From: Alistipes sp.
GTDB taxonomy: Bacteria > Bacteroidota > Bacteroidia > Bacteroidales > Rikenellaceae
Reading direction: 5' to 3'
DNA: 63,407 bases
Assembly (NCBI GenBank): GCA_017398555.1
Contig: JAFQFV010000014.1
Span: 1-63,407, forward strand
The notes under the pieces are model-generated. The model saw only the letters and a list, made by a program, of their open reading frames with translations. It was not told the origin of the DNA and did not search any database. Positions 1 through 63,407 of the stretch are shown one piece after another (position 1 is the first letter of the stretch; every line of letters starts with the position of its first letter). Position numbers and translations under genes: made by a program.

Positions 1-1
1 A

Positions 2-58
2 CTGAGCTATGGCACCATCGACAACACTTTTCGTGATTGCGAGTGCAAAGGTAGGTAA
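2..58 (+). CDS. C-terminal end of an unknown protein, truncated by window edge
   Basis: Only one plus-strand frame is open from the window edge; it ends at TAA (56-58) and encodes LSYGTIDNTFRDCECKGR. Codon choice (CTG, AGC, ACC, ATC, GAC, AAC) resembles the surrounding genes, which supports a real 3' end. The fragment is too short to assign a family. A promoter for the next gene follows about 50 bases later. Confidence 0.45.
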   Translation: MSYGTIDNTFRDCECKGR

Positions 59-106
59 AAATTTCTTATCTGCAAATTTTTTCCAAGAATTTTTATAAAA
101 ATTTAC

Positions 107-114
107 TATCTTTG
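107..114 (+). promoter_or_regulatory. Bacteroidota-type -7 box
   Basis: TATCTTTG matches the Bacteroidota -7 consensus TAnnTTTG and lies 46 bases before the antiporter start. The upstream DNA is AT-rich; no clean TTTG -33 box was located. Confidence 0.55.
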
Positions 115-160
115 CCTCTGTTATTATTTAATACCTATTTTTAATAAGTCGATTTTTGCT

Positions 161-1087
161 ATGTTTTTGACCTGGATATTACTAATTATTGGCTTTGCGC
201 TTATCACCGTAGGTGCTACTTGGCTTACCAACAGTTCTGCTGCCATTGCTAAAAGGCTGCATATGAGCGAGTATGTTATCGGAATGACCATTGTGGCGGT
301 GGGAACATCGTTACCTGAGCTCACCGTAAGTGTTGCATCTACCTTTGCAGGCAGTGCCGATATGGCGATTGGTAATATTGTCGGCTCAAACATTTTTAAC
401 GTCCTTTTTGTGCTCGGTATTTGTGCGCTATTTGCCCCTGTGGTATTTACAAAGAAGAATATTCGCATCGACATTCCTATCTGTCTTGCAGTATCGATAG
501 CTCTATTTGCGATGTTGTTTAACAACAATTTGAGTCGCATCGAGGGTATTGCGCTGCTGCTCTGCTACATAGCAATTATCACCTACTCTATTCGTTCCGG
601 CAAGCAGAGTGATGAGGAGGTGGAGATAGACGAGAACTTTTCGTGGTTTAAGTCGATTGTGATGTTGGCATTGGGTTTTGTCGGCCTTATCTATGGTGCT
701 GATTTGACTCTCGACTCTGCCGTTGCTATTGCAAGAGATTTGGGCGTTTCGGAGCGTGTAATTGCCATTACGCTGCTTGCGGGAGGCACGTCGCTGCCTG
801 AGTTGGCGGCAAGTGTGGTGGCTATGCTCAGAGGTCACGGGGCGATGGCGCTTGGTAATGTAGTGGGCTCGAACATAGCCAATATTCTACTTATTTTAGG
901 TACTTGTTCTACCATCTCGCCACTGCTGATGAATGGTATTACAATGATAGATTTGCTGGTAATGATTGGTGCTGTGGTGATGTTGTTGCTCTCGGCACTC
1001 ATCTTCGGCAAGGGTAAGATTATTCGCAGCGAGGGCATTGTCTTCCTTGCTGCATACGCTGCCTATATCTGGTACTTGGTTGGTTAA
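161..1087 (+). CDS. Calcium/sodium antiporter, CaCA family (YrbG-like)
   Basis: 308 residues, the usual length for bacterial K+-independent Ca2+/Na+ exchangers, which trade Ca2+ for Na+ across the inner membrane. The protein is two homologous halves of about five hydrophobic helices. Each half carries the alpha-repeat signature: VAVGTSLPELTVSVAS then GNIVGSNIFN in the first, and LAGGTSLPELAASVVA then GNVVGSNIAN in the second. The acidic residue of each PEL motif is the expected cation ligand. A short acidic loop (residues about 150-160) joins the halves. The ATG at 161 follows a TATCTTTG promoter. The next gene begins 18 bases downstream and may be cotranscribed, without an obvious functional link. 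Confidence 0.9.
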   Translation: MFLTWILLIIGFALITVGATWLTNSSAAIAKRLHMSEYVIGMTIVAVGTSLPELTVSVASTFAGSADMAIGNIVGSNIFNVLFVLGICALFAPVVFTKKNIRIDIPICLAVSIALFAMLFNNNLSRIEGIALLLCYIAIITYSIRSGKQSDEEVEIDENFSWFKSIVMLALGFVGLIYGADLTLDSAVAIARDLGVSERVIAITLLAGGTSLPELAASVVAMLRGHGAMALGNVVGSNIANILLILGTCSTISPLLMNGITMIDLLVMIGAVVMLLLSALIFGKGKIIRSEGIVFLAAYAAYIWYLVG

Positions 1088-1105
1088 TTTTAGAATTGTT
1101 GAGAT

Positions 1106-2380
1106 ATGAATTACGCACAGATTGACGCTCTGCTTCACAAAGAGGTTATTCCGGCAATAGGCTGTACAGAGCCGGTTGCAGTATCGTTATGTGTTGCAAA
1201 GGCTTGCGAGGCTTTGGGTACTCTGCCAGAGAGAATTAGCGTTGCATTGAGTCCGAATATCTACAAAAATGCGATGGGCGTAGGTATTCCTAATACCGGC
1301 ATGACGGGACTGCCGATTGCAGTGGCACTTGGTGCTGTGGCAGGTCGCTCGGAGTATGAGTTAGAGGTGCTCAAGGATGCCGATGCTGCCGCTGTTGAGC
1401 AGGCAAAGGGATATCTTGAGAGTGCCGAGATAAAGATTGACATCGACCGTCAGACAAAACAGATGCTCTACATCCGTGCAGAGGTCTTTGCGGGCGATGA
1501 TTGCGCTGTGGCGGTTATTGAGGGGGCACATACCAACTTTACACTCGTATCTCGCAACGGTCAGGTGCTCTTTAATGCCGAGGCTGCGGAGGGTGGCAGC
1601 TGCAGCGAGGAGGATGAGGCTACACTCACTCTTGCGCAGGTCTATGAGTACGCCACAACCGTTCCATTGGAGCATATTGAGTGGCTTGCAGATGCCGAGC
1701 GTATGAATATCGGCGCAGCAGAGGTCTCTTTTACAGGCGATTATGGCCACGGTTTGGGTCGTCTGATGCACAACAACGCCCGTGAGTCTATCTTTGGAGA
1801 TACACTCTTTACCAAGATTTTATCATACACAAGTGGTGCGTGCGATGCCCGTATGAGTGGTGCTATGGTGCCTGTAATGAGCAATTCGGGCAGTGGTAAT
1901 CAGGGCATCTCAGCGACCGTGCCGGTGGTTGTCTTTGGCCGTGAGAAGGGAGTATCGGAGGAGAAGTTGCTCCGCGCGCTTGCATTGAGCCATCTGACGG
2001 TGGTCTATATCAAACAGAGTTTGGGTCGTCTGTCGGCACTCTGTGGATGTGTAGTTGCGGCGACGGGTTCAAGCTGCGGCATTACATACCTTATGGGTGG
2101 CGAGTTTAAGGAGATATGCTTTGCCGTTAAGAATATGGTGGCAAACCTTACAGGTATGATTTGCGACGGTGCAAAGCCGAGCTGCTCACTCAAGGTTACA
2201 AGCGGTGTATCGACAGCCGTTCTCTCGGCAGTGCTTGCCATAGAACAGCGCCACACAACCTCGCTGGAGGGTATTATTGATGATGATGTGGATAAGTGCA
2301 TTGCCAATCTGACCAATATCGGCAAAAACGGTATGCGCGAGACAGATAAGTTGATACTTGAAATAATGACCAACAAATAA
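1106..2380 (+). CDS. L-cysteine desulfidase / serine dehydratase alpha-like (UPF0597)
   Basis: 424 residues. This family (E. coli CyuA/YhaM type) is an oxygen-sensitive [4Fe-4S] lyase that degrades L-cysteine to pyruvate, ammonia and sulfide; some relatives use serine. Visible family motifs are GCTEPVAVSL near the N-terminus, SGSGNQGISATVPVVVF in the middle, and the cysteine-bearing CGCVVAATGSSCGITYLMGG and GMICDGAKPSCSLK near the C-terminus, which supply cluster-ligand candidates. Cytoplasmic, with no signal peptide. The stop codon overlaps the ATG of the next gene by one base (TAATG), so translation is probably coupled. Substrate preference (cysteine or serine) cannot be decided from sequence. 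Confidence 0.85.
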   Translation: MNYAQIDALLHKEVIPAIGCTEPVAVSLCVAKACEALGTLPERISVALSPNIYKNAMGVGIPNTGMTGLPIAVALGAVAGRSEYELEVLKDADAAAVEQAKGYLESAEIKIDIDRQTKQMLYIRAEVFAGDDCAVAVIEGAHTNFTLVSRNGQVLFNAEAAEGGSCSEEDEATLTLAQVYEYATTVPLEHIEWLADAERMNIGAAEVSFTGDYGHGLGRLMHNNARESIFGDTLFTKILSYTSGACDARMSGAMVPVMSNSGSGNQGISATVPVVVFGREKGVSEEKLLRALALSHLTVVYIKQSLGRLSALCGCVVAATGSSCGITYLMGGEFKEICFAVKNMVANLTGMICDGAKPSCSLKVTSGVSTAVLSAVLAIEQRHTTSLEGIIDDDVDKCIANLTNIGKNGMRETDKLILEIMTNK

Positions 2381-3636
2381 TGAGAACTGCCCTACTTCTA
2401 ATCTTCTCTCTCTTCGTTCTGACCACAACAGCTCAGAGCGCAAGCGAGGTTGCAGCGTTTGATAAGGATTACAAATTCGAGCTCTATCGCCCATATCCGG
2501 CAGAGTATAGAGATACAAAGTTTACACCCGCACCAAAGGGTTACAAACCATTCTATATGAGCCACCTATCTCGTCACGGCTCACGTTGGCACTCCGGCAC
2601 AAAGACCTATACATATCCGCTCAACATCCTCCTTGCAGCAGATAAGGCGGGCGAGCTGACAGAGTTAGGTAAGCGCTACCTTGCAGACCTTAAAATCATC
2701 GTTGCCGATGCAGAAAATCGTGATGGTGAGCTCTCTCAAGTAGGTTTTGAGCAGCACCGCTCAGTTGCCGAGCGAATGGTTGAGAACTACCCTACAATAT
2801 TCCGCAAGAACTGCTATATCGACTGTCGCTCGACTATCGTTCCGCGTTGTATTTTGAGTATGGCGTCGGCTGTGCGTCAAATCTCAAAGATGGTTCCCAC
2901 ATCGCGTATCCGTATGGAGTCAAGCGATGATAATACATACCTCAAGGCGTACGCGGGTCTTAACTCTGTAAAGCAGGATGCACGAGCTCTTAGCGACTCG
3001 CTGCACTTTGCCTATATGCCTGACCTTGAGCCATTCCTGAACCGTATCTTTACAAAACCACAAGATATAAACCACAAAAAATTCGCCCACTACTCGTTCC
3101 TTATGGGTGGTATTCTCGGCTCTACTCCGATAGCTGAGGTTAAGGACTTGGACTACCTCTTTACCGAGGAGGAGAGGGCTGCTATGTGGCGCGCATCAAA
3201 TATCCGCAGATATGCCCTTACAGGCCCATCAAAGCCATTTGGCAAGGTCATCATTTCGGGCGTATATCCGCTTGTGGAGAATATCATCACAACGGCAGAC
3301 CGCGCTATTGCAAATGGTGACGAGCAGGCAACGCTGCGATTTGCACACGATGTTACCGTAATTCCGCTTGCAGCACTACTTGGTATCAAGTGCGCCAATA
3401 CAGTTACTGACGATTGGGCAAATGTGGGTTATAAGTGGCGCATCAACGAGGTGACACCTATGGGTGCCAATATCCAGATGGTCTTCTATCGCAGCAAGAA
3501 GTGCGATGATATTCTGATTAAGGTACTACACAACGAGCGCGAGCAGCTTCTCGACAGCGCTGTGGCGACACCCGTTGAGAGCGTTTATTACCGTTGGGAG
3601 GATATTAAGAGCTATCTGTTAGCACAAATTAAGTAG
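2380..3636 (+). CDS. Secreted histidine-type acid phosphatase, copy 1
   Basis: 418 residues with an N-terminal signal peptide (hydrophobic residues about 3-17, cleavage near TAQSA). It belongs to the branch-2 histidine phosphatase superfamily (phytase / acid phosphatase). The catalytic motif is RHGSRWH (residues about 65-71), where the first His becomes phosphorylated, and the C-terminal proton-donor motif is AHDVTVIPLAALLG. The HD motif separates it from MINPP-type phytases, which carry HAE. The natural substrate is unknown; phosphomonoesters or phytate are possible. It overlaps the upstream gene by one base and is followed after a single base by a second paralog, so the two were probably produced by tandem duplication. 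Confidence 0.85.
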   Translation: MRTALLLIFSLFVLTTTAQSASEVAAFDKDYKFELYRPYPAEYRDTKFTPAPKGYKPFYMSHLSRHGSRWHSGTKTYTYPLNILLAADKAGELTELGKRYLADLKIIVADAENRDGELSQVGFEQHRSVAERMVENYPTIFRKNCYIDCRSTIVPRCILSMASAVRQISKMVPTSRIRMESSDDNTYLKAYAGLNSVKQDARALSDSLHFAYMPDLEPFLNRIFTKPQDINHKKFAHYSFLMGGILGSTPIAEVKDLDYLFTEEERAAMWRASNIRRYALTGPSKPFGKVIISGVYPLVENIITTADRAIANGDEQATLRFAHDVTVIPLAALLGIKCANTVTDDWANVGYKWRINEVTPMGANIQMVFYRSKKCDDILIKVLHNEREQLLDSAVATPVESVYYRWEDIKSYLLAQIK

Positions 3637-3637
3637 G

Positions 3638-4978
3638 ATGAAACTTAGACTTTTATCTCTTCTTCTCGCCTTTGCAGCATCTTCAACCTCGGCGCAAAAG
3701 CTCGATGCCGAGTTTTTCGAGAAAAACCCCGATGCCGCTGGCGGTATCTACTACACATATCGCTTTACACCGACCAAAACAGCCGATGCCCCGAAGGGTT
3801 ACAAACCATTCTATATCAGCCACTTCGGTCGTCACGGCTCACGTTGGCACGCATCTACAGGCGTCTATACATATCCGCAGGCGATGCTGACAAAGGCGCA
3901 TAATGAGGGTGCGCTGACAGAGTATGGCAAGCAGCTCTATGCAAAGGTTGATGCCATTGCTCGTCGTGCCCACGGCAGAGAGGAGGAGTTATCTCCACAG
4001 GGTGTTTTGGAGCATCGTGGCATTGCTGAGCGTATGTTCCGTTCATATCCGAAACTCTTCAAGGGTAAGGATGCCTTTGTGGAGAGCCGCTCTTCGGAGG
4101 TTCCGCGTTGCGTGCTGAGTATGGCGGCATTTAACGAGCGACTGAAGGAGCTCAACCCAAAGCTCTCGATATATCGCACCACAAACGACTCTGTACAGGT
4201 ATATACCCGCCCATCATACGGCCGTAAGTCTATCCACAAGGCGGCAGCAGCGGCGACAGATGGCGGCATAAATGCCAAGATTGCCGAGTATCTTCCACAG
4301 ATTGCCCGTCGAATCTATACCGAGGAGTTTATCGCCAAGCAGGATAGCAAAAAGTTCTTCTCCTCTATCCGCACACTATTCTACCTCTCTATCTGTATTC
4401 AGGATACCGAGGGAGAGCTTCGTTTTCACGACCTATTTACAGCGCAGGAGCGTGCAGAGATTTGGGAGGAGATAAACAAGCACCGCTACGCGCTCTATGG
4501 AGCCTCAACACGTTGGGGTGATGTAATTTTGGGCGATGGTGCAAACCTTATCAATGAGATGGTGCGCGATGCGGATGAGCTTATCGCTGCAACAAATAGC
4601 GGCAAGCAACCACGCACAGCCTTTTTGCGCTTTGGTCACGACTACACAATCATCGCAGCCTTGGCTGTAATGCAGGTCGAGGGAAAAGCTGCCCGTACCG
4701 ACGACTTTGACAATCTGAAAGATGTTTGGGCAGACTTCCAGATTACCCCGATGGCGGCAAATATACAGTGGATATTCTACCGAAATAAGCAGGGTGATGT
4801 CCTGGTAAAACTGCTACATAATGAGCAGGAGTGTCTGCTGCCACTCGACTGCGCTACCGCCCCATACTATCCGTGGGAGGCGGTGCGAACTCTGTTCCAA
4901 GGTCGTATAGACACGATAGCACAACTACCGGCGGTCAAAGCACTTCCAAAAGATAAATTCTACACCGTAGGTCACTAA
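3638..4978 (+). CDS. Secreted histidine-type acid phosphatase, copy 2
   Basis: 446 residues. Paralog of the preceding gene, from which it is separated by one base. Signal peptide at residues 1-19 (MKLRLLSLLLAFAASSTSAQ). Catalytic RHGSRWH follows GYKPFYISHFG, nearly the same context as in copy 1, and the donor motif is GHDYTIIAALAVM. Both copies share ITPMAANIQ / VTPMGANIQ and the terminal LLHNE block. Copy 2 has an extra lysine-rich insertion (about residues 225-250) and a longer C-terminus. A periplasmic phosphomonoesterase role is inferred from family and signal peptide. A terminator hairpin follows directly. Confidence 0.85.
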   Translation: MKLRLLSLLLAFAASSTSAQKLDAEFFEKNPDAAGGIYYTYRFTPTKTADAPKGYKPFYISHFGRHGSRWHASTGVYTYPQAMLTKAHNEGALTEYGKQLYAKVDAIARRAHGREEELSPQGVLEHRGIAERMFRSYPKLFKGKDAFVESRSSEVPRCVLSMAAFNERLKELNPKLSIYRTTNDSVQVYTRPSYGRKSIHKAAAAATDGGINAKIAEYLPQIARRIYTEEFIAKQDSKKFFSSIRTLFYLSICIQDTEGELRFHDLFTAQERAEIWEEINKHRYALYGASTRWGDVILGDGANLINEMVRDADELIAATNSGKQPRTAFLRFGHDYTIIAALAVMQVEGKAARTDDFDNLKDVWADFQITPMAANIQWIFYRNKQGDVLVKLLHNEQECLLPLDCATAPYYPWEAVRTLFQGRIDTIAQLPAVKALPKDKFYTVGH

Positions 4979-4979
4979 T

Positions 4980-5016
4980 AGAGAGGGGTCAGACAGACCT
5001 CTCTCTTCTTTTTTAT
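4980..5016 (+). terminator. Rho-independent terminator
   Basis: Inverted repeat GAGAGGGGTC / GACCTCTCTC with a five-base loop, then TTCTTTTTT. It closes the histidine phosphatase operon immediately after its stop codon. Confidence 0.75.
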
Positions 5017-5055
5017 ATAGGTATTAAAATTTTTGTAAATTTTTAGTACTTTTTA

Positions 5056-5086
5056 TTGCATAGTACCTAAAAGTGTATTATATTTG
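5056..5086 (+). promoter_or_regulatory. Bacteroidota-type promoter for the PspC operon
   Basis: TTG (-33, 5056-5058) and TATATTTG (-7, 5079-5086) are 20 bases apart, the normal Bacteroidota spacing. The first gene starts at 5110. Confidence 0.65.
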
Positions 5087-5109
5087 CAGTAGAAATTAAC
5101 TCAACGACT

Positions 5110-5580
5110 ATGAAAGAGACTATCAATGCAAACATTGGAGGTCGTGCATTCACCCTTGATCGTGATGCTTACGACCGTCTAAGCGACTACCTTTCTGACG
5201 TTCGCAATCGTGTCAATGATCCCACTGACGAGATTATGGCTGACATTGAGAGCGGTATTGCCGACATCTTCAGCCAGACACTCAGCTCTACAGGCATGGT
5301 TGTCACTATACAGATGGTAGATGCGACAATCAACCGTATGGGTAAGCCCGAGGACTTCGGTCCTTCTCGCACCACCACTACTCCGCCACAGAGTGACTAC
5401 GCGCAGTTGCGCCGCTCAAAGAGCGACCGCTCTATTGCCGGCGTATGTGGAGGTTTTGCAAAGTATTTCAAGCTCGAATCATCACTTGTTCGACTTGTCG
5501 TGCTGCTGTTTATACTCTTCGGCGGCCTTTCGCTGTGGGTCTATATCATCCTTTGGTTGCTTATCCCTGAGGAGGAGTAG
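5110..5580 (+). CDS. Small PspC-domain membrane protein
   Basis: 156 residues. The N-terminal half (1-90) is soluble and matches the segment that precedes PspC in Bacteroidota proteins (NIGGRAFTLDRDAYDRLSDYL). The C-terminal PspC domain (about 98-156) begins LRRSKSDRSIAGVCGGFAKYF and contains one transmembrane helix (LVVLLFILFGGLSLWVYIILWLL). PspC proteins sense or counter envelope stress. It is the first gene of a four-gene operon with a PadR regulator, a GIN-domain protein and a longer PspC paralog whose N-terminus is clearly similar (SGVAFTFEKVAYNRLNEYI). Confidence 0.85.
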   Translation: MKETINANIGGRAFTLDRDAYDRLSDYLSDVRNRVNDPTDEIMADIESGIADIFSQTLSSTGMVVTIQMVDATINRMGKPEDFGPSRTTTTPPQSDYAQLRRSKSDRSIAGVCGGFAKYFKLESSLVRLVVLLFILFGGLSLWVYIILWLLIPEEE

Positions 5581-5630
5581 AACAGCAAGTCATAAACAAG
5601 GAGGTAAACACCGCATAAAAACAAAAAAAT

Positions 5631-5957
5631 ATGAGAGAAGATAATGCTAAAATCCAGATGCGCAAGGGCATTTTAGACTACTGCATACTTGCGATATTGG
5701 CATCGGGCGATAGTTATGCTCCGGCAATTATCGCCGAGCTGAAGAAGGCGGAGATGATTGTGGTGGAGGGAACGCTCTACCCTATTCTGACAAGAATGAA
5801 GAATGCGGGCTATCTGACATACCGCTGGGAGGAGTCGCCGCAGGGCCCGCCACGAAAGTACTACACACTCACTACCGAGGGTCGAGAGTATCTTAAGTCG
5901 CTCGATGAGGCGTGGGATAAGTTGGTTGAACAGATTAACGCCATTCGTGGCAAATAG
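5631..5957 (+). CDS. PadR-family transcriptional regulator
   Basis: 108 residues, a stand-alone winged-helix regulator of the short PadR (s1) class. Family features are the N-terminal QMRKGILDYCILAIL helix, VVEGTLYPILTRMKNAGYL (recognition helix) and SPQGPPRKYYTLTTEGREYL (wing). It probably autoregulates this PspC/GIN envelope-stress operon. A GGAGGT sequence lies at 5600-5605 but is 25 bases from the start codon and probably irrelevant. The GIN-domain gene starts nine bases after the stop. Confidence 0.92.
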   Translation: MREDNAKIQMRKGILDYCILAILASGDSYAPAIIAELKKAEMIVVEGTLYPILTRMKNAGYLTYRWEESPQGPPRKYYTLTTEGREYLKSLDEAWDKLVEQINAIRGK

Positions 5958-5966
5958 TTAGGGGTT

Positions 5967-6779
5967 ATGAGAAAGTTTTGGATTTTTACTCTGCTCAGTA
6001 TCGTTACCCTCTCTGCAAGTGCTGACGAGATTGTAATGAGGGCCGTTAAGAGCAACAAAGAGTATCACAGTATTGAGGTCGGCGGGCCTATCAAGGTCTT
6101 TGTCGAGGAGCGCACCGATGGTAATATCATTGTACGTGCGACAGAGAAGATACACTCCATCCTTGAGTTAAAAATCGAGGATTATACCCTTACAATCTCC
6201 TTCCCAAAGGGCTTTGACATCAAGAAGAAGAGCGACTTTGTGCAGGCGGAGGTCTATATCCCGAACAACGGCAAGTTAGAGGAGTTTACCGTCCTTGCCT
6301 GCGGTATAATAGATGTAAAGCCGCAGATTAGAGCCAAGGAGGTTGATATTGAGGCTGTTGCAGCCTCGCAGATTGATATAGATGTGGTTGCCGACAAGCT
6401 TACTATCGACGTTGTGGGAGCTGCAAAGGCGGCAGTAAAGGCAGAGTGCGCCTCTATCGAGGTAGAGCTGACCGGAGCCTCAACCCTCTCACTTTCGGGC
6501 AAGGCGACAAAGGGTGAGTTTGATGTGGTCGGAGCATCATCGCTCTATGCCGAGTCATTCCACTGTTCACAGCTTGAGGCGGAGTGCACAGGCGCCTCGT
6601 CAGCAGAGATTTCTGCCGATATGGCAGAGGTTGATGCAGCCGGCGCATCGACTGCACACATTGCCTGCACAACAAGACTCGACGCATCGGCTGCAGGGGC
6701 ATCGACAATCCGCTATAGTGGTGATTGTCAGGTAAATATTAAAGAGGCAAGTGGCGCAAGCGCTATTAAGAAGAAGTAG
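5967..6779 (+). CDS. GIN-domain (DUF2807) secreted protein
   Basis: 270 residues with a signal peptide (residues 1-19, ending SASA). The rest is a right-handed parallel beta-helix of the head-GIN type: short repeats built around GAS motifs (GASTLSLSG, GASSLYAES, GASSAEIS, GASTAHIA, GASTIRYSG, GASAIKKK). Bacteroidota encode this domain next to PspC and PadR, as here, and an envelope-stress or surface role is presumed. Substrate or binding partner is unknown. It sits two bases before the longer PspC gene. Confidence 0.85.
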   Translation: MRKFWIFTLLSIVTLSASADEIVMRAVKSNKEYHSIEVGGPIKVFVEERTDGNIIVRATEKIHSILELKIEDYTLTISFPKGFDIKKKSDFVQAEVYIPNNGKLEEFTVLACGIIDVKPQIRAKEVDIEAVAASQIDIDVVADKLTIDVVGAAKAAVKAECASIEVELTGASTLSLSGKATKGEFDVVGASSLYAESFHCSQLEAECTGASSAEISADMAEVDAAGASTAHIACTTRLDASAAGASTIRYSGDCQVNIKEASGASAIKKK

Positions 6780-6781
6780 GT

Positions 6782-7924
6782 ATGAACGAGATTAAAAAAT
6801 GTAGCATTTCGGGTGTAGCTTTCACCTTTGAGAAGGTCGCTTACAACCGTCTGAACGAGTATATAGATTCACTCAAGCGAGCATATAAAAATAGCGCTGA
6901 GAGTGACGAGATTATCGCCGACATTGAGGCTCGAATAGCAGAGCTTATCCTCTCTGCGCAGAGCGACCAGCAGCAGGTTGTCTGCCTGCCACTTGTTGAG
7001 AATATCATCGCTCAACTCGGCTCGGCAGAGGATATTTCCGGCAACGACGAAATTGTAGAGCCTACAACCTCTACACGCATCACCCGTCGTCTCTATCGCG
7101 ATATGGATAACAGCAAGCTCGGTGGCGTATGTGCCGGCATCGGCAAGTACTTCAATATCGACCCCGTATGGGCACGTCTTGCGATATTTGCGCCGCTGCT
7201 TTTGGTGCCGATTGGCGGCATATCATACCGCATCGATTGGCTGAGCGACTTGGGTGGCAACCTCTTCGGCGTGATGCTTGTTGTCTATCTGATTCTCTGG
7301 TTTGTAATTCCTGTTGCCAGAACAGCGCGCCAGAAGCTTGAGATGGAGGGCGAACCTATAACGGCAAAGGCCATTGCCGACCGTAGCGACAGCGCAACCG
7401 ACGAGCAGCGTGCAAAGTCGAACCTTGCATCGTTTGTAGCGGGTGTAGGAAGAGTTGGTCTTGTACTTCTCAAGGCCTTTGTGGTGCTGCTGCTCTTCCC
7501 TCTGTTTGCAATATGTACAGCATTGATTTTCACAATTATAGCAGGCGTTTCAGGACTTGGTGCAGAGCTATTGCAGTTTGGCAATTTAGGTTCTCTTGCC
7601 GATATTGCATCCTCCTTCGGCTCGACACTGCCAACACTTACAATCATCGCCATAATTATTCCGATAGTTACAATAATCTACCTCTTTGTAGTCCTTGTGA
7701 TAGGTCGCAAACCAAAGTGGTGGATCTTGCTGACAGCCTTTATCGTCTGGATAGCACTTCTAATCGGCATCTTCAGCTCAGCAATAGACTTTGTAACAAG
7801 TGGTAATATTGATGAGGTTGAGCGCATAATGAAGCAAGATTGGGATGATCGTGCGCTGGAGGAGGAGCTGGACTCATTGGAGTACAACCGACTTCTGAAC
7901 GACCCAAATGCTGATGAGATATAG
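6782..7924 (+). CDS. PspC-domain multi-pass membrane protein
   Basis: 380 residues. Residues 1-95 repeat the soluble region found in the operon's first gene. The PspC domain (about 100-180) starts RRLYRDMDNSKLGGVCAGIGKYF and includes a hydrophobic helix ending LVVYLILWFVIPVA. Three further transmembrane segments follow (about 235-262, 285-310, 315-335). The acidic C-terminal tail (EELDSLEYNRLLNDPNADEI) is presumably cytoplasmic. Last gene of the PspC-PadR-GIN-PspC operon; paralogous to the 156-residue protein at its start. Confidence 0.85.
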   Translation: MNEIKKCSISGVAFTFEKVAYNRLNEYIDSLKRAYKNSAESDEIIADIEARIAELILSAQSDQQQVVCLPLVENIIAQLGSAEDISGNDEIVEPTTSTRITRRLYRDMDNSKLGGVCAGIGKYFNIDPVWARLAIFAPLLLVPIGGISYRIDWLSDLGGNLFGVMLVVYLILWFVIPVARTARQKLEMEGEPITAKAIADRSDSATDEQRAKSNLASFVAGVGRVGLVLLKAFVVLLLFPLFAICTALIFTIIAGVSGLGAELLQFGNLGSLADIASSFGSTLPTLTIIAIIIPIVTIIYLFVVLVIGRKPKWWILLTAFIVWIALLIGIFSSAIDFVTSGNIDEVERIMKQDWDDRALEEELDSLEYNRLLNDPNADEI

Positions 7925-7932
7925 TCAAAGAG

Positions 7933-7995
7933 TGTTGTATAAATACAACAAACCGAAAAAAACTTTACAAAAGCGGCTGAAATAGCCGCTTTTTT
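7933..7995 (+). terminator. Tandem terminator hairpins
   Basis: Two hairpins follow the PspC operon: TGTTGTA/TACAACA (7933-7950), then AAAGCGGCT/AGCCGCTTT with a GAAAT loop and a T-run ending at 7995. The second is a typical intrinsic terminator. Confidence 0.8.
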
Positions 7996-7997
7996 GT

Positions 7998-8005
7998 TAT
8001 TTTTG
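7998..8005 (+). promoter_or_regulatory. -7 box of the phosphoesterase operon
   Basis: TATTTTTG (TAnnTTTG type) lies directly after the preceding terminator and 25 bases before the start codon at 8030. Confidence 0.5.
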
Positions 8006-8029
8006 TGAGTTAAGAAGATTTTTACAATT

Positions 8030-11000
8030 ATGAGAAAGTTCTATTTATCACTTTTTGCAGCTGCTCTGCTTGCAGTTGGCTGTAAACCAACCCCCGATAC
8101 CGGCGATGACGAGCCTACACCAACCCCCGATACAGGTAGTACGCTCAAGGAGTTTGTCGTCAATCTCGCAAACCCTACATCTCGCGCTGCGGTTAGTGGC
8201 AGCAACACCTCTGTTTGGGGCGTGGAGGATGCTCTTACAGTTGTTCGTTTCGACTCGCCGACAACCCGCCCGAAACTCGTTCAGTGCACTATTGACGGCA
8301 CTTCTATCAACGGCAGCAGTGCGAAGTTCACAACCTCCGGTTACATCAACGAGATTGGCGAGCAGTATGCCGTATATCCGAAGACAAGTGGCTCAACCTC
8401 GAATTTTGCCCCCGGTAATGCAGAGAATGGCCGTATCTTTACCCTCTCGTTACCTGAGCAGAGCCTAAATAGTGATGGTAATACCAACTACCCACTGCTT
8501 ATCGGCTCATACGACAGCAGCACCCGGAGCTTTACTATGCACAATCCGTTGGCGCTGTTGCAACTGACTCTCAAGGCTCCCGCTACAGAGAGTATGGATT
8601 TTACCCTGAACTCAATCACCGTTTCTGGTGGTAATGCAGAGAAGATGTGGGGCGATGTTACCGTATCTACAGCAGAGCTTGTGGCAGATTTCAGCAATGC
8701 AACACAGACAGAGTGCTCCCTCTCTTGCAATGACATTAAGGTTGGCAAGCAGGGGACTGTCATCAATCTCTTTGTCCCTATACAGAACTACACAAAGGGC
8801 TTTACCGTAGAGATTAACTGCACCGAGGGCAGAATGACAAAGAGTATCCTTGAGGGTGGTTTTGACGCCACAAATTCACAGCTTATCGAGGCCGAAATCG
8901 CCCTTGAGTTGGAGAAGAGTCCTATCTTTGTGCAGCAGGTACAGGCAACCGACTCGACAATCGCTATCGGTTGGACAATAGACGAGAAGAATCTCCCTTA
9001 CATTGGCGAACTCTTCCCTAACAGCGCTGCCGACTACACTGCAGAGGCGACCAAGAGCTACAAAGTTGCACTCTACAAAGATGCTGCGTGCAGCAATCTG
9101 CTTGTCAGCGTTGATAATATTCCCGGCTCAATATTTAACAACATCACACCGCCACGCTTCGTATTCACAGGCCTTACTGCCGCTACAGAGTACTACGCAA
9201 TGGTATATAACACCACTGACGGCAAGCAGACAATCTCTCCAATAAAGGTTGCTACCCTCGCTGCATCGGCCGACAAGAGCAAGGTTGTCACCACTGCCGA
9301 GGCGGCAAAGGCGGGCGATTTGGTGGTTTATGAGAACTTCTCAGGACTTATCTATGCCGGCGAGCTCTCTGCTCGTGCAGCGGGCGTATCTCGTTCTGAC
9401 CGTAGTTCACTAACCTCCATTGCCAAACTGACCGGCGAGATTAAACTCGCAGATACAGGTTACATTCTGGCTAACGCGACAACAGAGATTGGCCTATTCA
9501 ACACGTTAAAGGGTATTCTCGACGATATGGGAATCAACAAGTGGGGCTGGATTGGTGGTAAGAGCGGCGCTACAGGAGGCTCTATCTGCGCACGCCCCGG
9601 CTTTGTAAAGATTGGAACAACCGCAAATCGTTCATTTATCTGTACCCCTGCAATCAATGCCATACCATCGAGCAAGAGTGCAACGCTGAAGGTTCTCTTC
9701 AAGGCAGCCCCTTATGGTGATGCAGACAAGCTCACTATCAACGAGGCGGAGAAGGTTATCGCCGTCAAGGCCCTCTCAGGTGCAACTTTAGGTAGTGACT
9801 ACAAAATGGACTATGAGAGTGTTGTTGATGAGCAGACCCTGACACTTGAGGGCGATAAGAATACAGATTGGAAGGAGTACACCGTAACCCTTACAGGCGT
9901 ACCTTCAGGCTCATCTATCGCCATTGGCGGCGGTCTTGATGCCACAACGACAAACCGACTATTGCTTGACGACGTTCGCGTATATGTTGAGTCTTTAGAT
10001 GCTCTGCCTCCTGTAGTTGGTACTATTCGTGACCAGAGCGGCAACCCTGTATCGGGCGTAGTGGTATCTGACGGTTATAGAGTTGTAAAGAGCGACAGCA
10101 ACGGTAAGTATGAGTTGCCTCGCAACGACAAGGCGATATTTGTCTTCTACACCACCCCTGCCACATACGAAATTGCACTTGCAGAGGATGGATATCCACT
10201 CTTCTACAAGCCTATCGCCGGCAATACAAACTTCGACTTTACACTCGGCAAGAGCATCAGCAAGCACAGCGAGTGGCACCTCTATGTTATGGCTGACCCG
10301 CAGACAACCAGTACCGGCAAGCTCTGTATTCCATACTTCAGCAACTACATCGCCGCCGACATCAAGGCGATGGTGGAGCGTGACGGCTTTAATAGCGCAC
10401 AGGATTGGAACGGCGGTCGTTTAGCCTACGGAATGGTGCTTGGCGATGTTATCTGGAACAGCGCAACCGAGAGCTATATGGGCAGTATGAAGAGCGCTAT
10501 GGCACCCGCAGCTACCCGCGTAAGTTGGTTTACCGTGCCGGGCAACCACGATTGGTATAAATCCGACTCCGACACCAATCCAAGCCTCAACTGCTACCAC
10601 AAAATCTTCGGTCCATCTACCTACTCATTCGACCGCGGTGATGTGCACGTTGTGGGTATGAATAACGTTATCACAGGGCCGGGCAAGGCTGTTGAGGATT
10701 ACGGAGAGGGCTTTACCGAGCAGGAGTATAATTGGCTTGTCAAAGACCTTGAGCAGGTACCTACAGATAAGTGCGTGGTGCTCTGTGTACACATCCCATT
10801 CTTCGACGGAGAGGTGAATGTGCGCCACAGCAAGTACTACTCCCAGACCCTCAACCTACTCAAGAGATTTGCTAACGCCTACATTCTCTCGGGTCACAAC
10901 CACTACTCACGCCACTGGTTCCACACCTCATACAACAATGTTCACGAGGTAAATCACGGTGCTGCGTGCGGTCAGTTCTGGAACCTCAAGATATGTGCAG

Positions 11001-11662
11001 ACGGTACCCCTGCGGGTTACTATCTCTACACCTTCAAGGGCAACGACTGTACAGACCACCTCTTCAAGGCGGGTGGCACGGCTGACTACAAGGATGGCGC
11101 AAATGCTATGCGCATCTACTTGGGTAGCGACAGCTATGACCCTAAGATGCTGTGCGGATATGGTAAGGATAGCAAGACGGTCTATGTAAACCTCTACAAC
11201 GGTTATGTAAACAAGACCTCCGACTCCTCTCCACTCAACAAGCCGTGGAGTATCGAGCTCTTCTACAAGGGCACAAAGGTTAGCGATATGACAAATGTTA
11301 CCCGCACAAACTCGACATACGGCTACCACGACAAGCCATCCGATTATGCCGACAACTACAGCACATGGGTCATCAACACCAGCTATCTGCGCAATGATGC
11401 CGATTGGTGGTTTATCGCTCGCGGCCTTGGCAGCAACAACTCTATCAAGAACCGCAATGGAAACAGATGGGGTGGCGCACTGACCAACAGCGGCTACAAG
11501 AAGACCACCACCCACATCTACGCAGGCACACTGCCTGAGGCGGTAACTCTTGACAGTAAGGATGTTATGGTACGCGCAACAGCCCCAACAGGTCAGGTAT
11601 ATGAGGTGACAACATTTACCCGTTTCTCCTCAATCGACGGCCTTGCGTGGGAGTTATATTAG
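8030..11662 (+). CDS. Large secreted calcineurin-like phosphoesterase lipoprotein with fimbrillin-like N-terminus
   Basis: 1210 residues. A lipoprotein signal (AALLAVGC, lipidated Cys19) is followed by a Thr/Pro/Asp linker. Residues about 40-300 resemble fimbrillin-like domains (NLANPTSRAAVSGSNTSVWG). A fibronectin-III-like region follows (about 300-410), then a beta-sandwich region, then a carboxypeptidase-regulatory-like fold (about 662-735; GTIRDQSGNPVSGVVVSDGY). The metallophosphoesterase domain (about 743-990) shows MADPQ, GDVIW, PGNHDW, VHIP and SGHNHYSRHW, giving the two-metal site (the first aspartate is D in ADPQ). A beta-rich C-terminal domain ends the protein. It is surface or periplasmic, with unknown substrate. 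The vitamin-transporter gene begins five bases downstream, which hints at processing of a phosphorylated nutrient. Confidence 0.85.
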   Translation: MRKFYLSLFAAALLAVGCKPTPDTGDDEPTPTPDTGSTLKEFVVNLANPTSRAAVSGSNTSVWGVEDALTVVRFDSPTTRPKLVQCTIDGTSINGSSAKFTTSGYINEIGEQYAVYPKTSGSTSNFAPGNAENGRIFTLSLPEQSLNSDGNTNYPLLIGSYDSSTRSFTMHNPLALLQLTLKAPATESMDFTLNSITVSGGNAEKMWGDVTVSTAELVADFSNATQTECSLSCNDIKVGKQGTVINLFVPIQNYTKGFTVEINCTEGRMTKSILEGGFDATNSQLIEAEIALELEKSPIFVQQVQATDSTIAIGWTIDEKNLPYIGELFPNSAADYTAEATKSYKVALYKDAACSNLLVSVDNIPGSIFNNITPPRFVFTGLTAATEYYAMVYNTTDGKQTISPIKVATLAASADKSKVVTTAEAAKAGDLVVYENFSGLIYAGELSARAAGVSRSDRSSLTSIAKLTGEIKLADTGYILANATTEIGLFNTLKGILDDMGINKWGWIGGKSGATGGSICARPGFVKIGTTANRSFICTPAINAIPSSKSATLKVLFKAAPYGDADKLTINEAEKVIAVKALSGATLGSDYKMDYESVVDEQTLTLEGDKNTDWKEYTVTLTGVPSGSSIAIGGGLDATTTNRLLLDDVRVYVESLDALPPVVGTIRDQSGNPVSGVVVSDGYRVVKSDSNGKYELPRNDKAIFVFYTTPATYEIALAEDGYPLFYKPIAGNTNFDFTLGKSISKHSEWHLYVMADPQTTSTGKLCIPYFSNYIAADIKAMVERDGFNSAQDWNGGRLAYGMVLGDVIWNSATESYMGSMKSAMAPAATRVSWFTVPGNHDWYKSDSDTNPSLNCYHKIFGPSTYSFDRGDVHVVGMNNVITGPGKAVEDYGEGFTEQEYNWLVKDLEQVPTDKCVVLCVHIPFFDGEVNVRHSKYYSQTLNLLKRFANAYILSGHNHYSRHWFHTSYNNVHEVNHGAACGQFWNLKICADGTPAGYYLYTFKGNDCTDHLFKAGGTADYKDGANAMRIYLGSDSYDPKMLCGYGKDSKTVYVNLYNGYVNKTSDSSPLNKPWSIELFYKGTKVSDMTNVTRTNSTYGYHDKPSDYADNYSTWVINTSYLRNDADWWFIARGLGSNNSIKNRNGNRWGGALTNSGYKKTTTHIYAGTLPEAVTLDSKDVMVRATAPTGQVYEVTTFTRFSSIDGLAWELY

Positions 11663-11667
11663 TCATT

Positions 11668-12243
11668 ATGGAGCAATATTTAGAGATATTAGGCGTTATC
11701 GTCGGGGCTATATACCTTTGGTTGGAGTACAAGGCGAGCATCTATCTGTGGATAGCGAGTATCGTTATGCCGGCAATATATCTTGTCGTATTTTACGGTG
11801 CAGGGCTATATGCAGATACGGCGATAAACATCTATTATCTGGTTGTTGCCCTCTACGGTTGGTTTGCGTGGAAGTATGGCAGCAGCGACAAGAAAGAGTT
11901 GCCGATTACCCGCATATCGACACGCCAAGCAGTTGCAATGGTGGCACTCTATGCCGTTATGCAGGTGGTAATATCGCTTGCGCTGATACATCTGACCGAC
12001 AGCAACGTGGCGTGGTTTAACGGACTTACGTCGGCACTGAGTGTTGTGGGTATGTGGATGCTGGCACGTAAATGGATAGAGCAGTGGATAGTATGGATTG
12101 TAGTCGATATCCTCTCGGCAGGGCTCTACTGCTACAAGGGGTTGTACCTGACCGCCATACTATACGCTATATATGCAATAATTGCCATTTTCGGCTACAG
12201 GAAGTGGCAACAAATGATGACAGAACAAGATGTTACACGATAG
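11668..12243 (+). CDS. pnuC: PnuC-family vitamin transporter, probably thiamine (PnuT)
   Basis: 191 residues, almost entirely transmembrane with about seven helices. PnuC proteins are facilitators that trap their vitamin after intracellular phosphorylation. The start at 11668 (MEQYLEILGVIVGAIYLWLEYK) is preferred over an upstream GTG inside the previous gene. Its end overlaps the thiamine pyrophosphokinase start by 14 bases. That arrangement is typical of the PnuT (thiamine) subfamily in Bacteroidota and argues for thiamine over nicotinamide riboside. No TPP riboswitch was seen upstream of the operon. Confidence 0.85.
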   Translation: MEQYLEILGVIVGAIYLWLEYKASIYLWIASIVMPAIYLVVFYGAGLYADTAINIYYLVVALYGWFAWKYGSSDKKELPITRISTRQAVAMVALYAVMQVVISLALIHLTDSNVAWFNGLTSALSVVGMWMLARKWIEQWIVWIVVDILSAGLYCYKGLYLTAILYAIYAIIAIFGYRKWQQMMTEQDVTR

Positions 12244-12859
12244 AGATATAGATGCCGTAATTGTGGCAAATGGAGACTTCCCGTCACACCGCAAGCCCCT
12301 GCAGGTGCTTGCCAATAGTCCATTTACCATCTGCTGTGATGGCGGAGCGGATGAGTATATTGCTCGCGGATATACGCCCGATATAATTATAGGCGATGGC
12401 GACTCGCTCTCGGCTGAAAATCGCAAGCGCTTTGCAGAGATTATCCACTACGAGGCTGACCAAGAGACAAATGACCAGACTAAGGCGGTCAGATATCTGC
12501 TTTCGCAGGGTAAAAAGAGGATAGCCATTGTAGGGGCGACAGGCAAGCGCGATGACCATACGCTCGGCAATATCGCCCTGCTTGACGAGTACCTTACAAT
12601 GGGGGCGGATGTTCGCAGTTATACCGACTACGGCCTCTTTATCCCCTGCTCTGGTAAGGCTACTTTTCACTGCAAAAAGGGGGCACAAATCTCTATCTTC
12701 AACATCAATGCAAAGGGGCTTAAGTCGGAGGGTCTTGCCTACCCTATCTACGACTTTACGGCACTCTGGCAAGGGACACTAAACGAGGCTCTCGGCGAGC
12801 AGTTTTCTATCACCGCCGCCGGCCGATATATCGTCTATATAACATACGAAAGTAAGTAA
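12230..12859 (+). CDS. Thiamine pyrophosphokinase
   Basis: 209 residues. Transfers pyrophosphate from ATP to thiamine, making thiamine diphosphate in the cytoplasm. Family motifs: [37 protein letters not shown] and [17 protein letters not shown], which hold the Mg2+ and substrate aspartates. Translation is probably coupled to the upstream transporter gene through the 14-base overlap. The pair forms an import-and-trap module for thiamine salvage. pfkA begins four bases after the stop. Confidence 0.92.
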
Positions 12860-12863
12860 AACT

Positions 12864-13844
12864 ATGGGAACAATAAAGTGTATAGGTATTCTCACCTCTG
12901 GTGGTGATGCTCCTGGAATGAATGCGGCAATTCGTGCCGTGACACGTGCAGCGCGTTACAACGGTTGGAGTGTAAAGGGCATTATGCGTGGATATAAAGG
13001 ACTGATTACAAATGAGATAGAGGATTTTCACTCAAATAGCGTGAGCAACATCATCCAGCGTGGCGGAACAATCCTCAAGACCGCTCGTTGCAAGGAGTTT
13101 ATGACCGCAGAGGGTCGTACGCTTGCATACAACAATATGCGCGCAGCGGGCATAGATGCCCTTGTGGTTATCGGTGGCGACGGAACGATTACGGGTGCAA
13201 AGGTCTTTGCCGAGGAGTTTGATATTCCGATTGTCGCTCTGCCCGGCACTATTGACAATGACCTATCGGGAACAGATACCACTATCGGCTACGATACCGC
13301 CCTTAACACCATCGTCGAGGCGGTAGATAAGCTCCGCGATACGGCATCCTCACACGAGCGACTATTCTTTGTCGAGGTGATGGGTCGTCGAGCAGGCTAT
13401 CTCGCCCTCAATGGTGCTATCGCATCGGGTGCTGAGGCGGCGATTATCCCAGAATCAGCAACGGGCGACGACCAGCTCAAGACATTGATAGACAACGGTT
13501 TCCGAAAGAGTAAAAACTCAGCCATTGTCCTTGTAGCCGAAGACCCTGCAACGGGTGGCGCAATGGGACTTGCAGAGCGTGTGAAGAATGAGTATCCACA
13601 GTACGACGCCCGCGTGACAATCCTCGGACATATTCAGAGAGGAGGTTCTCCGACTGCTGCCGACCGTATTCTCGCCTCACGACTTGGCGCTGCGGCGGTC
13701 GAGGCACTCAAGGAGGGTCAGCGTAACGTGATGGTTGGTCTGAAGAACGGAGAGCTCGTCTATACCCCATTCTGTCAAGCACTTAGCAAGACAAAGAGTG
13801 TCAAGCAGAGCAATGTTGAGCTTGTAAAGATGTTATCAATCTAA
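12864..13844 (+). CDS. pfkA: ATP-dependent 6-phosphofructokinase
   Basis: 326 residues, the normal size for bacterial PfkA. Phosphorylates fructose 6-phosphate in glycolysis. Motifs in order: [19 protein letters not shown] (ATP site), GGDGTITGA with Gly-Asp-Gly for ATP-Mg binding, [20 protein letters not shown] with catalytic Asp in [15 protein letters not shown], and [12 protein letters not shown]. The glycine after GGDG (rather than a larger residue) favours ATP over pyrophosphate. It begins four bases after the thiamine kinase gene and is followed by a PfkB-family kinase. Confidence 0.95.
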
Positions 13845-13863
13845 CCCAAAACCCCAAAAATAG

Positions 13864-14865
13864 ATGAAGAAAATTATCGGCATTGGAAATGCCCTTACCG
13901 ATATGTTGGTAAACCTCAGCAGCGACGATGTATTGCACAAGTATAACATCGCTCGCGGCTCTATGTCATTGGTAGATAGCAAGTTGCAGTCAGAGGTATC
14001 AAAGGCCGTTGCAGGTCGTCCATACTCGCTCTCTCTCGGAGGCTCTGCAGACAACACTATCCGCGCAATGGCGCAGTTAGGCAGTAGTGTCGGCTTTATC
14101 GGCAAGGTGGGCAGAGATACAACGGGCGATTTCTTCGAGCAAGCGCTCGAAAATCTCGGCATAAAGCCTGTAATCTTCCGTGGAGAGAACCGTTCGGGGA
14201 AGTGCGTGTCACTTATCTCCCCCGATGGCGAGCGTACGATGCTCACACACCTCGGCGCAGCCCTTGAGCTGAAGGCAGAGGAGATATCGGCAGATATATT
14301 TGCAGGTTACGACTGCCTATATATTGAGGGTTATCTTGTTCAGGATCACACACTTATCGAGTCCGTTATCCGTACAGCAAAACGCGCGGGTCTGAAGGTA
14401 GCTATCGACCTTGCGAGTTTCAACGTTGTTGAAGAAAATCTCGAATTTCTGCAGCGTTTGGTCGGCAACTTCGTCGATATTGTCTTTGCAAATGAGGACG
14501 AGGCAAGAGTATTTTCAGGCGAGGAGGAGCCGATAAATGCGCTTCAGTATATCTCCGAGCTTTGTGAGCTTGCTGTGGTAAAAATCGGCATGAAGGGTGC
14601 CATCATCAAGCAGGGCGAGCAGGTTGTCCACGTCGGCATTATGAAGGCGGCAAAGAGGGTCGATACCACAGGTGCGGGCGACTTCTACGCCGCAGGATTC
14701 CTCTATGGACTTACCGAGGGGCTCGATTTGCGTCAGTGCGGCACTATCGGAGCCGTAACTGCAGGAAAGGTCATCGAGGTTGTCGGAACAACCCTTGCCG
14801 ATGAGGCGTGGGATGATATCCGCAAATATATCAACAGAGTAAAAACCGAAAAATATCTATTCTGA
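13864..14865 (+). CDS. PfkB-family carbohydrate/adenosine kinase
   Basis: 333 residues of the ribokinase/PfkB superfamily. The N-terminal signature is LSLGGSADNTIRAMAQLG, with the substrate-binding GG. The C-terminal ATP and anion-hole motif is DTTGAGDFYAAGFLYGL, whose Asp is the catalytic base. Bacteroidota homologs of this length are usually called adenosine kinase, but the motifs alone do not exclude ribokinase or other sugar kinases. Its TGA overlaps the ATG of the S9 peptidase gene. Confidence 0.8.
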   Translation: MKKIIGIGNALTDMLVNLSSDDVLHKYNIARGSMSLVDSKLQSEVSKAVAGRPYSLSLGGSADNTIRAMAQLGSSVGFIGKVGRDTTGDFFEQALENLGIKPVIFRGENRSGKCVSLISPDGERTMLTHLGAALELKAEEISADIFAGYDCLYIEGYLVQDHTLIESVIRTAKRAGLKVAIDLASFNVVEENLEFLQRLVGNFVDIVFANEDEARVFSGEEEPINALQYISELCELAVVKIGMKGAIIKQGEQVVHVGIMKAAKRVDTTGAGDFYAAGFLYGLTEGLDLRQCGTIGAVTAGKVIEVVGTTLADEAWDDIRKYINRVKTEKYLF

Positions 14866-16808
14866 TGCGTAAAATTTTCACCGCTATATTCGCCCTTGTT
14901 GCGTTTGTTGCCACAGCAGAGTCGCGTCGCCTGCTCACTATGGAGGAGGCAATTTTGAGTCGTGAGCTTATCCCCGAGAACTACTCGGTTGTCTGGAGTG
15001 AGCACTACCCTGACCACTATCTGCATCGAACAAAAGATGGTTGGTCGGCTATCAACATCCGCAACGGCAAGGAGCAGAGTGCCGAGGCGCCACAGAAACA
15101 GAAGGCGCAGTTTAAGTGCGTCGAGAATAATATTGTCCGCATAATGGAGGATGGCAGCGAGCGTAACGTGACCAACTTTACGGATAAAAATATCGTTGCC
15201 GGCAGCTCTATCTCTCGCAACGAGTTCGGCATCTCCGGCGGACTGTTTCTTGCGCCCGACAAGAGCCTGCTTGCATTCTATCAGAAGGATGAGAGCCGCG
15301 TTTCGACCTTCCCGCTACTCGATATAACTACCCGCACGGGCACTCTGTTTGAGATTAAGTATCCGATGAACAGCATGCCGTCGGAGAGGGTAAGTGTCGG
15401 TGTCTATAATCTTGCAAATGAGAGCATTATATATCTTGACGTGACCGACTTTGACTGTGAGCGATACCTTACCAACCTCACCTGGTCGCCCGACAGCAAG
15501 GTTATCTACCTGCAGGTGCTCGACCGTGCGCAGCAGAATATGCATCTGAACGCCTACTGCGCTGCTACGGGTAAGTTTATGGGTACGCTGCTTACAGAGC
15601 ATAGCGATAAGTATGTAGAGCCATACTTCCCGCTCTACTTCCTTGAGGCGGACGCTGATAAATTTATCTACACCACCTCAAATCGTGACGGCTACCAGAA
15701 TCTCTACCTCTGCTCCGTATCGGGTGGCGAGGTTAAGCGACTCACAGCTGTTGATGCCGATGTGGAGTATGCAGGTCAGTGCGGAAAGTATATCTTCTAC
15801 CACTCTGCCGAGGTTTCGCCCGTGGAGCGCCACCTCTTCCGTATCGACACAAAGAGCGGCAAGAGCCTCCGCCTTACCCGTGGCGAGGGTTGGCACAACT
15901 GCACACTCTCGACAGATGGCAAGTACTTCTCGGACAACTACTCCTCACTCTCTGTGCCGCGCGTGGTAGCTGTGGGAGGCACAGACGGCAAACTATACCG
16001 CGAGCTCTTCCGTGCAGCCGATCCGAGCGTTGGGTACAACTACTGCCCTATCGAGCTGGGTACAGTTCGCAGTGCTGACGGCAAGTACGACAACTACTAC
16101 CGCCTCATTAAACCGATAGATTTCGACCCTGCGAAGCGTTACCCTGTAATTCTGTATGTCTATGGCGGCCCGCACTCGCAGATGGTTACCAACTCATTCC
16201 AGGCGCAGCTGCGTCGCTGGGAGATGTATATGGCACAGCGTGGCTATGTGGTCTTTGTGATGGATAATCGCGGTACGGATAATCGCGGAATAGAGTTTGA
16301 GCAGGCTATCCACCACCGCTGCGGCGTGTGCGAGATGGAGGACCAGATTGCCGGCATCAATTGGCTCAAGAGCCATCCGTGGGTCGATAGCGAACGTATT
16401 GGTGTACACGGCTGGTCGTATGGCGGCTTTATGACAATCTCGCTGATGACCAACTATCCCGATATATTCAAGGTGGGCGTTGCCGGTGGCCCTGTGATTG
16501 ATTGGAAGTGGTACGAGGTGATGTATGGCGAGAGGTATATGGGTAACCAGAGTACAAATGCCGAGGGTCTTGCCTCAACATCGCTCATTGCCAAGGCAAA
16601 GGATTTGAAGGGCAAGCTGCTCATCTGCCAGGGCGCTGTGGATGATGTGGTGCTGTGGCAACACTCGCTCAACTTTATCGACGAGTGTATCAAGAATTGG
16701 GTAGCAGTCGATTACTTCCCATACCCTCGCGCACAACATAATGTCCGCGGCAAAGACCGCGTGCACCTGATGCAGAAGGTAACAGACTACTTCGAGGATT
16801 ACTTGTAA
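14865..16808 (+). CDS. S9-family prolyl oligopeptidase / dipeptidyl-peptidase IV
   Basis: 647 residues with a signal peptide (residues 1-18). A beta-propeller region (about 60-390; repeated Asp/Ser/Thr-rich strands such as LTWSPDSKVIYLQV) precedes an alpha/beta-hydrolase domain (about 400-647). The catalytic triad is visible: Ser in GWSYGGF (about 517), Asp in GAVDDVV (about 591) and His in RAQHNVRGKDR (about 623). This is consistent with DPP-IV type enzymes that release X-Pro dipeptides in the periplasm. The propeller is rather short for DPP-IV, so dipeptide specificity is inferred. No terminator was recognised after it. Confidence 0.88.
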   Translation: MRKIFTAIFALVAFVATAESRRLLTMEEAILSRELIPENYSVVWSEHYPDHYLHRTKDGWSAINIRNGKEQSAEAPQKQKAQFKCVENNIVRIMEDGSERNVTNFTDKNIVAGSSISRNEFGISGGLFLAPDKSLLAFYQKDESRVSTFPLLDITTRTGTLFEIKYPMNSMPSERVSVGVYNLANESIIYLDVTDFDCERYLTNLTWSPDSKVIYLQVLDRAQQNMHLNAYCAATGKFMGTLLTEHSDKYVEPYFPLYFLEADADKFIYTTSNRDGYQNLYLCSVSGGEVKRLTAVDADVEYAGQCGKYIFYHSAEVSPVERHLFRIDTKSGKSLRLTRGEGWHNCTLSTDGKYFSDNYSSLSVPRVVAVGGTDGKLYRELFRAADPSVGYNYCPIELGTVRSADGKYDNYYRLIKPIDFDPAKRYPVILYVYGGPHSQMVTNSFQAQLRRWEMYMAQRGYVVFVMDNRGTDNRGIEFEQAIHHRCGVCEMEDQIAGINWLKSHPWVDSERIGVHGWSYGGFMTISLMTNYPDIFKVGVAGGPVIDWKWYEVMYGERYMGNQSTNAEGLASTSLIAKAKDLKGKLLICQGAVDDVVLWQHSLNFIDECIKNWVAVDYFPYPRAQHNVRGKDRVHLMQKVTDYFEDYL

Positions 16809-16907
16809 ATACAAGAGGTAAATTCTGCATTTTTATCGAATAAACCTTTTATATTTACCTCCCCCGTTTTTTTGATTATTCTCCTTGCAAATATCAATTC
16901 CTCTTTG

Positions 16908-16915
16908 TATATTTG
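16908..16915 (+). promoter_or_regulatory. -7 box before the 185-residue lipoprotein
   Basis: TATATTTG, with TTG (16885-16887) 20 bases upstream as a possible -33 element. It lies 42 bases before the ATG at 16958. Confidence 0.5.
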
Positions 16916-16957
16916 CAAGTGAGAATATTTTTTATCCACTTAAAACACGTTACGGTT

Positions 16958-17515
16958 ATGAGAAAATTGTTACTTTTTGCAGCTATGATTGCGGTTGCAA
17001 TCGGTTGCAGTCAGCCTGACACAGACGAGCAGTTTGTTGTAGACATTGACACTGTCGAGGGTCTTTGGATTGTCGAGAAGTGCGAGTGTTACAAGTACGA
17101 AAAACTCTATCTCTACAACATGGCTCATAGTGGAATATCAAAGTACCACCAGGATTCGCACCTTATTTTCTCTCCAAATGGTGTGTGCAAGCAACTCTAT
17201 ACAGAGTATGTTATTGGTGGCGATAATCACAGCTATTACCAGAACCCTATCGAGTGGAGTTTCAATGCAGATACAAAGGTTATCACCCTTACAAACAACA
17301 ACCTCAAGGAGCCATATCGCAGTTTTGCAGTAACAGAGCTCAAGGTTATCAAGTGTGATAATGGAGACTTTATCCTCGAGGGTCTGCAGCCGACACCGTA
17401 TGACTATACCGACATTCACTTCCGCCTCTATGGCAAAATCGGAAGTGCCGAGCAACTTGCCGAGTACGAGAGCAAGCACTCAGACACGTCAACCGGAAAA
17501 GATGAATACATATAG
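16958..17515 (+). CDS. Lipocalin-like lipoprotein of unknown function
   Basis: 185 residues from the ATG at 16958, which places a lipobox (AVAIGC) at residues about 13-18; the longer upstream frame would bury the signal. The mature part starts with VEGLWIVEKCECYKYEKLYL and alternates short hydrophobic strands with Asn/Asp turns (HLIFSPNGVCK, IEWSFNADTKVITL). That pattern resembles lipocalin-like beta-barrels found in many Bacteroidota lipoproteins. No catalytic motif was seen. It has its own promoter and terminator, so it is monocistronic. Confidence 0.6.
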   Translation: MRKLLLFAAMIAVAIGCSQPDTDEQFVVDIDTVEGLWIVEKCECYKYEKLYLYNMAHSGISKYHQDSHLIFSPNGVCKQLYTEYVIGGDNHSYYQNPIEWSFNADTKVITLTNNNLKEPYRSFAVTELKVIKCDNGDFILEGLQPTPYDYTDIHFRLYGKIGSAEQLAEYESKHSDTSTGKDEYI

Positions 17516-17530
17516 GATGTAGGAACAAAA

Positions 17531-17565
17531 GACAAGGGCAACCGCATGGTTGCCCTTGTCTTTTT
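17531..17565 (+). terminator. Strong bidirectional terminator hairpin
   Basis: A perfect 13-bp stem (GACAAGGGCAACC / GGTTGCCCTTGTC) with a GCAT loop, followed by TTTTT on the plus strand and preceded by AAAA, so it could also act on the minus strand. Confidence 0.85.
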
Positions 17566-17584
17566 CATTTTGCTGTACCTAAGA

Positions 17585-17694
17585 GTTGTATAAAAAGAGG
17601 ATTTTCAAGGCTTGCGACACTCGATAAACCGCAGCATACTAAACGTATGTGAGGATTTATCGAGTTAGCGTAACGCAGAAAATACCTTTTTAGG
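17585..17694. repeat. Dispersed hairpin element, TACTAARRCGTA-loop family, copy A
   Basis: A long imperfect palindrome. The inner stem ACTCGATAAA/TTTATCGAGT (17619-17628 / 17656-17665) encloses CATAC-TAAAC-GTATG at the tip. The outer arms match more loosely (AAAAAG.GGATTTTC with its mirror). It lies between convergent genes ending at 17515 and 17705. Copies B (38071-38195) and C (56931-57066) share the layout and loop. It is probably a bidirectional terminator or a REP-like element. Confidence 0.75.
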
Positions 17695-17704
17695 CAATTC
17701 TTTT

Positions 17705-18133
17705 CTACTTTACGCGGAACCAATCCATAGTCCTCCCCAACAACCCACGCTTATCGAGTGAGCCACGAACCTTAAGGAGATCGCCCTCGACCTTCATAGA
17801 GCAGTTGTAGGTCTTGCCATTTCCCGGATCGTAAATAGAGCCGCCTGAATACTCCTTCTCGCCCTTCTTCAGGTCGCTGAGCATATTCAGACCAATCAGT
17901 TGTCTGCTACGGAGCTTTGCATCGGGGTTATTCTGATCAACAGCAGGAGAGCCATCGGCTTTAGTCGGATTCTTCAACCAAACAATCTTTCCATTGTAAA
18001 CTCCGCCGTCCTGATAAACCTCTACGATTGCAGAACCGTCGCTTAACTTCCACTTTCCTACAACATCTTGTGCAAAGAGTGCTGTAAGCGGGGCGAGCAT
18101 AAAGATCGCACCCAAAATTACCTTCTTCACCAT
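17705..18133 (-). CDS. DUF2147 secreted protein
   Basis: 142 residues with a signal peptide (MVKKVILGAIFMLAPLTALFAQ). The mature domain is typical of DUF2147: VVGKWKLSDGSAIVEVYQDG, then GKIVWLKNP, LIGLNMLSDLKKGEKEYSGG and IYDPGNGKTYNCSMKVEG. These small periplasmic proteins have a lipocalin-like beta fold and no known activity. It has a -7 box (TATATTTG on the minus strand, 18157-18164), and hairpin element A lies at its 3' end. Confidence 0.85.
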   Translation of the reverse strand: MVKKVILGAIFMLAPLTALFAQDVVGKWKLSDGSAIVEVYQDGGVYNGKIVWLKNPTKADGSPAVDQNNPDAKLRSRQLIGLNMLSDLKKGEKEYSGGSIYDPGNGKTYNCSMKVEGDLLKVRGSLDKRGLLGRTMDWFRVK

Positions 18134-18156
18134 AATTGTTTAAGTTTAATACAATG

Positions 18157-18164
18157 CAAATATA
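18157..18164 (-). promoter_or_regulatory. -7 box of the DUF2147 gene
   Basis: TATATTTG on the minus strand, 24 bases before the start codon at 18133. Confidence 0.55.
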
Positions 18165-18284
18165 AGTATTTTTCCAGAATTCTGCATCTCCTCCCAATTT
18201 TTACCCATCAAAACCACCAACAAACCTCACCTTATAAGCTGTTTGAAATTTTGCAACAATTTCGACAAAGATTGATGTAAACTA

Positions 18285-18443
18285 TTGGTTATTAACACAT
18301 TAGTATAAAGTATTGATAACCAGCGAGTTACATACTCTGTAATCAAATCGCATTCGTCCCAACAGCCAATCATTTGATTATCAAATATTTACAGAAGTAC
18401 TCTGTAATCATTTTTTTGCCCCATTTTTTGGAACTATATATCG
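18285..18443. repeat. Dispersed AT-rich element with duplicated module, copy 1
   Basis: Pairs with 45269-45425. Shared parts are a hairpin with conserved loop ATTAGTATARA flanked by inverted arms (GGTTATTAACAC / GTATTGATAACC here), a TTGATTATCAA block, a T-run plus GCC, and an exact 20-base match at 18422-18441 (CATTTTTTGGAACTATATAT). Inside this copy ACTCTGTAATCA occurs twice (18334-18345, 18399-18410); in copy 2 a different sequence is duplicated at the same two places. Function unknown. The rest of the gap 18134-18648 holds only the two following features and a promoter. Confidence 0.65.
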
Positions 18444-18507
18444 CTACACCTTTACCGATGCGGACTATCAGTTTGCACTCGAAAATGGAACAAAGTTAGA
18501 GTGGTAA
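18438..18507 (+). pseudogene. Possible C-terminal gene remnant
   Basis: After the repeat, one plus-strand frame reads IYRYTFTDADYQFALENGTK then LEW and a stop (TAA, 18505-18507). It is followed 26 bases later by a strong hairpin, as if it were the tail of a deleted gene. It has no start codon and is too short to assign. Confidence 0.35.
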
Positions 18508-18533
18508 AGGGTTATTCGGCAAGTTCTTGAGGT

Positions 18534-18568
18534 GCCCCCGAAAGTGTTTTATGCAGGCTTTCGGGGGC
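18534..18568 (+). terminator. Terminator-like hairpin
   Basis: Stem GCCCCCGAAAG / CTTTCGGGGGC, 11 perfect base pairs with a 13-base loop. No T-run follows, so termination strength is uncertain. Confidence 0.6.
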
Positions 18569-18586
18569 GCTTCATTATGTCGCGCT

Positions 18587-18617
18587 TTTGTTTTTGTGGC
18601 GATTTTTACTACATTTG
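18587..18617 (+). promoter_or_regulatory. Bacteroidota-type promoter for the M28 peptidase
   Basis: TTTG (18587-18590) and TACATTTG (18610-18617) are 19 bases apart, with the start codon at 18649. Confidence 0.7.
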
Positions 18618-18648
18618 CTATGCAAAAAGTCACTAAAACAGAGAAGAT

Positions 18649-20364
18649 ATGAATAAATTTAGACCTTTTATACTTGCAGTAACGGTTATTTTGTCAGCGT
18701 TTATTGCCTACGGATTATGGAGCAGACCACGTGTAGCCGATAGTAGTTGCAGCGGTTTTTCGGCGCAGCGTGTTGTTGCTGACATTGAGCAGATTTCAAA
18801 AAATCACCACTCTGTGGCGCACCCTGCAGAGCGTGCAGAGGTGAGAGAGTATCTCGTATCGCGACTGAACGAGCTGGGTGCAGATACCGTAAAACTCTTT
18901 GAGTACAAAGACCTTACAGGTCCTGAGAACAAGCACGTAGTATATACTTTCGATGCGACCAACGTCCTTGCCGAGTTTCATCCGCAGCAGGGCGAGGGTA
19001 GCACTTCGCTGCTATTTGTTGCCCACTACGACTCGCGCTACAGCCAGCCGATGCCACACCAAGATACCGTTTGGTCATACGGTGCAGCTGATGACGGCTA
19101 CGGTGTGGGTGTAATTCTTGAGACGATGAAGCAGGTGCTTGCACTTCGCAGTGAGTGGAAGCAGGGCGTCAAGGTGCTCTTTACCGATGCCGAGGAGGTT
19201 GGAATGAAGGGCATGAAGGCGATGTGGGAGCAGAACAGAGAGCAGTTTGAGAATGTGGGTATGATGATAAACATCGAGGCGCGAGGCCCGTGGGGTCCTG
19301 CCCTGCTCTTTGAGACCTCAAATGGCAACGAGAAGATTATGGAGCTCTACGACAAGGCGGCGAACTACCCATTTACCTACTCACTGACCACCGTGGTCTA
19401 TAACTTTATGCCCAACTTCACCGACTTTACAATCGTCAAGGAGGATATTCCGGGCATGAACTTCTCAACCGTCGCCGATATTAACCACTACCACACAGAT
19501 TTGGATAACTTCTCGAACATAAATCCAAAATCTATACAGCACTATGGCGAGCAGATTACCCCGATAGCTATCGAGTATCTGACAAATGAGCAGTATGCCG
19601 ACAAGGATGCCCTGCGTGCGACAAGCGACACTACAAACTTTACCATTCCGCTACTCGGACTATTCAACCTCTCCAAGGGCGGTTATATGTGGATAAATAT
19701 CGCCGTCTTTGTACTCTTTCTGCTACTGCTTGCGCTCAACGCTCTGCGTGGCAAGGTATCACTTGCAAAGGTCTGCAGCGGCGCGGGCATAACACTCCTT
19801 GCAGCCATCGGTGCGCTGGTTGCAGGCGAGCTTGTGGCCTTTATATGTGCCGTAGCGTCAGATGTAAAGTTTAAGCCGTTCGGTATTCAGCAAGGTATTG
19901 TTTATGACAATGCAGCGATGATTGCAACCGTTGCACTGCTGGCAGTTATAGTCTCGGTTATCTATCTCTGGCGTCGCCGAGCAGCGGCCCAGAAGTGCAC
20001 AAACTCAATCCGCGAGAGTGCAAAGAGCGTGGCTATCAATCTCTACACAACAAACAAACTCTATGGTGCGCTGTTGCTCCTCTGCCTATTGAGTCTGATA
20101 CTGCTCATAGCACTTGGCGAGAACCTAATGTTCTTTATCCCACTTACGGCAGCTACTGCAGCCCTGCTGCTCTACCGAGCAACACGCCTTAAGGTGTGGT
20201 TATTGGCGGCGATTACTATCACGCTGCTGCACGCATTCTCATTCCTCTATGCGCTTGCGATGGCACTTACAATAGGGGCTTTGGGTGCAATTACAATGCT
20301 GGCGGTGTGCGATATTTTGGTACTGCTGCCACTTGCCGATCTGTACTGTTCAAAAAGAGTGTAA
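18649..20364 (+). CDS. M28-family membrane-anchored aminopeptidase
   Basis: 571 residues. A signal-anchor (residues 7-25) is followed by an M28 Zn-peptidase domain (about 40-310) with the di-zinc ligands in order: His in VAHYDSR (about 126), Asp in GAADDGYG, Glu-Glu in TDAEEVGMKG, Glu in NIEARGPWG, and His in HYHTDLDNF. The C-terminal half (about 335-571) has about eight transmembrane helices. This architecture recalls ER-metallopeptidase-1-like proteins more than soluble aminopeptidases. The peptidase domain would face the periplasm and trim peptides. It is monocistronic, with its own promoter; the hydrogenase promoter follows. Confidence 0.85.
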   Translation: MNKFRPFILAVTVILSAFIAYGLWSRPRVADSSCSGFSAQRVVADIEQISKNHHSVAHPAERAEVREYLVSRLNELGADTVKLFEYKDLTGPENKHVVYTFDATNVLAEFHPQQGEGSTSLLFVAHYDSRYSQPMPHQDTVWSYGAADDGYGVGVILETMKQVLALRSEWKQGVKVLFTDAEEVGMKGMKAMWEQNREQFENVGMMINIEARGPWGPALLFETSNGNEKIMELYDKAANYPFTYSLTTVVYNFMPNFTDFTIVKEDIPGMNFSTVADINHYHTDLDNFSNINPKSIQHYGEQITPIAIEYLTNEQYADKDALRATSDTTNFTIPLLGLFNLSKGGYMWINIAVFVLFLLLLALNALRGKVSLAKVCSGAGITLLAAIGALVAGELVAFICAVASDVKFKPFGIQQGIVYDNAAMIATVALLAVIVSVIYLWRRRAAAQKCTNSIRESAKSVAINLYTTNKLYGALLLLCLLSLILLIALGENLMFFIPLTAATAALLLYRATRLKVWLLAAITITLLHAFSFLYALAMALTIGALGAITMLAVCDILVLLPLADLYCSKRV

Positions 20365-20380
20365 TAGTAGTAGATAATTA

Positions 20381-20413
20381 TTTGGTCACACATATAATAT
20401 TTACTATCTTTGC
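20381..20413 (+). promoter_or_regulatory. Promoter of the hydrogenase operon
   Basis: TTTG (20381-20384), 21-base spacer, TATCTTTG (20406-20413), one of the best consensus matches in the window. The hydrogenase start codon is at 20437. Confidence 0.75.
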
Positions 20414-20436
20414 CCTGTAAATGAAGAACTGATATT

Positions 20437-21876
20437 ATGGCTATTAGGAACAATGTGATGATTGTGCGTCAGACACTGCTGACACGATTAATCGAGATGT
20501 GGAACCGTGGCGAGCTGGTTGAAAAGATTGACCGCCTGCCACTTGAGCTCAGCCCGAGAAATGCTGCCCCTGTGGGTCGTTGCTGTATTCACAAGGAGCG
20601 AGCTGTAAATAAGTACAAGACTCTGCCTCTGCTCGGCTTCGATATGAGTGACGAGACCGACGAGCTCACACCTCTCTCAGAGTATGCTGCAACAGCTCTT
20701 GAGCGTAAAAATCTCAAAGAGAATATTATGTGCGTCGTGGATGAGGCGTGCTCATCTTGCGTGAGAACAAACTACCAGATTACAAACCTCTGTCGTGGTT
20801 GCGTGGCTCGTTCATGTGCTGCAAGCTGTCCAAAGGGCGCTATCGAGTTCGATCCGGAGACAAGTCAGGGCCGCATACATAAGTCTATGTGTATCAGCTG
20901 TGGTAAGTGTTACGACAACTGTCCATATCACGCCATTGTTCACATCCCTGTCCCTTGCGAGGAGGCGTGCCCTGTAGGTGCGATTACAAAGGATGAGAAT
21001 GGCGTTGAGCATATCGACGAGACAAAGTGTATCTACTGCGGTAAGTGCGTAAATAGTTGTCCTTTTGGTGCTATTTTCGAGATTTCGCAGGTATTCGATA
21101 TTCTGCAGTCTATCCGCCGTGGTGAGCAGGTAGTAGCGCTCGTTGCCCCTGCATTCTTGGCGCAGTATGACGCTCCTACCGAGCAGGTTTATGGCGCTAT
21201 CAAGAGTGTTGGTTTCTCTGAGATTGTCGAGGTTGCCCAGGGTGCGATGATTACCACCGAGAAGGAGGCTGCCGAGCTTGCCGAGAAGATTGAGGAGGGT
21301 CAGCCATTTATGACCACCTCTTGCTGTCCTTCATATGTCGAGATGGCAGAGAAGCACGTGCCTTACCTGAAAAAGTATATCTCTTCTACCCGTTCGCCGA
21401 TGTACTACACCGCGCAGATTGCCAAGGAGAAGTACCCGAATGCCAAGTTGGTATTTATTGGTCCTTGTATCGCAAAGCGCAAGGAGGCACGTCGTGATGA
21501 TTTGGTAGATTATGTTCTTACCTTCGAGGAGTTACACTCTATCTTCCTCGGTATGAATATCGATATTGCCCAGCAGCAGAACTACACCGTTGAGCAGAGC
21601 GCTATTCGTGCAGCACACGGCTTTGCACAGGGTGGTGGCGTAACGGCAGCAGTTAAGGAGCACCTTGGCGAGAAGTTCAACTACTCTACGCTCCAGATTG
21701 CCAATATGACCAAGAAGAATGTGGCGCTGCTCAAGGCCTACGCCAAGACAAGTAAGTCTCCGGCGCAGTTTATCGAGGTTATGGTCTGTGAGGGTGGTTG
21801 TATCTCCGGTCCGAGCGCACATACCTCGATGGATACAGGTAGAAAAATTTTTGCAGCAGAACTTGCCAAACGATAA
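20437..21876 (+). CDS. hydA: Monomeric [FeFe] hydrogenase
   Basis: 479 residues. Catalyses reversible H2 formation, normally from reduced ferredoxin during fermentation. N-terminal ferredoxin-like region: CRGCVARSCAASCPKGAI, CISCGKCYDNCPYHAI and CIYCGKCVNSCPFGAI, enough for about three [4Fe-4S] clusters. H-cluster motifs: L1 TSCCPSY, L2 GPCIAKRKE, L3 EVMVCEGGCISGPSA. The four cluster cysteines and the proton-transfer Cys are present, but L1 lacks the usual PGW and L3 lacks GxGQP, so it is not a classical group A enzyme; it resembles the group B type. The three maturase genes follow in the same operon, with the hydE ATG overlapping this stop codon. Confidence 0.92.
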   Translation: MAIRNNVMIVRQTLLTRLIEMWNRGELVEKIDRLPLELSPRNAAPVGRCCIHKERAVNKYKTLPLLGFDMSDETDELTPLSEYAATALERKNLKENIMCVVDEACSSCVRTNYQITNLCRGCVARSCAASCPKGAIEFDPETSQGRIHKSMCISCGKCYDNCPYHAIVHIPVPCEEACPVGAITKDENGVEHIDETKCIYCGKCVNSCPFGAIFEISQVFDILQSIRRGEQVVALVAPAFLAQYDAPTEQVYGAIKSVGFSEIVEVAQGAMITTEKEAAELAEKIEEGQPFMTTSCCPSYVEMAEKHVPYLKKYISSTRSPMYYTAQIAKEKYPNAKLVFIGPCIAKRKEARRDDLVDYVLTFEELHSIFLGMNIDIAQQQNYTVEQSAIRAAHGFAQGGGVTAAVKEHLGEKFNYSTLQIANMTKKNVALLKAYAKTSKSPAQFIEVMVCEGGCISGPSAHTSMDTGRKIFAAELAKR

Positions 21877-22916
21877 TGAAGAGTATTCTCTGTAGTCTTG
21901 AGAGTGGAGTGCAGCCAACCAATAGTGAGCTGATAACACTTCTCTGCTCTCGGCAGCAGGAGGCTCAGCATCTACGAGATTTTGCCGTCCGAACTGCCAG
22001 AGAGCGGTTCGGACGCTCTATTTTTGTACGAGGTCTGATTGAGATTTCAAGCTACTGCAAAAACGACTGCTACTACTGCGGTCTGCGAGCCTCAAACGCC
22101 ACAGCAGAGAGGTACAGACTGACCGATGAGCAGATTTTGGAGTGCTGTCAGGCGGGCTACAAAGCAGGCATACGAACATTTGTTCTGCAAGGTGGCGAGG
22201 ATAACTATTGGAGTGACGAGCGGTTGGTGCCGCTAATCTCGAAGATTAACTCCCTCTACCCCGATGCCGCGATTACCCTCTCTCTTGGTGAGCGAAGCGA
22301 TGAGTCGTACAGAGCTTTGCGGGCAGCCGGAGCTGAGAGATACCTCCTTCGCCACGAGGCGGCAAGCAGAGAGCTATACAACGCCATACACCCCGCTCGT
22401 ATGAGCTACGATAACCGTCTGCGAGCGATAAAAACGCTCCTTGCCGAGGGTTATCAGACAGGTATGGGAATGATGATAGGCGTTCCGGGTCAGAGAGTTG
22501 AAGATATTGCCGAGGATTTGGCTCTTATCGCAACGCTCCGTCCACAAATGGTTGGCATAGGGCCATTTATACCACACCCTGCAACCCCATTTGCAGAGTA
22601 CCCTGCGGGCGATATAGACTTAACACTCAACGCAATAGCCATTGTGCGGTTGCTGCTGCCCGATGCACTTATACCGGCAACAACAGCCCTTGCAACACTA
22701 TCGAACGAGGGTCATCGTCTTGCCATTGAGGCGGGTGCAAATGTAATAATGCCAAACCTCTCCCCTACTGCTGTGCGTAGCAAGTACGCCATCTATGCAG
22801 GTAAGGCAGTTGCGGGAACGGAGGCTGCCGAGAACTTAACAGCTCTCGAAGCAGAGCTTGCCGAGTTTGGCTATACGATTAACTACGATAAAGGAGATTA
22901 TAATGAGCATATATAA
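21876..22916 (+). CDS. hydE: [FeFe] hydrogenase maturase HydE (radical SAM)
   Basis: 346 residues. A radical SAM enzyme of H-cluster assembly, thought to act on the cysteine-bound Fe(CO)2CN synthon from HydG to build the precursor of the di-iron subcluster. The radical SAM cluster motif is CKNDCYYCGLR (residues about 56-66), in the context EISSYC. The TIM-barrel motif LQGGEDNYWSDE and the substrate-region stretch GMMIGVPGQ are visible. One-base overlap with hydA upstream and 14-base overlap with hydG downstream suggest coupled translation. Confidence 0.93.
   Translation: MKSILCSLESGVQPTNSELITLLCSRQQEAQHLRDFAVRTARERFGRSIFVRGLIEISSYCKNDCYYCGLRASNATAERYRLTDEQILECCQAGYKAGIRTFVLQGGEDNYWSDERLVPLISKINSLYPDAAITLSLGERSDESYRALRAAGAERYLLRHEAASRELYNAIHPARMSYDNRLRAIKTLLAEGYQTGMGMMIGVPGQRVEDIAEDLALIATLRPQMVGIGPFIPHPATPFAEYPAGDIDLTLNAIAIVRLLLPDALIPATTALATLSNEGHRLAIEAGANVIMPNLSPTAVRSKYAIYAGKAVAGTEAAENLTALEAELAEFGYTINYDKGDYNEHI
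22891..22897 (+). promoter_or_regulatory. Shine-Dalgarno site of hydG
   Basis: AAGGAGA lies six bases before the ATG at 22903, inside hydE. This is one of the few good ribosome-binding sites in the window, and it fixes the hydG start over an upstream in-frame candidate at 22858. Confidence 0.7.
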
Positions 22917-24324
22917 CCCACAATCATCTGCTGCCGAGCAGTTTATATCTCACGAAGAGATACTCTCGACTCTCGACTACGCCGCGGCGCATCGTGGAGA
23001 TATGGCGTTGATTGACGACATACTCAAAAAGGCAGCCGAGGCTCGCGGACTGACACATCGTGAGGCGGCAGTGCTTATGGAGTGTAACGACAGCAACACT
23101 ATCGAGCGCATCTACTCGATTGCCCGCGACATCAAGCAGCGAATATATGGCAATCGTATAGTGATGTTTGCCCCGCTATACCTCTCCAACCACTGTATAA
23201 ATGGTTGTACATACTGCCCCTATCACGCAACAAACCGCACTATCGCCCGTCGTAAGCTAACACAGGAGCAGATTGCCGCCGAGGTTATCGCCCTGCAAGA
23301 TATGGGTCACAAACGCCTCGCCCTTGAGGCGGGAGAGCACCCGACACTCGCCCCGATAGAGTATATTTTGGAGTCGATAGATACTATCTACTCCATCCGT
23401 CACCGCAACGGTGCTATTCGCAGAGTTAATGTCAATATCGCCGCAACGACCGTCGAAAACTACCGCCGTCTGCGCGATGCAGGCATTGGCACATACATCC
23501 TCTTTGAGGAGACCTATAACCGCGAAGTCTATAACCGTCTGCACCCATCGGGCCCCAAGAGCGATTGGGCATACCACACCGAGGCGATGGATAGAGCGAT
23601 GGAGGGTGGCATTGACGATGTGGGCATAGGTGCGCTCTTCGGGCTGACAGACTACCGATACGACCTTGTCGGTCTGCTGCTGCACGCCGAGCACCTTGAG
23701 GCTCGTTTTGGTGTTGGCCCTCACACGATAAGTGTGCCGAGAATACGTCCTGCTGACGATATTGACCTAAGTAAGTTCCCAAATGCCGTCACTGACGATG
23801 TTTTCCGCCGCATAGTAGCCATTCTGCGCCTTGCCGTGCCATATACAGGTATGATTATCTCGACTCGTGAGAGTGCCGAGTGTCGTAAGCAGGTGCTTGA
23901 GGTGGGTGTATCGCAGATAAGTGGCGGTTCGCGCACAAGCGTAGGCGGATATGCCGAGGGCGAGCAGAGTGAGGGTTCGGAGCAGTTCGACATATCTGAC
24001 CACCGCACCCTTGATCAGGTGGTCGGTTGGCTGCTTGAGTTGGGATATATTCCGAGCTTCTGCACCGCCTGCTACCGCGAGGGCAGAACGGGCGACCGTT
24101 TTATGTCACTTGCAAAGAGCGGCGCTATAGGCAACTGCTGCACTCCAAATGCACTGATGACACTGCAAGAGTATCTGTGTGACTACGCCTCGGCTGCTAC
24201 TCTAAATGCCGCGAAGGGTGTCATTGCCGCCGAGGTGGCGAAGATTCCATCTGACAAGGCTCGACAGATAACAGCAGAACGCATCGAAAGAATTTTGGCA
24301 GGAGAACGAGATTTTAGATTTTAG
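22903..24324 (+). CDS. hydG: [FeFe] hydrogenase maturase HydG (tyrosine lyase, radical SAM)
   Basis: 473 residues from ATG 22903, chosen for its Shine-Dalgarno site and family-like start. Cleaves tyrosine to p-cresol and dehydroglycine, the source of CO and CN- for the H-cluster. The N-terminal radical SAM motif is CINGCTYCPYHA. The C-terminal auxiliary-cluster motif is CTACYREGRTGDRFM, followed by GAIGNCCTPNAL, both characteristic of HydG and absent from ThiH. Overlaps hydE by 14 bases; hydF starts two bases after its stop. Confidence 0.95.
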   Translation: MSIYNPQSSAAEQFISHEEILSTLDYAAAHRGDMALIDDILKKAAEARGLTHREAAVLMECNDSNTIERIYSIARDIKQRIYGNRIVMFAPLYLSNHCINGCTYCPYHATNRTIARRKLTQEQIAAEVIALQDMGHKRLALEAGEHPTLAPIEYILESIDTIYSIRHRNGAIRRVNVNIAATTVENYRRLRDAGIGTYILFEETYNREVYNRLHPSGPKSDWAYHTEAMDRAMEGGIDDVGIGALFGLTDYRYDLVGLLLHAEHLEARFGVGPHTISVPRIRPADDIDLSKFPNAVTDDVFRRIVAILRLAVPYTGMIISTRESAECRKQVLEVGVSQISGGSRTSVGGYAEGEQSEGSEQFDISDHRTLDQVVGWLLELGYIPSFCTACYREGRTGDRFMSLAKSGAIGNCCTPNALMTLQEYLCDYASAATLNAAKGVIAAEVAKIPSDKARQITAERIERILAGERDFRF

Positions 24325-24326
24325 TT

Positions 24327-25442
24327 ATGACAACACCACTATCTGAACGGCTACATATCGCCATCTTCGGCAACTGCAACAGCGGCAAGTCGTCACTGCT
24401 CAACGCATTGGCACAACAATCTGTCGCTGTGGTATCTGCCGTAGCGGGAACGACCACCGACGTTGTGCAGAAGAGTATTGAGCTGCCGGGCATAGGCGCA
24501 GCGCTACTTATAGATACTCCGGGGCTTGACGATACGACAGAGCTGGGTCAGCTCCGCGCAGCACAGAGTTATAAAGTGCTATCAAAGAGCGATATAGCCA
24601 TCGTTTTACTACCTGTAGAGAATGCTTTTATAGAGAGGTTGCAGGCACTCGAAATTCCAACAATTCTTGTACAATCCAAGTGCGACATTGCACAACCAAA
24701 GATTGACAGCAACGTCATTGCCGTAAGTTCTGTTACGGGCGAGGGCATCAGCTCTCTGTTGGGTGCTATTGCCTCTGCTGTTTCGACAGATAACAGACTT
24801 ATCACCGAGGGCATTTGCGAGGCGGGTGACACCGTTCTGCTCGTTATGCCGCAAGATAGTTCCGCACCGAAAGGGCGACTGATAAAACCGCAGGTAGAGG
24901 TACTCCGCGAGCTGCTTGACCGCGGATGTACGCCTATCTGTTGCCAAACCGAGGGTATGCAGGCGGCACTTGCTGCGCTCGCAAAACCGCCAAAGGCGGT
25001 AATTACCGACTCTTCCGCCTTTGCAGCGGTAAAACCGTTTGTACCACAGGGAGTTACGCTGACCTCCTTCTCTATTCTCTTTGCCCGTTACAAGGGCGAT
25101 ATTGAGCTGTTCCGCAAGGGGGCGAGGGTGCTACTTTCACTCTCCTCAACAGCGCATATCCTTATTGCGGAGGCGTGCAGTCATATCCCACAGAGCGAGG
25201 ATATTGGTCGCGTAAAGCTCCCGCGACTGCTACGCAAAAAGTTGGGAGATACGATTACTATCGATACGGTCGGTGGCAACGATTTTCCTGAAGATTTGAC
25301 AAAATATGACCTTATAATACACTGCGGAGCCTGTATGTTCAACCGCCGTTATGTTCTCAGTCGCATCGCCCAAGCCAAAGAGCAGGGGGTACCGATGACA
25401 AACTACGGCGTAGCGATAGCAGCTCTGCTCGGCATAGAATAA
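24327..25442 (+). CDS. hydF: [FeFe] hydrogenase maturation GTPase HydF
   Basis: 371 residues. Scaffold that receives the di-iron unit and delivers it to the hydrogenase. The N-terminal G domain has P-loop GNCNSGKSS, switch AGTTTD, DTPGLDD (G3) and QSKCD in the G4 position (variant of NKxD). The C-terminal cluster-binding set is CSH followed by HCGACMFN, the known CxH...HCxxC signature. It completes the hydAEGF cluster. No terminator is obvious; a membrane-protein gene follows after 20 bases. Confidence 0.95.
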   Translation: MTTPLSERLHIAIFGNCNSGKSSLLNALAQQSVAVVSAVAGTTTDVVQKSIELPGIGAALLIDTPGLDDTTELGQLRAAQSYKVLSKSDIAIVLLPVENAFIERLQALEIPTILVQSKCDIAQPKIDSNVIAVSSVTGEGISSLLGAIASAVSTDNRLITEGICEAGDTVLLVMPQDSSAPKGRLIKPQVEVLRELLDRGCTPICCQTEGMQAALAALAKPPKAVITDSSAFAAVKPFVPQGVTLTSFSILFARYKGDIELFRKGARVLLSLSSTAHILIAEACSHIPQSEDIGRVKLPRLLRKKLGDTITIDTVGGNDFPEDLTKYDLIIHCGACMFNRRYVLSRIAQAKEQGVPMTNYGVAIAALLGIE

Positions 25443-25462
25443 CTATAAAAAACAGATAAAAT

Positions 25463-26749
25463 ATGAGCAATCTAAAACCACTTTCACAGAGGACCCAAAA
25501 GAGTATTGCCATTGCAACTCTGGTTATCATTGCACTCTCAGTCATCGCCTCGCTTATCGCCTTTTTTGCGGGCAATGTACTCTTCGAGAACCCTATGCCG
25601 AAGAACTTTTTGGATTATGACGGCTTATTAAACCTTCTCTTCGGTGCGTGCGGTATCTACTTAGGCTGGCTCGGTCTGAAGCAGGGTATCAAGCAGTTTT
25701 TTGAGGAGGATGTTGTCGAGGTAACATACGACAGAAACGGCAAGGTAATCAACAAAGACCACGGCCAGGGACTTATCTATCAGATTATGATGGTGATTGC
25801 ACTCCCTATTGGTGGATACTGCCTTGGTACTATTATCAGCTACTACATCGTCTATGCAATCTTGGCGGTAGTAAGTTTCCTTATCCCATACCTTATGGTT
25901 GTTGCGATGGTTGGCGGTGCTGTGTGGTACTATCTCAAGGTATTGCGTGCTCTTCCGGTGCAGATTATTGACGACACGCCGGATGATGTGGATGACATGG
26001 AGAACGTTAGCGATTTTATGAAGGTTGTGTACCGCGTAGTGGATGTTGTGGTGGACTTTGTACGCGCATACTCTATGGAGCTCAAGTCGGCAGCTATTGC
26101 GCTTACTGCAATTATCTTTGCAACCTCTATCGTTGTTGATGGTTTCGATATCAGCTTTAGCCGCAAGAGCGAGCAGACTCAGACACAGGACTATCAGGAG
26201 CCGAACGATATTTTGGAGGTTGATAGCCAAGATGATCCATTTGTTATTAAGGATAACAACATCGCAAATATTAGACTTGGCGAGAGCTTTGCAGATCTAC
26301 ATTCGGAGTATGCCGACTTCTACAGCAATGTTACCTCCTCTCCACTTGAGGAGAATGAAGATGGCGATGAGCGCTGCTGCTATACACTGTGGAAGGGCAA
26401 TGAGAAGGTTGCTACAATCAACTACAACCGCACACAGCAGTTTGTTGAGCAGTATATCATATACTCATCTCGCATCTTCCTGCCAAATGGTATAAATCCT
26501 ACTACAAATCTGCGCGCAGCACTATATTCAGAGGGTGTTACTGCAAAGGCTATCTACCAAAATGGTGGCTATACAATCAAGGTTACTGCAAACGACTACC
26601 AGATTATCAGTCCAAGCAAGGCTGCTGAGGCTCTTGTAGAGAAGGCGAAGGTTAAGATTGGTTTTCTCTCCGATATGAACCCAACCATAGACCTTACTGC
26701 CGAGGATTTCGACAAGAGAGCTGAGGTTGAGTATATTTTAGTTCGATAG
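25463..26749 (+). CDS. Membrane protein of unknown function
   Basis: 428 residues. About five to six hydrophobic segments lie in the first 250 residues (about 13-37, 50-68, 105-150, 205-225), with an acidic cytoplasmic-like stretch DDTPDDVDDMENVSDFM between helices. The C-terminal 170 residues are soluble, with NIRLGESFADLHSEYADFYS and a beta-rich region (ERCCYTLWKGNEKVATINYN). No family was recognised. It is near but probably not part of the hydrogenase operon; a role in hydrogen metabolism would be speculation. It converges on the minus-strand metallopeptidase gene only seven bases away. Confidence 0.65.
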   Translation: MSNLKPLSQRTQKSIAIATLVIIALSVIASLIAFFAGNVLFENPMPKNFLDYDGLLNLLFGACGIYLGWLGLKQGIKQFFEEDVVEVTYDRNGKVINKDHGQGLIYQIMMVIALPIGGYCLGTIISYYIVYAILAVVSFLIPYLMVVAMVGGAVWYYLKVLRALPVQIIDDTPDDVDDMENVSDFMKVVYRVVDVVVDFVRAYSMELKSAAIALTAIIFATSIVVDGFDISFSRKSEQTQTQDYQEPNDILEVDSQDDPFVIKDNNIANIRLGESFADLHSEYADFYSNVTSSPLEENEDGDERCCYTLWKGNEKVATINYNRTQQFVEQYIIYSSRIFLPNGINPTTNLRAALYSEGVTAKAIYQNGGYTIKVTANDYQIISPSKAAEALVEKAKVKIGFLSDMNPTIDLTAEDFDKRAEVEYILVR

Positions 26750-26756
26750 TCAAGCA

Positions 26757-27776
26757 CTACAAATCACTACTGCCGTTGTAGCCGATAGAACCCTTATCGA
26801 CTGCAACGGCTCTCTCTGTGCCATAGTGTAGCAGAGTATCGTAGAACTTTTTGTCGTGATTCTTACAGAGCGAGTGCACAAGTTCGTGCAGAATAACCAC
26901 ATCCACAAACTCCGCGCTGCTCTTCATCAACCTATAATCGAGCAAAACCAGAGCTGATTTACAGTGGTAGTAACCATTATATTTTCTCAAATGTTCCACT
27001 CTACACTTCGAGTAGTATAGCCCCGTCTGTTTGGATATCTCGGCTATACGTTTAGGCAGATACTCTTCCGCCGCCTTTCTGAGCAGTTTGACTCCATAGG
27101 CAATTATATACTCGCGAGTCGATACCAAGTCGAAATCGACATTTTGCGGGGTTATAATCGTATATCTATCGCCCTCACAACGATAGCCATATTTCGTTCC
27201 ACTTCCACGCTCTATGCGCAGTTTGAAGAGCGGATAGTCTAACTGAAAATTCTCGTCGATACACCCATAATTGCTCTTCTGCCTACGCCAATCGGCATTT
27301 ACAAGCGCCTTACAAATAGCCGCCACAGCCAAGTCGTAAGGCTCAGATGTGTGCAGCGTAACACCAATATAACCGGCATTAAATCGCACCTGCGGATAGT
27401 CTGCGTTAGCCGAGAAAGTTACCCTTATCTCACCAAACTCCGCATCCGTAAAGGTTACAGGTTCCCTGCTGTCAATCACCCCTCGCTCCTCTATCTCCGC
27501 CCGAATAGCCGCCACATCTTTTGCAATCCATGCAGAATAACGCTCCTTCCAACGATACCACCGTAGCGCCTCAAACAGATTGCGTTCAACACCCAATCCG
27601 TGGCTATGGCAGTAACCCAGATAGCTCTCTGCACGAGACAAACCATCCGTTGCAGCGCGTCTGAAGAGCGCTACGGCAGCGGCATACTCTCCCCTGTCGA
27701 AGAGCTCTTTGCCCCTCTCCCACTGCTGCTCTTTGAGCCGCTGGCTATAGTATCCGTCGCCTAAATTGTAATACAT
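26757..27776 (-). CDS. Sel1-repeat / YgjP-type (DUF45) metallopeptidase fusion
   Basis: 339 residues. Residues about 15-75 form Sel1-like repeats (YAAAVALFRRAATDGLSRAE, then SYLGYCHSHGLGVERNLFEA). The rest matches the YgjP/WLM type domain: it ends with ILHELVHSLCKNHDKKFYD, which fits HExxH...NHxxxF of the SprT/WLM/DUF45 zincins (two His plus a third downstream His as Zn ligands, Glu as base). A Sel1 module fused to this peptidase is uncommon and suggests protein-interaction targeting. Cytoplasmic, with no signal peptide. Minus-strand -7 box TAACTTTG at 27800-27807. Confidence 0.75.
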   Translation of the reverse strand: MYYNLGDGYYSQRLKEQQWERGKELFDRGEYAAAVALFRRAATDGLSRAESYLGYCHSHGLGVERNLFEALRWYRWKERYSAWIAKDVAAIRAEIEERGVIDSREPVTFTDAEFGEIRVTFSANADYPQVRFNAGYIGVTLHTSEPYDLAVAAICKALVNADWRRQKSNYGCIDENFQLDYPLFKLRIERGSGTKYGYRCEGDRYTIITPQNVDFDLVSTREYIIAYGVKLLRKAAEEYLPKRIAEISKQTGLYYSKCRVEHLRKYNGYYHCKSALVLLDYRLMKSSAEFVDVVILHELVHSLCKNHDKKFYDTLLHYGTERAVAVDKGSIGYNGSSDL

Positions 27777-27799
27777 CCGCTATATTGTCTATTTTATGC

Positions 27800-27846
27800 C
27801 AAAGTTATAAAATTTTCGAGAAATGGCCCACAATTAGATAGCTTTG
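27800..27846. promoter_or_regulatory. Divergent promoter pair
   Basis: TAACTTTG on the minus strand (27800-27807) serves the metallopeptidase gene. TAGCTTTG on the plus strand (27839-27846) serves the GH99-like gene at 27863. Confidence 0.5.
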
Positions 27847-27862
27847 CATAAAATTTATCGAT

Positions 27863-28990
27863 ATGGATAGCAACACAGAGATTATCGCCCTCTACCTTCC
27901 GCAGTTCTACCCTTTTAAGGAGAATAGTCGTTGGTGGGGCGCAGGCTTTACCGAGTGGACAAATGTTGCCAAGGCAAAACCCCTCTTCAAGGGGCACGAA
28001 CAGCCCCGAATCCCGGCAGATTTGAGCTTCTACGACCTACGATTGGCGGAGGTGAGAGAGGAGCAGGTGCGCCTTGCAAAAAAGGCGGGCGTGACAGCAT
28101 TCTGCTATTGGCACTATTGGTTTGGTGATGGCAGGCAGCTACTTACGCGTGTATTTGATGAGGTACTTGCAAGCGGTAAGCCAGACTTTAAGTTCTGTTT
28201 GGGGTGGGCAAACCACTCTTGGTATGCAAAGACGTGGGACAAGAGCGGCGAAGACCGACTGCTTATCGAGCAGCGTTATACAGGATTAGACGATGCAAAG
28301 TCACACTTCGACTATCTGCTCCGCGCCTTTAAGGACAAGCGTTATCTAAAGATTGACGGCAAACCATTTCTCTTTATCTTCGACCCAAAGCAGCTGCCAA
28401 CTACCTATATCGACCACTTTGAACTTTGGGCAAAACAGGCGGGATTTGATGGCATCTATTTGGTTGCCAATTTACGACCTTTTGACAACAAAAGTCACTA
28501 CCTATCAATCGGTTACAGCGCAGTACTTATCAACCGCATCACTCGTTACACAAAAACGGATATAGCCCTCGATCGCCACCGAGCAAAGGTTGCACGGCTA
28601 AAGGAGATATTCCCCTCTATAGGTCGTCTGCGTACGCTGCTAAAGGGTTTTAGGCGCAACCCAGAGATTGTCGATTACTCTACCCTCTACCCTCAGCTCA
28701 CAACAGAGGAGGAGCTCTCCGAGCAGGTTATCCCCCAGCTTGTACCACAATGGGACCACACCCCGCGCAGTGGAGTACACGGCACGGCATGGATAAATGC
28801 CACGCCCGAGAACTTCTACCATCACGCCAAGCAGGTAGTTGAGGCGGTGAGCAAAAAGAGGCACAAGCTCATTATCCTCAAGTCGTGGAACGAGTGGGGT
28901 GAGGGGAACTACATGGAGCCTGACAGCAGATTTGGACACGGTTTTATCGATGCGTTGCGTCGTGCTATAGATGAGAGCAATGAAGATTAA
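27863..28990 (+). CDS. GH99-like / WbsX-type glycan protein
   Basis: 375 residues. Matches the WbsX/GH99-like domain found in O-antigen and capsule loci and in some glycosyltransferase fusions. Family hallmarks are ALYLPQFYPFKENSRWWGAG, FTEWTNV, FCYWHYWFGDG, FCLGWANHSW and ILKSWNEWGEGN. It has no signal peptide, so it is probably cytoplasmic or membrane-associated during surface-glycan assembly. Whether it is a glycosidase or a transferase is unresolved for this family. Its 3' end overlaps the glycosyltransferase-like gene. Confidence 0.85.
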   Translation: MDSNTEIIALYLPQFYPFKENSRWWGAGFTEWTNVAKAKPLFKGHEQPRIPADLSFYDLRLAEVREEQVRLAKKAGVTAFCYWHYWFGDGRQLLTRVFDEVLASGKPDFKFCLGWANHSWYAKTWDKSGEDRLLIEQRYTGLDDAKSHFDYLLRAFKDKRYLKIDGKPFLFIFDPKQLPTTYIDHFELWAKQAGFDGIYLVANLRPFDNKSHYLSIGYSAVLINRITRYTKTDIALDRHRAKVARLKEIFPSIGRLRTLLKGFRRNPEIVDYSTLYPQLTTEEELSEQVIPQLVPQWDHTPRSGVHGTAWINATPENFYHHAKQVVEAVSKKRHKLIILKSWNEWGEGNYMEPDSRFGHGFIDALRRAIDESNED

Positions 28991-29768
28991 GAGTTTTATC
29001 CCCAAGCCTATTCGCCGAGCGATAAAGAGGATTGAGGCGAGGAGCCAGATGGCCGTAAGCATCGCCCAAAACAGGCTATTCGGTATCGCTACGACAGACT
29101 ACAAACGGGTGCCAATAATCATCAACAACTTCAACCGTTTGGAGTATCTAGAGCGGCTGATAGCCTCGTTAGAGTTACGCGGCTATACCAATATATATAT
29201 TATAGACAACTGCTCAAGCTATCCGCCACTTTTGGAGTACTACAGACAGACAAGCTACAAGGTATTTCGCCTAAAGAGAAATATCGGATACCGCGCGCTA
29301 TGGGAGAGTGGAATTTACAACCGTTTCAAACACTCGTTCTACGTCTATACCGATGTCGATATGGAGATTGACCCGATGTGTCCCGACAACTTTATGGAGC
29401 GATTTATCGACATTATGAGCCGTTATCCGTTATGCCAGAAGGTCGGTTTCGGTATCAGGATAGACAATCTGCCAGAGTGTTACAGCAACAAGGGTCAAGT
29501 GGTTAAGTGGGAGAGTCAATTTTGGCAAGATGAGGTCGAAGTGGGGCTCTATCGTGCGCAGATAGATACGACCTTTGCCCTCTATCGCCCATTTTGCAGG
29601 GGTGTTGCCTCGGCATACCATCAGACCTTCCGCACAGGTTTCCCCTATGTAATTAGGCACCTGCCGTGGTATGTCGATTCGGCAAACTTAAGCGATGAGG
29701 AGCAATACTACCTACAAAGTATCAAGAGTTCAACCCATTGGTCCGTACTGTCGAAGGGTAAAAAGTAG
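28980..29768 (+). CDS. Glycosyltransferase-like protein (GT-A fold)
   Basis: 262 residues from ATG 28980; an in-frame ATG at 28971 is also possible. After a basic N-terminal region it shows a GT2-like core: VPIIINNFNRLEYLERLIAS, NIYIIDNCSSYPPLLEYY, and YTDVDMEIDP as the DxD-type metal motif. It probably adds a sugar to a surface glycan, in partnership with the overlapping GH99-like gene. The pair is isolated from any recognisable capsule or O-antigen locus. Confidence 0.8.
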   Translation: MKIKSFIPKPIRRAIKRIEARSQMAVSIAQNRLFGIATTDYKRVPIIINNFNRLEYLERLIASLELRGYTNIYIIDNCSSYPPLLEYYRQTSYKVFRLKRNIGYRALWESGIYNRFKHSFYVYTDVDMEIDPMCPDNFMERFIDIMSRYPLCQKVGFGIRIDNLPECYSNKGQVVKWESQFWQDEVEVGLYRAQIDTTFALYRPFCRGVASAYHQTFRTGFPYVIRHLPWYVDSANLSDEEQYYLQSIKSSTHWSVLSKGKK

Positions 29769-29789
29769 CCCACTCCAAAACCGAAAAAG

Positions 29790-29813
29790 GTCGGGTAATT
29801 TACTACCCGACCA
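29790..29813. terminator. Bidirectional terminator between glycosyltransferase and secG
   Basis: Stem GGTCGGGTA / TACCCGACC with loop ATTTAC. It is preceded by AAAAA, giving a T-run on the minus strand for secG, and followed by AATCTTT on the plus strand. Confidence 0.75.
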
Positions 29814-29834
29814 ATCTTTATCGCAATACTTCAA

Positions 29835-30185
29835 TTAGTTTGCAGGTGTTGCCTCAGCCTCTGCTGCAGGAACCTCAGCCTGAGGAACTACAACATCTGC
29901 TGCAGGTGCTGCCATCTCCTCAACCAGTTCAGCTGCCTCTGATGCTACAGGGCTCTGTGCAGGCTTAGTGTCCATTGCAAGAGTTGCTGCAAGGCTCAGA
30001 ACGAAGATTGCAACTGCAAGACCCCAAGTGAGCTTCTCAAGAAAATCGGTTGTCTGACGAACACCCATAACCTGGTTTGAAGCACCGAAGTTTGAAGCCA
30101 TACCGCTCTTAGGATTCTGAACCAACACTGCAAGCACCATAAGTACGCTTGCGATAAGTACCAATACAATACAAAGTGTGTACAT
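29835..30185 (-). CDS. secG: Preprotein translocase subunit SecG
   Basis: 116 residues. Inner-membrane accessory subunit of SecYEG. Two transmembrane helices (about 3-22 and 52-72) flank the conserved cytoplasmic loop VQNPKSGMASNFGASNQVMG. A 40-residue Ala/Glu/Pro/Val tail (EEMAAPAADVVVPQAEV) follows, a C-terminal extension absent from E. coli SecG. Last gene of the HU / sigma-54 / LptE / TPR-like / SecG operon. Confidence 0.92.
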   Translation of the reverse strand: MYTLCIVLVLIASVLMVLAVLVQNPKSGMASNFGASNQVMGVRQTTDFLEKLTWGLAVAIFVLSLAATLAMDTKPAQSPVASEAAELVEEMAAPAADVVVPQAEVPAAEAEATPAN

Positions 30186-30204
30186 ATCAATAAATATTAT
30201 TAAA

Positions 30205-30633
30205 TTATCGTAACTTTTCTATTTGAGTTGCAAAGTAAGCACTTTTTTTCGGATTTAGCAAACTTAATTTGCGATATATTTCAATCGCCTCCGAATTTAG
30301 CCCCTGTTTTGCATAAATTTCTGCCAACTCCTCACTTACAAGGTCATCATCTTCATCAAAATCGGCCTCGGTCTTCACCTCCGTATCGACCTCGCCCTCC
30401 TCAGCAACAATGCGATAGTCATCCACCTTAAGAAAACGACTGATAAGCTCGGCATCGCTCACGGCTGCCAGACGCTCAACGTCGATACCCTCAAGTTGCA
30501 AAAGTCCCGCACCACGAGCCGTAGCAAGCAGGCTCTGCAGTGGAGAGTTCGGGTTCTTCACTGCGCGCAGTGTGGTACACCACGGATAGCTCGCCTCGTC
30601 TATTGTCGCAACCTGTTGTAGTCCCCTCTCCAT
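30205..30633 (-). CDS. TPR-like protein of unknown function
   Basis: 142 residues, soluble. The N-terminal half contains a YPWCTTLRAVKN segment typical of this position in Bacteroidota genomes. A strongly acidic linker follows (EEGEVDTEVKTEADFDEDDD). The C-terminus is one TPR-like helix pair (LAEIYAKQGLNSEAIEIYRK). Between LptE and SecG it may assist envelope biogenesis; that is inference from gene order only. Confidence 0.65.
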   Translation of the reverse strand: MERGLQQVATIDEASYPWCTTLRAVKNPNSPLQSLLATARGAGLLQLEGIDVERLAAVSDAELISRFLKVDDYRIVAEEGEVDTEVKTEADFDEDDDLVSEELAEIYAKQGLNSEAIEIYRKLSLLNPKKSAYFATQIEKLR

Positions 30634-30636
30634 CTT

Positions 30637-31140
30637 CTACCAATTTGATGCCGCTGCCTGGAAGATATCGGTCACAAGCTGCTCCACAATCTGCGGAATA
30701 AGCTCGCTTTCAACCTCATTCAGGAGCTTTGTTGAGTCATAATCGGCGTATGCCGAGAAGTTCTTATTAAATGACATCTTGTCATCTATGGCGTTGGTGA
30801 ACTTCACCTTAACGGTTATCGACAGACGGTTTTGCAGCGCATAATCACCACTCGACACAGATGAAGTGGTAGAGCTATAGCCCACAATCTCGCCCTCAAA
30901 GGCAAAGTCACCGCCCTCCTCTACCTGCACAAGGTTTGTGCGTGAGGCGAAACGCTGTGTAAGCTCATCGGTCATGGTTGCACTAAGAATTGGGGCAACC
31001 ATTGGAGCATTATTCGGGAAGTATGCCACGCTGAAGGTCTTTGCATCAGGTGGAATAGATGCACCCGAAAGCGAGTACTTAACCGTACAGGCTGTCAGCA
31101 GCGATAGTGCTGCACAGCAGAGTATCAATAGTCTTTTCAT
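30637..31140 (-). CDS. lptE: LptE-like LPS-assembly lipoprotein
   Basis: 167 residues with a lipobox (LSLLTAC, Cys18). The mature part begins KYSLSGASIPPDAKTFSVAY, typical of Bacteroidota LptE-type proteins, which plug the outer-membrane LptD barrel that inserts lipopolysaccharide. The family's alternating beta/alpha pattern is visible (DFAFEGEIVGYSST; NRLSITVKVKF). Its ATG overlaps the TGA of the sigma-54 activator gene. Confidence 0.82.
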   Translation of the reverse strand: MKRLLILCCAALSLLTACTVKYSLSGASIPPDAKTFSVAYFPNNAPMVAPILSATMTDELTQRFASRTNLVQVEEGGDFAFEGEIVGYSSTTSSVSSGDYALQNRLSITVKVKFTNAIDDKMSFNKNFSAYADYDSTKLLNEVESELIPQIVEQLVTDIFQAAASNW

Positions 31141-32348
31141 TGCTCTATACCAAGTTCTTTAATTCGTCTGTAAAGGGTCCTCTCGGACATAAACAACTCC
31201 GCCGCCGCAGCCCTTCTTGAGCCACCATTACGGCGCAATGCACGCAAAATCTGCTCACGCTGCATATCGGCCTTTGTGGCAGGAACAGCCTGCTGCTCCT
31301 CTACCACCTCCTCGGCATAATCATACTCCTGATTTGCAGAGTGTTGTGGCAACAGACCTGCAAAGTCCTTATGCTGTGACTCTGCACCCATTGTCGGAGC
31401 AACGCCAACACCATAACCCTGCAATTGGCGCAACATCATCTTCATCTCGTTGATGTCGTTGCGCATATCGAAGAGTACCTTATAGAGCAACTCGCGCTCG
31501 GTATTCATATCGTCATACGACGCAGCACCCGAAACACTCGGTGTTGTTGCTCCACGCTGCTCAACAAGGTAGGTCGATAGTATCTGTGCCGTAATCTCGC
31601 GCGACTGCTCAATGGCAGATATCTGCTCGGCAACATTCTTCAGCTGGCGGATATTTCCCGGCCACGGATAACGCTCAATCATCTCACGCGCAGCAGCATC
31701 GAGAGTGATAGCCGGCATTCGGTACTGCACCGCAACATCCGATGCAAACTTACGGAAGAGCAGATATATATCCTCCGGGCGCTCACGCAGAGCAGGAACG
31801 GCGATAGGCACCGTATTGAGGCGGTAGTAGAGATCCTCCCTGAACTTACCCTCAGAGATTGCTCGCTGTAGATTGTTATTTGTCGCCGCAACGACGCGCA
31901 CGTTGGTCTTCTGCACCTTGGCAGAGCCGACACGGATAAACTCGCCCGTCTGAAGCACGCGCAACAGACGCACCTGAGTACTGAGCGGCAGCTCACCCAC
32001 CTCATCAAGGAAGATTGTTCCGCCATCAGCCTCCTCAAAGTAGCCCTTGCGAGAGTCCACAGCACCTGTAAAGGCGCCCTTCTCATGGCCGAAAAGTTCC
32101 GAGTCTATAGTACCCTCCGGAATAGCTCCGCAGTTCACAGCCACATACTTGCCGTGCTTACGTGCCGAGTTGTCGTGGATAATCTTCGGAAAGAACTCCT
32201 TACCCACGCCACTCTCGCCCGTAACGAGCACAGAGAGGTCTGTCGGAGCAACACGCAGGGCAATCTCCAGAGCCCTATTAAGCAGCTCCGAGTTACCGAT
32301 AATGCCAAAGCGTTGCTTTGTCGAAAGTATGTTACTTGTATTGCTCAT
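31137..32348 (-). CDS. Sigma-54-dependent transcriptional activator
   Basis: 403 residues from ATG 32348 (an in-frame TTG lies six bases upstream). No receiver domain: it begins almost directly with the AAA+ domain (about 12-245): GESGVGKE (Walker A), GAFTGAVD (sigma-54 contact loop), IFLDEVGEL (Walker B) and an R-finger region. An acidic, Gln-rich linker follows, then a C-terminal Fis-type HTH (GGSRRAAAAELFMSERTLYR). The input signal is not evident. Lies between the HU-CCDC81 gene (six bases) and lptE. Confidence 0.9.
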   Translation of the reverse strand: MSNTSNILSTKQRFGIIGNSELLNRALEIALRVAPTDLSVLVTGESGVGKEFFPKIIHDNSARKHGKYVAVNCGAIPEGTIDSELFGHEKGAFTGAVDSRKGYFEEADGGTIFLDEVGELPLSTQVRLLRVLQTGEFIRVGSAKVQKTNVRVVAATNNNLQRAISEGKFREDLYYRLNTVPIAVPALRERPEDIYLLFRKFASDVAVQYRMPAITLDAAAREMIERYPWPGNIRQLKNVAEQISAIEQSREITAQILSTYLVEQRGATTPSVSGAASYDDMNTERELLYKVLFDMRNDINEMKMMLRQLQGYGVGVAPTMGAESQHKDFAGLLPQHSANQEYDYAEEVVEEQQAVPATKADMQREQILRALRRNGGSRRAAAAELFMSERTLYRRIKELGIEQ

Positions 32349-32354
32349 CCTCAA

Positions 32355-33011
32355 CTAATTGATATCACTATTATCACTTGTTGTTGTCGGTATCTGAATC
32401 ATCGGAATACGCTGAGCATCCATCTGCTCATCCAAATCACGCTCCGGAGAGTTCCACATGCAGTAGAGGCCATAGCCGAGCGCCAACAGCGCACCGGCAA
32501 TCACAACGCCCACAATCCACATCAACAAGCCGCCGCTTGATTTGCGAGCAGAGCGAGCTGTTCTTGGTGCAGGCTTTGCCTCGGGACGTACAGGTGGTGC
32601 TGTAGGGGTAGGAACAACTATCGGCTCTACAGGTTTTACAGGCTCTGCAGGTGTCACCGGCTCCACAGGCTCTGCTGCCGCTGCAGGGATAACAATCTGC
32701 TCAGGCTTAACCTTCTCAAATGTCAAAACGCCCTCGGCATTACGAGAGAAAGTGCCCAAATTGACAACAAAACAGCTACCCGACTCCTGCAAATCATGAC
32801 GCACCTCAAATATAAAACGATCAATCGCCGCAGCAGCCACTATCTCACTCGCACCCTGCTCCATGAGCAACGCACGCAACACGCCATCGTCACCCTTAAG
32901 CAGCTCCGAGAAGATAATATCGCCATCTCCCTTAACCACAAAGGCTCCGAACGATGGAATAACCAATCTGCGATTGCTCTTCAGATACTCGTTTATAACT
33001 CCTACTAACAT
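32355..33011 (-). CDS. HU-CCDC81 domain membrane protein
   Basis: 218 residues from ATG 33011, the start consistent with the family (MLVGVINEYLKSNRRLVIPS). Residues 1-110 contain two HU/IHF-like subdomains of the bacterial CCDC81 type (FGAFVVKGDG, LGTFSRNAEG). A Pro/Val/Glu-rich linker follows (about 115-165) and one transmembrane helix (LLMWIVGVVIAGALLALGYG, about 172-191). Related proteins often end in a SPOR domain, which is absent here. A role linking DNA or cell-division proteins to the membrane is assumed for this family. Confidence 0.82.
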   Translation of the reverse strand: MLVGVINEYLKSNRRLVIPSFGAFVVKGDGDIIFSELLKGDDGVLRALLMEQGASEIVAAAAIDRFIFEVRHDLQESGSCFVVNLGTFSRNAEGVLTFEKVKPEQIVIPAAAAEPVEPVTPAEPVKPVEPIVVPTPTAPPVRPEAKPAPRTARSARKSSGGLLMWIVGVVIAGALLALGYGLYCMWNSPERDLDEQMDAQRIPMIQIPTTTSDNSDIN

Positions 33012-33040
33012 AGTCACAACTTCAAATACTTTCCAACCCA

Positions 33041-33048
33041 CAAAGATA
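33041..33048 (-). promoter_or_regulatory. -7 box of the HU / sigma-54 / lptE / secG operon
   Basis: TATCTTTG on the minus strand, 29 bases before the ATG at 33011. Confidence 0.6.
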
Positions 33049-33176
33049 CAAAATTATACGCGAAGTACCAAAAATTGAAAATTTTTAGGGTAGTTTTCTG
33101 CGAATTTATGATAGCCAAAGGCTATTTCGGCACAAATAGATACAAAAAAATAACAAAGTGTAATTAAAGTGATGCA

Positions 33177-33302
33177 TTTTATCGTCAGAGTGGTACAGTT
33201 GCGGGGCATCGTGAAAATTCCCGACGATGGATAGTACTAAGACGTACAGCCATTGTCGGGAATTAAGGGATGTGCCGCAAATGTGCCGCTATCACGATAA
33301 AA
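33177..33302. repeat. Dispersed hairpin element, TACTAARRCGTA-loop family, copy D
   Basis: Terminal inverted ends TTTTATCGT / ACGATAAAA. Nested arms GCGGGGCATC / GATGTGCCGC and ATTCCCGACGATGG / CCATTGTCGGGAAT lead to the tip GTACTAAGACGTAC. The same ends, arm order and GAGGGAT/AAGGGAT block recur at 52460-52584 (copy E). It lies beyond the 3' end of the MATE gene and its duplicated tail. The gap 33049-33176 is AT-rich with no other feature. Confidence 0.7.
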
Positions 33303-33307
33303 CTTCA

Positions 33308-33397
33308 CTTTTCTGATAAACCATCTTCAACCTACCAGACATAAAGTATTGAGCCACGCCTCGTAGTGCCATATAGGCTGTAAAGGCGAGCCACCGC
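33308..33397 (-). pseudogene. Duplicated 3' end of the MATE gene
   Basis: About 90 bases match the last 30 codons of the intact MATE gene (33527-33614) with few differences. On the minus strand it still reads WLAFTAYMALRGVAQYFMSG then RLKMVYQKS, after which the frame runs into unrelated DNA. It is a remnant of a tandem duplication or of a deleted second MATE gene. Confidence 0.75.
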
Positions 33398-33517
33398 TGC
33401 GATTAAGCCGAGCGGAGAGCCAAGCTTGTTTGAGCTATCCCGAGGCGGAGCAGTGTCGGCGAGCATACGACACGAAGTGGAGATAAGTGGTAGATTCTCT
33501 GCCACTTACAGCCTATA
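33398..33517. repeat. GC-rich repeat-like segment between two MATE tails
   Basis: No coding frame. Contains hairpins GTGTCG/CGACAC (near 33453-33474) and AGTGGTAGA/TCTGCCACT (near 33485-33508), and the stretch GCCGAGCGGAGAGCCAAGC, which resembles Bacteroidales dispersed repeats. The base composition differs from the flanking DNA. Confidence 0.45.
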
Positions 33518-34831
33518 TCAACCCTTACTTTTCTGATAGACCATCTTCAACCTTCCTGACATAAAGTATTGAGCTACACCACGTAGTGCCATATAGGCTG
33601 TAAATGCGAGCCACAGCGCATTATTCCCAATAAACGGATGAAGGCTATAGTAGAGTGTAAAGTATGCCAAGGTAGAGACGAGCATCGAGTTTCTCAAGAT
33701 GCGGGTAAGGGTGGCGCCGACCATTATTCCATCCATCAGAAATGGCAGAGCCGCAGCGATAGGTATAGCTATTACCCAACCGATATACTCTCCTGCAACG
33801 TTCAATATATCAGCAAGTTGTGCCTTATCGCCCACGAACATCGAGATAATATCCTGCCACCAGCCGACATAGATAACGATACAGACCACAGCCGTACCTA
33901 CAGCCCACACCACACAACGGCGGATACACAGGCGCAGCGAGCCCTCGTCTTTTGCACCGATAAAGCGACCTGTAAGGGCCTCAGCGGCGTATGCAAAACC
34001 GTCATTCATATACGAGAAGAGGGTGAACATCTGCAGCAGCATAGTATTGACTGCCAGCACTATATCGCTCTCCATACGGGCGGAGGCCGCGGTAAAGAAT
34101 GTATAGACAGCCACGATGCAGAAGGTGCGGATAATTATATCGCCATTGACAGCAAAGAACTCTCGCAGGGCGGTCATATCGAGCACCTGCGAAATCTCCA
34201 CATGTTGCAGTTTATCCCTAAAAAATAGCACCAACAGCACCACCGAGAGTATCATACCGATCCACTGCGCCACAACAGAGGCGTATGCAATACCGACAAT
34301 ACCCATATCAAAACCAAAGACAAACCAGAGGCTGAGCAGTACGTGAAGAACGTTGATAGTAATTGACGTAAACATCGGAATTACAGCATTTTGCATACCC
34401 GTAAACCACCCATTAAGTCCGAAGAGCATAATACCCGCAGGTACTGCCCAAATTCGGGCATAAAAGTAGTCGGAAACCATCTGATTTCCATTCATCATCC
34501 AGAGCGACAACTCCCCCAACGGATACTGCAACAGCAGCACCAGAATTCCGAGAATTGCCGAGATACCCACAGCTCGCACAAGCATTGCGGTAGTTGTCGC
34601 AAAGTCCTTTGCACCAAAGGCTTGCGCCGTAATTCCACTCGTTCCCATACGGATAAACGAGCAGTTCCAATAGATAAAATTGAATATCGACACACCGATA
34701 GCCAGCGCGCCGATTGTCGCTGCACTATCGCCCGTATGTCCGGCGATGGCAGTCGAGAAGATACCCATCAACGGAACGGTAATGTTCGAGATAATATTTG
34801 GTACGGCTATTCTGAAAATCTCTCTGTTCAT
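33518..34831 (-). CDS. MATE-family efflux transporter
   Basis: 437 residues from ATG 34831 (MNREIFRIAVPNIISNITVP), typical of DinF-type MATE proteins; the longer upstream frame is not used because its extra 50 residues are atypical. Twelve transmembrane helices in two bundles. Family marks are ISNITVPLMGIFSTAIAGHT and GMQNAVIPMF in the first half. Exports cationic drugs or metabolites by Na+ or H+ antiport. A TATTTTTG box ends four bases upstream of the ATG, so the mRNA may be nearly leaderless. Part of its 3' end is duplicated downstream. Confidence 0.88.
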   Translation of the reverse strand: MNREIFRIAVPNIISNITVPLMGIFSTAIAGHTGDSAATIGALAIGVSIFNFIYWNCSFIRMGTSGITAQAFGAKDFATTTAMLVRAVGISAILGILVLLLQYPLGELSLWMMNGNQMVSDYFYARIWAVPAGIMLFGLNGWFTGMQNAVIPMFTSITINVLHVLLSLWFVFGFDMGIVGIAYASVVAQWIGMILSVVLLVLFFRDKLQHVEISQVLDMTALREFFAVNGDIIIRTFCIVAVYTFFTAASARMESDIVLAVNTMLLQMFTLFSYMNDGFAYAAEALTGRFIGAKDEGSLRLCIRRCVVWAVGTAVVCIVIYVGWWQDIISMFVGDKAQLADILNVAGEYIGWVIAIPIAAALPFLMDGIMVGATLTRILRNSMLVSTLAYFTLYYSLHPFIGNNALWLAFTAYMALRGVAQYFMSGRLKMVYQKSKG

Positions 34832-34835
34832 AGTG

Positions 34836-34882
34836 CAAAAATACCTAAAATTTGGAAAAGAGCGACAAAATTTATAATTTTG
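34836..34882. promoter_or_regulatory. Divergent promoter pair, MATE and BACON lipoprotein
   Basis: TATTTTTG on the minus strand (34836-34843) lies unusually close to the MATE start codon. TAATTTTG on the plus strand (34875-34882) lies 25 bases before the lipoprotein start at 34908. Confidence 0.5.
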
Positions 34883-34907
34883 TAAAAACACAAGCATCAC
34901 TTTCGTT

Positions 34908-35333
34908 ATGAAAAAGTTTATCAATCTGCTCATTGTTGCCCTTTCGGCTGTTATCACCGTTAGTTGTTTAATCCGCGACACCCCTTCTGTAGAGTTCAGC
35001 GAGGAGAGCTATATAGTCCCTGCTGCGGGTGGCGAGCTGATTATTCCCGTACACTCGACCGGCGTTGATGATGTGACCGTAAAGTTCTCTGACAGAGCTA
35101 ATTGGGAGGTAGATGACAATGGAGATATGATACCTACGGAGGGTTGGTTGAAGATTGTCAAGATAGTCGATAGGTACAATGCCACACGCGACCTTGCAGC
35201 GTGGACCTCTGGCATTGCCGTTACTATTGAGCCGAACGAGGGTAATTTCGAGCGCACAGCCTACATCACAGTAAATAGTTTTACCGCCTACAGCACCGTA
35301 AGAGTCACACAATCCGGTGCTTTTGTAGAATAA
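34908..35333 (+). CDS. BACON-type lipoprotein
   Basis: 141 residues. Signal peptide with lipobox (VITVSC, Cys20). The mature part is one immunoglobulin-like BACON domain: PSVEFSEESYIVPAAGGEL, then VTVKFSDRANWEV, and a terminal strand ERTAYITVNSFTAYSTVRVT. BACON domains in Bacteroidota surface lipoproteins bind glycans or act as spacers. No catalytic domain is attached. A hairpin overlaps its stop codon. Confidence 0.75.
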   Translation: MKKFINLLIVALSAVITVSCLIRDTPSVEFSEESYIVPAAGGELIIPVHSTGVDDVTVKFSDRANWEVDDNGDMIPTEGWLKIVKIVDRYNATRDLAAWTSGIAVTIEPNEGNFERTAYITVNSFTAYSTVRVTQSGAFVE

Positions 35334-35356
35334 AGAGTTATATTTATCACTCTTTA
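35331..35356 (+). terminator. Terminator hairpin overlapping the stop codon
   Basis: TAAAGAGT / ACTCTTTA with a ten-base loop. The left arm includes the TAA stop of the BACON lipoprotein. Confidence 0.55.
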
Positions 35357-35379
35357 TACCCGCTCTCGAAAAATTTAAC

Positions 35380-35387
35380 TATCTTTG
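35380..35387 (+). promoter_or_regulatory. -7 box of the pseudouridine synthase gene
   Basis: TATCTTTG, 18 bases before the ATG at 35406. Confidence 0.6.
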
Positions 35388-35405
35388 CGCCCAAAATATA
35401 AAGCT

Positions 35406-36527
35406 ATGGCAAAGTTTAATACAGAAAATTCATCGACACTTTCGCGTTTTGCAAAGGATAAGCGCGTACGAACAGCTGCTCCAAAGGAGCGCACAGAGCG
35501 TTCAGAGCGCAACTTCTCACGTCCAAAGCGCGCATCATACAACCCTCATTTTACAGAGGACAACCGTCTGCGTGACGAGTACACACCAACCGAGCGCACA
35601 GAGCGTTCAGAGCGCACAACGCGCCCTGCACGCCCAACTCGCCCTGCACGTCCCGATGCAAAGCCGTTCGGCAAGCGCACAGAGGGTGGCTTTAAGGGCA
35701 AGGGCAACAACAACTCTCGCAAACCATTTGGCAAGAGCGAGGGTGGTTTCAAGGGCAAGCCACGCACACAGGAGCGCAAGAGCTATCCGAAGTTCAACCC
35801 TAACAAGCAGACAGGCGAGATTCGCCTTAACCGTTTTGTGGCGCAGTCTGGCATCTGCTCTCGTCGTGAGGCAGATGAGCTGATTGCAGCGGGTCTTGTA
35901 AGCATCAACGGCGTAATTGTCACAGAGCTCGGTACTAAGGTTATGCCTGGTGACGAGGTGCGTTTTAATGGCGAAAAGATTCAGGGCGAGCACAAGGTCT
36001 ATCTGATTCTCAACAAGCCAAAGGGTTATGTGACCACTATTGAGGATGACCACGCAGCAAAGACCGTTATGGAGCTTGTGGCAGGCGCCTGCACAGAGCG
36101 TATCTACCCTGTGGGTCGTCTTGACAAGAACTCTCTCGGTCTGCTCCTCTTTACAAATGATGGCGATATTACCCGCACACTGACCCACCCGTCACTCAAG
36201 AAGAAGAAGATTTACGAGGTGACACTCGACAAACCGCTCACACGTGCCGATTTCGACACACTTGCCGAGGGTGTTGATCTTGAGGATGGTGCAGCATACT
36301 TCGACGAGATCTCTTGGCTCAAAGATGACAAGAAGTCTGTAGGTGTAGAGATTCACTCAGGCCGTAACCGTATTGTACGTCGTATGTTCGAGCACCTGGG
36401 CTATCAGGTAACAAAACTCGACCGTGTATATTACGCAGGTCTTACAAAGAAGAACCTCAAGCGCGGTGCTTGGCGTTTTCTTACCGTCGATGAGGTAAAC
36501 AGACTCAAGTCGGGAAGATACGAGTAG
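35406..36527 (+). CDS. 23S rRNA pseudouridine synthase, RsuA/RluB family, with long basic N-terminus
   Basis: 373 residues from ATG 35406; a TTG further upstream is unlikely. Residues 1-130 are low-complexity and strongly basic (TERTERSERTTRPARPTRPA and FGK-rich repeats), probably disordered RNA-binding sequence, as in other Bacteroidota members. An S4 domain follows (IRLNRFVAQSGICSRREADE), then the catalytic domain with GRLDKNSLGLLLFTNDGD (catalytic Asp in RLD) and HSGRNRIVRRMFEHLGY. Modifies rRNA; RluB, RluE or RluF specificity cannot be decided. Confidence 0.88.
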   Translation: MAKFNTENSSTLSRFAKDKRVRTAAPKERTERSERNFSRPKRASYNPHFTEDNRLRDEYTPTERTERSERTTRPARPTRPARPDAKPFGKRTEGGFKGKGNNNSRKPFGKSEGGFKGKPRTQERKSYPKFNPNKQTGEIRLNRFVAQSGICSRREADELIAAGLVSINGVIVTELGTKVMPGDEVRFNGEKIQGEHKVYLILNKPKGYVTTIEDDHAAKTVMELVAGACTERIYPVGRLDKNSLGLLLFTNDGDITRTLTHPSLKKKKIYEVTLDKPLTRADFDTLAEGVDLEDGAAYFDEISWLKDDKKSVGVEIHSGRNRIVRRMFEHLGYQVTKLDRVYYAGLTKKNLKRGAWRFLTVDEVNRLKSGRYE

Positions 36528-36557
36528 AACAACAACTTTAACAACCACATACCCAAA

Positions 36558-37103
36558 ATGGAGAAAATAAGACTCAACGACCGCACCTTCAAGGTGATGA
36601 TTCCTGCCGAGCAGATTGATGCAGCAGTGGCAAAGGTTGCAGAGGAACTCAATAAGGACTACGCAGATGCAAAGAGGCCTCCAATCTTTGTTGGTGTGCT
36701 TTGCGGCGCATTTGTATTCCTCTCTGACCTTGTGCGCAAGGTTCAGTTTACAAACGAGATTACCTTTATGCAGGTCTCTTCTTACCAGGGCACACAATCA
36801 ACAGGAAATGTGCACCAGAAGTTAGGTATCGACTTCGACATCACAGGTCGCGACATTATCCTTGTTGAGGATATTGTGGAGACAGGTCACAGCATCGAGT
36901 ATATGGTGAACTACCTTCAGACCCTCAACCCTAACAGCGTAGAGGTGTGCACCCTGTTCTACAAGCCTGAGAAGTACCAGTACAACCGCCAGATAAGGTA
37001 TGTGGCTATGGAGATTGGCAACGAGTTTATCGTAGGTTATGGTCTTGACTACGACCAGGTGGGTCGCAATTTGAAGGATATATACGTTGTAGAGGATGAG
37101 TAA
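36558..37103 (+). CDS. hpt: Hypoxanthine phosphoribosyltransferase
   Basis: 181 residues. Salvages hypoxanthine (and guanine) with PRPP to IMP/GMP. Type I PRTase: PRPP loop DIILVEDIVETGHSIEYM, flexible loop with SSYQGTQST, and the terminal FIVGYGLDYDQVGRNL characteristic of HPRT. Its last eight bases overlap queE. Purine salvage fits with the secreted nucleases elsewhere in the window. Confidence 0.93.
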   Translation: MEKIRLNDRTFKVMIPAEQIDAAVAKVAEELNKDYADAKRPPIFVGVLCGAFVFLSDLVRKVQFTNEITFMQVSSYQGTQSTGNVHQKLGIDFDITGRDIILVEDIVETGHSIEYMVNYLQTLNPNSVEVCTLFYKPEKYQYNRQIRYVAMEIGNEFIVGYGLDYDQVGRNLKDIYVVEDE

Positions 37104-37722
37104 CAACGAGATACTGCAAGGGGGCGAGTTGTTGCCATTAGTGGAGGACTTCTACACCATTCAGGGAGAGGGTTTTCACACCGGCAAACCTGCATATTTT
37201 ATCCGTCTTGGCGGCTGCGATGTCGGCTGCAAGTGGTGCGATGCGAAATATACTTGGAACCCTAAACTCTATCCGCCAACCAATATCGATATTGTTGTGC
37301 GCCGTGCTGTGGAGTGCAAAGCACAATCTATCGTAATCACAGGCGGAGAGCCGCTGCTCTACCCTCTTGAGCCACTGACAACAAAGCTCAAGGAGCAGGG
37401 GTTGCAGATATTTCTTGAGACCTCCGGCTCACACCCATTCAGTGGCACTTTCGATTGGGTCTGCCTCTCGCCAAAGCGCAAGCAACCGCCTTTGGAGGAG
37501 GCATTTGGTCGTGCTGACGAGCTGAAGGTGATTATCGAAAACGAGGAGGACTTTGAGTGGGCAGAGGCAAATGCAGCCAAGGTGGGCAGCAATTGTCTGC
37601 TATACCTACAGCCTGAGTGGAGTCGTTCGGGCGAGATGATGCAGAGCATTGTCGAGTATGCCAAGGCCAACCCGAAGTGGAGCATCTCTATCCAGAGTCA
37701 CAAATTTATGCATATACCTTAA
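37096..37722 (+). CDS. queE: 7-carboxy-7-deazaguanine synthase QueE
   Basis: 208 residues. Radical SAM enzyme of queuosine precursor synthesis. Radical SAM motif CDVGCKWCDAKYTW (residues about 37-50) and YTIQGEGFHTGKPAYFIRLGG upstream of it; VITGGEPLLYP follows. Overlaps hpt by eight bases and the DivIC-like gene by one, so the three genes form one operon. No preQ1 riboswitch was seen, and no other queuosine gene lies in the window. Confidence 0.92.
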   Translation: MSNNEILQGGELLPLVEDFYTIQGEGFHTGKPAYFIRLGGCDVGCKWCDAKYTWNPKLYPPTNIDIVVRRAVECKAQSIVITGGEPLLYPLEPLTTKLKEQGLQIFLETSGSHPFSGTFDWVCLSPKRKQPPLEEAFGRADELKVIIENEEDFEWAEANAAKVGSNCLLYLQPEWSRSGEMMQSIVEYAKANPKWSISIQSHKFMHIP

Positions 37723-38036
37723 TGGCAAAGAAGATTAAGATTGGTGGTTTTATCGGCAAGCTGTTTGAGGATGCGTCACTGCTCTTTTGGCGTGCCCTGA
37801 CTATTGTTGTCACCATCTTGACACTCTTTATTATCGGTAAATCTGTAATATCTATCGTCAAGTCCAAACGCCACATCAACCGCCTTGAGCGACAAAAGAG
37901 CGAATATCTGCAGAAGATTGCCGCCGATAGCACAATGCTTGAACAACTCAAGAGCGACGAGTTTCTCGAAAAGTTTGCCCGTGAGCGTTACAATATGCAG
38001 CGCAAAGATGAGAGGATATATATAATAGAAAAGTAG
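37722..38036 (+). CDS. FtsB/DivIC-type septum formation protein
   Basis: 104 residues from ATG 37722, whose first base is the last of the queE stop codon. One transmembrane helix (about 21-46), a short coiled coil (SKRHINRLERQKSEYLQKIA) and the conserved end DEFLEKFARERYNMQRKDER. This is the FtsB/DivIC architecture, a bitopic divisome component that joins FtsL and FtsQ. Confidence 0.88.
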   Translation: MAKKIKIGGFIGKLFEDASLLFWRALTIVVTILTLFIIGKSVISIVKSKRHINRLERQKSEYLQKIAADSTMLEQLKSDEFLEKFARERYNMQRKDERIYIIEK

Positions 38037-38053
38037 GCTCTTGGCCTACTTTT
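38031..38053 (+). terminator. Terminator of the hpt-queE-divIC operon
   Basis: AAGTAGGC / GCCTACTT with a TCTTG loop, then TTCTTAT; the left arm includes the TAG stop codon. Confidence 0.7.
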
Positions 38054-38070
38054 CTTATATACCACTTCCC

Positions 38071-38195
38071 CCGAAAGCCGATAAAAAGATGAATTTCAAG
38101 GCTTTCGAAGTGCGCGAAACCGGAGTTTACTAAGGCGTAAATGAGGATTTCGAGCACGAGAGTAACGCAGAAAGTCGCTTTTTATCGGCTTTCGG
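38071..38195. repeat. Dispersed hairpin element, TACTAARRCGTA-loop family, copy B
   Basis: A perfect 18-bp outer stem (CCGAAAGCCGATAAAAAG with its mirror at 38178-38195) encloses imperfect inner arms and the tip TTTAC-TAAGGC-GTAAA. It lies between convergent genes, and its right arm supplies the last codons (Glu-Ser-Arg-stop) of the anSME gene. Confidence 0.8.
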
Positions 38196-39405
38196 TCATT
38201 ATTTCGGAGGCCGGTTTTCCATCTAAAATCAACTGCTTCATCCGCTCCATATCTGCGGCAGTATGCTCATAGAACATACGGTAGCCGTCGCAGAGGTAGT
38301 TTTTGCCATACTCGCCCGTATTATCAGCGATAAAGCGATGTTTCGGGCACTCGCCGTGACAGAGATTATAGAACTTACAATGGCGGCACTCACGCGGCAG
38401 CAGTGCGCGTTTTGCCACACCAAACTCAAACTGACGGTCGCAATATGCCAGGTCTGCAAGGCGGTCGGTATGGATATTTCCTATCTTATACTGAGGATAT
38501 ACAAAGTGGTCACAGCAATAGACATCGCCATTATGCTCAACCGTAAGACTGCTACCGCAAGTCTCACAGAGTGAGCAGACTGACGGCTGCACACCGACCA
38601 TAAGGGCAAGTGTGGCATCAAAGAGCTGAACATAGCGTCTGCCCACATCGTTTTTGACCCAAATATCGAATATATCGCACATAAACTGTCCGAAGCCCTT
38701 TGCGCTCACAGACCACGGTGCAACATCCGCCCCCTCATTTTCAGGCGACTGCACACGACCATCGCAGAGCAGCTCCGCCACAGGCAAAAACTGCATAAAG
38801 ACGCTTATCTGACGCAAAAACTTATAGACCTCAGCACCACGACCCTCACTATGGATATTGACCGTTGTAAGGGTGTTATACTCCACACGGTTACGATATA
38901 GGCGCTCGATACCCTTCATCACACGGGCGAAAGTTGGATTGCCTCCCGCATCTACTCGATGTGCATCGTGGATATGCTCCGGGCCATCTATCGACACCCC
39001 GACAAGGAAGTTATTGTCGCGGAATATCTGGCACCACTCATCATCCACAAGCAGTCCGTTGGTCTGTATCGAGTTCTCGACCGTCTTACCCTCGGCATAC
39101 CTCTGTTGCAGAGCCACCGCCTTACGGAAAAACTCCTTACCCGCCAGCAGAGGCTCGCCACCGTGCCACGCAAAGGCGATAACGGGTGAGTTATTACCCT
39201 CGATATTGGCACGGATATAGCTCTCCAACAATCTATCATCCATCTGCGGCTGACGATAGTCATACAGAGCCGCCTTATCGAGATAGTAGCAGTACTTACA
39301 GCGCATATTACACAATGAGCCGACGGGCTTAACCATCGTGGTAAAGCCGCGTCGTTCATTGCGTTTAACGATATCCTCGTATGAGAACTCTACACTTCTG
39401 CGCAT
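38182..39405 (-). CDS. Anaerobic sulfatase-maturating enzyme (anSME, radical SAM)
   Basis: 407 residues. Converts the active-site Ser or Cys of a sulfatase to formylglycine. N-terminal radical SAM motif CNMRCKYCYYLDKAALY. The C-terminal SPASM region has CSLCETCGSSLTVEHNGDVY, CCDHFVYP and CRHCKFYNLCHGECPKHRF, for two auxiliary [4Fe-4S] clusters. It overlaps the sulfatase gene by one base (TAATG), an explicit enzyme-maturase pair. The last codons lie inside hairpin element B. Confidence 0.93.
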   Translation of the reverse strand: MRRSVEFSYEDIVKRNERRGFTTMVKPVGSLCNMRCKYCYYLDKAALYDYRQPQMDDRLLESYIRANIEGNNSPVIAFAWHGGEPLLAGKEFFRKAVALQQRYAEGKTVENSIQTNGLLVDDEWCQIFRDNNFLVGVSIDGPEHIHDAHRVDAGGNPTFARVMKGIERLYRNRVEYNTLTTVNIHSEGRGAEVYKFLRQISVFMQFLPVAELLCDGRVQSPENEGADVAPWSVSAKGFGQFMCDIFDIWVKNDVGRRYVQLFDATLALMVGVQPSVCSLCETCGSSLTVEHNGDVYCCDHFVYPQYKIGNIHTDRLADLAYCDRQFEFGVAKRALLPRECRHCKFYNLCHGECPKHRFIADNTGEYGKNYLCDGYRMFYEHTAADMERMKQLILDGKPASEIMTESR

Positions 39406-41006
39406 TATCTTGTTATATCCACATTAAATGGCTCATACTCAGCAAGATGGTGGCTCTCCTCAATATAGCCCCACATACGCTCAACAATCTCAGGGTGCTC
39501 AGCAGCCACATCCTTATCATCAAACTCGATATCCTTACCAGGAGTGCTTACATCGAAGAGTTTCATTGTGCGGTTGCCCTTATGAACATCCAGAATAAGA
39601 CCCTTCCACTTTCCCTCACGAACGGCAATCATACCGCCCGCAGCAGGGTACTCCCAATAGAGATAGTCGTGCTCTTTCTGCATCTCAGGCTCTCCCGAAA
39701 GGGTTGGCACGAGGGATACACCGTCATTCTTCGGAGCATCAACACCCGCAAGTTCGCAAATGGTCGGCATAACGTCAGCGAAGTTTCCGATATGGTCACT
39801 CACAACACCACTCTTAATCTTTGCAGGCCAAGAGGCGATAAACGGCATACGGATACCGCCCTCGCGCAGTGTACGCTTGCCCCAGCCCTTACCACAACGG
39901 TACGGAGCGGCGCTATCCATCCATACGGTTGGCGAAGAGGCGTTATTTGCAGGGCCATTATCAGATGAGAACATAATCACCGTATTCTCATAGATACCAA
40001 GGCGCTTCAACTCCTCAACAAGCATACCTACCTGGTGGTCGAAATATGAAATCATCGCCGAATATGTTGCGTGAGGATAGCGGCATGGGTAGTAGTTGTG
40101 TGGCCAAGCGTTCAGCTCGCAATTATCGCCCACAAGTGGCTCCTCATCGCCATACTTTGCAACATACTTCTCCACCCACTCCTTCGGAGCCTGTAGTGGA
40201 GAGTGCGGGAATGGAGTGGTCCACATAAGGAAGAATGGCTTATCCTTATTTGTGCGGACAAAATCTACAACATTATCGTACATCACATCCGGAGCATAGA
40301 CCTTATCCTCGCTATACTTGTCATAGCTGCTCCAATCGTACGGATCTGCACCCTTATCGAGCTTTGTTCCCGGATGGGTAACCTTTGAGCGGTCGTTGAT
40401 ATACTCCTTCTCACCATTCTTCCACATATAGTGCGGATAGTAGTTGTGCGCCACACGCTGACAGACACAACCATAGTAGAAGTCAAAGCCCATATCCCAT
40501 GGAGCCGAGCCGCTTGCAGGGCCACCGATGCCCCACTTACCGACCATACCTGTAGCATATCCCGCCTGCTGCATAACAGTTCCCAAAGTAGGCGTTCCCG
40601 GCTTAAGACCCATTTGACCCTCAATGCTCGGATCCTGCTCGACCATATCATAGTTCCAGATACCGTCCTCAACACGACCCTCAACATTCTCACGAATCTG
40701 CGAGTTTCCCATATTCTGACCTGTAATGAGACAGGCACGCGATGGAGAGGATACAGGCGCTGCGGTGTACATATCGGTAAAGCGGATACCGTTATTTGCC
40801 AGCGCGTCGATATTCGGAGTCTCTGTTTTGGTCTGACCATAGCAACCAAAATCGCCATAACCGGCATCATCCATAAGGATAAAGATGACATTCGGGCGCT
40901 CGGCATCCTTATCTGCGGCCTTGCAACCTGTAAAAGCGAGCGGAGCTACAGCCGTCGTAGGTACAGCCATACAGAGGGCTGTCTTTGATAGTTTATTAAG
41001 TTTCAT
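39405..41006 (-). CDS. Ser-type arylsulfatase lipoprotein
   Basis: 533 residues from ATG 41006; the GTG just upstream is less likely. N-terminal lipoprotein-type signal (APLAFTGC). S1-family features are NVIFILMDDAGYGDFGCYG (metal-binding Asp pair), PVSSPSRACLITGQ as the formylglycine motif S-x-P-x-R with Ser, MFSSDNGP, and a trailing GKWKGLILD. The Ser-type motif requires the anSME encoded directly downstream. The substrate is a sulfated host or plant glycan or sulfate ester; the exact subfamily was not resolved. Confidence 0.9.
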   Translation of the reverse strand: MKLNKLSKTALCMAVPTTAVAPLAFTGCKAADKDAERPNVIFILMDDAGYGDFGCYGQTKTETPNIDALANNGIRFTDMYTAAPVSSPSRACLITGQNMGNSQIRENVEGRVEDGIWNYDMVEQDPSIEGQMGLKPGTPTLGTVMQQAGYATGMVGKWGIGGPASGSAPWDMGFDFYYGCVCQRVAHNYYPHYMWKNGEKEYINDRSKVTHPGTKLDKGADPYDWSSYDKYSEDKVYAPDVMYDNVVDFVRTNKDKPFFLMWTTPFPHSPLQAPKEWVEKYVAKYGDEEPLVGDNCELNAWPHNYYPCRYPHATYSAMISYFDHQVGMLVEELKRLGIYENTVIMFSSDNGPANNASSPTVWMDSAAPYRCGKGWGKRTLREGGIRMPFIASWPAKIKSGVVSDHIGNFADVMPTICELAGVDAPKNDGVSLVPTLSGEPEMQKEHDYLYWEYPAAGGMIAVREGKWKGLILDVHKGNRTMKLFDVSTPGKDIEFDDKDVAAEHPEIVERMWGYIEESHHLAEYEPFNVDITR

Positions 41007-41044
41007 CACAACAGTATTTTAGTAGTATTTTAGATTTAGCACAA

Positions 41045-41103
41045 CAAAAATACAAAAAAGTTTGAAAGTTTGGTTGTGGAATTAAAAAAAATCCGTATCT
41101 TTG
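41045..41103. promoter_or_regulatory. Divergent promoter pair, sulfatase and rpmI
   Basis: TATTTTTG on the minus strand (41045-41052) serves the sulfatase-anSME operon. On the plus strand TTTG (41069-41072) and TATCTTTG (41096-41103) precede rpmI at 41137. Confidence 0.6.
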
Positions 41104-41136
41104 CGCGCTATGTTTAACTAAAAATATTTTACAATT

Positions 41137-41331
41137 ATGCCAAAAATGAAAACTAATGCCGCTGCAAAGAAGCGTTTTACTTTCACCGGCACAGGTAAGA
41201 TCAAGCGTAAGCACGCTTATCACAGTCACATCCTGACCAAAAAGACTAAGAAACAGAAGCGTAACCTCTGCTATTCAGGTATCGTTTCACCAGCCGATGA
41301 GGCAAAGATCAAGACTCTGCTTGTTAAGTAA
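41137..41331 (+). CDS. rpmI: Ribosomal protein bL35
   Basis: 64 residues, basic. Family signature [14 protein letters not shown], then [20 protein letters not shown]. Component of the 50S subunit. Followed by rplT after 103 bases. infC, which usually precedes rpmI, is not here; the upstream neighbour is the divergent sulfatase. Confidence 0.97.
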
Positions 41332-41434
41332 TTAACAACCGAGCAAAGTAATTTTATTTATTAACCGGAGTGAAACAGCCCTAAAGAGTGCGAGAGAATC
41401 GTACCGCTGTTAACTTCATCAAAAACTTTTAATT
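41332..41434 (+). promoter_or_regulatory. Possible structured spacer between rpmI and rplT
   Basis: A 103-base gap with AACAGC / GCTGTT pairing around a stretch of about 31 bases that includes GAGTGCGAGAGAATCGTACC. In other bacteria L20 represses its own operon through a leader RNA, so this may be an L20-binding structure. Homology to a known leader was not established. Confidence 0.3.
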
Positions 41435-41779
41435 ATGCCACGTTCAGTCAATGCTGTTGCGTCACGCGCAAGAAGAAAAAAGGTTTTGAAGCTTGCCAAG
41501 GGTAACTTTGGTTCAAGGGGAAATGTTTGGACAGTAGCCAAAAATACTGTCGAGAAGGGTCTGCAGTATGCATATGCACACCGCCGCCTTAAGAAGCGTA
41601 CATTCCGTTCGCTGTGGATTACTCGTATCAATGCGGCAGTCCGTGCTTACGGTATGACCTATTCGGAGTTCATCGGTAAAGTAAACGCTAAGGGTATCGC
41701 TCTTAACCGTAAGGTTATGGCAGACCTGGCGATGAACGAGCCGAAAGCATTCGAGGCAATTGTAAACGCAGTTAAATAG
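41435..41779 (+). CDS. rplT: Ribosomal protein bL20
   Basis: 114 residues. Signature [20 protein letters not shown] at the start, then [17 protein letters not shown] and [20 protein letters not shown]. Binds 23S rRNA early in 50S assembly. Directly followed by two hairpins. Confidence 0.97.
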
Positions 41780-41780
41780 C

Positions 41781-41829
41781 CTTTTGCAGTAGCAAAAGTT
41801 AAGGGTGTCTGAATGGACACCCTTTTTTT
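41781..41829 (+). terminator. Terminator after rplT
   Basis: A small hairpin CTTTTGC/GCAAAAG (41781-41798) is followed by AAGGGTGTC/GACACCCTT (41801-41824) with a T-run to 41829. Confidence 0.85.
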
Positions 41830-41843
41830 GTTTGTATCTAAAA

Positions 41844-42407
41844 TTATCTCTTTCCACCACCAAAGGCAAAACCCAAGCCGAGTTGCAGATGGTTATTTGC
41901 GCGCTCTGTGAACTTATAGCCCAAAGATATTCTCACATGCTCCGACAACTCAACACCCACACGCGGCATTACACAAGGGGCAACGCCATGGCGAGAGCCG
42001 TCTGCCAGACGACCACACCACGCAACACCGGCGCCACCTCCGACAAAGAGTGAGGCTCTGCGACCTTGGAAGAAGTTATAGTCGGCAGTAATGAGCAGTG
42101 ATTGGCTATCGAAATTATAGATTTCAGGGTTCTCCTGCGTGCCATTCTTGCGGCTAAACGAGCAGAGCGAGAAGTTCAGACCCACATCTACAGGGGCTTT
42201 GGCGAAGTTATACCTCACCTCGGCAGCCACCTCAACACCCTGCCTGCAACGACCGAACTCAGGCACACGATTAGCTGCCGTTGCAAGGGCTACAGAGAGC
42301 TCCACCTCCACCGCACCCACCGTACGATTTGAGAGGTAGCTCTGCGCCGACACTCCTATATGTGATGTCGCCAATATTGCCAAACAGATAAGTACAATCT
42401 TTCTCAT
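41844..42407 (-). CDS. Outer-membrane beta-barrel protein of unknown function
   Basis: 187 residues from ATG 42407; an ATG six bases upstream is equally possible. Signal peptide about 1-19 (MRKIVLICLAILATSHIGVS). The mature part alternates hydrophobic strands with Arg/Asn turns (VEVELSVALATAANRVPEFG, SLFVGGGAGVAWCGRL, HVRISLGYKFTERAN) and ends with LGLGFAFGGGKR, the profile of a small eight-strand barrel. No specific family recognised. It converges on rplT, sharing its terminator region. Confidence 0.65.
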   Translation of the reverse strand: MRKIVLICLAILATSHIGVSAQSYLSNRTVGAVEVELSVALATAANRVPEFGRCRQGVEVAAEVRYNFAKAPVDVGLNFSLCSFSRKNGTQENPEIYNFDSQSLLITADYNFFQGRRASLFVGGGAGVAWCGRLADGSRHGVAPCVMPRVGVELSEHVRISLGYKFTERANNHLQLGLGFAFGGGKR

Positions 42408-42490
42408 AACCATAACTATTTTATTTGCACTGAAAATTATCCACTATTTAACGTCTGGCAGTAGCTCTTTATTATATAATATAGGTGTAA

Positions 42491-43318
42491 TTATCGACTT
42501 GCCACAAACCACGGGTTCTGCAGGTTCTCCTTATTATACTCCAGCGGCTTATTATCGGGCAGTGAGAGTGTCACACCTCCTGCCTCGGAGAGTATCAACT
42601 CCGCAGCCGCAGTATCCCACTCGTATGTATGCGTTGTACGCGGATAGTAGTCGATAGTGCCCTCGGCAAGCATACAGAACTTATACGAGCTACCCTGCTC
42701 AACTATCTCAACGCACTGCTTATCGCGTTTTGCAGCCTCGATATACTCTGCCGTCTCAGGCGTCTGATGCGAGCGCGAAACGGCGATGCGATAGCTGCTA
42801 TGGCTACTACTCTCAAGCGGCAGACGCTGCTTGCGAGCGCATATATCCTCATAACTATACGAAGCATCGGCTGACGGTGCTACCCCCTCAATAAGGAACG
42901 AGCCAATCTCGCGGCTTGCCACATAGGCCTTCTGCAGATATGGCACATAGACCACCGCACAAGCACATACACGGTCTGCCATCAGAGCTATATTTACGGT
43001 AAATTCGTTATTCCCCTTAATAAACTCGACCGTTCCATCCAGCGGATCAACAAGCCAAAAGAGCTCCCAATTTCTGCGCTCATCGTAGAGCATTTCACGC
43101 CCCTCCTCCGAGAGAATAGGTATTCTGGTCTGTCCCAAACTCTCCTTAATCTTCTCGTGCGCAAGGCGGTCGGCAAGGGTGATAGGAGTATGGTCGCTCT
43201 TGACCGAAATATCGTATTTATCTCGGTTTTTATACACCTCCATTATCTCCCAACCTGCCCGCACAGCGGCATTGAAAGCTTGGGGTAACAGATAGGCTCT
43301 GATATCGTCTGACAACAT
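42491..43318 (-). CDS. cysQ: 3'(2'),5'-bisphosphate nucleotidase CysQ
   Basis: 275 residues of the inositol-monophosphatase fold. Hydrolyses adenosine 3',5'-bisphosphate (pAp) and related compounds. Metal-site motifs are PILSEEGREM (Glu pair), WLVDPLDGTVEFIKGNNEFT and the C-terminal YEWDTAAAELILSEAGG. Lies five bases downstream of the glycosyltransferase-like gene, apparently the last gene of that operon, although function gives no obvious link. pAp also inhibits oligoribonucleases, so it may protect nucleotide salvage. Confidence 0.92.
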   Translation of the reverse strand: MLSDDIRAYLLPQAFNAAVRAGWEIMEVYKNRDKYDISVKSDHTPITLADRLAHEKIKESLGQTRIPILSEEGREMLYDERRNWELFWLVDPLDGTVEFIKGNNEFTVNIALMADRVCACAVVYVPYLQKAYVASREIGSFLIEGVAPSADASYSYEDICARKQRLPLESSSHSSYRIAVSRSHQTPETAEYIEAAKRDKQCVEIVEQGSSYKFCMLAEGTIDYYPRTTHTYEWDTAAAELILSEAGGVTLSLPDNKPLEYNKENLQNPWFVASR

Positions 43319-43323
43319 AGGTT

Positions 43324-44115
43324 TTAGGTTTTTATCAAAGATAACAATTTATTTCCGTATCTCATAATTTTTAACGCTAAAAAGTCACAAAAATTATATC
43401 GTGACCTCTCAACCAACAGAGAATAGTCCTTATCGGAGTTATTTAGGCAGAGCGGCTCGGAGATATGAACTATTTTCGAGTTACTCTGCTGCGGCTCATC
43501 ACCAAAGCCGCCACGCGATAGCCACTCTCTACGCGACAAGAGATAGAGCCCTATCTGCTCCGTCGTCACAACATCCACACCCCCCGACAGCTCCGATGCA
43601 AGCACCTCAGCGATTCGTCCTACAGCGAATGTAAATAGTTGATAATCAGCGGGTACTCGAAGTAGATAATCAAAGAGTGCATTGTGTGCCGCAAGGTTAT
43701 AGAGCGCTGCACTATCCACCTTTTCGCGCGTTGTTACAACCACCAAACGCCTATATATCCTCTCCCGCGACCGATAGACCGTACACCCCTCGACAGAGCA
43801 GGCGACAAGTGCATAGCGTAGCTTAAGTTGCTGCAACAGATTTGGCTGTTTCTCGCAGTTCAGCGCCACCACAACCTCCGAGAGCGGGTAGCGGCTATCC
43901 AACAGATTTACCACAGCCGACAGCGAGGCGGGCGAGGCGACAAGCAACGAAATTCCCACGCCACCGACAACATCGCTATCGGCCGCCGTCGAGAGTGACA
44001 ACAACCGCACCTGCGCAAACTCCTGCCACATAGACAACAGCTTATGCACCAGCACCACCGATGCTACAATAAAGAGCACCGCAATCACAGCCAAAACCAT
44101 CATACTATATGACAT
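43324..44115 (-). CDS. Membrane-anchored, degenerate glycosyltransferase-2-like protein
   Basis: 263 residues from ATG 44115 (MSYSMMVLAVIAVLFIVASV). One N-terminal transmembrane helix. Residues about 55-130 recall the first half of a GT2 Rossmann domain: GISLLVASPASLSAVVNLLD then SRYPLSEVVVALN. No DxD metal motif and no QxxRW were found, so enzymatic activity is doubtful. It overlaps the HEAT-like gene by 11 bases. Third gene of an uncharacterised operon. Confidence 0.5.
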   Translation of the reverse strand: MSYSMMVLAVIAVLFIVASVVLVHKLLSMWQEFAQVRLLSLSTAADSDVVGGVGISLLVASPASLSAVVNLLDSRYPLSEVVVALNCEKQPNLLQQLKLRYALVACSVEGCTVYRSRERIYRRLVVVTTREKVDSAALYNLAAHNALFDYLLRVPADYQLFTFAVGRIAEVLASELSGGVDVVTTEQIGLYLLSRREWLSRGGFGDEPQQSNSKIVHISEPLCLNNSDKDYSLLVERSRYNFCDFLALKIMRYGNKLLSLIKT

Positions 44116-44854
44116 TTCTCTCCCCTCTCTCCGCCATAAAATCCCCAAACGAGGCGAGTGCCGAGAGCGCATCATCCCTCAACTCACTACCCTGATTCTT
44201 CACTATGCAGACTATCTCACCGCGACTCTCCGTAATACCAAATCGCCTCACAAGGTATATGCCGAATAGTTGCAGATTGTAGTTATCCGACATCAGTAGC
44301 GGCGTATATGGCAGCGGGCAACAGCCGCGATTTATCACCGAGAGCATCTCCGCCACATCTCTACGCGACAAGCGATGCGGAGTGCGTGCAAGTGTCGCCA
44401 CCCCCTTAATCGAAGAGGCTGCAAAGAGACACATCAACGCCGAAAAGCTGACCCTATCGCTCTCTGCACGCACCAACGGCTCAACCCTCAGCGCCGCCAA
44501 CATAGATATTGGCAGACGGGCAAAGAGCGAGAGCTGATAGGCACGCTCATAGAGATTTTTGCTCTTAAAGATGCGACTAATCATATAACTCTCGATGTGG
44601 TAGTACTTCATTATTATCCCAAATCGCTCGTTCGGCCCTGTGGTCATCTCGGCAACAAAGGCGAGACACTGCACAAGGTTCTGCCGTGCAATACCCCTGC
44701 CAATGGCCGCCACATCCCCCTCGGCAGCAGTCACAAAGGCGGCGATGCGCTCGATTGTTATCCGTTCAGCCTCCATAGAGCGCACCGAAACTATCTTATA
44801 GACAAAGAGTACAACACCACCAAAGAGCATATAGAAGATGGTTGCAATAATCAT
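44105..44854 (-). CDS. Helical-repeat (HEAT-like) membrane protein
   Basis: 249 residues from ATG 44854 (MIIATIFYMLFGGVVLFVY); a GTG nine bases upstream is an alternative. One N-terminal transmembrane helix, then a cytoplasmic region of short alpha-helix pairs (MISRIFKSKNLYERAYQLSL, SFSALMCLFAASSIKGVATL, ELRDDALSALASFGDFMAER) that resembles HEAT or Armadillo-type repeats. It overlaps both neighbours (4 and 11 bases). Probably a scaffold. Function unknown. Confidence 0.5.
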   Translation of the reverse strand: MIIATIFYMLFGGVVLFVYKIVSVRSMEAERITIERIAAFVTAAEGDVAAIGRGIARQNLVQCLAFVAEMTTGPNERFGIIMKYYHIESYMISRIFKSKNLYERAYQLSLFARLPISMLAALRVEPLVRAESDRVSFSALMCLFAASSIKGVATLARTPHRLSRRDVAEMLSVINRGCCPLPYTPLLMSDNYNLQLFGIYLVRRFGITESRGEIVCIVKNQGSELRDDALSALASFGDFMAERGERNVI

Positions 44855-45204
44855 CTTGTACACACTTTGCGCCTCAGTCGGGCAGGTGAAACGGGCAGCA
44901 GCAGATACTCATCCACCCCACTCTCCAACAGCGAGAGCACCGTCTGCTCATCTATCGCCGGAGAGAGGACAAATATCTTCGGGCGCGTGGCAAAGTGGGC
45001 ACGGATGCGCCTTACACTCCCCTCGCCATCCATAAAGAGGCGGAAATCCTCAATTACAACATTATCAAAATGCTTCTCCTGACAGCGCTTGAACAACGCC
45101 TGACGAGAGGTCACACTCTCAACCTCCACCCCGGGAGCAGTCACCATACCTACAATCATCGCTCGCATACGGAACGATGGAGAAAAGACAAGAATTTTCA
45201 ACAT
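44851..45204 (-). CDS. Receiver-like (CheY-fold) protein, degenerate
   Basis: 117 residues from ATG 45204 (MLKILVFSPSFRMRAMIVGM). The alternating beta/alpha pattern and VVIEDFRLFMDGEGSVRRI, then RPKIFVLSPAIDEQTVLSLL and GVDEYLLLPVSPARLRRKV, follow a response-regulator receiver. The expected acidic pocket near the N-terminus is missing, and the conserved Lys-Pro is Leu-Pro, so phosphorylation is unlikely. First gene of a tightly overlapping three-gene operon. No output domain. Confidence 0.55.
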   Translation of the reverse strand: MLKILVFSPSFRMRAMIVGMVTAPGVEVESVTSRQALFKRCQEKHFDNVVIEDFRLFMDGEGSVRRIRAHFATRPKIFVLSPAIDEQTVLSLLESGVDEYLLLPVSPARLRRKVCTR

Positions 45205-45268
45205 AACATCGCCATACATTCCAAAAATATGCCAAAGTAGAAACCAAGGTCTTCCTCGGCGCAACGCG

Positions 45269-45425
45269 CTGATTATCAATACATTAGTATAGAACATTAA
45301 TAATCAACAAGTTACACCCGCGGGAGATTTTTGCCAATACACACCTTGCTATATACTTGATTATCAATACTTTACAATTTGGTCTCGGGAGATTTTTTTT
45401 GCCTCATTTTTTGGAACTATATATA
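45269..45425. repeat. Dispersed AT-rich element with duplicated module, copy 2
   Basis: Partner of 18285-18443. A hairpin with loop ATTAGTATAGA and arms TGATTATCAATAC / ACATTAATAATCAA, then TTGATTATCAA, and the exact 20-base CATTTTTTGGAACTATATAT at 45405-45424. In this copy the internal module reads CGGGAGATTTTT and occurs twice (45321-45332, 45386-45397), where copy 1 has ACTCTGTAATCA twice. It lies just upstream of a small lipoprotein gene. Confidence 0.65.
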
Positions 45426-45483
45426 ATAACCCCTAACTTCGTAAAACGATATAGCAATTTTTTAGCCCTAAATTTTTACAATT

Positions 45484-45714
45484 ATGAGAAAGTTGTTATT
45501 TTTTGCAGTGATGTTGTTATTTGCGGCGACTGCATGCGAGTCAGAAGTTAATAATACGGACAATAGCGGTGCGACAGATAGTCGTGTAACAGAGGATGTG
45601 ATGGATATGCTTATCAATGATTTATTGAAGGAGCGGCAGCACGAAGAGATTTTGAGTCGGTATTCAAATACGACGAAGAGGACTACCCTTGTTGTGCGAA
45701 GTAAACCAATATAA
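45484..45714 (+). CDS. Small lipoprotein of unknown function
   Basis: 76 residues. Signal peptide with lipobox (LFAATAC, Cys18). The mature part is only 58 residues, polar and Asp/Arg-rich (TEDVMDMLINDLLKERQHEE). No family recognised. A repeat element ends 58 bases upstream and may carry its promoter; a terminator follows directly. A small real gene is plausible because the signal is intact. Confidence 0.6.
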   Translation: MRKLLFFAVMLLFAATACESEVNNTDNSGATDSRVTEDVMDMLINDLLKERQHEEILSRYSNTTKRTTLVVRSKPI

Positions 45715-45715
45715 G

Positions 45716-45740
45716 TCCCGCCGTGCAGGCGGGATTTTAT
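45716..45740 (+). terminator. Terminator of the small lipoprotein
   Basis: TCCCGCC / GGCGGGA with a GTGCA loop, then TTTTAT. Confidence 0.75.
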
Positions 45741-45791
45741 CTCTACAGAGTGTTAGACTCTCGACAAAGAGAGCAAAAAAGAGGCGAAAAA

Positions 45792-45823
45792 TTTGCACAG
45801 AGGAAAAATAATGTTTACCTTTG
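45792..45823 (+). promoter_or_regulatory. Promoter of rplU-rpmA
   Basis: TTTG (45792-45795), 20-base spacer, TACCTTTG (45816-45823); rplU starts at 45866. Confidence 0.7.
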
Positions 45824-45865
45824 CAGGCATTTTGTGTTAAAGTGCATTAAAACTAATTAAACTAA

Positions 45866-46177
45866 ATGTTTGTAATTGTAGAGATTGCAGGTCAGCAGTT
45901 CAAGGCTGAGAAAGGTCGAAAGCTCTATGTACACCGTCTTGAGGGTGAGGTTGACTCTACCCTGAGCTTCGACAAGGTCCTGCTCGTGGAGAACGGCGGT
46001 CAGGTTAAGGTGGGCGCACCTGTTGTAAAAGGCGCCTCAGTAAAGGCAAAGATTCTTAAGCACCTGAAGGATGACAAGGTCCTGGTATTTAAGAAGAAGC
46101 GCAGAACCGGTTATCAGAAGTGCAACGGTCACCGTCAGTATCTGTCGCAGATTTTAATTGAAGAGATTGTTGCATAA
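45866..46177 (+). CDS. rplU: Ribosomal protein bL21
   Basis: 103 residues, the normal length. Starts [20 protein letters not shown] and has [20 protein letters not shown] then [17 protein letters not shown], characteristic of L21. 50S subunit protein contacting 23S rRNA domain I. rpmA follows after 22 bases, the usual pair. Confidence 0.97.
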
Positions 46178-46199
46178 CCTTAAAATTCGTTAGAGAAGT

Positions 46200-46457
46200 A
46201 TGGCACACAAAAAAGGTGTAGGTAGTTCGAAGAACGGCCGTGAGTCAGAGAGCAAACGACTCGGCGTAAAGCTTTATGGTGGTCAGGTAGCGAAGGCAGG
46301 CAACATCATCGTTCGTCAGCGCGGTACTGTTCACAACCCAGGTGAGAATGTTGGTATGGGCAAGGACCACACCCTCTTCGCACTTGTAAATGGTGTAGTT
46401 GTCTTCACTAAGAAGGCATCCGGCAAGAGCTATGTTAGCGTAACTCCGCTCGCATAA
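46200..46457 (+). CDS. rpmA: Ribosomal protein bL27
   Basis: 85 residues. Starts [20 protein letters not shown], then [20 protein letters not shown] and [20 protein letters not shown]. Contributes its N-terminus to the peptidyl-transferase centre. No N-terminal cleavage extension is present, unlike Firmicutes L27. Confidence 0.97.
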
Positions 46458-46485
46458 CTTATCAAAAACAAACGTTAAGAAAGAG

Positions 46486-46513
46486 ACGTGTCCCTTTTGG
46501 GGCACGTTTTTTA
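46486..46513 (+). terminator. Terminator of rplU-rpmA
   Basis: ACGTGTCCC / GGGGCACGT with a TTTT loop, followed by a T-run. Confidence 0.8.
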
Positions 46514-46586
46514 TTTTTATGCACTTTTTATCTATTCAAATCGCCAAAAATAAGTAAACTTATTTTTTTATTTGCATACTTTTCCC

Positions 46587-46594
46587 TACCTTTG
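46587..46594 (+). promoter_or_regulatory. -7 box of the nuclease operon
   Basis: TACCTTTG, 25 bases before the first nuclease gene at 46620; a TTTG lies at 46571-46574, closer than usual. Confidence 0.5.
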
Positions 46595-46619
46595 GGGTAA
46601 TAAACCTAAAAAAAGAACC

Positions 46620-47396
46620 ATGAAAAAACTTTTCACCTTACTTCTATTCGCAGTATTATCTTCATACTGCGCAATGGCGTGGGACAACCGTGGTCACTCG
46701 ACCATTGCCTATATTGCCGAGCGACATCTTACACCTCGCGCCAAGGCAAATATCGAGAGCTACATCGGCGGTCGCTCGATTGTCTATTACGCTGCTTGGA
46801 TGGATTACAACCGCTCTACACCTCCATTTGACATTACAAGAGATTGGCACGTGGACTATTGGACCGATGCACACCGCACCGACGAGAATGGCAACCCACA
46901 GCCTCCATGCTCAGTAAGCCAGATTAAGCGTATCGTATCAGAGATGGGCGACTTCCGCACGCTGAGCGACTCATTAGTAAATGTAAATATCAAGTTCCTG
47001 GTACACCTTGTTGGCGATATGCACTGCCCTGTACATATCGACTTCCCGACATCGCGTCCAATGAAGGTTACGATGGACAAAAAGACCGTAAAGGTACACG
47101 CTATGTGGGATGCCCACGTTCTGAACAGCAAGCACAACGGCACCTCTCCTATGCAGCTTGCCGAGGAGTTCGACATCTTTAGCGACGAGCAGATTGCAAA
47201 GATTCAGCTCGGAACTCCAGACGATTGGCACATCGAGAATGTTGCCATATCCGAGAAGGTTATCCAGATGATTCCAAAGAGCAAAAAAATCACCTATGAC
47301 AACTATCTCAACGAGGCTATAAAGTATGCCGAGGACCGTATAACCGTTGCCGGATACCGCCTTGCATCTATTCTTAACTCAATTTTTGACAAGTAG
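46620..47396 (+). CDS. S1/P1-family nuclease, tandem copy 1
   Basis: 258 residues from ATG 46620. Signal peptide ends CAMA, so the mature protein starts with Trp (WDNRGHSTIAYIAERH), as P1-type nucleases need: Trp1 and His6 bind zinc. Other ligands, in Penicillium P1 numbering: Asp45 (AAWMD), His60 (DWHVDYW), His116/Asp120/His126 (LVHLVGDMHCPVH), His149/Asp153 (VHAMWD). All nine are present, so an active tri-zinc phosphodiesterase acting on single-stranded DNA or RNA in the periplasm is expected. First of five tandem paralogs; the next starts after one base. Confidence 0.88.
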   Translation: MKKLFTLLLFAVLSSYCAMAWDNRGHSTIAYIAERHLTPRAKANIESYIGGRSIVYYAAWMDYNRSTPPFDITRDWHVDYWTDAHRTDENGNPQPPCSVSQIKRIVSEMGDFRTLSDSLVNVNIKFLVHLVGDMHCPVHIDFPTSRPMKVTMDKKTVKVHAMWDAHVLNSKHNGTSPMQLAEEFDIFSDEQIAKIQLGTPDDWHIENVAISEKVIQMIPKSKKITYDNYLNEAIKYAEDRITVAGYRLASILNSIFDK

Positions 47397-47397
47397 T

Positions 47398-48231
47398 ATG
47401 AAAAAGTTTATCACCATTATAGTTGCTCTGCTCTCTATCCACAGCGCCTCAGCATGGTCGAAGGCTATCCATGCAGGTATCGCTGCTATTGCTGATGCAA
47501 ACCTTACAGAGCAGACCAAAGAGAGTATTCGTCAGGCATTTGACGGTCGCAACATCGTCTATTACGCACACTGGATGTACGACATGGCCGACACAAAGGG
47601 CTATGAGCAGACAAAGAATTGGCGCAGCGTAGCCATTGCAAAGAACAACAAGCCTCTTAAGTCGAAGAAGGTTGCATCCCACAGCGAGGATGTAGTTCGC
47701 AGAGCGCAGGGTCTTGATGCACTTGCTGCAGCTATCCGAGCTATCGAGTCGGGAACGCTTACAAAGGAGCAGTTGGCAGACAATATCCGATATATCGTAA
47801 CTATCGTAGGCGACCTCCACTGCCCTACCCACTACATCTTTGTCGACAATCTGCCACAGCGCAAGATGCACTACTTCTACAACGACAAGAAGCAGTCTTA
47901 CGTCGGCTATTGGGAGAATGGCTCTATCGCAGGTACCTTCCCGTGGAAGTCAAATGAGTATGTACACCAGCTCAACCGCAAGAGTCCTGAGCAGATTGCC
48001 CAGATTACAAAGGGTTCAGTAACAAGTTGGGTTATCTCGAATGCCGCTGCTTATCGTGAGATATACACCCTTCTTAAGGATGGTCAGAAGTTCAACCAGA
48101 AGAGTTATCGTCTGTGGCAGAACACCATCTACCCTATCTCAACCGAGCAGGCAGCCGTTGCAGGCTATCGTATTGCGGCTATTCTTAACGGTCTGTTCGA
48201 CAGCAATGTAGCCAATGTAAAGATTAAGTAA
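47398..48231 (+). CDS. S1/P1-family nuclease paralog, tandem copy 2, probable pseudoenzyme
   Basis: 277 residues. Signal peptide followed by WSKAIHAGIAAIADANL, so Trp1 and His6 are kept. Compared with its neighbours, Asp45 is replaced by Tyr (HWMYD), His60 by Arg (NWRSV), His116 by Thr (YIVTIVGDLHCPTH), His149 by Val and Asp153 by Glu (YVGYWENG); only Asp120 and His126 remain of the others. The reading frame is intact and of full length. It may have become a binding or regulatory protein, for instance a partner of the active copies or an immunity-like factor. Confidence 0.82.
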   Translation: MKKFITIIVALLSIHSASAWSKAIHAGIAAIADANLTEQTKESIRQAFDGRNIVYYAHWMYDMADTKGYEQTKNWRSVAIAKNNKPLKSKKVASHSEDVVRRAQGLDALAAAIRAIESGTLTKEQLADNIRYIVTIVGDLHCPTHYIFVDNLPQRKMHYFYNDKKQSYVGYWENGSIAGTFPWKSNEYVHQLNRKSPEQIAQITKGSVTSWVISNAAAYREIYTLLKDGQKFNQKSYRLWQNTIYPISTEQAAVAGYRIAAILNGLFDSNVANVKIK

Positions 48232-48253
48232 TCCCACTCAAAACAGATTTGCT

Positions 48254-49087
48254 ATGAAACGAATTATAACCACTCTTGCCCTCGTCTGTATCTTGGGCAG
48301 CACCAACCTCTGTTTTGGTTGGGGACGCGATGCTCACGCAGCTATCGCATACATTGCCGAGCGACACCTCACTCCGACAGCCAAAGCCAATATCGAGAAG
48401 TGCATCGACGGACACTCTATCGTCTATTACGCCTCTTGGCTCGATAACTATCGCGCAGCAGAGAAGTCGTGGGGCAAGCTCTCACACGTGGCGCACTACG
48501 ACATTGCCACCTGCAAGCCTATCGGCAAGCCATACAAGTATATGAAGTCATCTATCAACAAGCTCAAGAAGTATCGTGAGCTTCCTGACTCTGCACTTAA
48601 GGTGACAATCTACCACTTCGTGCACTCTTTTGGCGACTACCACTGCCCTGGCCACGTGGCTTACTACGACTGCTCAGGCGAGAAGCCAAAGAAGCTCATC
48701 ACCTCAAGTTACGACATCTATCTTCAGAGTCAGAAGAGCCGTTACAACTACCACAAGCTTTGGGATAGTGGCATTGTTCAGCTCTATCAGAAGGGTTGGG
48801 GCTATATGGATTGGGGACACGCCTTGGACAGCTCTGTCCCTGAGGAGTATATCAAGAGTGTGACTGAAGGAACTCTTGCCGATTGGATGACAGACATCGC
48901 TACAAGAACCAAGTATGAGTACAACATCTACGGCAGAGCTCCGGCAAAGGATAAACTTGCTGATGATAACGAGCTCTCGGTGGTCGATGGCGATATGTTT
49001 AACGATTTTGCAGAGATTGCTGCCAAGCAGATACTTATCGCAGGTCTGCGCATGGCAAAGGTTATTAACGAAATATTTGGAGAGTAA
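48254..49087 (+). CDS. S1/P1-family nuclease, tandem copy 3
   Basis: 277 residues with a signal peptide; the mature start is WGRDAHAAIAYIAERH. All ligand positions are filled: ASWLD (Asp45), LSHVAHYD (His60), HFVHSFGDYHCPGH (His116, Asp120, His126) and YHKLWD (His149, Asp153). It has a longer linker containing KKLITSSYDIYLQSQKSRYN. Its stop overlaps the start of copy 4 by one base (TAATG). Confidence 0.88.
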   Translation: MKRIITTLALVCILGSTNLCFGWGRDAHAAIAYIAERHLTPTAKANIEKCIDGHSIVYYASWLDNYRAAEKSWGKLSHVAHYDIATCKPIGKPYKYMKSSINKLKKYRELPDSALKVTIYHFVHSFGDYHCPGHVAYYDCSGEKPKKLITSSYDIYLQSQKSRYNYHKLWDSGIVQLYQKGWGYMDWGHALDSSVPEEYIKSVTEGTLADWMTDIATRTKYEYNIYGRAPAKDKLADDNELSVVDGDMFNDFAEIAAKQILIAGLRMAKVINEIFGE

Positions 49088-49887
49088 TGAGAAAGTTTGT
49101 AGTTATCCTTATGGCCGCTATCCTCCTCCCGCAGTTTGCAATGGGTTGGGGCAGACTCGGTCATCGAACTATTGCCGAGATTGCAGAGCGCAACCTCACA
49201 CCAAAGGCTAAGGCTAATATCGAGAAATATACAGGCGGCACTCCACTTTGGAAGTACTCTCTGTGGGTAGATGAGATGCGCAACCATCCCGACTACAAGA
49301 AGCCTCTGTATGGTCTTCACGCCTCTATAGCTGACAGCGACTGCACCTCGCCACAAATCGTACGCGACCGTTACCGCGATGGTAAGGATGGTGTAACTGC
49401 AATGTACACCTTCCGCGAGCAGCTCAAGAACTACAAGGAGTTGCCGGACTCTGTTGTTCTCTATGCCATTAAGTGTATCACTCACATTGTTGCCGACTTC
49501 AACTGCCCAAGTCACGTCAGATATGTGGATAACGCCAATAAGGGTGACTATCCTGCTATCTTCAATGGCAAGAAGGTCGGAGTACACCGTTTTTGGGATA
49601 CTTGGCTCATTGAGTCTCTGCAGAAGGATAGAAACCCACAGCACTATGCTGACCGTCTTAATGTTCTGTCAAAAAAGGAGATTAAGAAGATAACCAAAGG
49701 TTGGGCGCAGGAGTGGTTTGAGGATGCTGCACGCAGCTGCCGTCCTACGCTCTATTGGGTAGATAACCTTAAAATTGAGAAGCTTGACCAGAAATTTATC
49801 GACAAGGCTACTCCGCTTGTAGAGAGTCAGTTACAGAAGGCAGGCTATCAGATGGCAGAGGCCCTTAACACCATATTTGGTAAGTAG
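49087..49887 (+). CDS. S1/P1-family nuclease, tandem copy 4
   Basis: 266 residues with a signal peptide; mature start WGRLGHRTIAEIAERN. Ligands: SLWVD, GLHASIADSD, CITHIVADFNCPSH and VHRFWD, all present. It is most similar to copy 5: both share the blocks CTSPKIVRERYR / CTSPQIVRDRYR and KKITKGWAQEWFED / NKITKGWAQQWFED. A Cys in HASIADSDC may form a disulfide. One base separates it from copy 5. Confidence 0.88.
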   Translation: MRKFVVILMAAILLPQFAMGWGRLGHRTIAEIAERNLTPKAKANIEKYTGGTPLWKYSLWVDEMRNHPDYKKPLYGLHASIADSDCTSPQIVRDRYRDGKDGVTAMYTFREQLKNYKELPDSVVLYAIKCITHIVADFNCPSHVRYVDNANKGDYPAIFNGKKVGVHRFWDTWLIESLQKDRNPQHYADRLNVLSKKEIKKITKGWAQEWFEDAARSCRPTLYWVDNLKIEKLDQKFIDKATPLVESQLQKAGYQMAEALNTIFGK

Positions 49888-49888
49888 T

Positions 49889-50695
49889 ATGAAAAGATTT
49901 GCACTTATTCTCTCCCTCGCCCTTACACTGCCACAGTTGGCGTTTGCATGGGGCTACATCGGCCACAAGGCCATTGCAGAGATTGCCGAGCGCAACCTCA
50001 CACCTAAAGCTAAAGCTGCTATTGAGCGCTACACCAATGGCACCCCGCTGCACGAGTATTCGCTGTGGATGGATGAGGTTGTGGCTACCCCGCCTTACAA
50101 CAAGGCACTTGCAGGTTGGCACGCCTCTATTTGCGATGTAGATTGTACAAGTCCGAAGATTGTTCGCGAGCGTTACCGTAAGAGTCGTGATGGCGTAACT
50201 GCAATGGAGCAGTTCCAGCTGCAGCTCAAAGATTACAAAAATTTGAGCGACTCAACTGTGCTGACAGCCATCAAGTGCATTGTCCACATTGTTGCAGACT
50301 TCCACTGCCCTACACATATGCGCTATGTCGATCTGCACAATGAGGGTAAATACCCTGTCGATTTCTTGGGTCAGCGTTGGGACTACCACGCAGTATGGGA
50401 TACCGGCATTGTCGAGGCTTACCACAAGGGCTGGGACTTTGTAAAGTATGCCGACCAGCTCAACACTCTGAGCAAGGGTGAGATTAATAAGATTACCAAG
50501 GGTTGGGCACAGCAGTGGTTTGAGGATGGCAGCCGCGCTGTTCGTCCGATTATCTATTGGGTAATTAATGACGGCAAGAATATTCAGAAGCTCGATATGG
50601 AGTTTGTCAATAAGTGCGGCCCTCTTGCAGAGAGCCAGATGCAGAAGGCGGGCTACCGTCTTGCGAAGGCTCTGAATACCATTTTCGGCAAATAA
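49889..50695 (+). CDS. S1/P1-family nuclease, tandem copy 5
   Basis: 268 residues from ATG 49889. Signal peptide ending FA, mature start WGYIGHKAIAEIAERN. All nine ligands are present: SLWMD, GWHASICDVD, CIVHIVADFHCPTH and YHAVWD. Close to copy 4 in sequence. The PHP phosphoesterase gene begins 26 bases later, so it is probably cotranscribed. Preferred substrate (RNA, ssDNA or 3'-nucleotides) is not deducible. Confidence 0.88.
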   Translation: MKRFALILSLALTLPQLAFAWGYIGHKAIAEIAERNLTPKAKAAIERYTNGTPLHEYSLWMDEVVATPPYNKALAGWHASICDVDCTSPKIVRERYRKSRDGVTAMEQFQLQLKDYKNLSDSTVLTAIKCIVHIVADFHCPTHMRYVDLHNEGKYPVDFLGQRWDYHAVWDTGIVEAYHKGWDFVKYADQLNTLSKGEINKITKGWAQQWFEDGSRAVRPIIYWVINDGKNIQKLDMEFVNKCGPLAESQMQKAGYRLAKALNTIFGK

Positions 50696-50721
50696 AAGTA
50701 CAACTTAAAACATAAACCAAA

Positions 50722-51894
50722 ATGAAAAGACTCTTTATCGCTCTTTTGGCACTTCTTCCGCTTAGTGCCTTCGCGCAGTACAATCCTGAGACTCTGCGCA
50801 CCGCTGTAGCACAGCCTGCACAGCGCTTGGAGATTGTTCTCCCACAGGTAAATGGCTACAACATCTACAAGGTAGATTTGCACACCCACTCTATCTACTC
50901 TGATGGTGAGGTAACCCCTGCATTCCGTGTTAAGGAGGCTTATATGGATGGTCTGGATGCTATCGCAATTACCGAGCACGTCGAGTATCGCCGTATCGAG
51001 CCTAAGATGCTCAAGTTCCTCAAGGGTTATACCGGTGGTAAGGCTCTGAAGGCCGAGAATACCGACCTTATCCGCAACGAGATTACCGAGTCAGGCATCA
51101 AGGCCGACCTGAACTACCCTGTAGCAGAGGCTGTTAAGGAGAGCAAGAAGTATGGCGTGCTGGTTATCCCTGGAGCAGAGATTACCCGTGAGCCTGTAAA
51201 GATTGGCCACTTCAACGCACTCTTTACCAAGGACAACAACACTATCTACGATCCGGATCCGCTCCAGAGCCTTCGCAATGCTCGCAAGCAGGGCGCGCTC
51301 ATTCAGCACAACCACCCAGGTTGGCGCCGTACATCTTGCGACAAGACCGAGTTCGAGGTTAAGGCCTACAACGAGGGTCTGATTGACGGTATCGAGATTG
51401 CAAATGGCGGTTCACTCTACCTCCCTATCGTAGATCGCGCACGCGAGGAGAACCTCTTTGTGGCTGCAAATACCGATATTCACCCAACCACTGCCGAGTA
51501 CTACCGTCTGAAGGGTCAGCTGCGTAATATGACCCTCGTATTTGCCAAGGAGTGCACCCTGAAGGGTATCCGTGAGGCTTTAGAGGCAAAGCGTTCACTG
51601 GCTATGTCTGGTGGTTATGTATGCGGTGACGAGCAGCTGCTCAAAGATCTGTTCCTCGCATCTATCAAGTATGAGGTTATCAGCACCGATAAGAAGGGTG
51701 TTCGCACAGTGCTTGTTACCAATATGTGCTCTATCCCATATCAGTACAAGACCTCAAAGAATGCGCTGCCTGTAGATCTGCTGCCATACCATAGCATCCA
51801 GTTCAAGGTAGCGAAGGATAAGAAGCTCAACCTTACCCTTACCAATATGCTCTGCGGTGCAGATAAGCATCCAAAGGTAACCCTGGAGCTGTAA
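50722..51894 (+). CDS. Secreted PHP-domain phosphoesterase
   Basis: 390 residues with a signal peptide (MKRLFIALLALLPLSAFAQ). PHP metal motifs: VDLHTHSIYSDGE, ITEHVEY, GAEITREP, QHNHPGW and ANTDIHPT. PHP enzymes hydrolyse phosphoesters; relatives include RNase AM-type exonucleases and histidinol phosphatase. A secreted version downstream of five nucleases suggests it removes phosphate from, or further degrades, their products. That role is inference. An element with several hairpins follows the gene. Confidence 0.85.
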   Translation: MKRLFIALLALLPLSAFAQYNPETLRTAVAQPAQRLEIVLPQVNGYNIYKVDLHTHSIYSDGEVTPAFRVKEAYMDGLDAIAITEHVEYRRIEPKMLKFLKGYTGGKALKAENTDLIRNEITESGIKADLNYPVAEAVKESKKYGVLVIPGAEITREPVKIGHFNALFTKDNNTIYDPDPLQSLRNARKQGALIQHNHPGWRRTSCDKTEFEVKAYNEGLIDGIEIANGGSLYLPIVDRAREENLFVAANTDIHPTTAEYYRLKGQLRNMTLVFAKECTLKGIREALEAKRSLAMSGGYVCGDEQLLKDLFLASIKYEVISTDKKGVRTVLVTNMCSIPYQYKTSKNALPVDLLPYHSIQFKVAKDKKLNLTLTNMLCGADKHPKVTLEL

Positions 51895-51928
51895 TATCGA
51901 CTCCGCGTCGCGGACTCATGATAGCTAC

Positions 51929-52137
51929 GCAGTACCGCCCACACGGTACTGCCCGCTTTTTCGAGAAAAAGCAGGGCGTGCAAAAAGCTTTGTGCGAAAC
52001 TTCGTTTCGCTTGTAGGCTGTTGCGAGAATAACGTTGTCTGCGACAATAGAAAAACAAAAATAGCACTTCACTTTCAAGCAAGCTTGAGTGAGTGCTATT
52101 TTCATTTTTACTATCCTTGCGGATAGCTGTTATTCTC
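51929..52137. repeat. Multi-hairpin dispersed element with compensatory changes, copy 1
   Basis: Shares an identical 71-base block with the window end (52018-52088 = 63337-63407). Upstream of it both copies have the same succession of hairpins with different sequence: GCAGTACCG/CGGTACTGC (51929-51952), a CTTTTT/AAAAAG hairpin (51951-51977), and GCGAAAC-TTC-GTTTCGC (51994-52010; CCAAAAC-TTC-GTTTTGG in copy 2). A further hairpin, AAAATAGCACT/AGTGCTATTTT (52058-52102), and outer ends GAGAATAAC/GTTATTCTC close this copy. Both copies follow the last gene of a transcription unit. Confidence 0.75.
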
Positions 52138-52203
52138 GAAAAAGATTCAAACCCAGAGTTTTGTTCTCCGCCAAATCCGAAAACGATTGCTGATACTAAA
52201 ACT

Positions 52204-52440
52204 TTACAAAAATATTGACATTCCCCCTAAATCCCCCTTTAATCCACCTAAAGGTGGCTTTCCCTCCTTCGCGCCTCGGTATAGTTCAAGCGAGCTTGAC
52301 TCTACTCTCGGCTTGGCGTCGGTTGGCAAAGGGGGACTTGGTCGCTTCGCTCCGGCTGCACAAATTAATCGGGTTTCCTGGCTACGCAGTACAGCTAACG
52401 CAGTAAAAATAGCCAAACTAAAAGCAAATAAGAGTTTGCA
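52204..52440. repeat. Repeat-like hairpin segment with CCCCCT arms
   Basis: Arms AATCCCCCTTTAATCCACC and an inverted match near 52323-52341 form a long imperfect hairpin; inside are CCACC/GGTGG and TCAAGCGAGCTTGA. Open frames here are incidental. Its style resembles dispersed repeats of Bacteroidales genomes. Confidence 0.45.
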
Positions 52441-52459
52441 CACCGATTATTCTGTGCAC

Positions 52460-52584
52460 TGTTTTATCGTCAAAAGTATGCAGCTGTGGCACATCGTGAT
52501 ATAGGCACGGATGGGACATACTGCGGTATTTCCCATTCGGGACTATGAGGGATATGGCGCAGGTGCGTGCTTTTCACGGCAAAA
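52460..52584. repeat. Dispersed hairpin element, copy E, downstream of serS
   Basis: The same arm order and ends (GTTTTATCGT ... CACGGCAAAA) as copy D at 33177-33302, and a similar TACTGCGGTA tip. It lies between the convergent PHP and serS genes and abuts the serS stop codon, consistent with a terminator role. Confidence 0.65.
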
Positions 52585-53856
52585 TTACTTGATGTAATCA
52601 AAGCCTGTATATGGCACAAGCACCTCCGGAATACGAATACCCTCCTCAGTCTGATTATTCTCAAGCAGGGCTGCTACGATACGTGGCAGGGCGAGAGATG
52701 AACCATTAAGGGTATGAGCGAGCTGGGTCTTCTTATTCTCATCCTTATAGCGGAGCTTGAGGCGGTTTGCCTGGAAAGACTCGAAGTTAGATACTGAAGA
52801 TACCTCCAACCAGCGCTGCTGAGCCTCTGAATATACCTCGAAGTCGTATGTCAGAGCCGATGTGAACGACATATCGCCACCGCAGAGGCGGAGGATACGA
52901 TATGGCAGGCCGAGTGACTTTACAAGACCCTCAACGTGAGCAACCATACCATCGAGTGCCTCATAAGAGTTCTCAGGCAGGGCGAGCTGCACAATTTCGA
53001 CCTTATCGAACTGGTGCAGACGGTTCAGTCCGCGCACATCCTTACCATAAGAGCCGGCCTCACGACGGAAGCAAGGGGTATATGCTGTAAGCTTTACAGG
53101 GAACTCCTTCTTATCGAGGATAACGTCACGATAGATATTTGTCACAGGCACCTCAGCGGTAGGAACGAGGTAGAAGTTATCGGCTGTAGCGTGGTACATC
53201 TGGCCCTCTTTATCAGGCAGCTGACCTGTACCGAAGCCTGACGCCTCATTGACCATTACCGGTGGCTCAATCTCGCGATAGCCGGCAGCGGTGTTGTAGT
53301 CGAGGAAGTAGTTAATCAGCGCGCGCTGCAGACGAGCACCCTTGCCCTTATATACAGGGAAGCCTGCGCCTGTGAGCTTAACGCCCAAATCGAAGTCGAT
53401 GATGTCGTACTTACGAGCGAGCTCCCAGTGTGGCAGTGGGTTTGCAGGGAGAGTTGAGTAGTTCTCGTCAATCTTAACAACGAGGTTATCCTCAGCTGTG
53501 CGACCCTCAGGAACAATATCCGCAGGGAAGTTTGGCAGCAGAACAATCTGTGCATTGAGCTCGGCTGTAGCCTTCTCATGCTCAGCAGCAAGCTCTACCG
53601 AACGAGCCTTAAGTGCAGCAACCTGAGCCTTACGCTGCTCAGCCTCCTCACGTTTGCCCTGACCCATCAGAGCGCCAATCTCCTTGGCAGCCTTATTCTG
53701 CTCGGCAAGGCAAGCATCAAGCTCTGCCTGAAGAGCCTTGCGGCGGTCATCCGCCTCCTCAATCTTTGCGATGATAGGCGCTGCATCAACACCCTTCTTG
53801 GCGAGCTTTGCTATAGCCGCCTCTTTATCGCCACGCAACTGTTGTAATGTAAGCAT
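52585..53856 (-). CDS. serS: Seryl-tRNA synthetase
   Basis: 423 residues. Charges tRNA-Ser. The N-terminal coiled-coil arm (about 30-105; KALQAELDACLAEQNKAAKE) is followed by a class II catalytic core with TGQLPDKEGQMY, TAEVPVTNIY (motif 2 region) and CFRREAGSYGKDVRGLNRLH; motif 3 is LNGSSLALPRIVAALLEN. Minus-strand promoter TATTTTTG at 53894-53901; element E marks its 3' end. Confidence 0.96.
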   Translation of the reverse strand: MLTLQQLRGDKEAAIAKLAKKGVDAAPIIAKIEEADDRRKALQAELDACLAEQNKAAKEIGALMGQGKREEAEQRKAQVAALKARSVELAAEHEKATAELNAQIVLLPNFPADIVPEGRTAEDNLVVKIDENYSTLPANPLPHWELARKYDIIDFDLGVKLTGAGFPVYKGKGARLQRALINYFLDYNTAAGYREIEPPVMVNEASGFGTGQLPDKEGQMYHATADNFYLVPTAEVPVTNIYRDVILDKKEFPVKLTAYTPCFRREAGSYGKDVRGLNRLHQFDKVEIVQLALPENSYEALDGMVAHVEGLVKSLGLPYRILRLCGGDMSFTSALTYDFEVYSEAQQRWLEVSSVSNFESFQANRLKLRYKDENKKTQLAHTLNGSSLALPRIVAALLENNQTEEGIRIPEVLVPYTGFDYIK

Positions 53857-53893
53857 ATTATTCTGTTTTTATGTTTCAAATCCTATTGAACTG

Positions 53894-53952
53894 CAAAAAT
53901 AACAAAATTTTGGCTCAATGTGTCATATCTCGCCAAGAATTTAGTAACTTTG
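53894..53952. promoter_or_regulatory. Divergent promoter pair, serS and U32 gene
   Basis: TATTTTTG on the minus strand (53894-53901) for serS. TAACTTTG on the plus strand (53945-53952) ends only six bases before the U32 start codon at 53959, so that transcript may have almost no leader. Confidence 0.55.
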
Positions 53953-53958
53953 TGCCAA

Positions 53959-55773
53959 ATGAGCTGTTCTGTTCGACATATCGAGTTACTTGCACCTGCA
54001 AAAGATTACCAATCTGCCATCGATGCCATCGATTGTGGAGCGGATGCTGTCTATATCGGTGCGGGGCGTTTTGGTGCTCGTTACGCTGCAACAAATAGTA
54101 TTGAGGATATTGCTCTGGCGGTGAAGTATGCCCACCGTTTCGGGGCGAAGGTATATGTTACGCTCAACACGCTGCTCTATGATGATGAGCTTGCGGCAGC
54201 AAAGGCTCAGGCAGAGGAGCTTGTGGCTGCGGGCGTAGATGCGCTCATTGTTCAGGATATGGCATACTGCCGAATGGGGCTTAAGGTACCACTGCACGCC
54301 TCAACGCAGACCGCTTGCTCGACAACCGAGCAGGTACGATTTTTTGAGAATGTAGGTTTTGAGCGCGCCATTCTTGAGCGCAACCTATCGGCAGCAGAGA
54401 TTGTGCAAATAAGAGGTGGATCAAGCATTGAGCTTGAGGCATTTATCCACGGTGCAATATGCGTCTGTCATAGCGGTCGCTGCTACCTCTCCCGCTCAAC
54501 AAGTGAGAGAAGTGGTAACCGCGGGCAGTGCAGTCAGCCGTGTCGCCTTCCGTACGACCTTACAGATGGCAATGGCAACATATATATAAAGGGTAAGCAC
54601 CTGCTATCGGTCTGCGACCTCGACCTCTCGCAGCATATCGGTCAGATGATTGATGCGGGGGTAAATTCATTCAAAATTGAGGGCCGACTAAAGGATAGGG
54701 TCTATCTCCGAAATATCGTGAGCCACTACCGCCGTCTGCTTGATGAGCAGATAGCTCTGCGTGGCGATTGTTGTCGCGCGTCGGTCGGCACCTCGCAGAT
54801 TGCCTTCGAGCCAAATCCTGCAAAGAGTTTCACCCGTGGCGGTGGCACATACCTCTTTGACGGCAAGCGCGCTGGTGTTGCATCTTTCGACACGCCAAAG
54901 GCTTTAGGCGAGAGAATTGGTCGCGTAACAAAGGTTGCAAGGGGCAGTTTTATGCTTGATAGCAATGTCGCTCTTGCCAATGGTGACGGCATCTGCTTTA
55001 TCGCCAACGGAGAGGCTGTAGGCACAAATATCAACACCGTAAATGGCAGTTGGATAACCCCAAATCGTATAGATGGCATAGCTGTCGGCACAGAGCTATT
55101 CCGCAATTACGACCGACTCTTCTCGCTTGCTGTTGAGCGTAGCCGTATTCGCCGAGCGATAGATGCAAAAGTTACAATCGGCTTTACCGAGAGCTGTATC
55201 ACTGCAACGGCAACAGATTGTTCGGGGGTCAGCGTTACCACAACCCTTGACTACGCATCTGACGAGGCGAAGAACATTGAGAAGATGGAGAGCGTTATCC
55301 GCGAGCAGATGTCAAAGAGCGGCGATACTATTTTCAATATTACGGATGTTGCGATAAATGCCGTTCGCTTTATCCCTGCATCTGTTGTGGCACAGCTTCG
55401 CCGTACGCTGCTGCAAGAGCTTGAGCAGGCGAGAGTGGCGGCACATCCTGCACCACAGCCATTTGTAGAAAAAACAGAGGCAAAGTTCCACAAGCAGAGC
55501 TTGGATTGCTACGACAATATTACCAACGCCTCCTCGCGCGACTTCTACCTCTCTCACGGGGTGAAGAGCATCGAGCAGGGTGTGGATACTCTTCAGAGCA
55601 CTGTCGGCTGCAGGGTTATGATAACCGACTACTGCATCCGCCGTGAGATTGGGCAGTGTCTGCTCAAGAGTCCGACAATTCGCGGCGAGCTCTACCTTGA
55701 GCGCGGACGAAAGAGATATAAACTTACATTTGACTGCAAGCGCTGTCAGATGTCACTCATAGATACGATATGA
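53959..55773 (+). CDS. Peptidase U32 family protein
   Basis: 604 residues from ATG 53959 (MSCSVRHIELLAPAKDYQSA), which matches the family start. U32 signatures: ELLAPAKD, CGADAVYIG, EAFIHGAICVCHSGRCYLS, then the motif SGNRGQCSQPCRLPY and SFKIEGRLKD. A C-terminal extension of about 200 residues follows, as in the longer members (YhbU/TrhP-like). U32 proteins act in tRNA or ubiquinone hydroxylation and the conserved Cys ligate a cluster; peptidase activity is not certain. Its ATGA overlaps the methyltransferase gene. Confidence 0.85.
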   Translation: MSCSVRHIELLAPAKDYQSAIDAIDCGADAVYIGAGRFGARYAATNSIEDIALAVKYAHRFGAKVYVTLNTLLYDDELAAAKAQAEELVAAGVDALIVQDMAYCRMGLKVPLHASTQTACSTTEQVRFFENVGFERAILERNLSAAEIVQIRGGSSIELEAFIHGAICVCHSGRCYLSRSTSERSGNRGQCSQPCRLPYDLTDGNGNIYIKGKHLLSVCDLDLSQHIGQMIDAGVNSFKIEGRLKDRVYLRNIVSHYRRLLDEQIALRGDCCRASVGTSQIAFEPNPAKSFTRGGGTYLFDGKRAGVASFDTPKALGERIGRVTKVARGSFMLDSNVALANGDGICFIANGEAVGTNINTVNGSWITPNRIDGIAVGTELFRNYDRLFSLAVERSRIRRAIDAKVTIGFTESCITATATDCSGVSVTTTLDYASDEAKNIEKMESVIREQMSKSGDTIFNITDVAINAVRFIPASVVAQLRRTLLQELEQARVAAHPAPQPFVEKTEAKFHKQSLDCYDNITNASSRDFYLSHGVKSIEQGVDTLQSTVGCRVMITDYCIRREIGQCLLKSPTIRGELYLERGRKRYKLTFDCKRCQMSLIDTI

Positions 55774-56636
55774 ATATAAAGACCATTTTCCCGGACTATA
55801 CACTTATCGATACAGGCGATGGCGAGAAGCTTGAGCGTTTCGGTGGCTTTACCATGCGACGCCCCGAGCCGCAGGCTATTTGGCGTAAAACGCTCTCCGA
55901 GCAGCAGTGGCAAGCCTCTGCCGATGCCTCATTTATGCGCGATGAACGCAGTGAGGAGCGTGGTGAGTGGCGACTAAAGCCTAAGATGCCGTCACGCTGG
56001 CACATCAGCTACGACTACAAGGATATGCACCTGAAGATGCGTTTGGCACTCACATCGTTCAAGCACGTCGGCATCTTCCCTGAGCAGGCGGCAAATTGGA
56101 ACTTTATCTACGACTGCTGCAAGGAGATTGGCAGTGCAAAGGTGCTCAACCTCTTCGCCTATACAGGTGGTGCTACGCTTGCTGCGAAGGCCGCAGGGGC
56201 TGATGTAACACACGTGGACTCGGTAAAGCAGGTGGTCACTTGGTCGCGCGAGAATATGGAGGCGAGTGGTCTTGATGGCGTGCGTTGGATTGTCGAGGAT
56301 GCGCTGAAGTTTGTGCAGCGCGAGGTGCGCCGTGGCAACCGTTATAACGGTATAATTCTTGACCCTCCCGCTTATGGCAGAGGTGCAAATGGAGAGAAGT
56401 GGGTACTTGAGCAGAACATTACCCAGATGCTTGAGTGTTGTGCCGAACTGCTTGAGAAGAGTAACGCATTTTTGGTACTCAACCTCTACTCTATGGGTCT
56501 GTCATCTACCCTTGCACGTACCGCTGTGCGTCAATGTTTCGGCGAGCCGAAGGTGGAGGAGTGCGGCGAGCTCTACTTTGAGGACAAGGCAGGTAAAGAG
56601 CTGCCATTAGGCACATATTATCGTTTTAAGAGGTAA
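55770..56636 (+). CDS. SAM-dependent methyltransferase (RlmI/RlmK-like)
   Basis: 288 residues. Class I Rossmann fold: SAM motif VLNLFAYTGGATLAAKAAGA, acidic end of beta-2 VTHVDSVKQ, and catalytic LDPPAYGRGANGEKW, resembling rRNA cytosine-C5 or guanine-N2 methyltransferases of the RlmI/RlmK type. The N-terminal PUA domain of RlmI is missing. The target is probably rRNA, by inference. It overlaps the U32 gene by four bases. Confidence 0.82.
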   Translation: MNIKTIFPDYTLIDTGDGEKLERFGGFTMRRPEPQAIWRKTLSEQQWQASADASFMRDERSEERGEWRLKPKMPSRWHISYDYKDMHLKMRLALTSFKHVGIFPEQAANWNFIYDCCKEIGSAKVLNLFAYTGGATLAAKAAGADVTHVDSVKQVVTWSRENMEASGLDGVRWIVEDALKFVQREVRRGNRYNGIILDPPAYGRGANGEKWVLEQNITQMLECCAELLEKSNAFLVLNLYSMGLSSTLARTAVRQCFGEPKVEECGELYFEDKAGKELPLGTYYRFKR

Positions 56637-56658
56637 TAATTATAAATAGAAGATAACT

Positions 56659-56937
56659 ATGGTTTTATCACTGATTATTTTTGGGCTTTTGAGTGGTTCG
56701 CTCTTCTCTGTACTTATCGGAATCTTGGGCGCATCACGAAAGATTGGCTTTGGCTGGTCATTTATCCTTTCGCTGCTCCTCACACCAATTGGCGGACTTA
56801 TCTGTGTGCTGATATCCGACCCTCTGCCAACAGGCCAGCGTAAATGGGGATGTCTTGCCAATCTGATACTTATCGCCGCTATTGCAATGTTGGTGATGTT
56901 TGTGCTCGCTGTGCTCGGCACACTTACTATAGCTTAA
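56659..56937 (+). CDS. Small two-helix membrane protein
   Basis: 92 residues, mostly hydrophobic, with helices at about 1-23, 31-52 and 66-90. Family not recognised; the sequence ILGASRKIGFGWSFILSLLL, then TPIGGLICVLIS resembles superinfection-exclusion or DUF-type small inner-membrane proteins. Its stop codon is part of hairpin element C. Confidence 0.5.
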   Translation: MVLSLIIFGLLSGSLFSVLIGILGASRKIGFGWSFILSLLLTPIGGLICVLISDPLPTGQRKWGCLANLILIAAIAMLVMFVLAVLGTLTIA

Positions 56938-57066
56938 AGAGGTTGAATAAAAAGATGTAGTTTTAGGCTTGCGAAGCCCAAAAAACCGCAGCATACTAAA
57001 CGTATGTGAGGATTTTAAGGGCGAGTATAACGACAAAATAGACTTTTTATTCAGCCTCCTTAAGCT
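56931..57066. repeat. Dispersed hairpin element, TACTAARRCGTA-loop family, copy C
   Basis: Outer arms of 24 bases (AGCTTAAAGAGGTTGAATAA...) pair with 57043-57066 with two mismatches. The tip is CATAC-TAAAC-GTATG, identical to copy A. The element fills the gap between two convergent genes, and its ends overlap both stop codons. Confidence 0.8.
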
Positions 57067-57604
57067 ATAGCGCATAGATTACTATACCCGCTACTGCTGA
57101 GAGAACAATCAGCAGTATCGGGTTTACTTTTTTATAGCTCGCGTAGAGTGTAAGTCCAAAGAGAATCCAGCTCCAATGGTCGATAAATGTACGGTCTGCG
57201 CTCTGCTTCGGGAATATTAGCAGCAGTGCCGCCGCCACAATCATACCTACGACAATCGGTTTCATACCCGTCAGCACACCGTGCACATAACGATTATCCT
57301 TGAGCTTAAGGAAGAACTTTGTCAGCGCAAGCATAACGGTCAGCGCCGGCAGGCAGACGGCGAATGTAGCGACTACCGAGCCCCAAAAACCACCCACAGT
57401 ATAGCCGATATATGTTGCCGAGTTGATTGCAATCGGGCCGGGTGTCATCTGAGATATAGCCACAATATCGGCAAACTGCGAGGCGGTAATCCACCCCTGC
57501 TGCTCGACAATCTCATTCTGAATAAGCGAGAGCATTGCATAGCCGCCACCAAAGCCGAAGAAGCCAATCTTCAGATAGGAGAGAAATAGTTGCAGATATA
57601 TCAT
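57065..57604 (-). CDS. Chromate transporter subunit, short form (second half)
   Basis: 179 residues of the CHR family: GFFGFGGGYAMLSLIQNEIV, QMTPGPIAINSATYIGYTVG. Short-chain CHR proteins occur as pairs that together equal one full-length ChrA. The adjacent gene (57601-58140) encodes the partner, and the ORFs overlap by four bases. About five transmembrane segments. Chromate or another oxyanion is exported or exchanged; the natural substrate is unproven. Confidence 0.85.
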   Translation of the reverse strand: MIYLQLFLSYLKIGFFGFGGGYAMLSLIQNEIVEQQGWITASQFADIVAISQMTPGPIAINSATYIGYTVGGFWGSVVATFAVCLPALTVMLALTKFFLKLKDNRYVHGVLTGMKPIVVGMIVAAALLLIFPKQSADRTFIDHWSWILFGLTLYASYKKVNPILLIVLSAVAGIVIYAL

Positions 57605-58140
57605 TGCCTACCTCCTCTCTCTATTGTGTAGATAGTCCACAGCAGCCCCGCCGCAGCACCTGCCACAAGAACATATACAGGCGAAACGCCGAAATACCAA
57701 ATCAGCAGAGCTGTTACCCCCGCCACAATCCACAGCCAATGGTTCATACCCTTTGCAAGCCCCACAATCGGAGCCACAATAAGCGCCACAACGGCAGGAC
57801 GCATAGCCTTAAAGGCTGCATCGACCACAACATTATCACGAATATCGGCAAAGAATAGCGCCACAAGAAGGATTATCGTAAACGATGGCAGGACAATACC
57901 CATCAGCGCCGAGAGTGCCCCCTTCAGACCACTGATACGATAACCGACAAAGACCGCCGTATTGAGCGCAATAGGTCCCGGTGCAGATTGTGCAATAGTG
58001 AGCAGGTCGAGGAAATCTTCACGCCTTACCCAACCATTTTTATCTATAACCTCACGCTCAATAAGCGGCACCATAGCATAACCGCCACCAAAGGTGAAGG
58101 CACCGATTTTAAGGAAGGATATAAACAGTTGCCAGAGCAT
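57601..58140 (-). CDS. Chromate transporter subunit, short form (first half)
   Basis: 179 residues, homologous to its neighbour: IGAFTFGGGYAMVPLIEREV, QSAPGPIALNTAVFVGYRIS. The pair forms a heterodimeric CHR transporter. The rsmE gene starts directly upstream on the same strand, leaving three bases, so cotranscription is likely. Confidence 0.85.
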   Translation of the reverse strand: MLWQLFISFLKIGAFTFGGGYAMVPLIEREVIDKNGWVRREDFLDLLTIAQSAPGPIALNTAVFVGYRISGLKGALSALMGIVLPSFTIILLVALFFADIRDNVVVDAAFKAMRPAVVALIVAPIVGLAKGMNHWLWIVAGVTALLIWYFGVSPVYVLVAGAAAGLLWTIYTIERGGRQ

Positions 58141-58142
58141 CT

Positions 58143-58853
58143 CTACAAAGTATTAACCACTGCCACCATAGCCACAGCCATTACCGCAGCCGTCTCAGTG
58201 CGAAGTCGCTGTGTGCCCAAAGTAATCTCCTCAAAGCCATTCTCAACAGCAAGGCGCACCTCCTCAGGCGAGAAGTCGCCCTCAGGGCCAATCAGCACAA
58301 CCGCGCTCTGTCCTGCCTGAAGAGTTGAGGCAAGGTAACTCTTACCCTTGACAGCCTCGCCGCAGTGGGCGATAAACTTTCGACCCTCAAACTGTCGAGT
58401 AACAAAACGCTTGAAGTCGGTTATATCCTCAAGAGTCGGGTGGTATGCCTTAAGCGACTGCTTAACTGCCGCCGTAATAACTTTCATCTCTCGCTCAGGC
58501 TTGATTACCCTACGCTCGGAGTGCTCTGTTTCAAGGGCCACGAAGCTATCGACACCAATCTCTGTCGCCTTCTCCAAAAACCACTCGAAGCGGTCGATAT
58601 TCTTTGTCGGAGCCACCGCCATAGTGAGGTTATAGTCGCGTTTCTCAAACTCGTACTTACTCTCCACCACGCGCACGGTGCAGTGCTTTGCACTATCCGA
58701 AACCACCTGGCAGAGGTGGAGCGCTCCCCTACCGTCTGTGATGTGCAGAGTATCGCCAACAGAGAGGCGTAACACCTTAATTGCGTGCTTTGACTCCTCC
58801 TCGGCAAGGGTATATTCGGGAAGAGTTATATCCGGTGCGTAGAATAATTGCAT
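58143..58853 (-). CDS. rsmE: 16S rRNA m3U1498 methyltransferase RsmE
   Basis: 236 residues from ATG 58853 (MQLFYAPDI). SPOUT-class enzyme with the N-terminal OB-like domain (KHAIKVLRLSVGDTLHITDG) and C-terminal knot (SAVVLIGPEGDFSPEEVRLA, then GTQRLRTETAAVMA), both diagnostic of RsmE. A much longer upstream extension is rejected. Divergent from the M3 peptidase gene. Confidence 0.92.
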   Translation of the reverse strand: MQLFYAPDITLPEYTLAEEESKHAIKVLRLSVGDTLHITDGRGALHLCQVVSDSAKHCTVRVVESKYEFEKRDYNLTMAVAPTKNIDRFEWFLEKATEIGVDSFVALETEHSERRVIKPEREMKVITAAVKQSLKAYHPTLEDITDFKRFVTRQFEGRKFIAHCGEAVKGKSYLASTLQAGQSAVVLIGPEGDFSPEEVRLAVENGFEEITLGTQRLRTETAAVMAVAMVAVVNTL

Positions 58854-58882
58854 AAAACGATGGGGGTTTCTGATTTTTTCAC

Positions 58883-58890
58883 TACTTTTG
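58883..58890 (+). promoter_or_regulatory. -7 box of the M3 peptidase operon
   Basis: TACTTTTG, 27 bases before the ATG at 58918. Confidence 0.55.
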
Positions 58891-58917
58891 CCTACAAAGA
58901 TAGTAATTTTTAACAAT

Positions 58918-61110
58918 ATGAAGCGTTTAGCAGTTATATTATTGGCAATTTCTATGATTGGTTGCAACAAGCAGAGGGAGGAGATTCTCCCAAATCCATT
59001 CTTCGAGCAGTGGACTACCCCTTATGGTGTTCCGCCGTTTGAGAGTATCAAGACTTACCACTACCAGCCCGCTTTTGAGCGTGCAATTTCTCTCCACAAC
59101 GAGGAGATTGCAGCTATCGTAGCTTTGGAAGAGGAGCCAACATTCGAGAACACTATTGCGGCGATGGATCGCAGTGGTCGAATGTTGTCTGATGTGGTGA
59201 ATGTTTTCAGTATGATTTGCGCTGCCGAGACCAACGAGCAGCTACAGGAGTTGGAGGGTCAGCTGATGCCGCAGCTCACCGTTCACAACGATGCAATACT
59301 TATGAATGACCAGCTGTTCAAGCGTGTTAAGGCGGTCTATGACACCCGCAACAGTCTGGACCTCGACCCTGACCAGATTCGCCTGACAGAGAAGATTTAT
59401 GACGACTTTGTTCGCAGCGGTGCTCTGCTCGATGCCGAGAAGAAGGCTCGATTGGCAGAGATTAACGAGGAGCTCTCTGCGCTCTCTGTTCGCTTCGGTA
59501 GCAACGTACTTGCAGAGAATAACAACTTTGTCATGTATCAGACCGATCAGCAGGTAGCCTCTCTGCCAACCTCTGTTCGTGATGCAGCACGAGAGAAGGC
59601 AAAGGAGCTTGGTGAGGATGGTAAGTATGCCTTTACACTCCACAAGCCGAGCATGTTGCCATTCCTTACATACTCTACCGAGCGTGAGGCTCGAGAGGAG
59701 CTCTATCGTGCATATATCAACCGTTGTAACAACAACGACGAGTATGATAACAAGCAGATTATCAATGATATGATTCGTCTGCGTACAGAGAAGGCTCATC
59801 TGCTCGGTTACAAATCTTATGCACACTATGTAACCTCTGACCAGATGGCGTCAAATCCAAAGGCGGTATATAGTCTGCTTGAGGAGGTTTGGGAGCCTGC
59901 GGTAGAGCGTGCAAAGGAGGAGCTTGCCGAGATGGAGAAGATGTTTAAGGAGGACTACACCGACAGCGAGTATAAGTTCGAGTCTTGGGATTGGTGGTTC
60001 TATGCCGAGAAGGTCCGTCAGAAGAAGTATGCCCTTAATGAGGATATTATCCGTGGCTACTTCTCGCTCGACAACACCCGTCAGGGTATCTTCAACTTGG
60101 CAAATCGCCTCTTCGGCATCACTTTCCGCCCTGTAACTGTACCTGTATATCACAAGGAGGTATCTGCATACGAAGTGCTTGACAAGGACGAGAGCCATCT
60201 GGGTATCCTCTACTTCGACTTCCACCCACGCGCAGGTAAGGGTCAAGGTGCTTGGTGCGGCTACTACCGCGAGCAGCGTTATGAGGCTGACGGCACACGC
60301 ACAGCGCCTGTGGTAAGCATTGTCTGCAACTTCACCCGCCCTACAGAGAGCACTCCGTCGTTGCTTACACTCGATGAGGTGACAACACTCTTCCACGAGT
60401 TCGGACACGCGCTCCACTTCCTCTTTACCGATGTCCGTTACAACGGCCTGATTAGCGTTGAGGGTGACTTTGTTGAGCTGCCGTCACAGATTATGGAGAA
60501 TTGGGCACTCACTCCGCAGATGTTGCGCACATACGCTACACACTACCGTTCAGGTGAGATTATCCGCGACCAATATATCTCACGCATTGATAATAGCGCA
60601 CTCTTTAACCAGGGTTTCAACACCACTGAGCTTATCGCCGCTGCGCTGAGCGATATGGATATTCACTCGACAACAGAGTACTCACCGATTGATGTTGATG
60701 GCTTTGAGTACAACGCCCTCTACACCAAGCGCGGCATGATATCCCAGATTGAGCCACGCTACCACTACACCTACTTCGCCCACATCTTCTCCGGTGGTTA
60801 CTCTGCCGGCTACTACTTCTACACTTGGGCAGAGGTGCTTGATAAGGATGCCTTCGAGGCGTTCCGTGAGACAGGCGATATCTTCGACCGCCGCACTGCC
60901 GATGCCTTCCGCCGTGAGATTTTATCAAAGGGTGGCTCGAAGGATGGCATGAGCCTCTACAAGGCGTTCCGTGGCAAGAGCCCCGACAAGAGCGCACTGC
61001 TCAAGGCTCGCGGACTGTGGAAGGAGCCTGAGGTAGATAGCATAGAGATTACAAAGGAGTCTAAAGAGGCTACTATCCGCGAGATGTTAAAGATGAAGAG
61101 AACCAAATAA
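58918..61110 (+). CDS. M3-family metallopeptidase lipoprotein (Dcp-like), copy 1
   Basis: 730 residues from ATG 58918, which gives a lipobox (SMIGC, Cys16); the upstream ATG at 58888 would not. The thermolysin-like zincin motif is TTLFHEFGHALHFLF (HExxH, about residues 500-504), with the downstream Glu in FVELPSQIMENW. M3A peptidyl-dipeptidases cleave dipeptides from C-termini; an envelope location is implied. Its start NPFFEQWTTPYGVPPFESI aligns with copy 2. Confidence 0.92.
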   Translation: MKRLAVILLAISMIGCNKQREEILPNPFFEQWTTPYGVPPFESIKTYHYQPAFERAISLHNEEIAAIVALEEEPTFENTIAAMDRSGRMLSDVVNVFSMICAAETNEQLQELEGQLMPQLTVHNDAILMNDQLFKRVKAVYDTRNSLDLDPDQIRLTEKIYDDFVRSGALLDAEKKARLAEINEELSALSVRFGSNVLAENNNFVMYQTDQQVASLPTSVRDAAREKAKELGEDGKYAFTLHKPSMLPFLTYSTEREAREELYRAYINRCNNNDEYDNKQIINDMIRLRTEKAHLLGYKSYAHYVTSDQMASNPKAVYSLLEEVWEPAVERAKEELAEMEKMFKEDYTDSEYKFESWDWWFYAEKVRQKKYALNEDIIRGYFSLDNTRQGIFNLANRLFGITFRPVTVPVYHKEVSAYEVLDKDESHLGILYFDFHPRAGKGQGAWCGYYREQRYEADGTRTAPVVSIVCNFTRPTESTPSLLTLDEVTTLFHEFGHALHFLFTDVRYNGLISVEGDFVELPSQIMENWALTPQMLRTYATHYRSGEIIRDQYISRIDNSALFNQGFNTTELIAAALSDMDIHSTTEYSPIDVDGFEYNALYTKRGMISQIEPRYHYTYFAHIFSGGYSAGYYFYTWAEVLDKDAFEAFRETGDIFDRRTADAFRREILSKGGSKDGMSLYKAFRGKSPDKSALLKARGLWKEPEVDSIEITKESKEATIREMLKMKRTK

Positions 61111-61122
61111 TAACAAACAACT

Positions 61123-63243
61123 ATGAAAAAAACACTTTTTACCCTTATGTCAGTATCACTGCTTTTGGCAGGCTGCGGTGAGGAGGCTATGCCAACCGTT
61201 GTACTGCCTGAAATTGACACAACAAATCCACTGCTCGCAGAGTGGGATACTCCACACCAGACCCCTCCATTCGAGCAGATTAAGTTAGAGCACTACAAGC
61301 CTGCATTCCAGACCGCTATCGCAGTATCTCGTGCAGAGGTAGATGCTATTGTAAACAACCCTGCAAAGCCTACATTTGCAAATACTATCCTCGCCCTTGA
61401 GAAGCAGGGCGCGCTGCTCAACCGCATCGCAGGCATCTTCTTCAACCTCAACGAGGCTGATACATCAGACGAGCTGCAGGCGATTGCTATCGAGTTGCAG
61501 CCTGAGCTCACTGCGCTGAGCAACGATATTTCGCTCAACCCAGAGCTCTTCAAGCGTGTTAAGTATGTATATGAGCATCCGGGACTCTTCCTCTCAAAGG
61601 AGGACAAGCAGCTGCTTGAGAAGAGCTACAAGGACTTCGTTCGTAGCGGTGCAAACCTCTCTGAGCAGGATAAGGAGCTCTATCGTCAGTACACCAGCGA
61701 GCTGTCAAGCCTGACACTCAAGTTCGGTCAGAACTCACTCGCTGCAACCAACGCATACAGCTACAACATCACCAACCCTAAGCAGGTTGAGGAGCTCCCT
61801 TCATTTGTAAAGGAGGGTCTTGCTATGGAGGCAAAGGCTCGCGGCGAGAAGGGCTGGACAGTGACTCTGAAGGCGCCAAGCTATGTTCCGTTTATCACCT
61901 ACTCTTCACAGCGCGATATTAAGGAGAAGCTTTGGAAGGCAAACAACTCACGCGCACTTGGTGGTAAGTTCGATAACTCTGAGAATATCCGCCAGATTAC
62001 CGCTCTGCGCCTTAAGATTGCCAACCTGCTCGGCTATGAGTGCTATGCAGACTACGTACTTGACAACCGTATGGCTCAGACTACGGCTACCGTTCTCTCA
62101 TTCCTTGAGGAGCTTCGCGTGGCTACAAAGGAGTATGCAGAGGCTGAGGTTGCCGAGATTGAGGCTTATGCACACTCTATCGGCTTTGAGGGTAAGCTTA
62201 TGCCTTGGGATATGGGCTACTACAGCGAGAAGTACAAGAACGAGAAGTATGCTGTAAATGACGAGTTAGTTAAGCCATACCTTAAGCTTGACAACGTTAT
62301 CGACGCAGTATTTATGCTGGCAAATCGCCTTTATGGCCTTACATTTACCCCTGCCGAGAATATCGCAGTTTACCACCCTGACGTAACTGCATACGAGGTT
62401 AAGGATAACAATGGTGAGCACCTTGCAGTACTCTACCTCGACTTCTTCCCACGCGCAAGCAAGCGTTCAGGTGCTTGGATGACCGAGTTCCGCGGCACAA
62501 GCGTAGATAACGGCACTGAGGTTCGCCCTCTGGTATCTCTTGTGATGAACTTCACAAAGCCTACAGAGACTACACCTTCACTGCTCACATTCGACGAGCT
62601 GACAACATTCCTCCACGAGTTTGGTCACTCTCTGCACGGCATGCTTGCAAAGGGTAAGTATGAGAGCCTCAACGGCACAAGCGTATATCGTGACTTTGTT
62701 GAGCTCCCATCACAGATTATGGAGAATTGGGCTTATGAGAAGGAGTATCTTGACCTGTGGGCTAAGCACTACCAGACAGGCGAGACTATGCCTGCAGAGC
62801 TTATCGAGAAGATTGTTGCTGCAAAGAACTATATGGCAGCTTACAGCAATATTCGCCAGCTCTCATTCGGTCTTACCGATATGGCTTGGCATACACTCAA
62901 GGAGCCTTATACAGGTTGTGTAGAGGCATTCGAGAAGGCATCTATGGAGTCAACAAATGTTGTTCCTACTGTCGAGGGTACAGCTATGGCAGGTGCATTC
63001 GGCCACATTTTCTCTGGTGGCTACGCTGCCGGTTACTACGGCTATAAGTGGGCTGAGGTGCTCGCTGCTGACGGCTTCTCACTCTTCCAGCAGAACGGTA
63101 TCTTCGACAGCAAGACTGCCGCTGCATTCCGCAAACTGCTCTCTTCCGGTGGTCAGGTTCACCCTATGGACCTCTACGTCGAGTTCCGCGGCCATAAGCC
63201 ACAAACTCAAGCACTTATCGACCAGATGGGTCTGAAGAAATAA
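61123..63243 (+). CDS. M3-family metallopeptidase lipoprotein (Dcp-like), copy 2
   Basis: 706 residues, 12 bases after copy 1. Lipobox LLLAGC (Cys18). Zincin motif TTFLHEFGHSLHGML and FVELPSQIMENW, as in copy 1, and the same NPLLAEWDTPHQTPPFEQI beginning. Both would take part in terminal digestion of peptides at the cell envelope, together with the S9 and M28 enzymes in this window. Tandem duplication followed by divergence is likely. Confidence 0.92.
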   Translation: MKKTLFTLMSVSLLLAGCGEEAMPTVVLPEIDTTNPLLAEWDTPHQTPPFEQIKLEHYKPAFQTAIAVSRAEVDAIVNNPAKPTFANTILALEKQGALLNRIAGIFFNLNEADTSDELQAIAIELQPELTALSNDISLNPELFKRVKYVYEHPGLFLSKEDKQLLEKSYKDFVRSGANLSEQDKELYRQYTSELSSLTLKFGQNSLAATNAYSYNITNPKQVEELPSFVKEGLAMEAKARGEKGWTVTLKAPSYVPFITYSSQRDIKEKLWKANNSRALGGKFDNSENIRQITALRLKIANLLGYECYADYVLDNRMAQTTATVLSFLEELRVATKEYAEAEVAEIEAYAHSIGFEGKLMPWDMGYYSEKYKNEKYAVNDELVKPYLKLDNVIDAVFMLANRLYGLTFTPAENIAVYHPDVTAYEVKDNNGEHLAVLYLDFFPRASKRSGAWMTEFRGTSVDNGTEVRPLVSLVMNFTKPTETTPSLLTFDELTTFLHEFGHSLHGMLAKGKYESLNGTSVYRDFVELPSQIMENWAYEKEYLDLWAKHYQTGETMPAELIEKIVAAKNYMAAYSNIRQLSFGLTDMAWHTLKEPYTGCVEAFEKASMESTNVVPTVEGTAMAGAFGHIFSGGYAAGYYGYKWAEVLAADGFSLFQQNGIFDSKTAAAFRKLLSSGGQVHPMDLYVEFRGHKPQTQALIDQMGLKK

Positions 63244-63258
63244 TCTGCCGCAGGCTAC

Positions 63259-63407
63259 GCAGTACTGCCACAGTACCGCACCTTTTTGAAAAAAGGCGCC
63301 CGAAAAACTTTCGCCAAAACTTCGTTTTGGTAGTATCTGTTGCGAGAATAACGTTGTCTGCGACAATAGAAAAACAAAAATAGCACTTCACTTTCAAGCA
63401 AGCTTGA
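63259..63407. repeat. Multi-hairpin dispersed element with compensatory changes, copy 2 (cut by window end)
   Basis: Hairpins GCAGTACTG/CAGTACCGC (63259-63279), CCTTTT/AAAAGG (63281-63296) and CCAAAAC-TTC-GTTTTGG (63314-63330), then the 71-base block identical to 52018-52088. The closing half is outside the window. Confidence 0.75.

Follow-up and report, generated by a model that had tools for sequence, protein, structure and literature searches.

A conserved Alistipes operon of tandem S1/P1-family genes with one degenerate copy and its relatives in alternating arrays

The window analyzed here is a 63,407-nucleotide stretch of contig JAFQFV010000014.1 from Alistipes sp. (GCA_017398555.1), in which five genes of the S1/P1 family lie in tandem ahead of a gene for a PHP-domain phosphoesterase. 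An earlier note read the run as five secreted nucleases with divided substrate ranges, serving a pathway of nucleic-acid degradation. The locus raises the question of why one operon holds so many paralogues of a zinc enzyme, and whether all of them are nucleases.

Operon layout and ligand loss in copy 2

The tandem arrangement of the six genes is confirmed (Table 1), with gaps of 1, 22, -1, 1, and 26 bases. All five S1/P1 proteins (258-277 aa including the leader) pass the PF02265 (S1-P1_nuclease) profile at 64.5-129.3 bits (cut-off 29.5), and each has a single Pfam domain. Copies 4 and 5 are close and copies 1-3 more divergent, as had been proposed; the remaining pairs share 25-34% identity. 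The leader of each S1/P1 protein ends in A or G, followed by a Trp that aligns to residue 1 of solved S1/P1 chains. The claim that all the proteins have signal peptides holds to the extent of these leaders before the aligned Trp1, and the signal peptides, judged by eye, are putative.

Table 1. Features of the operon region, in window coordinates (A, all nine zinc ligands; D, degenerate).
Feature	Position	Strand	Basis
Terminator-like hairpin between rpmA and operon	46481..46512	+	Consensus scan
Copy 1 (A1), S1/P1 family, zinc ligands 9/9	46620..47396	+	Pfam profile, ligand alignment
Copy 2 (D2), predicted S1/P1-fold pseudoenzyme, ligand string WHYRTDHVE vs WHDHHDHHD	47398..48231	+	Pfam profile, ligand alignment, fold prediction
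Copy 3 (A3), S1/P1 family, zinc ligands 9/9	48254..49087	+	Pfam profile, ligand alignment
Copy 4 (A4), S1/P1 family, zinc ligands 9/9	49087..49887	+	Pfam profile, ligand alignment
Copy 5 (A5), S1/P1 family, zinc ligands 9/9, 63% identity to copy 4	49889..50695	+	Pfam profile, ligand alignment
PHP-domain phosphoesterase with leader, relative of PDB 3e38	50722..51894	+	Profile and structure-database match
Terminator-like hairpin 3' of PHP gene	51929..51952	+	Consensus scan

The count of terminator-like sites is not significant (three in the region; mean of 4.9 in shuffles). The sequence TAccTTTG at 46587..46594 (+) is a candidate promoter element, as it resembles what we take to be the Bacteroidetes -7 consensus. 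The feed into purine salvage (hpt) and phosphate supply that the earlier note suggested is speculative; a phosphoribosyltransferase-domain gene lies outside the operon, about 9.5 kb off (36558-37103). The sixth protein passes PF02811 (PHP) at 39.7 bits (cut-off 26.4) and matches PDB 3e38, a two-domain PHP-like phosphoesterase (E 4e-57, residues 138-388). Against the CehA/McbA metallohydrolase model NF038032 it scores 69 bits, below the curated cut-off of 80. It carries HTHSIYSDG, HNHPG, and NTDIHP, which we presume to be meaningful motifs.

Members of the S1/P1 family have a mature N-terminal Trp and bind three zinc ions through nine residues (PMC11705217). Copies 1, 3, 4, and 5 have all of these features. 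Copy 2 keeps only four of the nine ligands, a loss that the count of five nucleases had overlooked, and is a family member by predicted fold and descent only. Proteins of its type retain W1, H6, D120, and H126 and have gained invariant VHQL and W-E residues; among degenerate copies generally, Asp120 is kept in 39/47 and Trp1 in 41/47. Structure prediction retains the S1/P1 fold in both degenerate types. The D2 orthologues are under purifying selection, with a median dN/dS of 0.10 over seven unsaturated pairs vs 0.06-0.14 for A1, A3, A4, and A5; these values are rough, resting on 6-14 unsaturated, non-independent pairs per gene. Decay was rejected on the dN/dS values, constant position, and intact frames.

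Degenerate copies appear from the trees to be an old lineage of their own. A FastTree phylogeny of 152 rows placed 44/47 of them in one clade, with copy 2 and two kin apart. These rows, also used for the alternation counts below, are what was kept of 157 profile hits after five fragments at contig ends were dropped. In a smaller but better modelled tree of 52 rows under a mixture model, a single branch separates all 23 degenerate copies from active ones, with an SH-aLRT support of 82 (not starred). The two origins suggested by FastTree were dropped after this result, and a single origin is the simpler reading.

Conservation, expansion, and alternating arrays

Homologous operons occur elsewhere: the A-D-A core recurs in 14 further loci from 13 named MAGs, with D second in all and a PHP gene at the end in 13. 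The single-strand arrangement recurs in Alistipes MAGs, in line with the operon that the earlier note had described. The operon is absent 3' of rpmA in 10/10 genomes with 0-5 S1/P1 copies. At least six copies are present in 34 of the 151 sampled Alistipes genomes, and at most three in each of 391 other genomes of the phylum. The expansion may or may not have a single origin: in a SerRS tree of 21 rows, 12 expanded genomes group together (93/90), four others fall outside, and two changes are needed; the genes may have been lost in the species in between, which have 0-1 copies.

The genome of the window has 12 S1/P1 copies in total, a number that had been missed. One pair elsewhere in it lies between a nucleoside phosphorylase gene and a gene for a DNA/RNA non-specific endonuclease, and another lies 3' of a ZIP zinc transporter gene. 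The neighbours of other S1/P1 copies also include a cytidine/dCMP deaminase gene.

Relatives carry arrays of 18 to 29 paralogues in a row, in which copies with 9 of 9 ligands and degenerate copies alternate. In the longest run (29 genes), 27/28 adjacencies switch type. Over eight pooled arrays, 68/81 adjacencies switch, compared with a mean of 41.8 and a maximum of 58 in 20,000 shuffles. Three arrays in held-out genomes, with genes of <200 residues left out, switch at 27/29, 13/14, and 7/7 adjacencies; G109:C58 is the same contig as locus L116 of the conservation set and was not counted as held-out. An assembly artefact was rejected because the operon turns up in MAGs from several series and hosts, and because eight genomes have long alternating runs (G142, G078, G138, G057, G147, G161, G160, and G070). 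A mobile origin of the operon was also rejected: its five genes had no match in 72,556 plasmid records, an IMG/VR scan gave 38 pattern matches and no confirmed relative, and neither PADLOC (seven proteins tried) nor PHROGs (six) returned a match.

The evolving unit is the pair, an active copy followed by a degenerate one. Active copies and the next degenerate copy co-vary (r 0.89 and 0.75; 0.89, 0.77, and 0.93 in held-out arrays). Against this pairing, the D-to-A register also gives weak positive values, r 0.49 and 0.30, in two of the held-out arrays, and co-variation is positive but not significant in L072 and L082 and opposite in one array (L085, n=4, r -0.91). Duplication of A-D units without contact can explain the co-variation. 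With one degenerate gene in five, the window operon shows no significant alternation (p 0.60; L073 0.20, L079 0.35), and it is a small conserved example of the expansion with one dead copy. Many loci are active-only (AA, AAA, or AAAA); thus, active copies do not all depend on a degenerate partner.

A conserved zinc core with remodelled substrate pockets

The nucleobase site NBS1 of SmNuc1 from Stenotrophomonas maltophilia consists of Tyr89, Asn91, Lys158, and Asn161 (PDB 8QJL; PMC11705217). SmNuc1, S1, P1, TBN1, and AtBFN2 share with the window copies the family PF02265 and the fold, and with copies 1, 3, 4, and 5 also the N-terminal Trp and the nine zinc ligands. The Alistipes genes differ from them in their tandem runs, in the missing ligands of copy 2, and in the loss of the base site. 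Among 101 expanded active copies, none has an aromatic residue at 89, where SmNuc1 stacks the base, and few have Asn91 (9), Lys158 (4), Gly159 (7), or Asn161 (2). By the NBS1 residues, the expanded active copies are not of the nucleoside-binding type, and the four active-looking window copies likewise lack these residues. Since the zinc cluster is kept without the nucleobase-stacking residue, nuclease specificity is not to be assumed.

The housekeeping-type S1/P1 protein of the same genome (G000:C33, L001) has the same fold and nine ligands and, unlike the expanded copies, retains Tyr89, Asn91, Gly159, and Asn161. These four residues are present in 30/30 Alistipes housekeeping-type loci, four of them from expanded genomes, although these are the 30 best-scoring loci, a choice that favours canonical ones. 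They are also present in 4/4 further housekeeping rows from expanded genomes, one a duplicate. Lys158 is scarce in housekeeping copies as well (2/51 rows, including one duplicate). Relatives outside Alistipes (L127 and L129-L136; Ereboglobus, Muribaculaceae, and others) are 33-39% identical to window copy 5 and have nine ligands, no aromatic residue at 89 (9/9), and no second S1/P1 gene in the flanks examined.

Within an orthologue group the pocket segment does not vary; among the copies it does, and only copies 4 and 5 have the same one. This pattern supports the divided substrate range that had been suggested. The charge pattern across copy classes is mixed, a point against the explanation given below, with median pI values of 9.1 (101 active), 7.9 (47 degenerate), and 6.5 (4 housekeeping); window copy 1 is at 6.3.

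Possible roles of the active and degenerate copies

The architecture of operon and alternating arrays is well supported. Our explanation of the whole, which we give about an even chance of being right, is a secreted zinc-phosphodiesterase toolkit for phosphate-ester scavenging in which the dead copy serves as a partner subunit. The operon would encode secreted (periplasmic or exported) trinuclear-zinc S1/P1-fold phosphodiesterases, one pseudoenzyme, and a PHP phosphoesterase; it is part of a large expansion in one section of the genus. The catalytic copies, with a common zinc core and pockets remodelled one by one, would together probably cleave a range of phosphodiesters or phosphomonoesters in the gut. 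Nucleotides and nucleic-acid fragments are the candidate substrates, perhaps with other phosphate esters as well. The PHP enzyme would finish the products, leaving phosphate and nucleosides for salvage. The degenerate copy would be retained as the partner of the catalytic copy encoded directly before it, most likely as a subunit of a heteromer, stabilising the enzyme or shaping how substrate reaches it.

The proposed role in nucleic-acid degradation is partly upheld. Nucleic-acid genes surround another S1/P1 pair in the genome; however, copy 2 is dead, and because copies 1, 3, 4, and 5 lack the SmNuc1 base-binding residues, nucleic acid can only be suggested as their substrate. Plain scavenging, in which ordinary nucleases were multiplied for dosage and duplication left the degenerate copies behind as neutral remnants, draws on the family assignment and the phosphorylase and endonuclease genes adjoining that pair. 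It is quite improbable, given that degenerate copies are intact, fixed in position, under purifying selection, and members of an old lineage that alternates with active genes, and that the loss of the nucleobase site counts against ordinary nuclease action. Degenerate copies could instead be independent enzymes or binding proteins with another metal set or ligand (oligonucleotide or polymer capture), unlinked to their neighbours. The frequent retention of Asp120 and Trp1, and the kept and newly invariant residues of the window type, favour such a function, but alternation and pairwise co-variation suggest a tie to the neighbour, and we consider it unlikely. A further alternative is secreted nuclease toxins with paralogous immunity, each degenerate protein blocking the product of the active gene ahead of it. 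The module-like co-varying pairs would fit this, and the authors of the work on Het-C toxins predict for these the fold of S1/P1 and phospholipase C (PMC3482391). Yet the single-domain window proteins have no delivery domain, active-only operons break the rule of one partner per active gene, and PADLOC and PHROGs matched none of the proteins; this is very improbable.

A bolder extension of the toolkit explanation, which we advance tentatively as possible but doubtful, is a combinatorial system. The active copies would join a fixed trinuclear zinc core to a hypervariable pocket, and every one of them would pair with a particular dead paralogue that determines how specific or active it is. The pairs would be duplicated as two-gene units up to 14 times per run, and the expanded enzymes would have left nuclease function for other phosphodiesters. 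To our knowledge, known S1/P1 enzymes act alone, which counts against a partner subunit. The word "dimer" is absent from the SmNuc1 paper (PMC11705217). Among the open-licence matches listed, no title concerned S1/P1 arrays, S1/P1 pseudoenzymes, or an Alistipes expansion.

A PF02265 match in these MAGs should not be taken for a nuclease, as the zinc core is kept and the nucleobase site is lost. Up to 29 alternating catalytic and dead paralogues make the role of secreted pseudoenzymes directly testable with two small proteins. If the pairs act on different phosphodiesters, they would provide enzyme discovery with a ready-made panel and show what this Alistipes section feeds on. The GH28 pectinases of leaf beetles belong to another enzyme family and host, and their abstract describes no alternating operon; there too, digestive hydrolases have expanded and inactive paralogues matter for digestion (PMC6549527).

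Layout of the operon and a degenerate second copy

The earlier note's reading of this locus as five tandem S1/P1 genes closed by a PHP gene is borne out. The genes run head to tail with gaps of 1, 22, -1, 1 and 26 bases, and in a profile search all five copies pass PF02265 and the sixth gene passes PF02811. Copies 4 and 5 are close, as had been claimed, at 63% identity versus 25-34% for the remaining pairs. Terminator-like hairpins flank the operon on both sides, a weak sign because such sites are no commoner than in shuffled sequence. The window's MAG (2.03 Mb, 89% complete) carries 12 S1/P1 copies, and the single copy on contig C33, a housekeeping-type enzyme, is its top PF02265 scorer.

In S1/P1 enzymes, nine residues hold three zinc ions; in SmNuc1 of Stenotrophomonas maltophilia (PDB 8QJL) these are Trp27, His32, Asp71, His88, His141, Asp145, His151, His175 and Asp179, also numbered W1 to D153 (PMC11705217). 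Copies 1, 3, 4 and 5 align with 9/9 ligands. The description of all five genes as nucleases fails for copy 2, a pseudoenzyme whose ligand string is WHYRTDHVE versus the canonical WHDHHDHHD. The modelled fold of copy 2 (pLDDT 86, pTM 0.86) has SmNuc1 as best structural match (TM 0.71 by query, 0.79 by target). Less degraded orthologues occur (WHEHHDHME at locus L126, WHDHYDHME at L119 and L137, WHDHSDHSE at L118), and 16 aligned copy 2-type sequences share invariant residues of their own, E-x-V-H-Q-L-x-R and W-E. The median dN/dS of copy 2 is 0.10 (7 unsaturated pairs); catalytic copies range from 0.06 to 0.14.

Conservation of the locus and expansion in the genus

Homologous operons, whose absence elsewhere would have refuted the earlier note's reading, were found. 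A core of catalytic-looking (A), degenerate (D) and catalytic-looking copies, D second, is present in 14 further loci from 13 named MAGs (L108-L119, L126, L137). The PHP gene closes the operon in 13 of them; at L137, three S1/P1 genes are followed by 8 kb free of PHP matches. The run at L115 reaches eight S1/P1 genes, the sixth being its second degenerate copy. The operon lies immediately downstream of rpmA in 11/14; rpmA was not found upstream at L119 (7.4 kb examined), L137 (1.2 kb) or L118 (352 bases). In the more distantly related genome G124, rpmA is also followed by A-D-A, the middle copy reading WHDHYDHRE. Both expanded genomes checked have an S1/P1 gene after rpmA, and none lies within 1.5 kb after it in 10/10 genomes with 0-5 copies. 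The close relatives (L108-L126, L128) are Alistipes or Rikenellaceae records; some titles name no host, and those that do name ruminants throughout. One MAG title, RGIG249, covers two contigs (L118, L137), each with an A-D-A core and only one with PHP, which could reflect two operon copies or a mixed bin.

The window operon is part of a larger expansion than the window alone reveals. PF02265 matches occur in 119/151 genomes of the genus, with at least 6 copies in 34 and mostly one in the other 85. After full re-scoring, G138 has 37 matches, G142 32, G078 26 and G161 32, some being fragments. All 23 SerRS-nearest genomes, the window's included, have at least 7 copies. Among the matches listed, no genome from another genus of the family has more than 2. 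Elsewhere in the phylum, 391 genomes with completeness of at least 90% carry at most 3 each; with up to 6 candidates scored per genome, only the window's own exceeded 3 among those listed.

Features by position or contig
Feature	Sequence	Positions	Strand	Remark
Five S1/P1 genes and PHP gene	window	46620-51894		operon
S1/P1 pair	C20			window's MAG
S1/P1 pair	C4			window's MAG
S1/P1 pair	C26			window's MAG
Single S1/P1 copy	C33			window's MAG
Radical SAM/SPASM protein	window	38185-39405	-	adjoins sulfatase
Sulfatase	window	39408-41009	-	adjoins radical SAM/SPASM protein
Inositol monophosphatase-family gene	window	42494-43318	-	upstream of rplU-rpmA, other strand
Two more PHP genes, tandem	L126	18019-20409	opposite to operon	~6 kb past operon
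23S rRNA intervening-sequence protein gene	L070	3146-3496		among protein genes, just before G078 array

Alternating arrays

G142:C11 has 18 S1/P1 genes in a row, G078:C2 has 20 preceded by one more across a D-Tyr-tRNA deacylase gene, and shorter runs, about 10-11 genes long, occur in G138, G057 and G147. With A defined by at least 8/9 zinc ligands and D by 1-6/9, 68/81 adjacencies switch class in eight arrays of at least 5 genes (shuffles: mean 41.8, maximum 58 in 20,000). By array, p is 0.0014, 0.0034, 0.0084, 0.023, 0.024, 0.20, 0.35 and 0.60 (the window); the arrays are related, and these tests are non-independent. The arrays of three further genomes served as a held-out test. G161:C33, with 30 genes, the first set off by a deacylase gene, switches at 27/29 adjacencies (reached by 0/20,000 shuffles) and at 27/28 within its unbroken run of 29; G160:C19 switches at 13/14 and G070:C16 at 7/7. 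A comes first in 27/29 operons with at least two complete genes, and contig ends cut the other two.

Distances among A copies track those among the following D copies (r = 0.89, n=9; 0.75, n=8), also in the held-out arrays (0.89, n=7; 0.77, n=14; 0.93, n=4). Further arrays give 0.50 (n=5, p 0.10) and 0.31 (n=5, p 0.15), and one runs opposite to the trend (-0.91, n=4). Unlike this register, the preceding D gives -0.29, 0.05, -0.17, 0.08 and 0.22, and 0.49 (p 0.04) and 0.30 (p 0.015) when held out. The unit of duplication or co-evolution is therefore the A-D pair, with putative physical pairing. The degenerate copies are an old lineage, with one origin or two both possible: 44/47 form one clade in a FastTree phylogeny of 152 proteins, and a mixture-model tree built from 52 proteins has a branch with support 82 that keeps all 23 degenerate members together on the same side.

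Along these arrays, enzymes alternate with paralogous pseudoenzymes, the zinc core staying constant and the pockets varying. The S1/P1 family is already known; this architecture was not found described in listings of the open-licence literature searched.

Substrate pockets and gene context

SmNuc1 contacts nucleobase and ribose through Tyr89, Asn91, Lys158 and Asn161 (PMC11705217). The housekeeping-type set has 51 rows, 34 from Alistipes (one a duplicate; the main 30 are the best-scoring) and 17 from L139-L155. It keeps Tyr89 in 48/51, Asn91 in 51/51, Gly159 in 50/51, Asn161 in 50/51 and Lys158 in 2/51. Among 101 expanded catalytic copies, none has an aromatic residue at 89, and Asn91, Gly159 and Asn161 occur in 9, 7 and 2; all nine zinc ligands are kept, bar one Asp to Glu. 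Of the SmNuc1 columns with a residue in at least 70% of these rows, column 91 varies most. A second set comprises 42 catalytic copies, to which G161, G160 and G070 contribute 38 and the already analysed G109 contributes 4; the housekeeping copy alone has an aromatic at 89 (1/42), with Asn91 in 6/42 and Asn161 in 4/42. Loss of the nucleobase site extends beyond the genus: nine copy 5 relatives outside Alistipes (L127, L129-L136) retain all nine ligands, with no aromatic at 89.

The earlier note proposed nucleic-acid degradation with a divided substrate range. The second part is supported, since pocket segments are set by operon position: in window-type operons copy 1 has WHVDYW in 15/15 and copies 4 and 5 have HASI in 22/23 (read from printed letters, the alignment being one column off there). 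Ordinary nucleic acids as those substrates are not supported, given the missing nucleobase aromatic. Gene context favours, short of proof, nucleotide salvage and zinc supply, because of the genes adjoining pairs and arrays: the C4 pair is flanked on the same strand by nucleoside phosphorylase and DNA/RNA non-specific endonuclease genes, the C20 pair is preceded by a ZIP zinc transporter gene, the C26 A-D pair by deaminase, pseudouridine synthase and D-Tyr-tRNA deacylase genes, and the large G078 and G142 arrays are closely followed by murG- and murC-like genes.

The sulfatase and radical SAM/SPASM neighbours in the window are arranged like a sulfatase and its anaerobic maturase. As in the window, some non-expanded relatives (G063, G128, G023) have an inositol monophosphatase-family gene close to rplU. 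The L127 relative, from a genome titled Ereboglobus sp. (Verrucomicrobiota), is 39% identical to copy 5, also without the nucleobase site, and possibly arrived by horizontal transfer. Muribaculaceae Lapin-018 bin5 has three separate S1/P1 relatives without that site (L130, L133, L135), perhaps a smaller expansion outside Alistipes.
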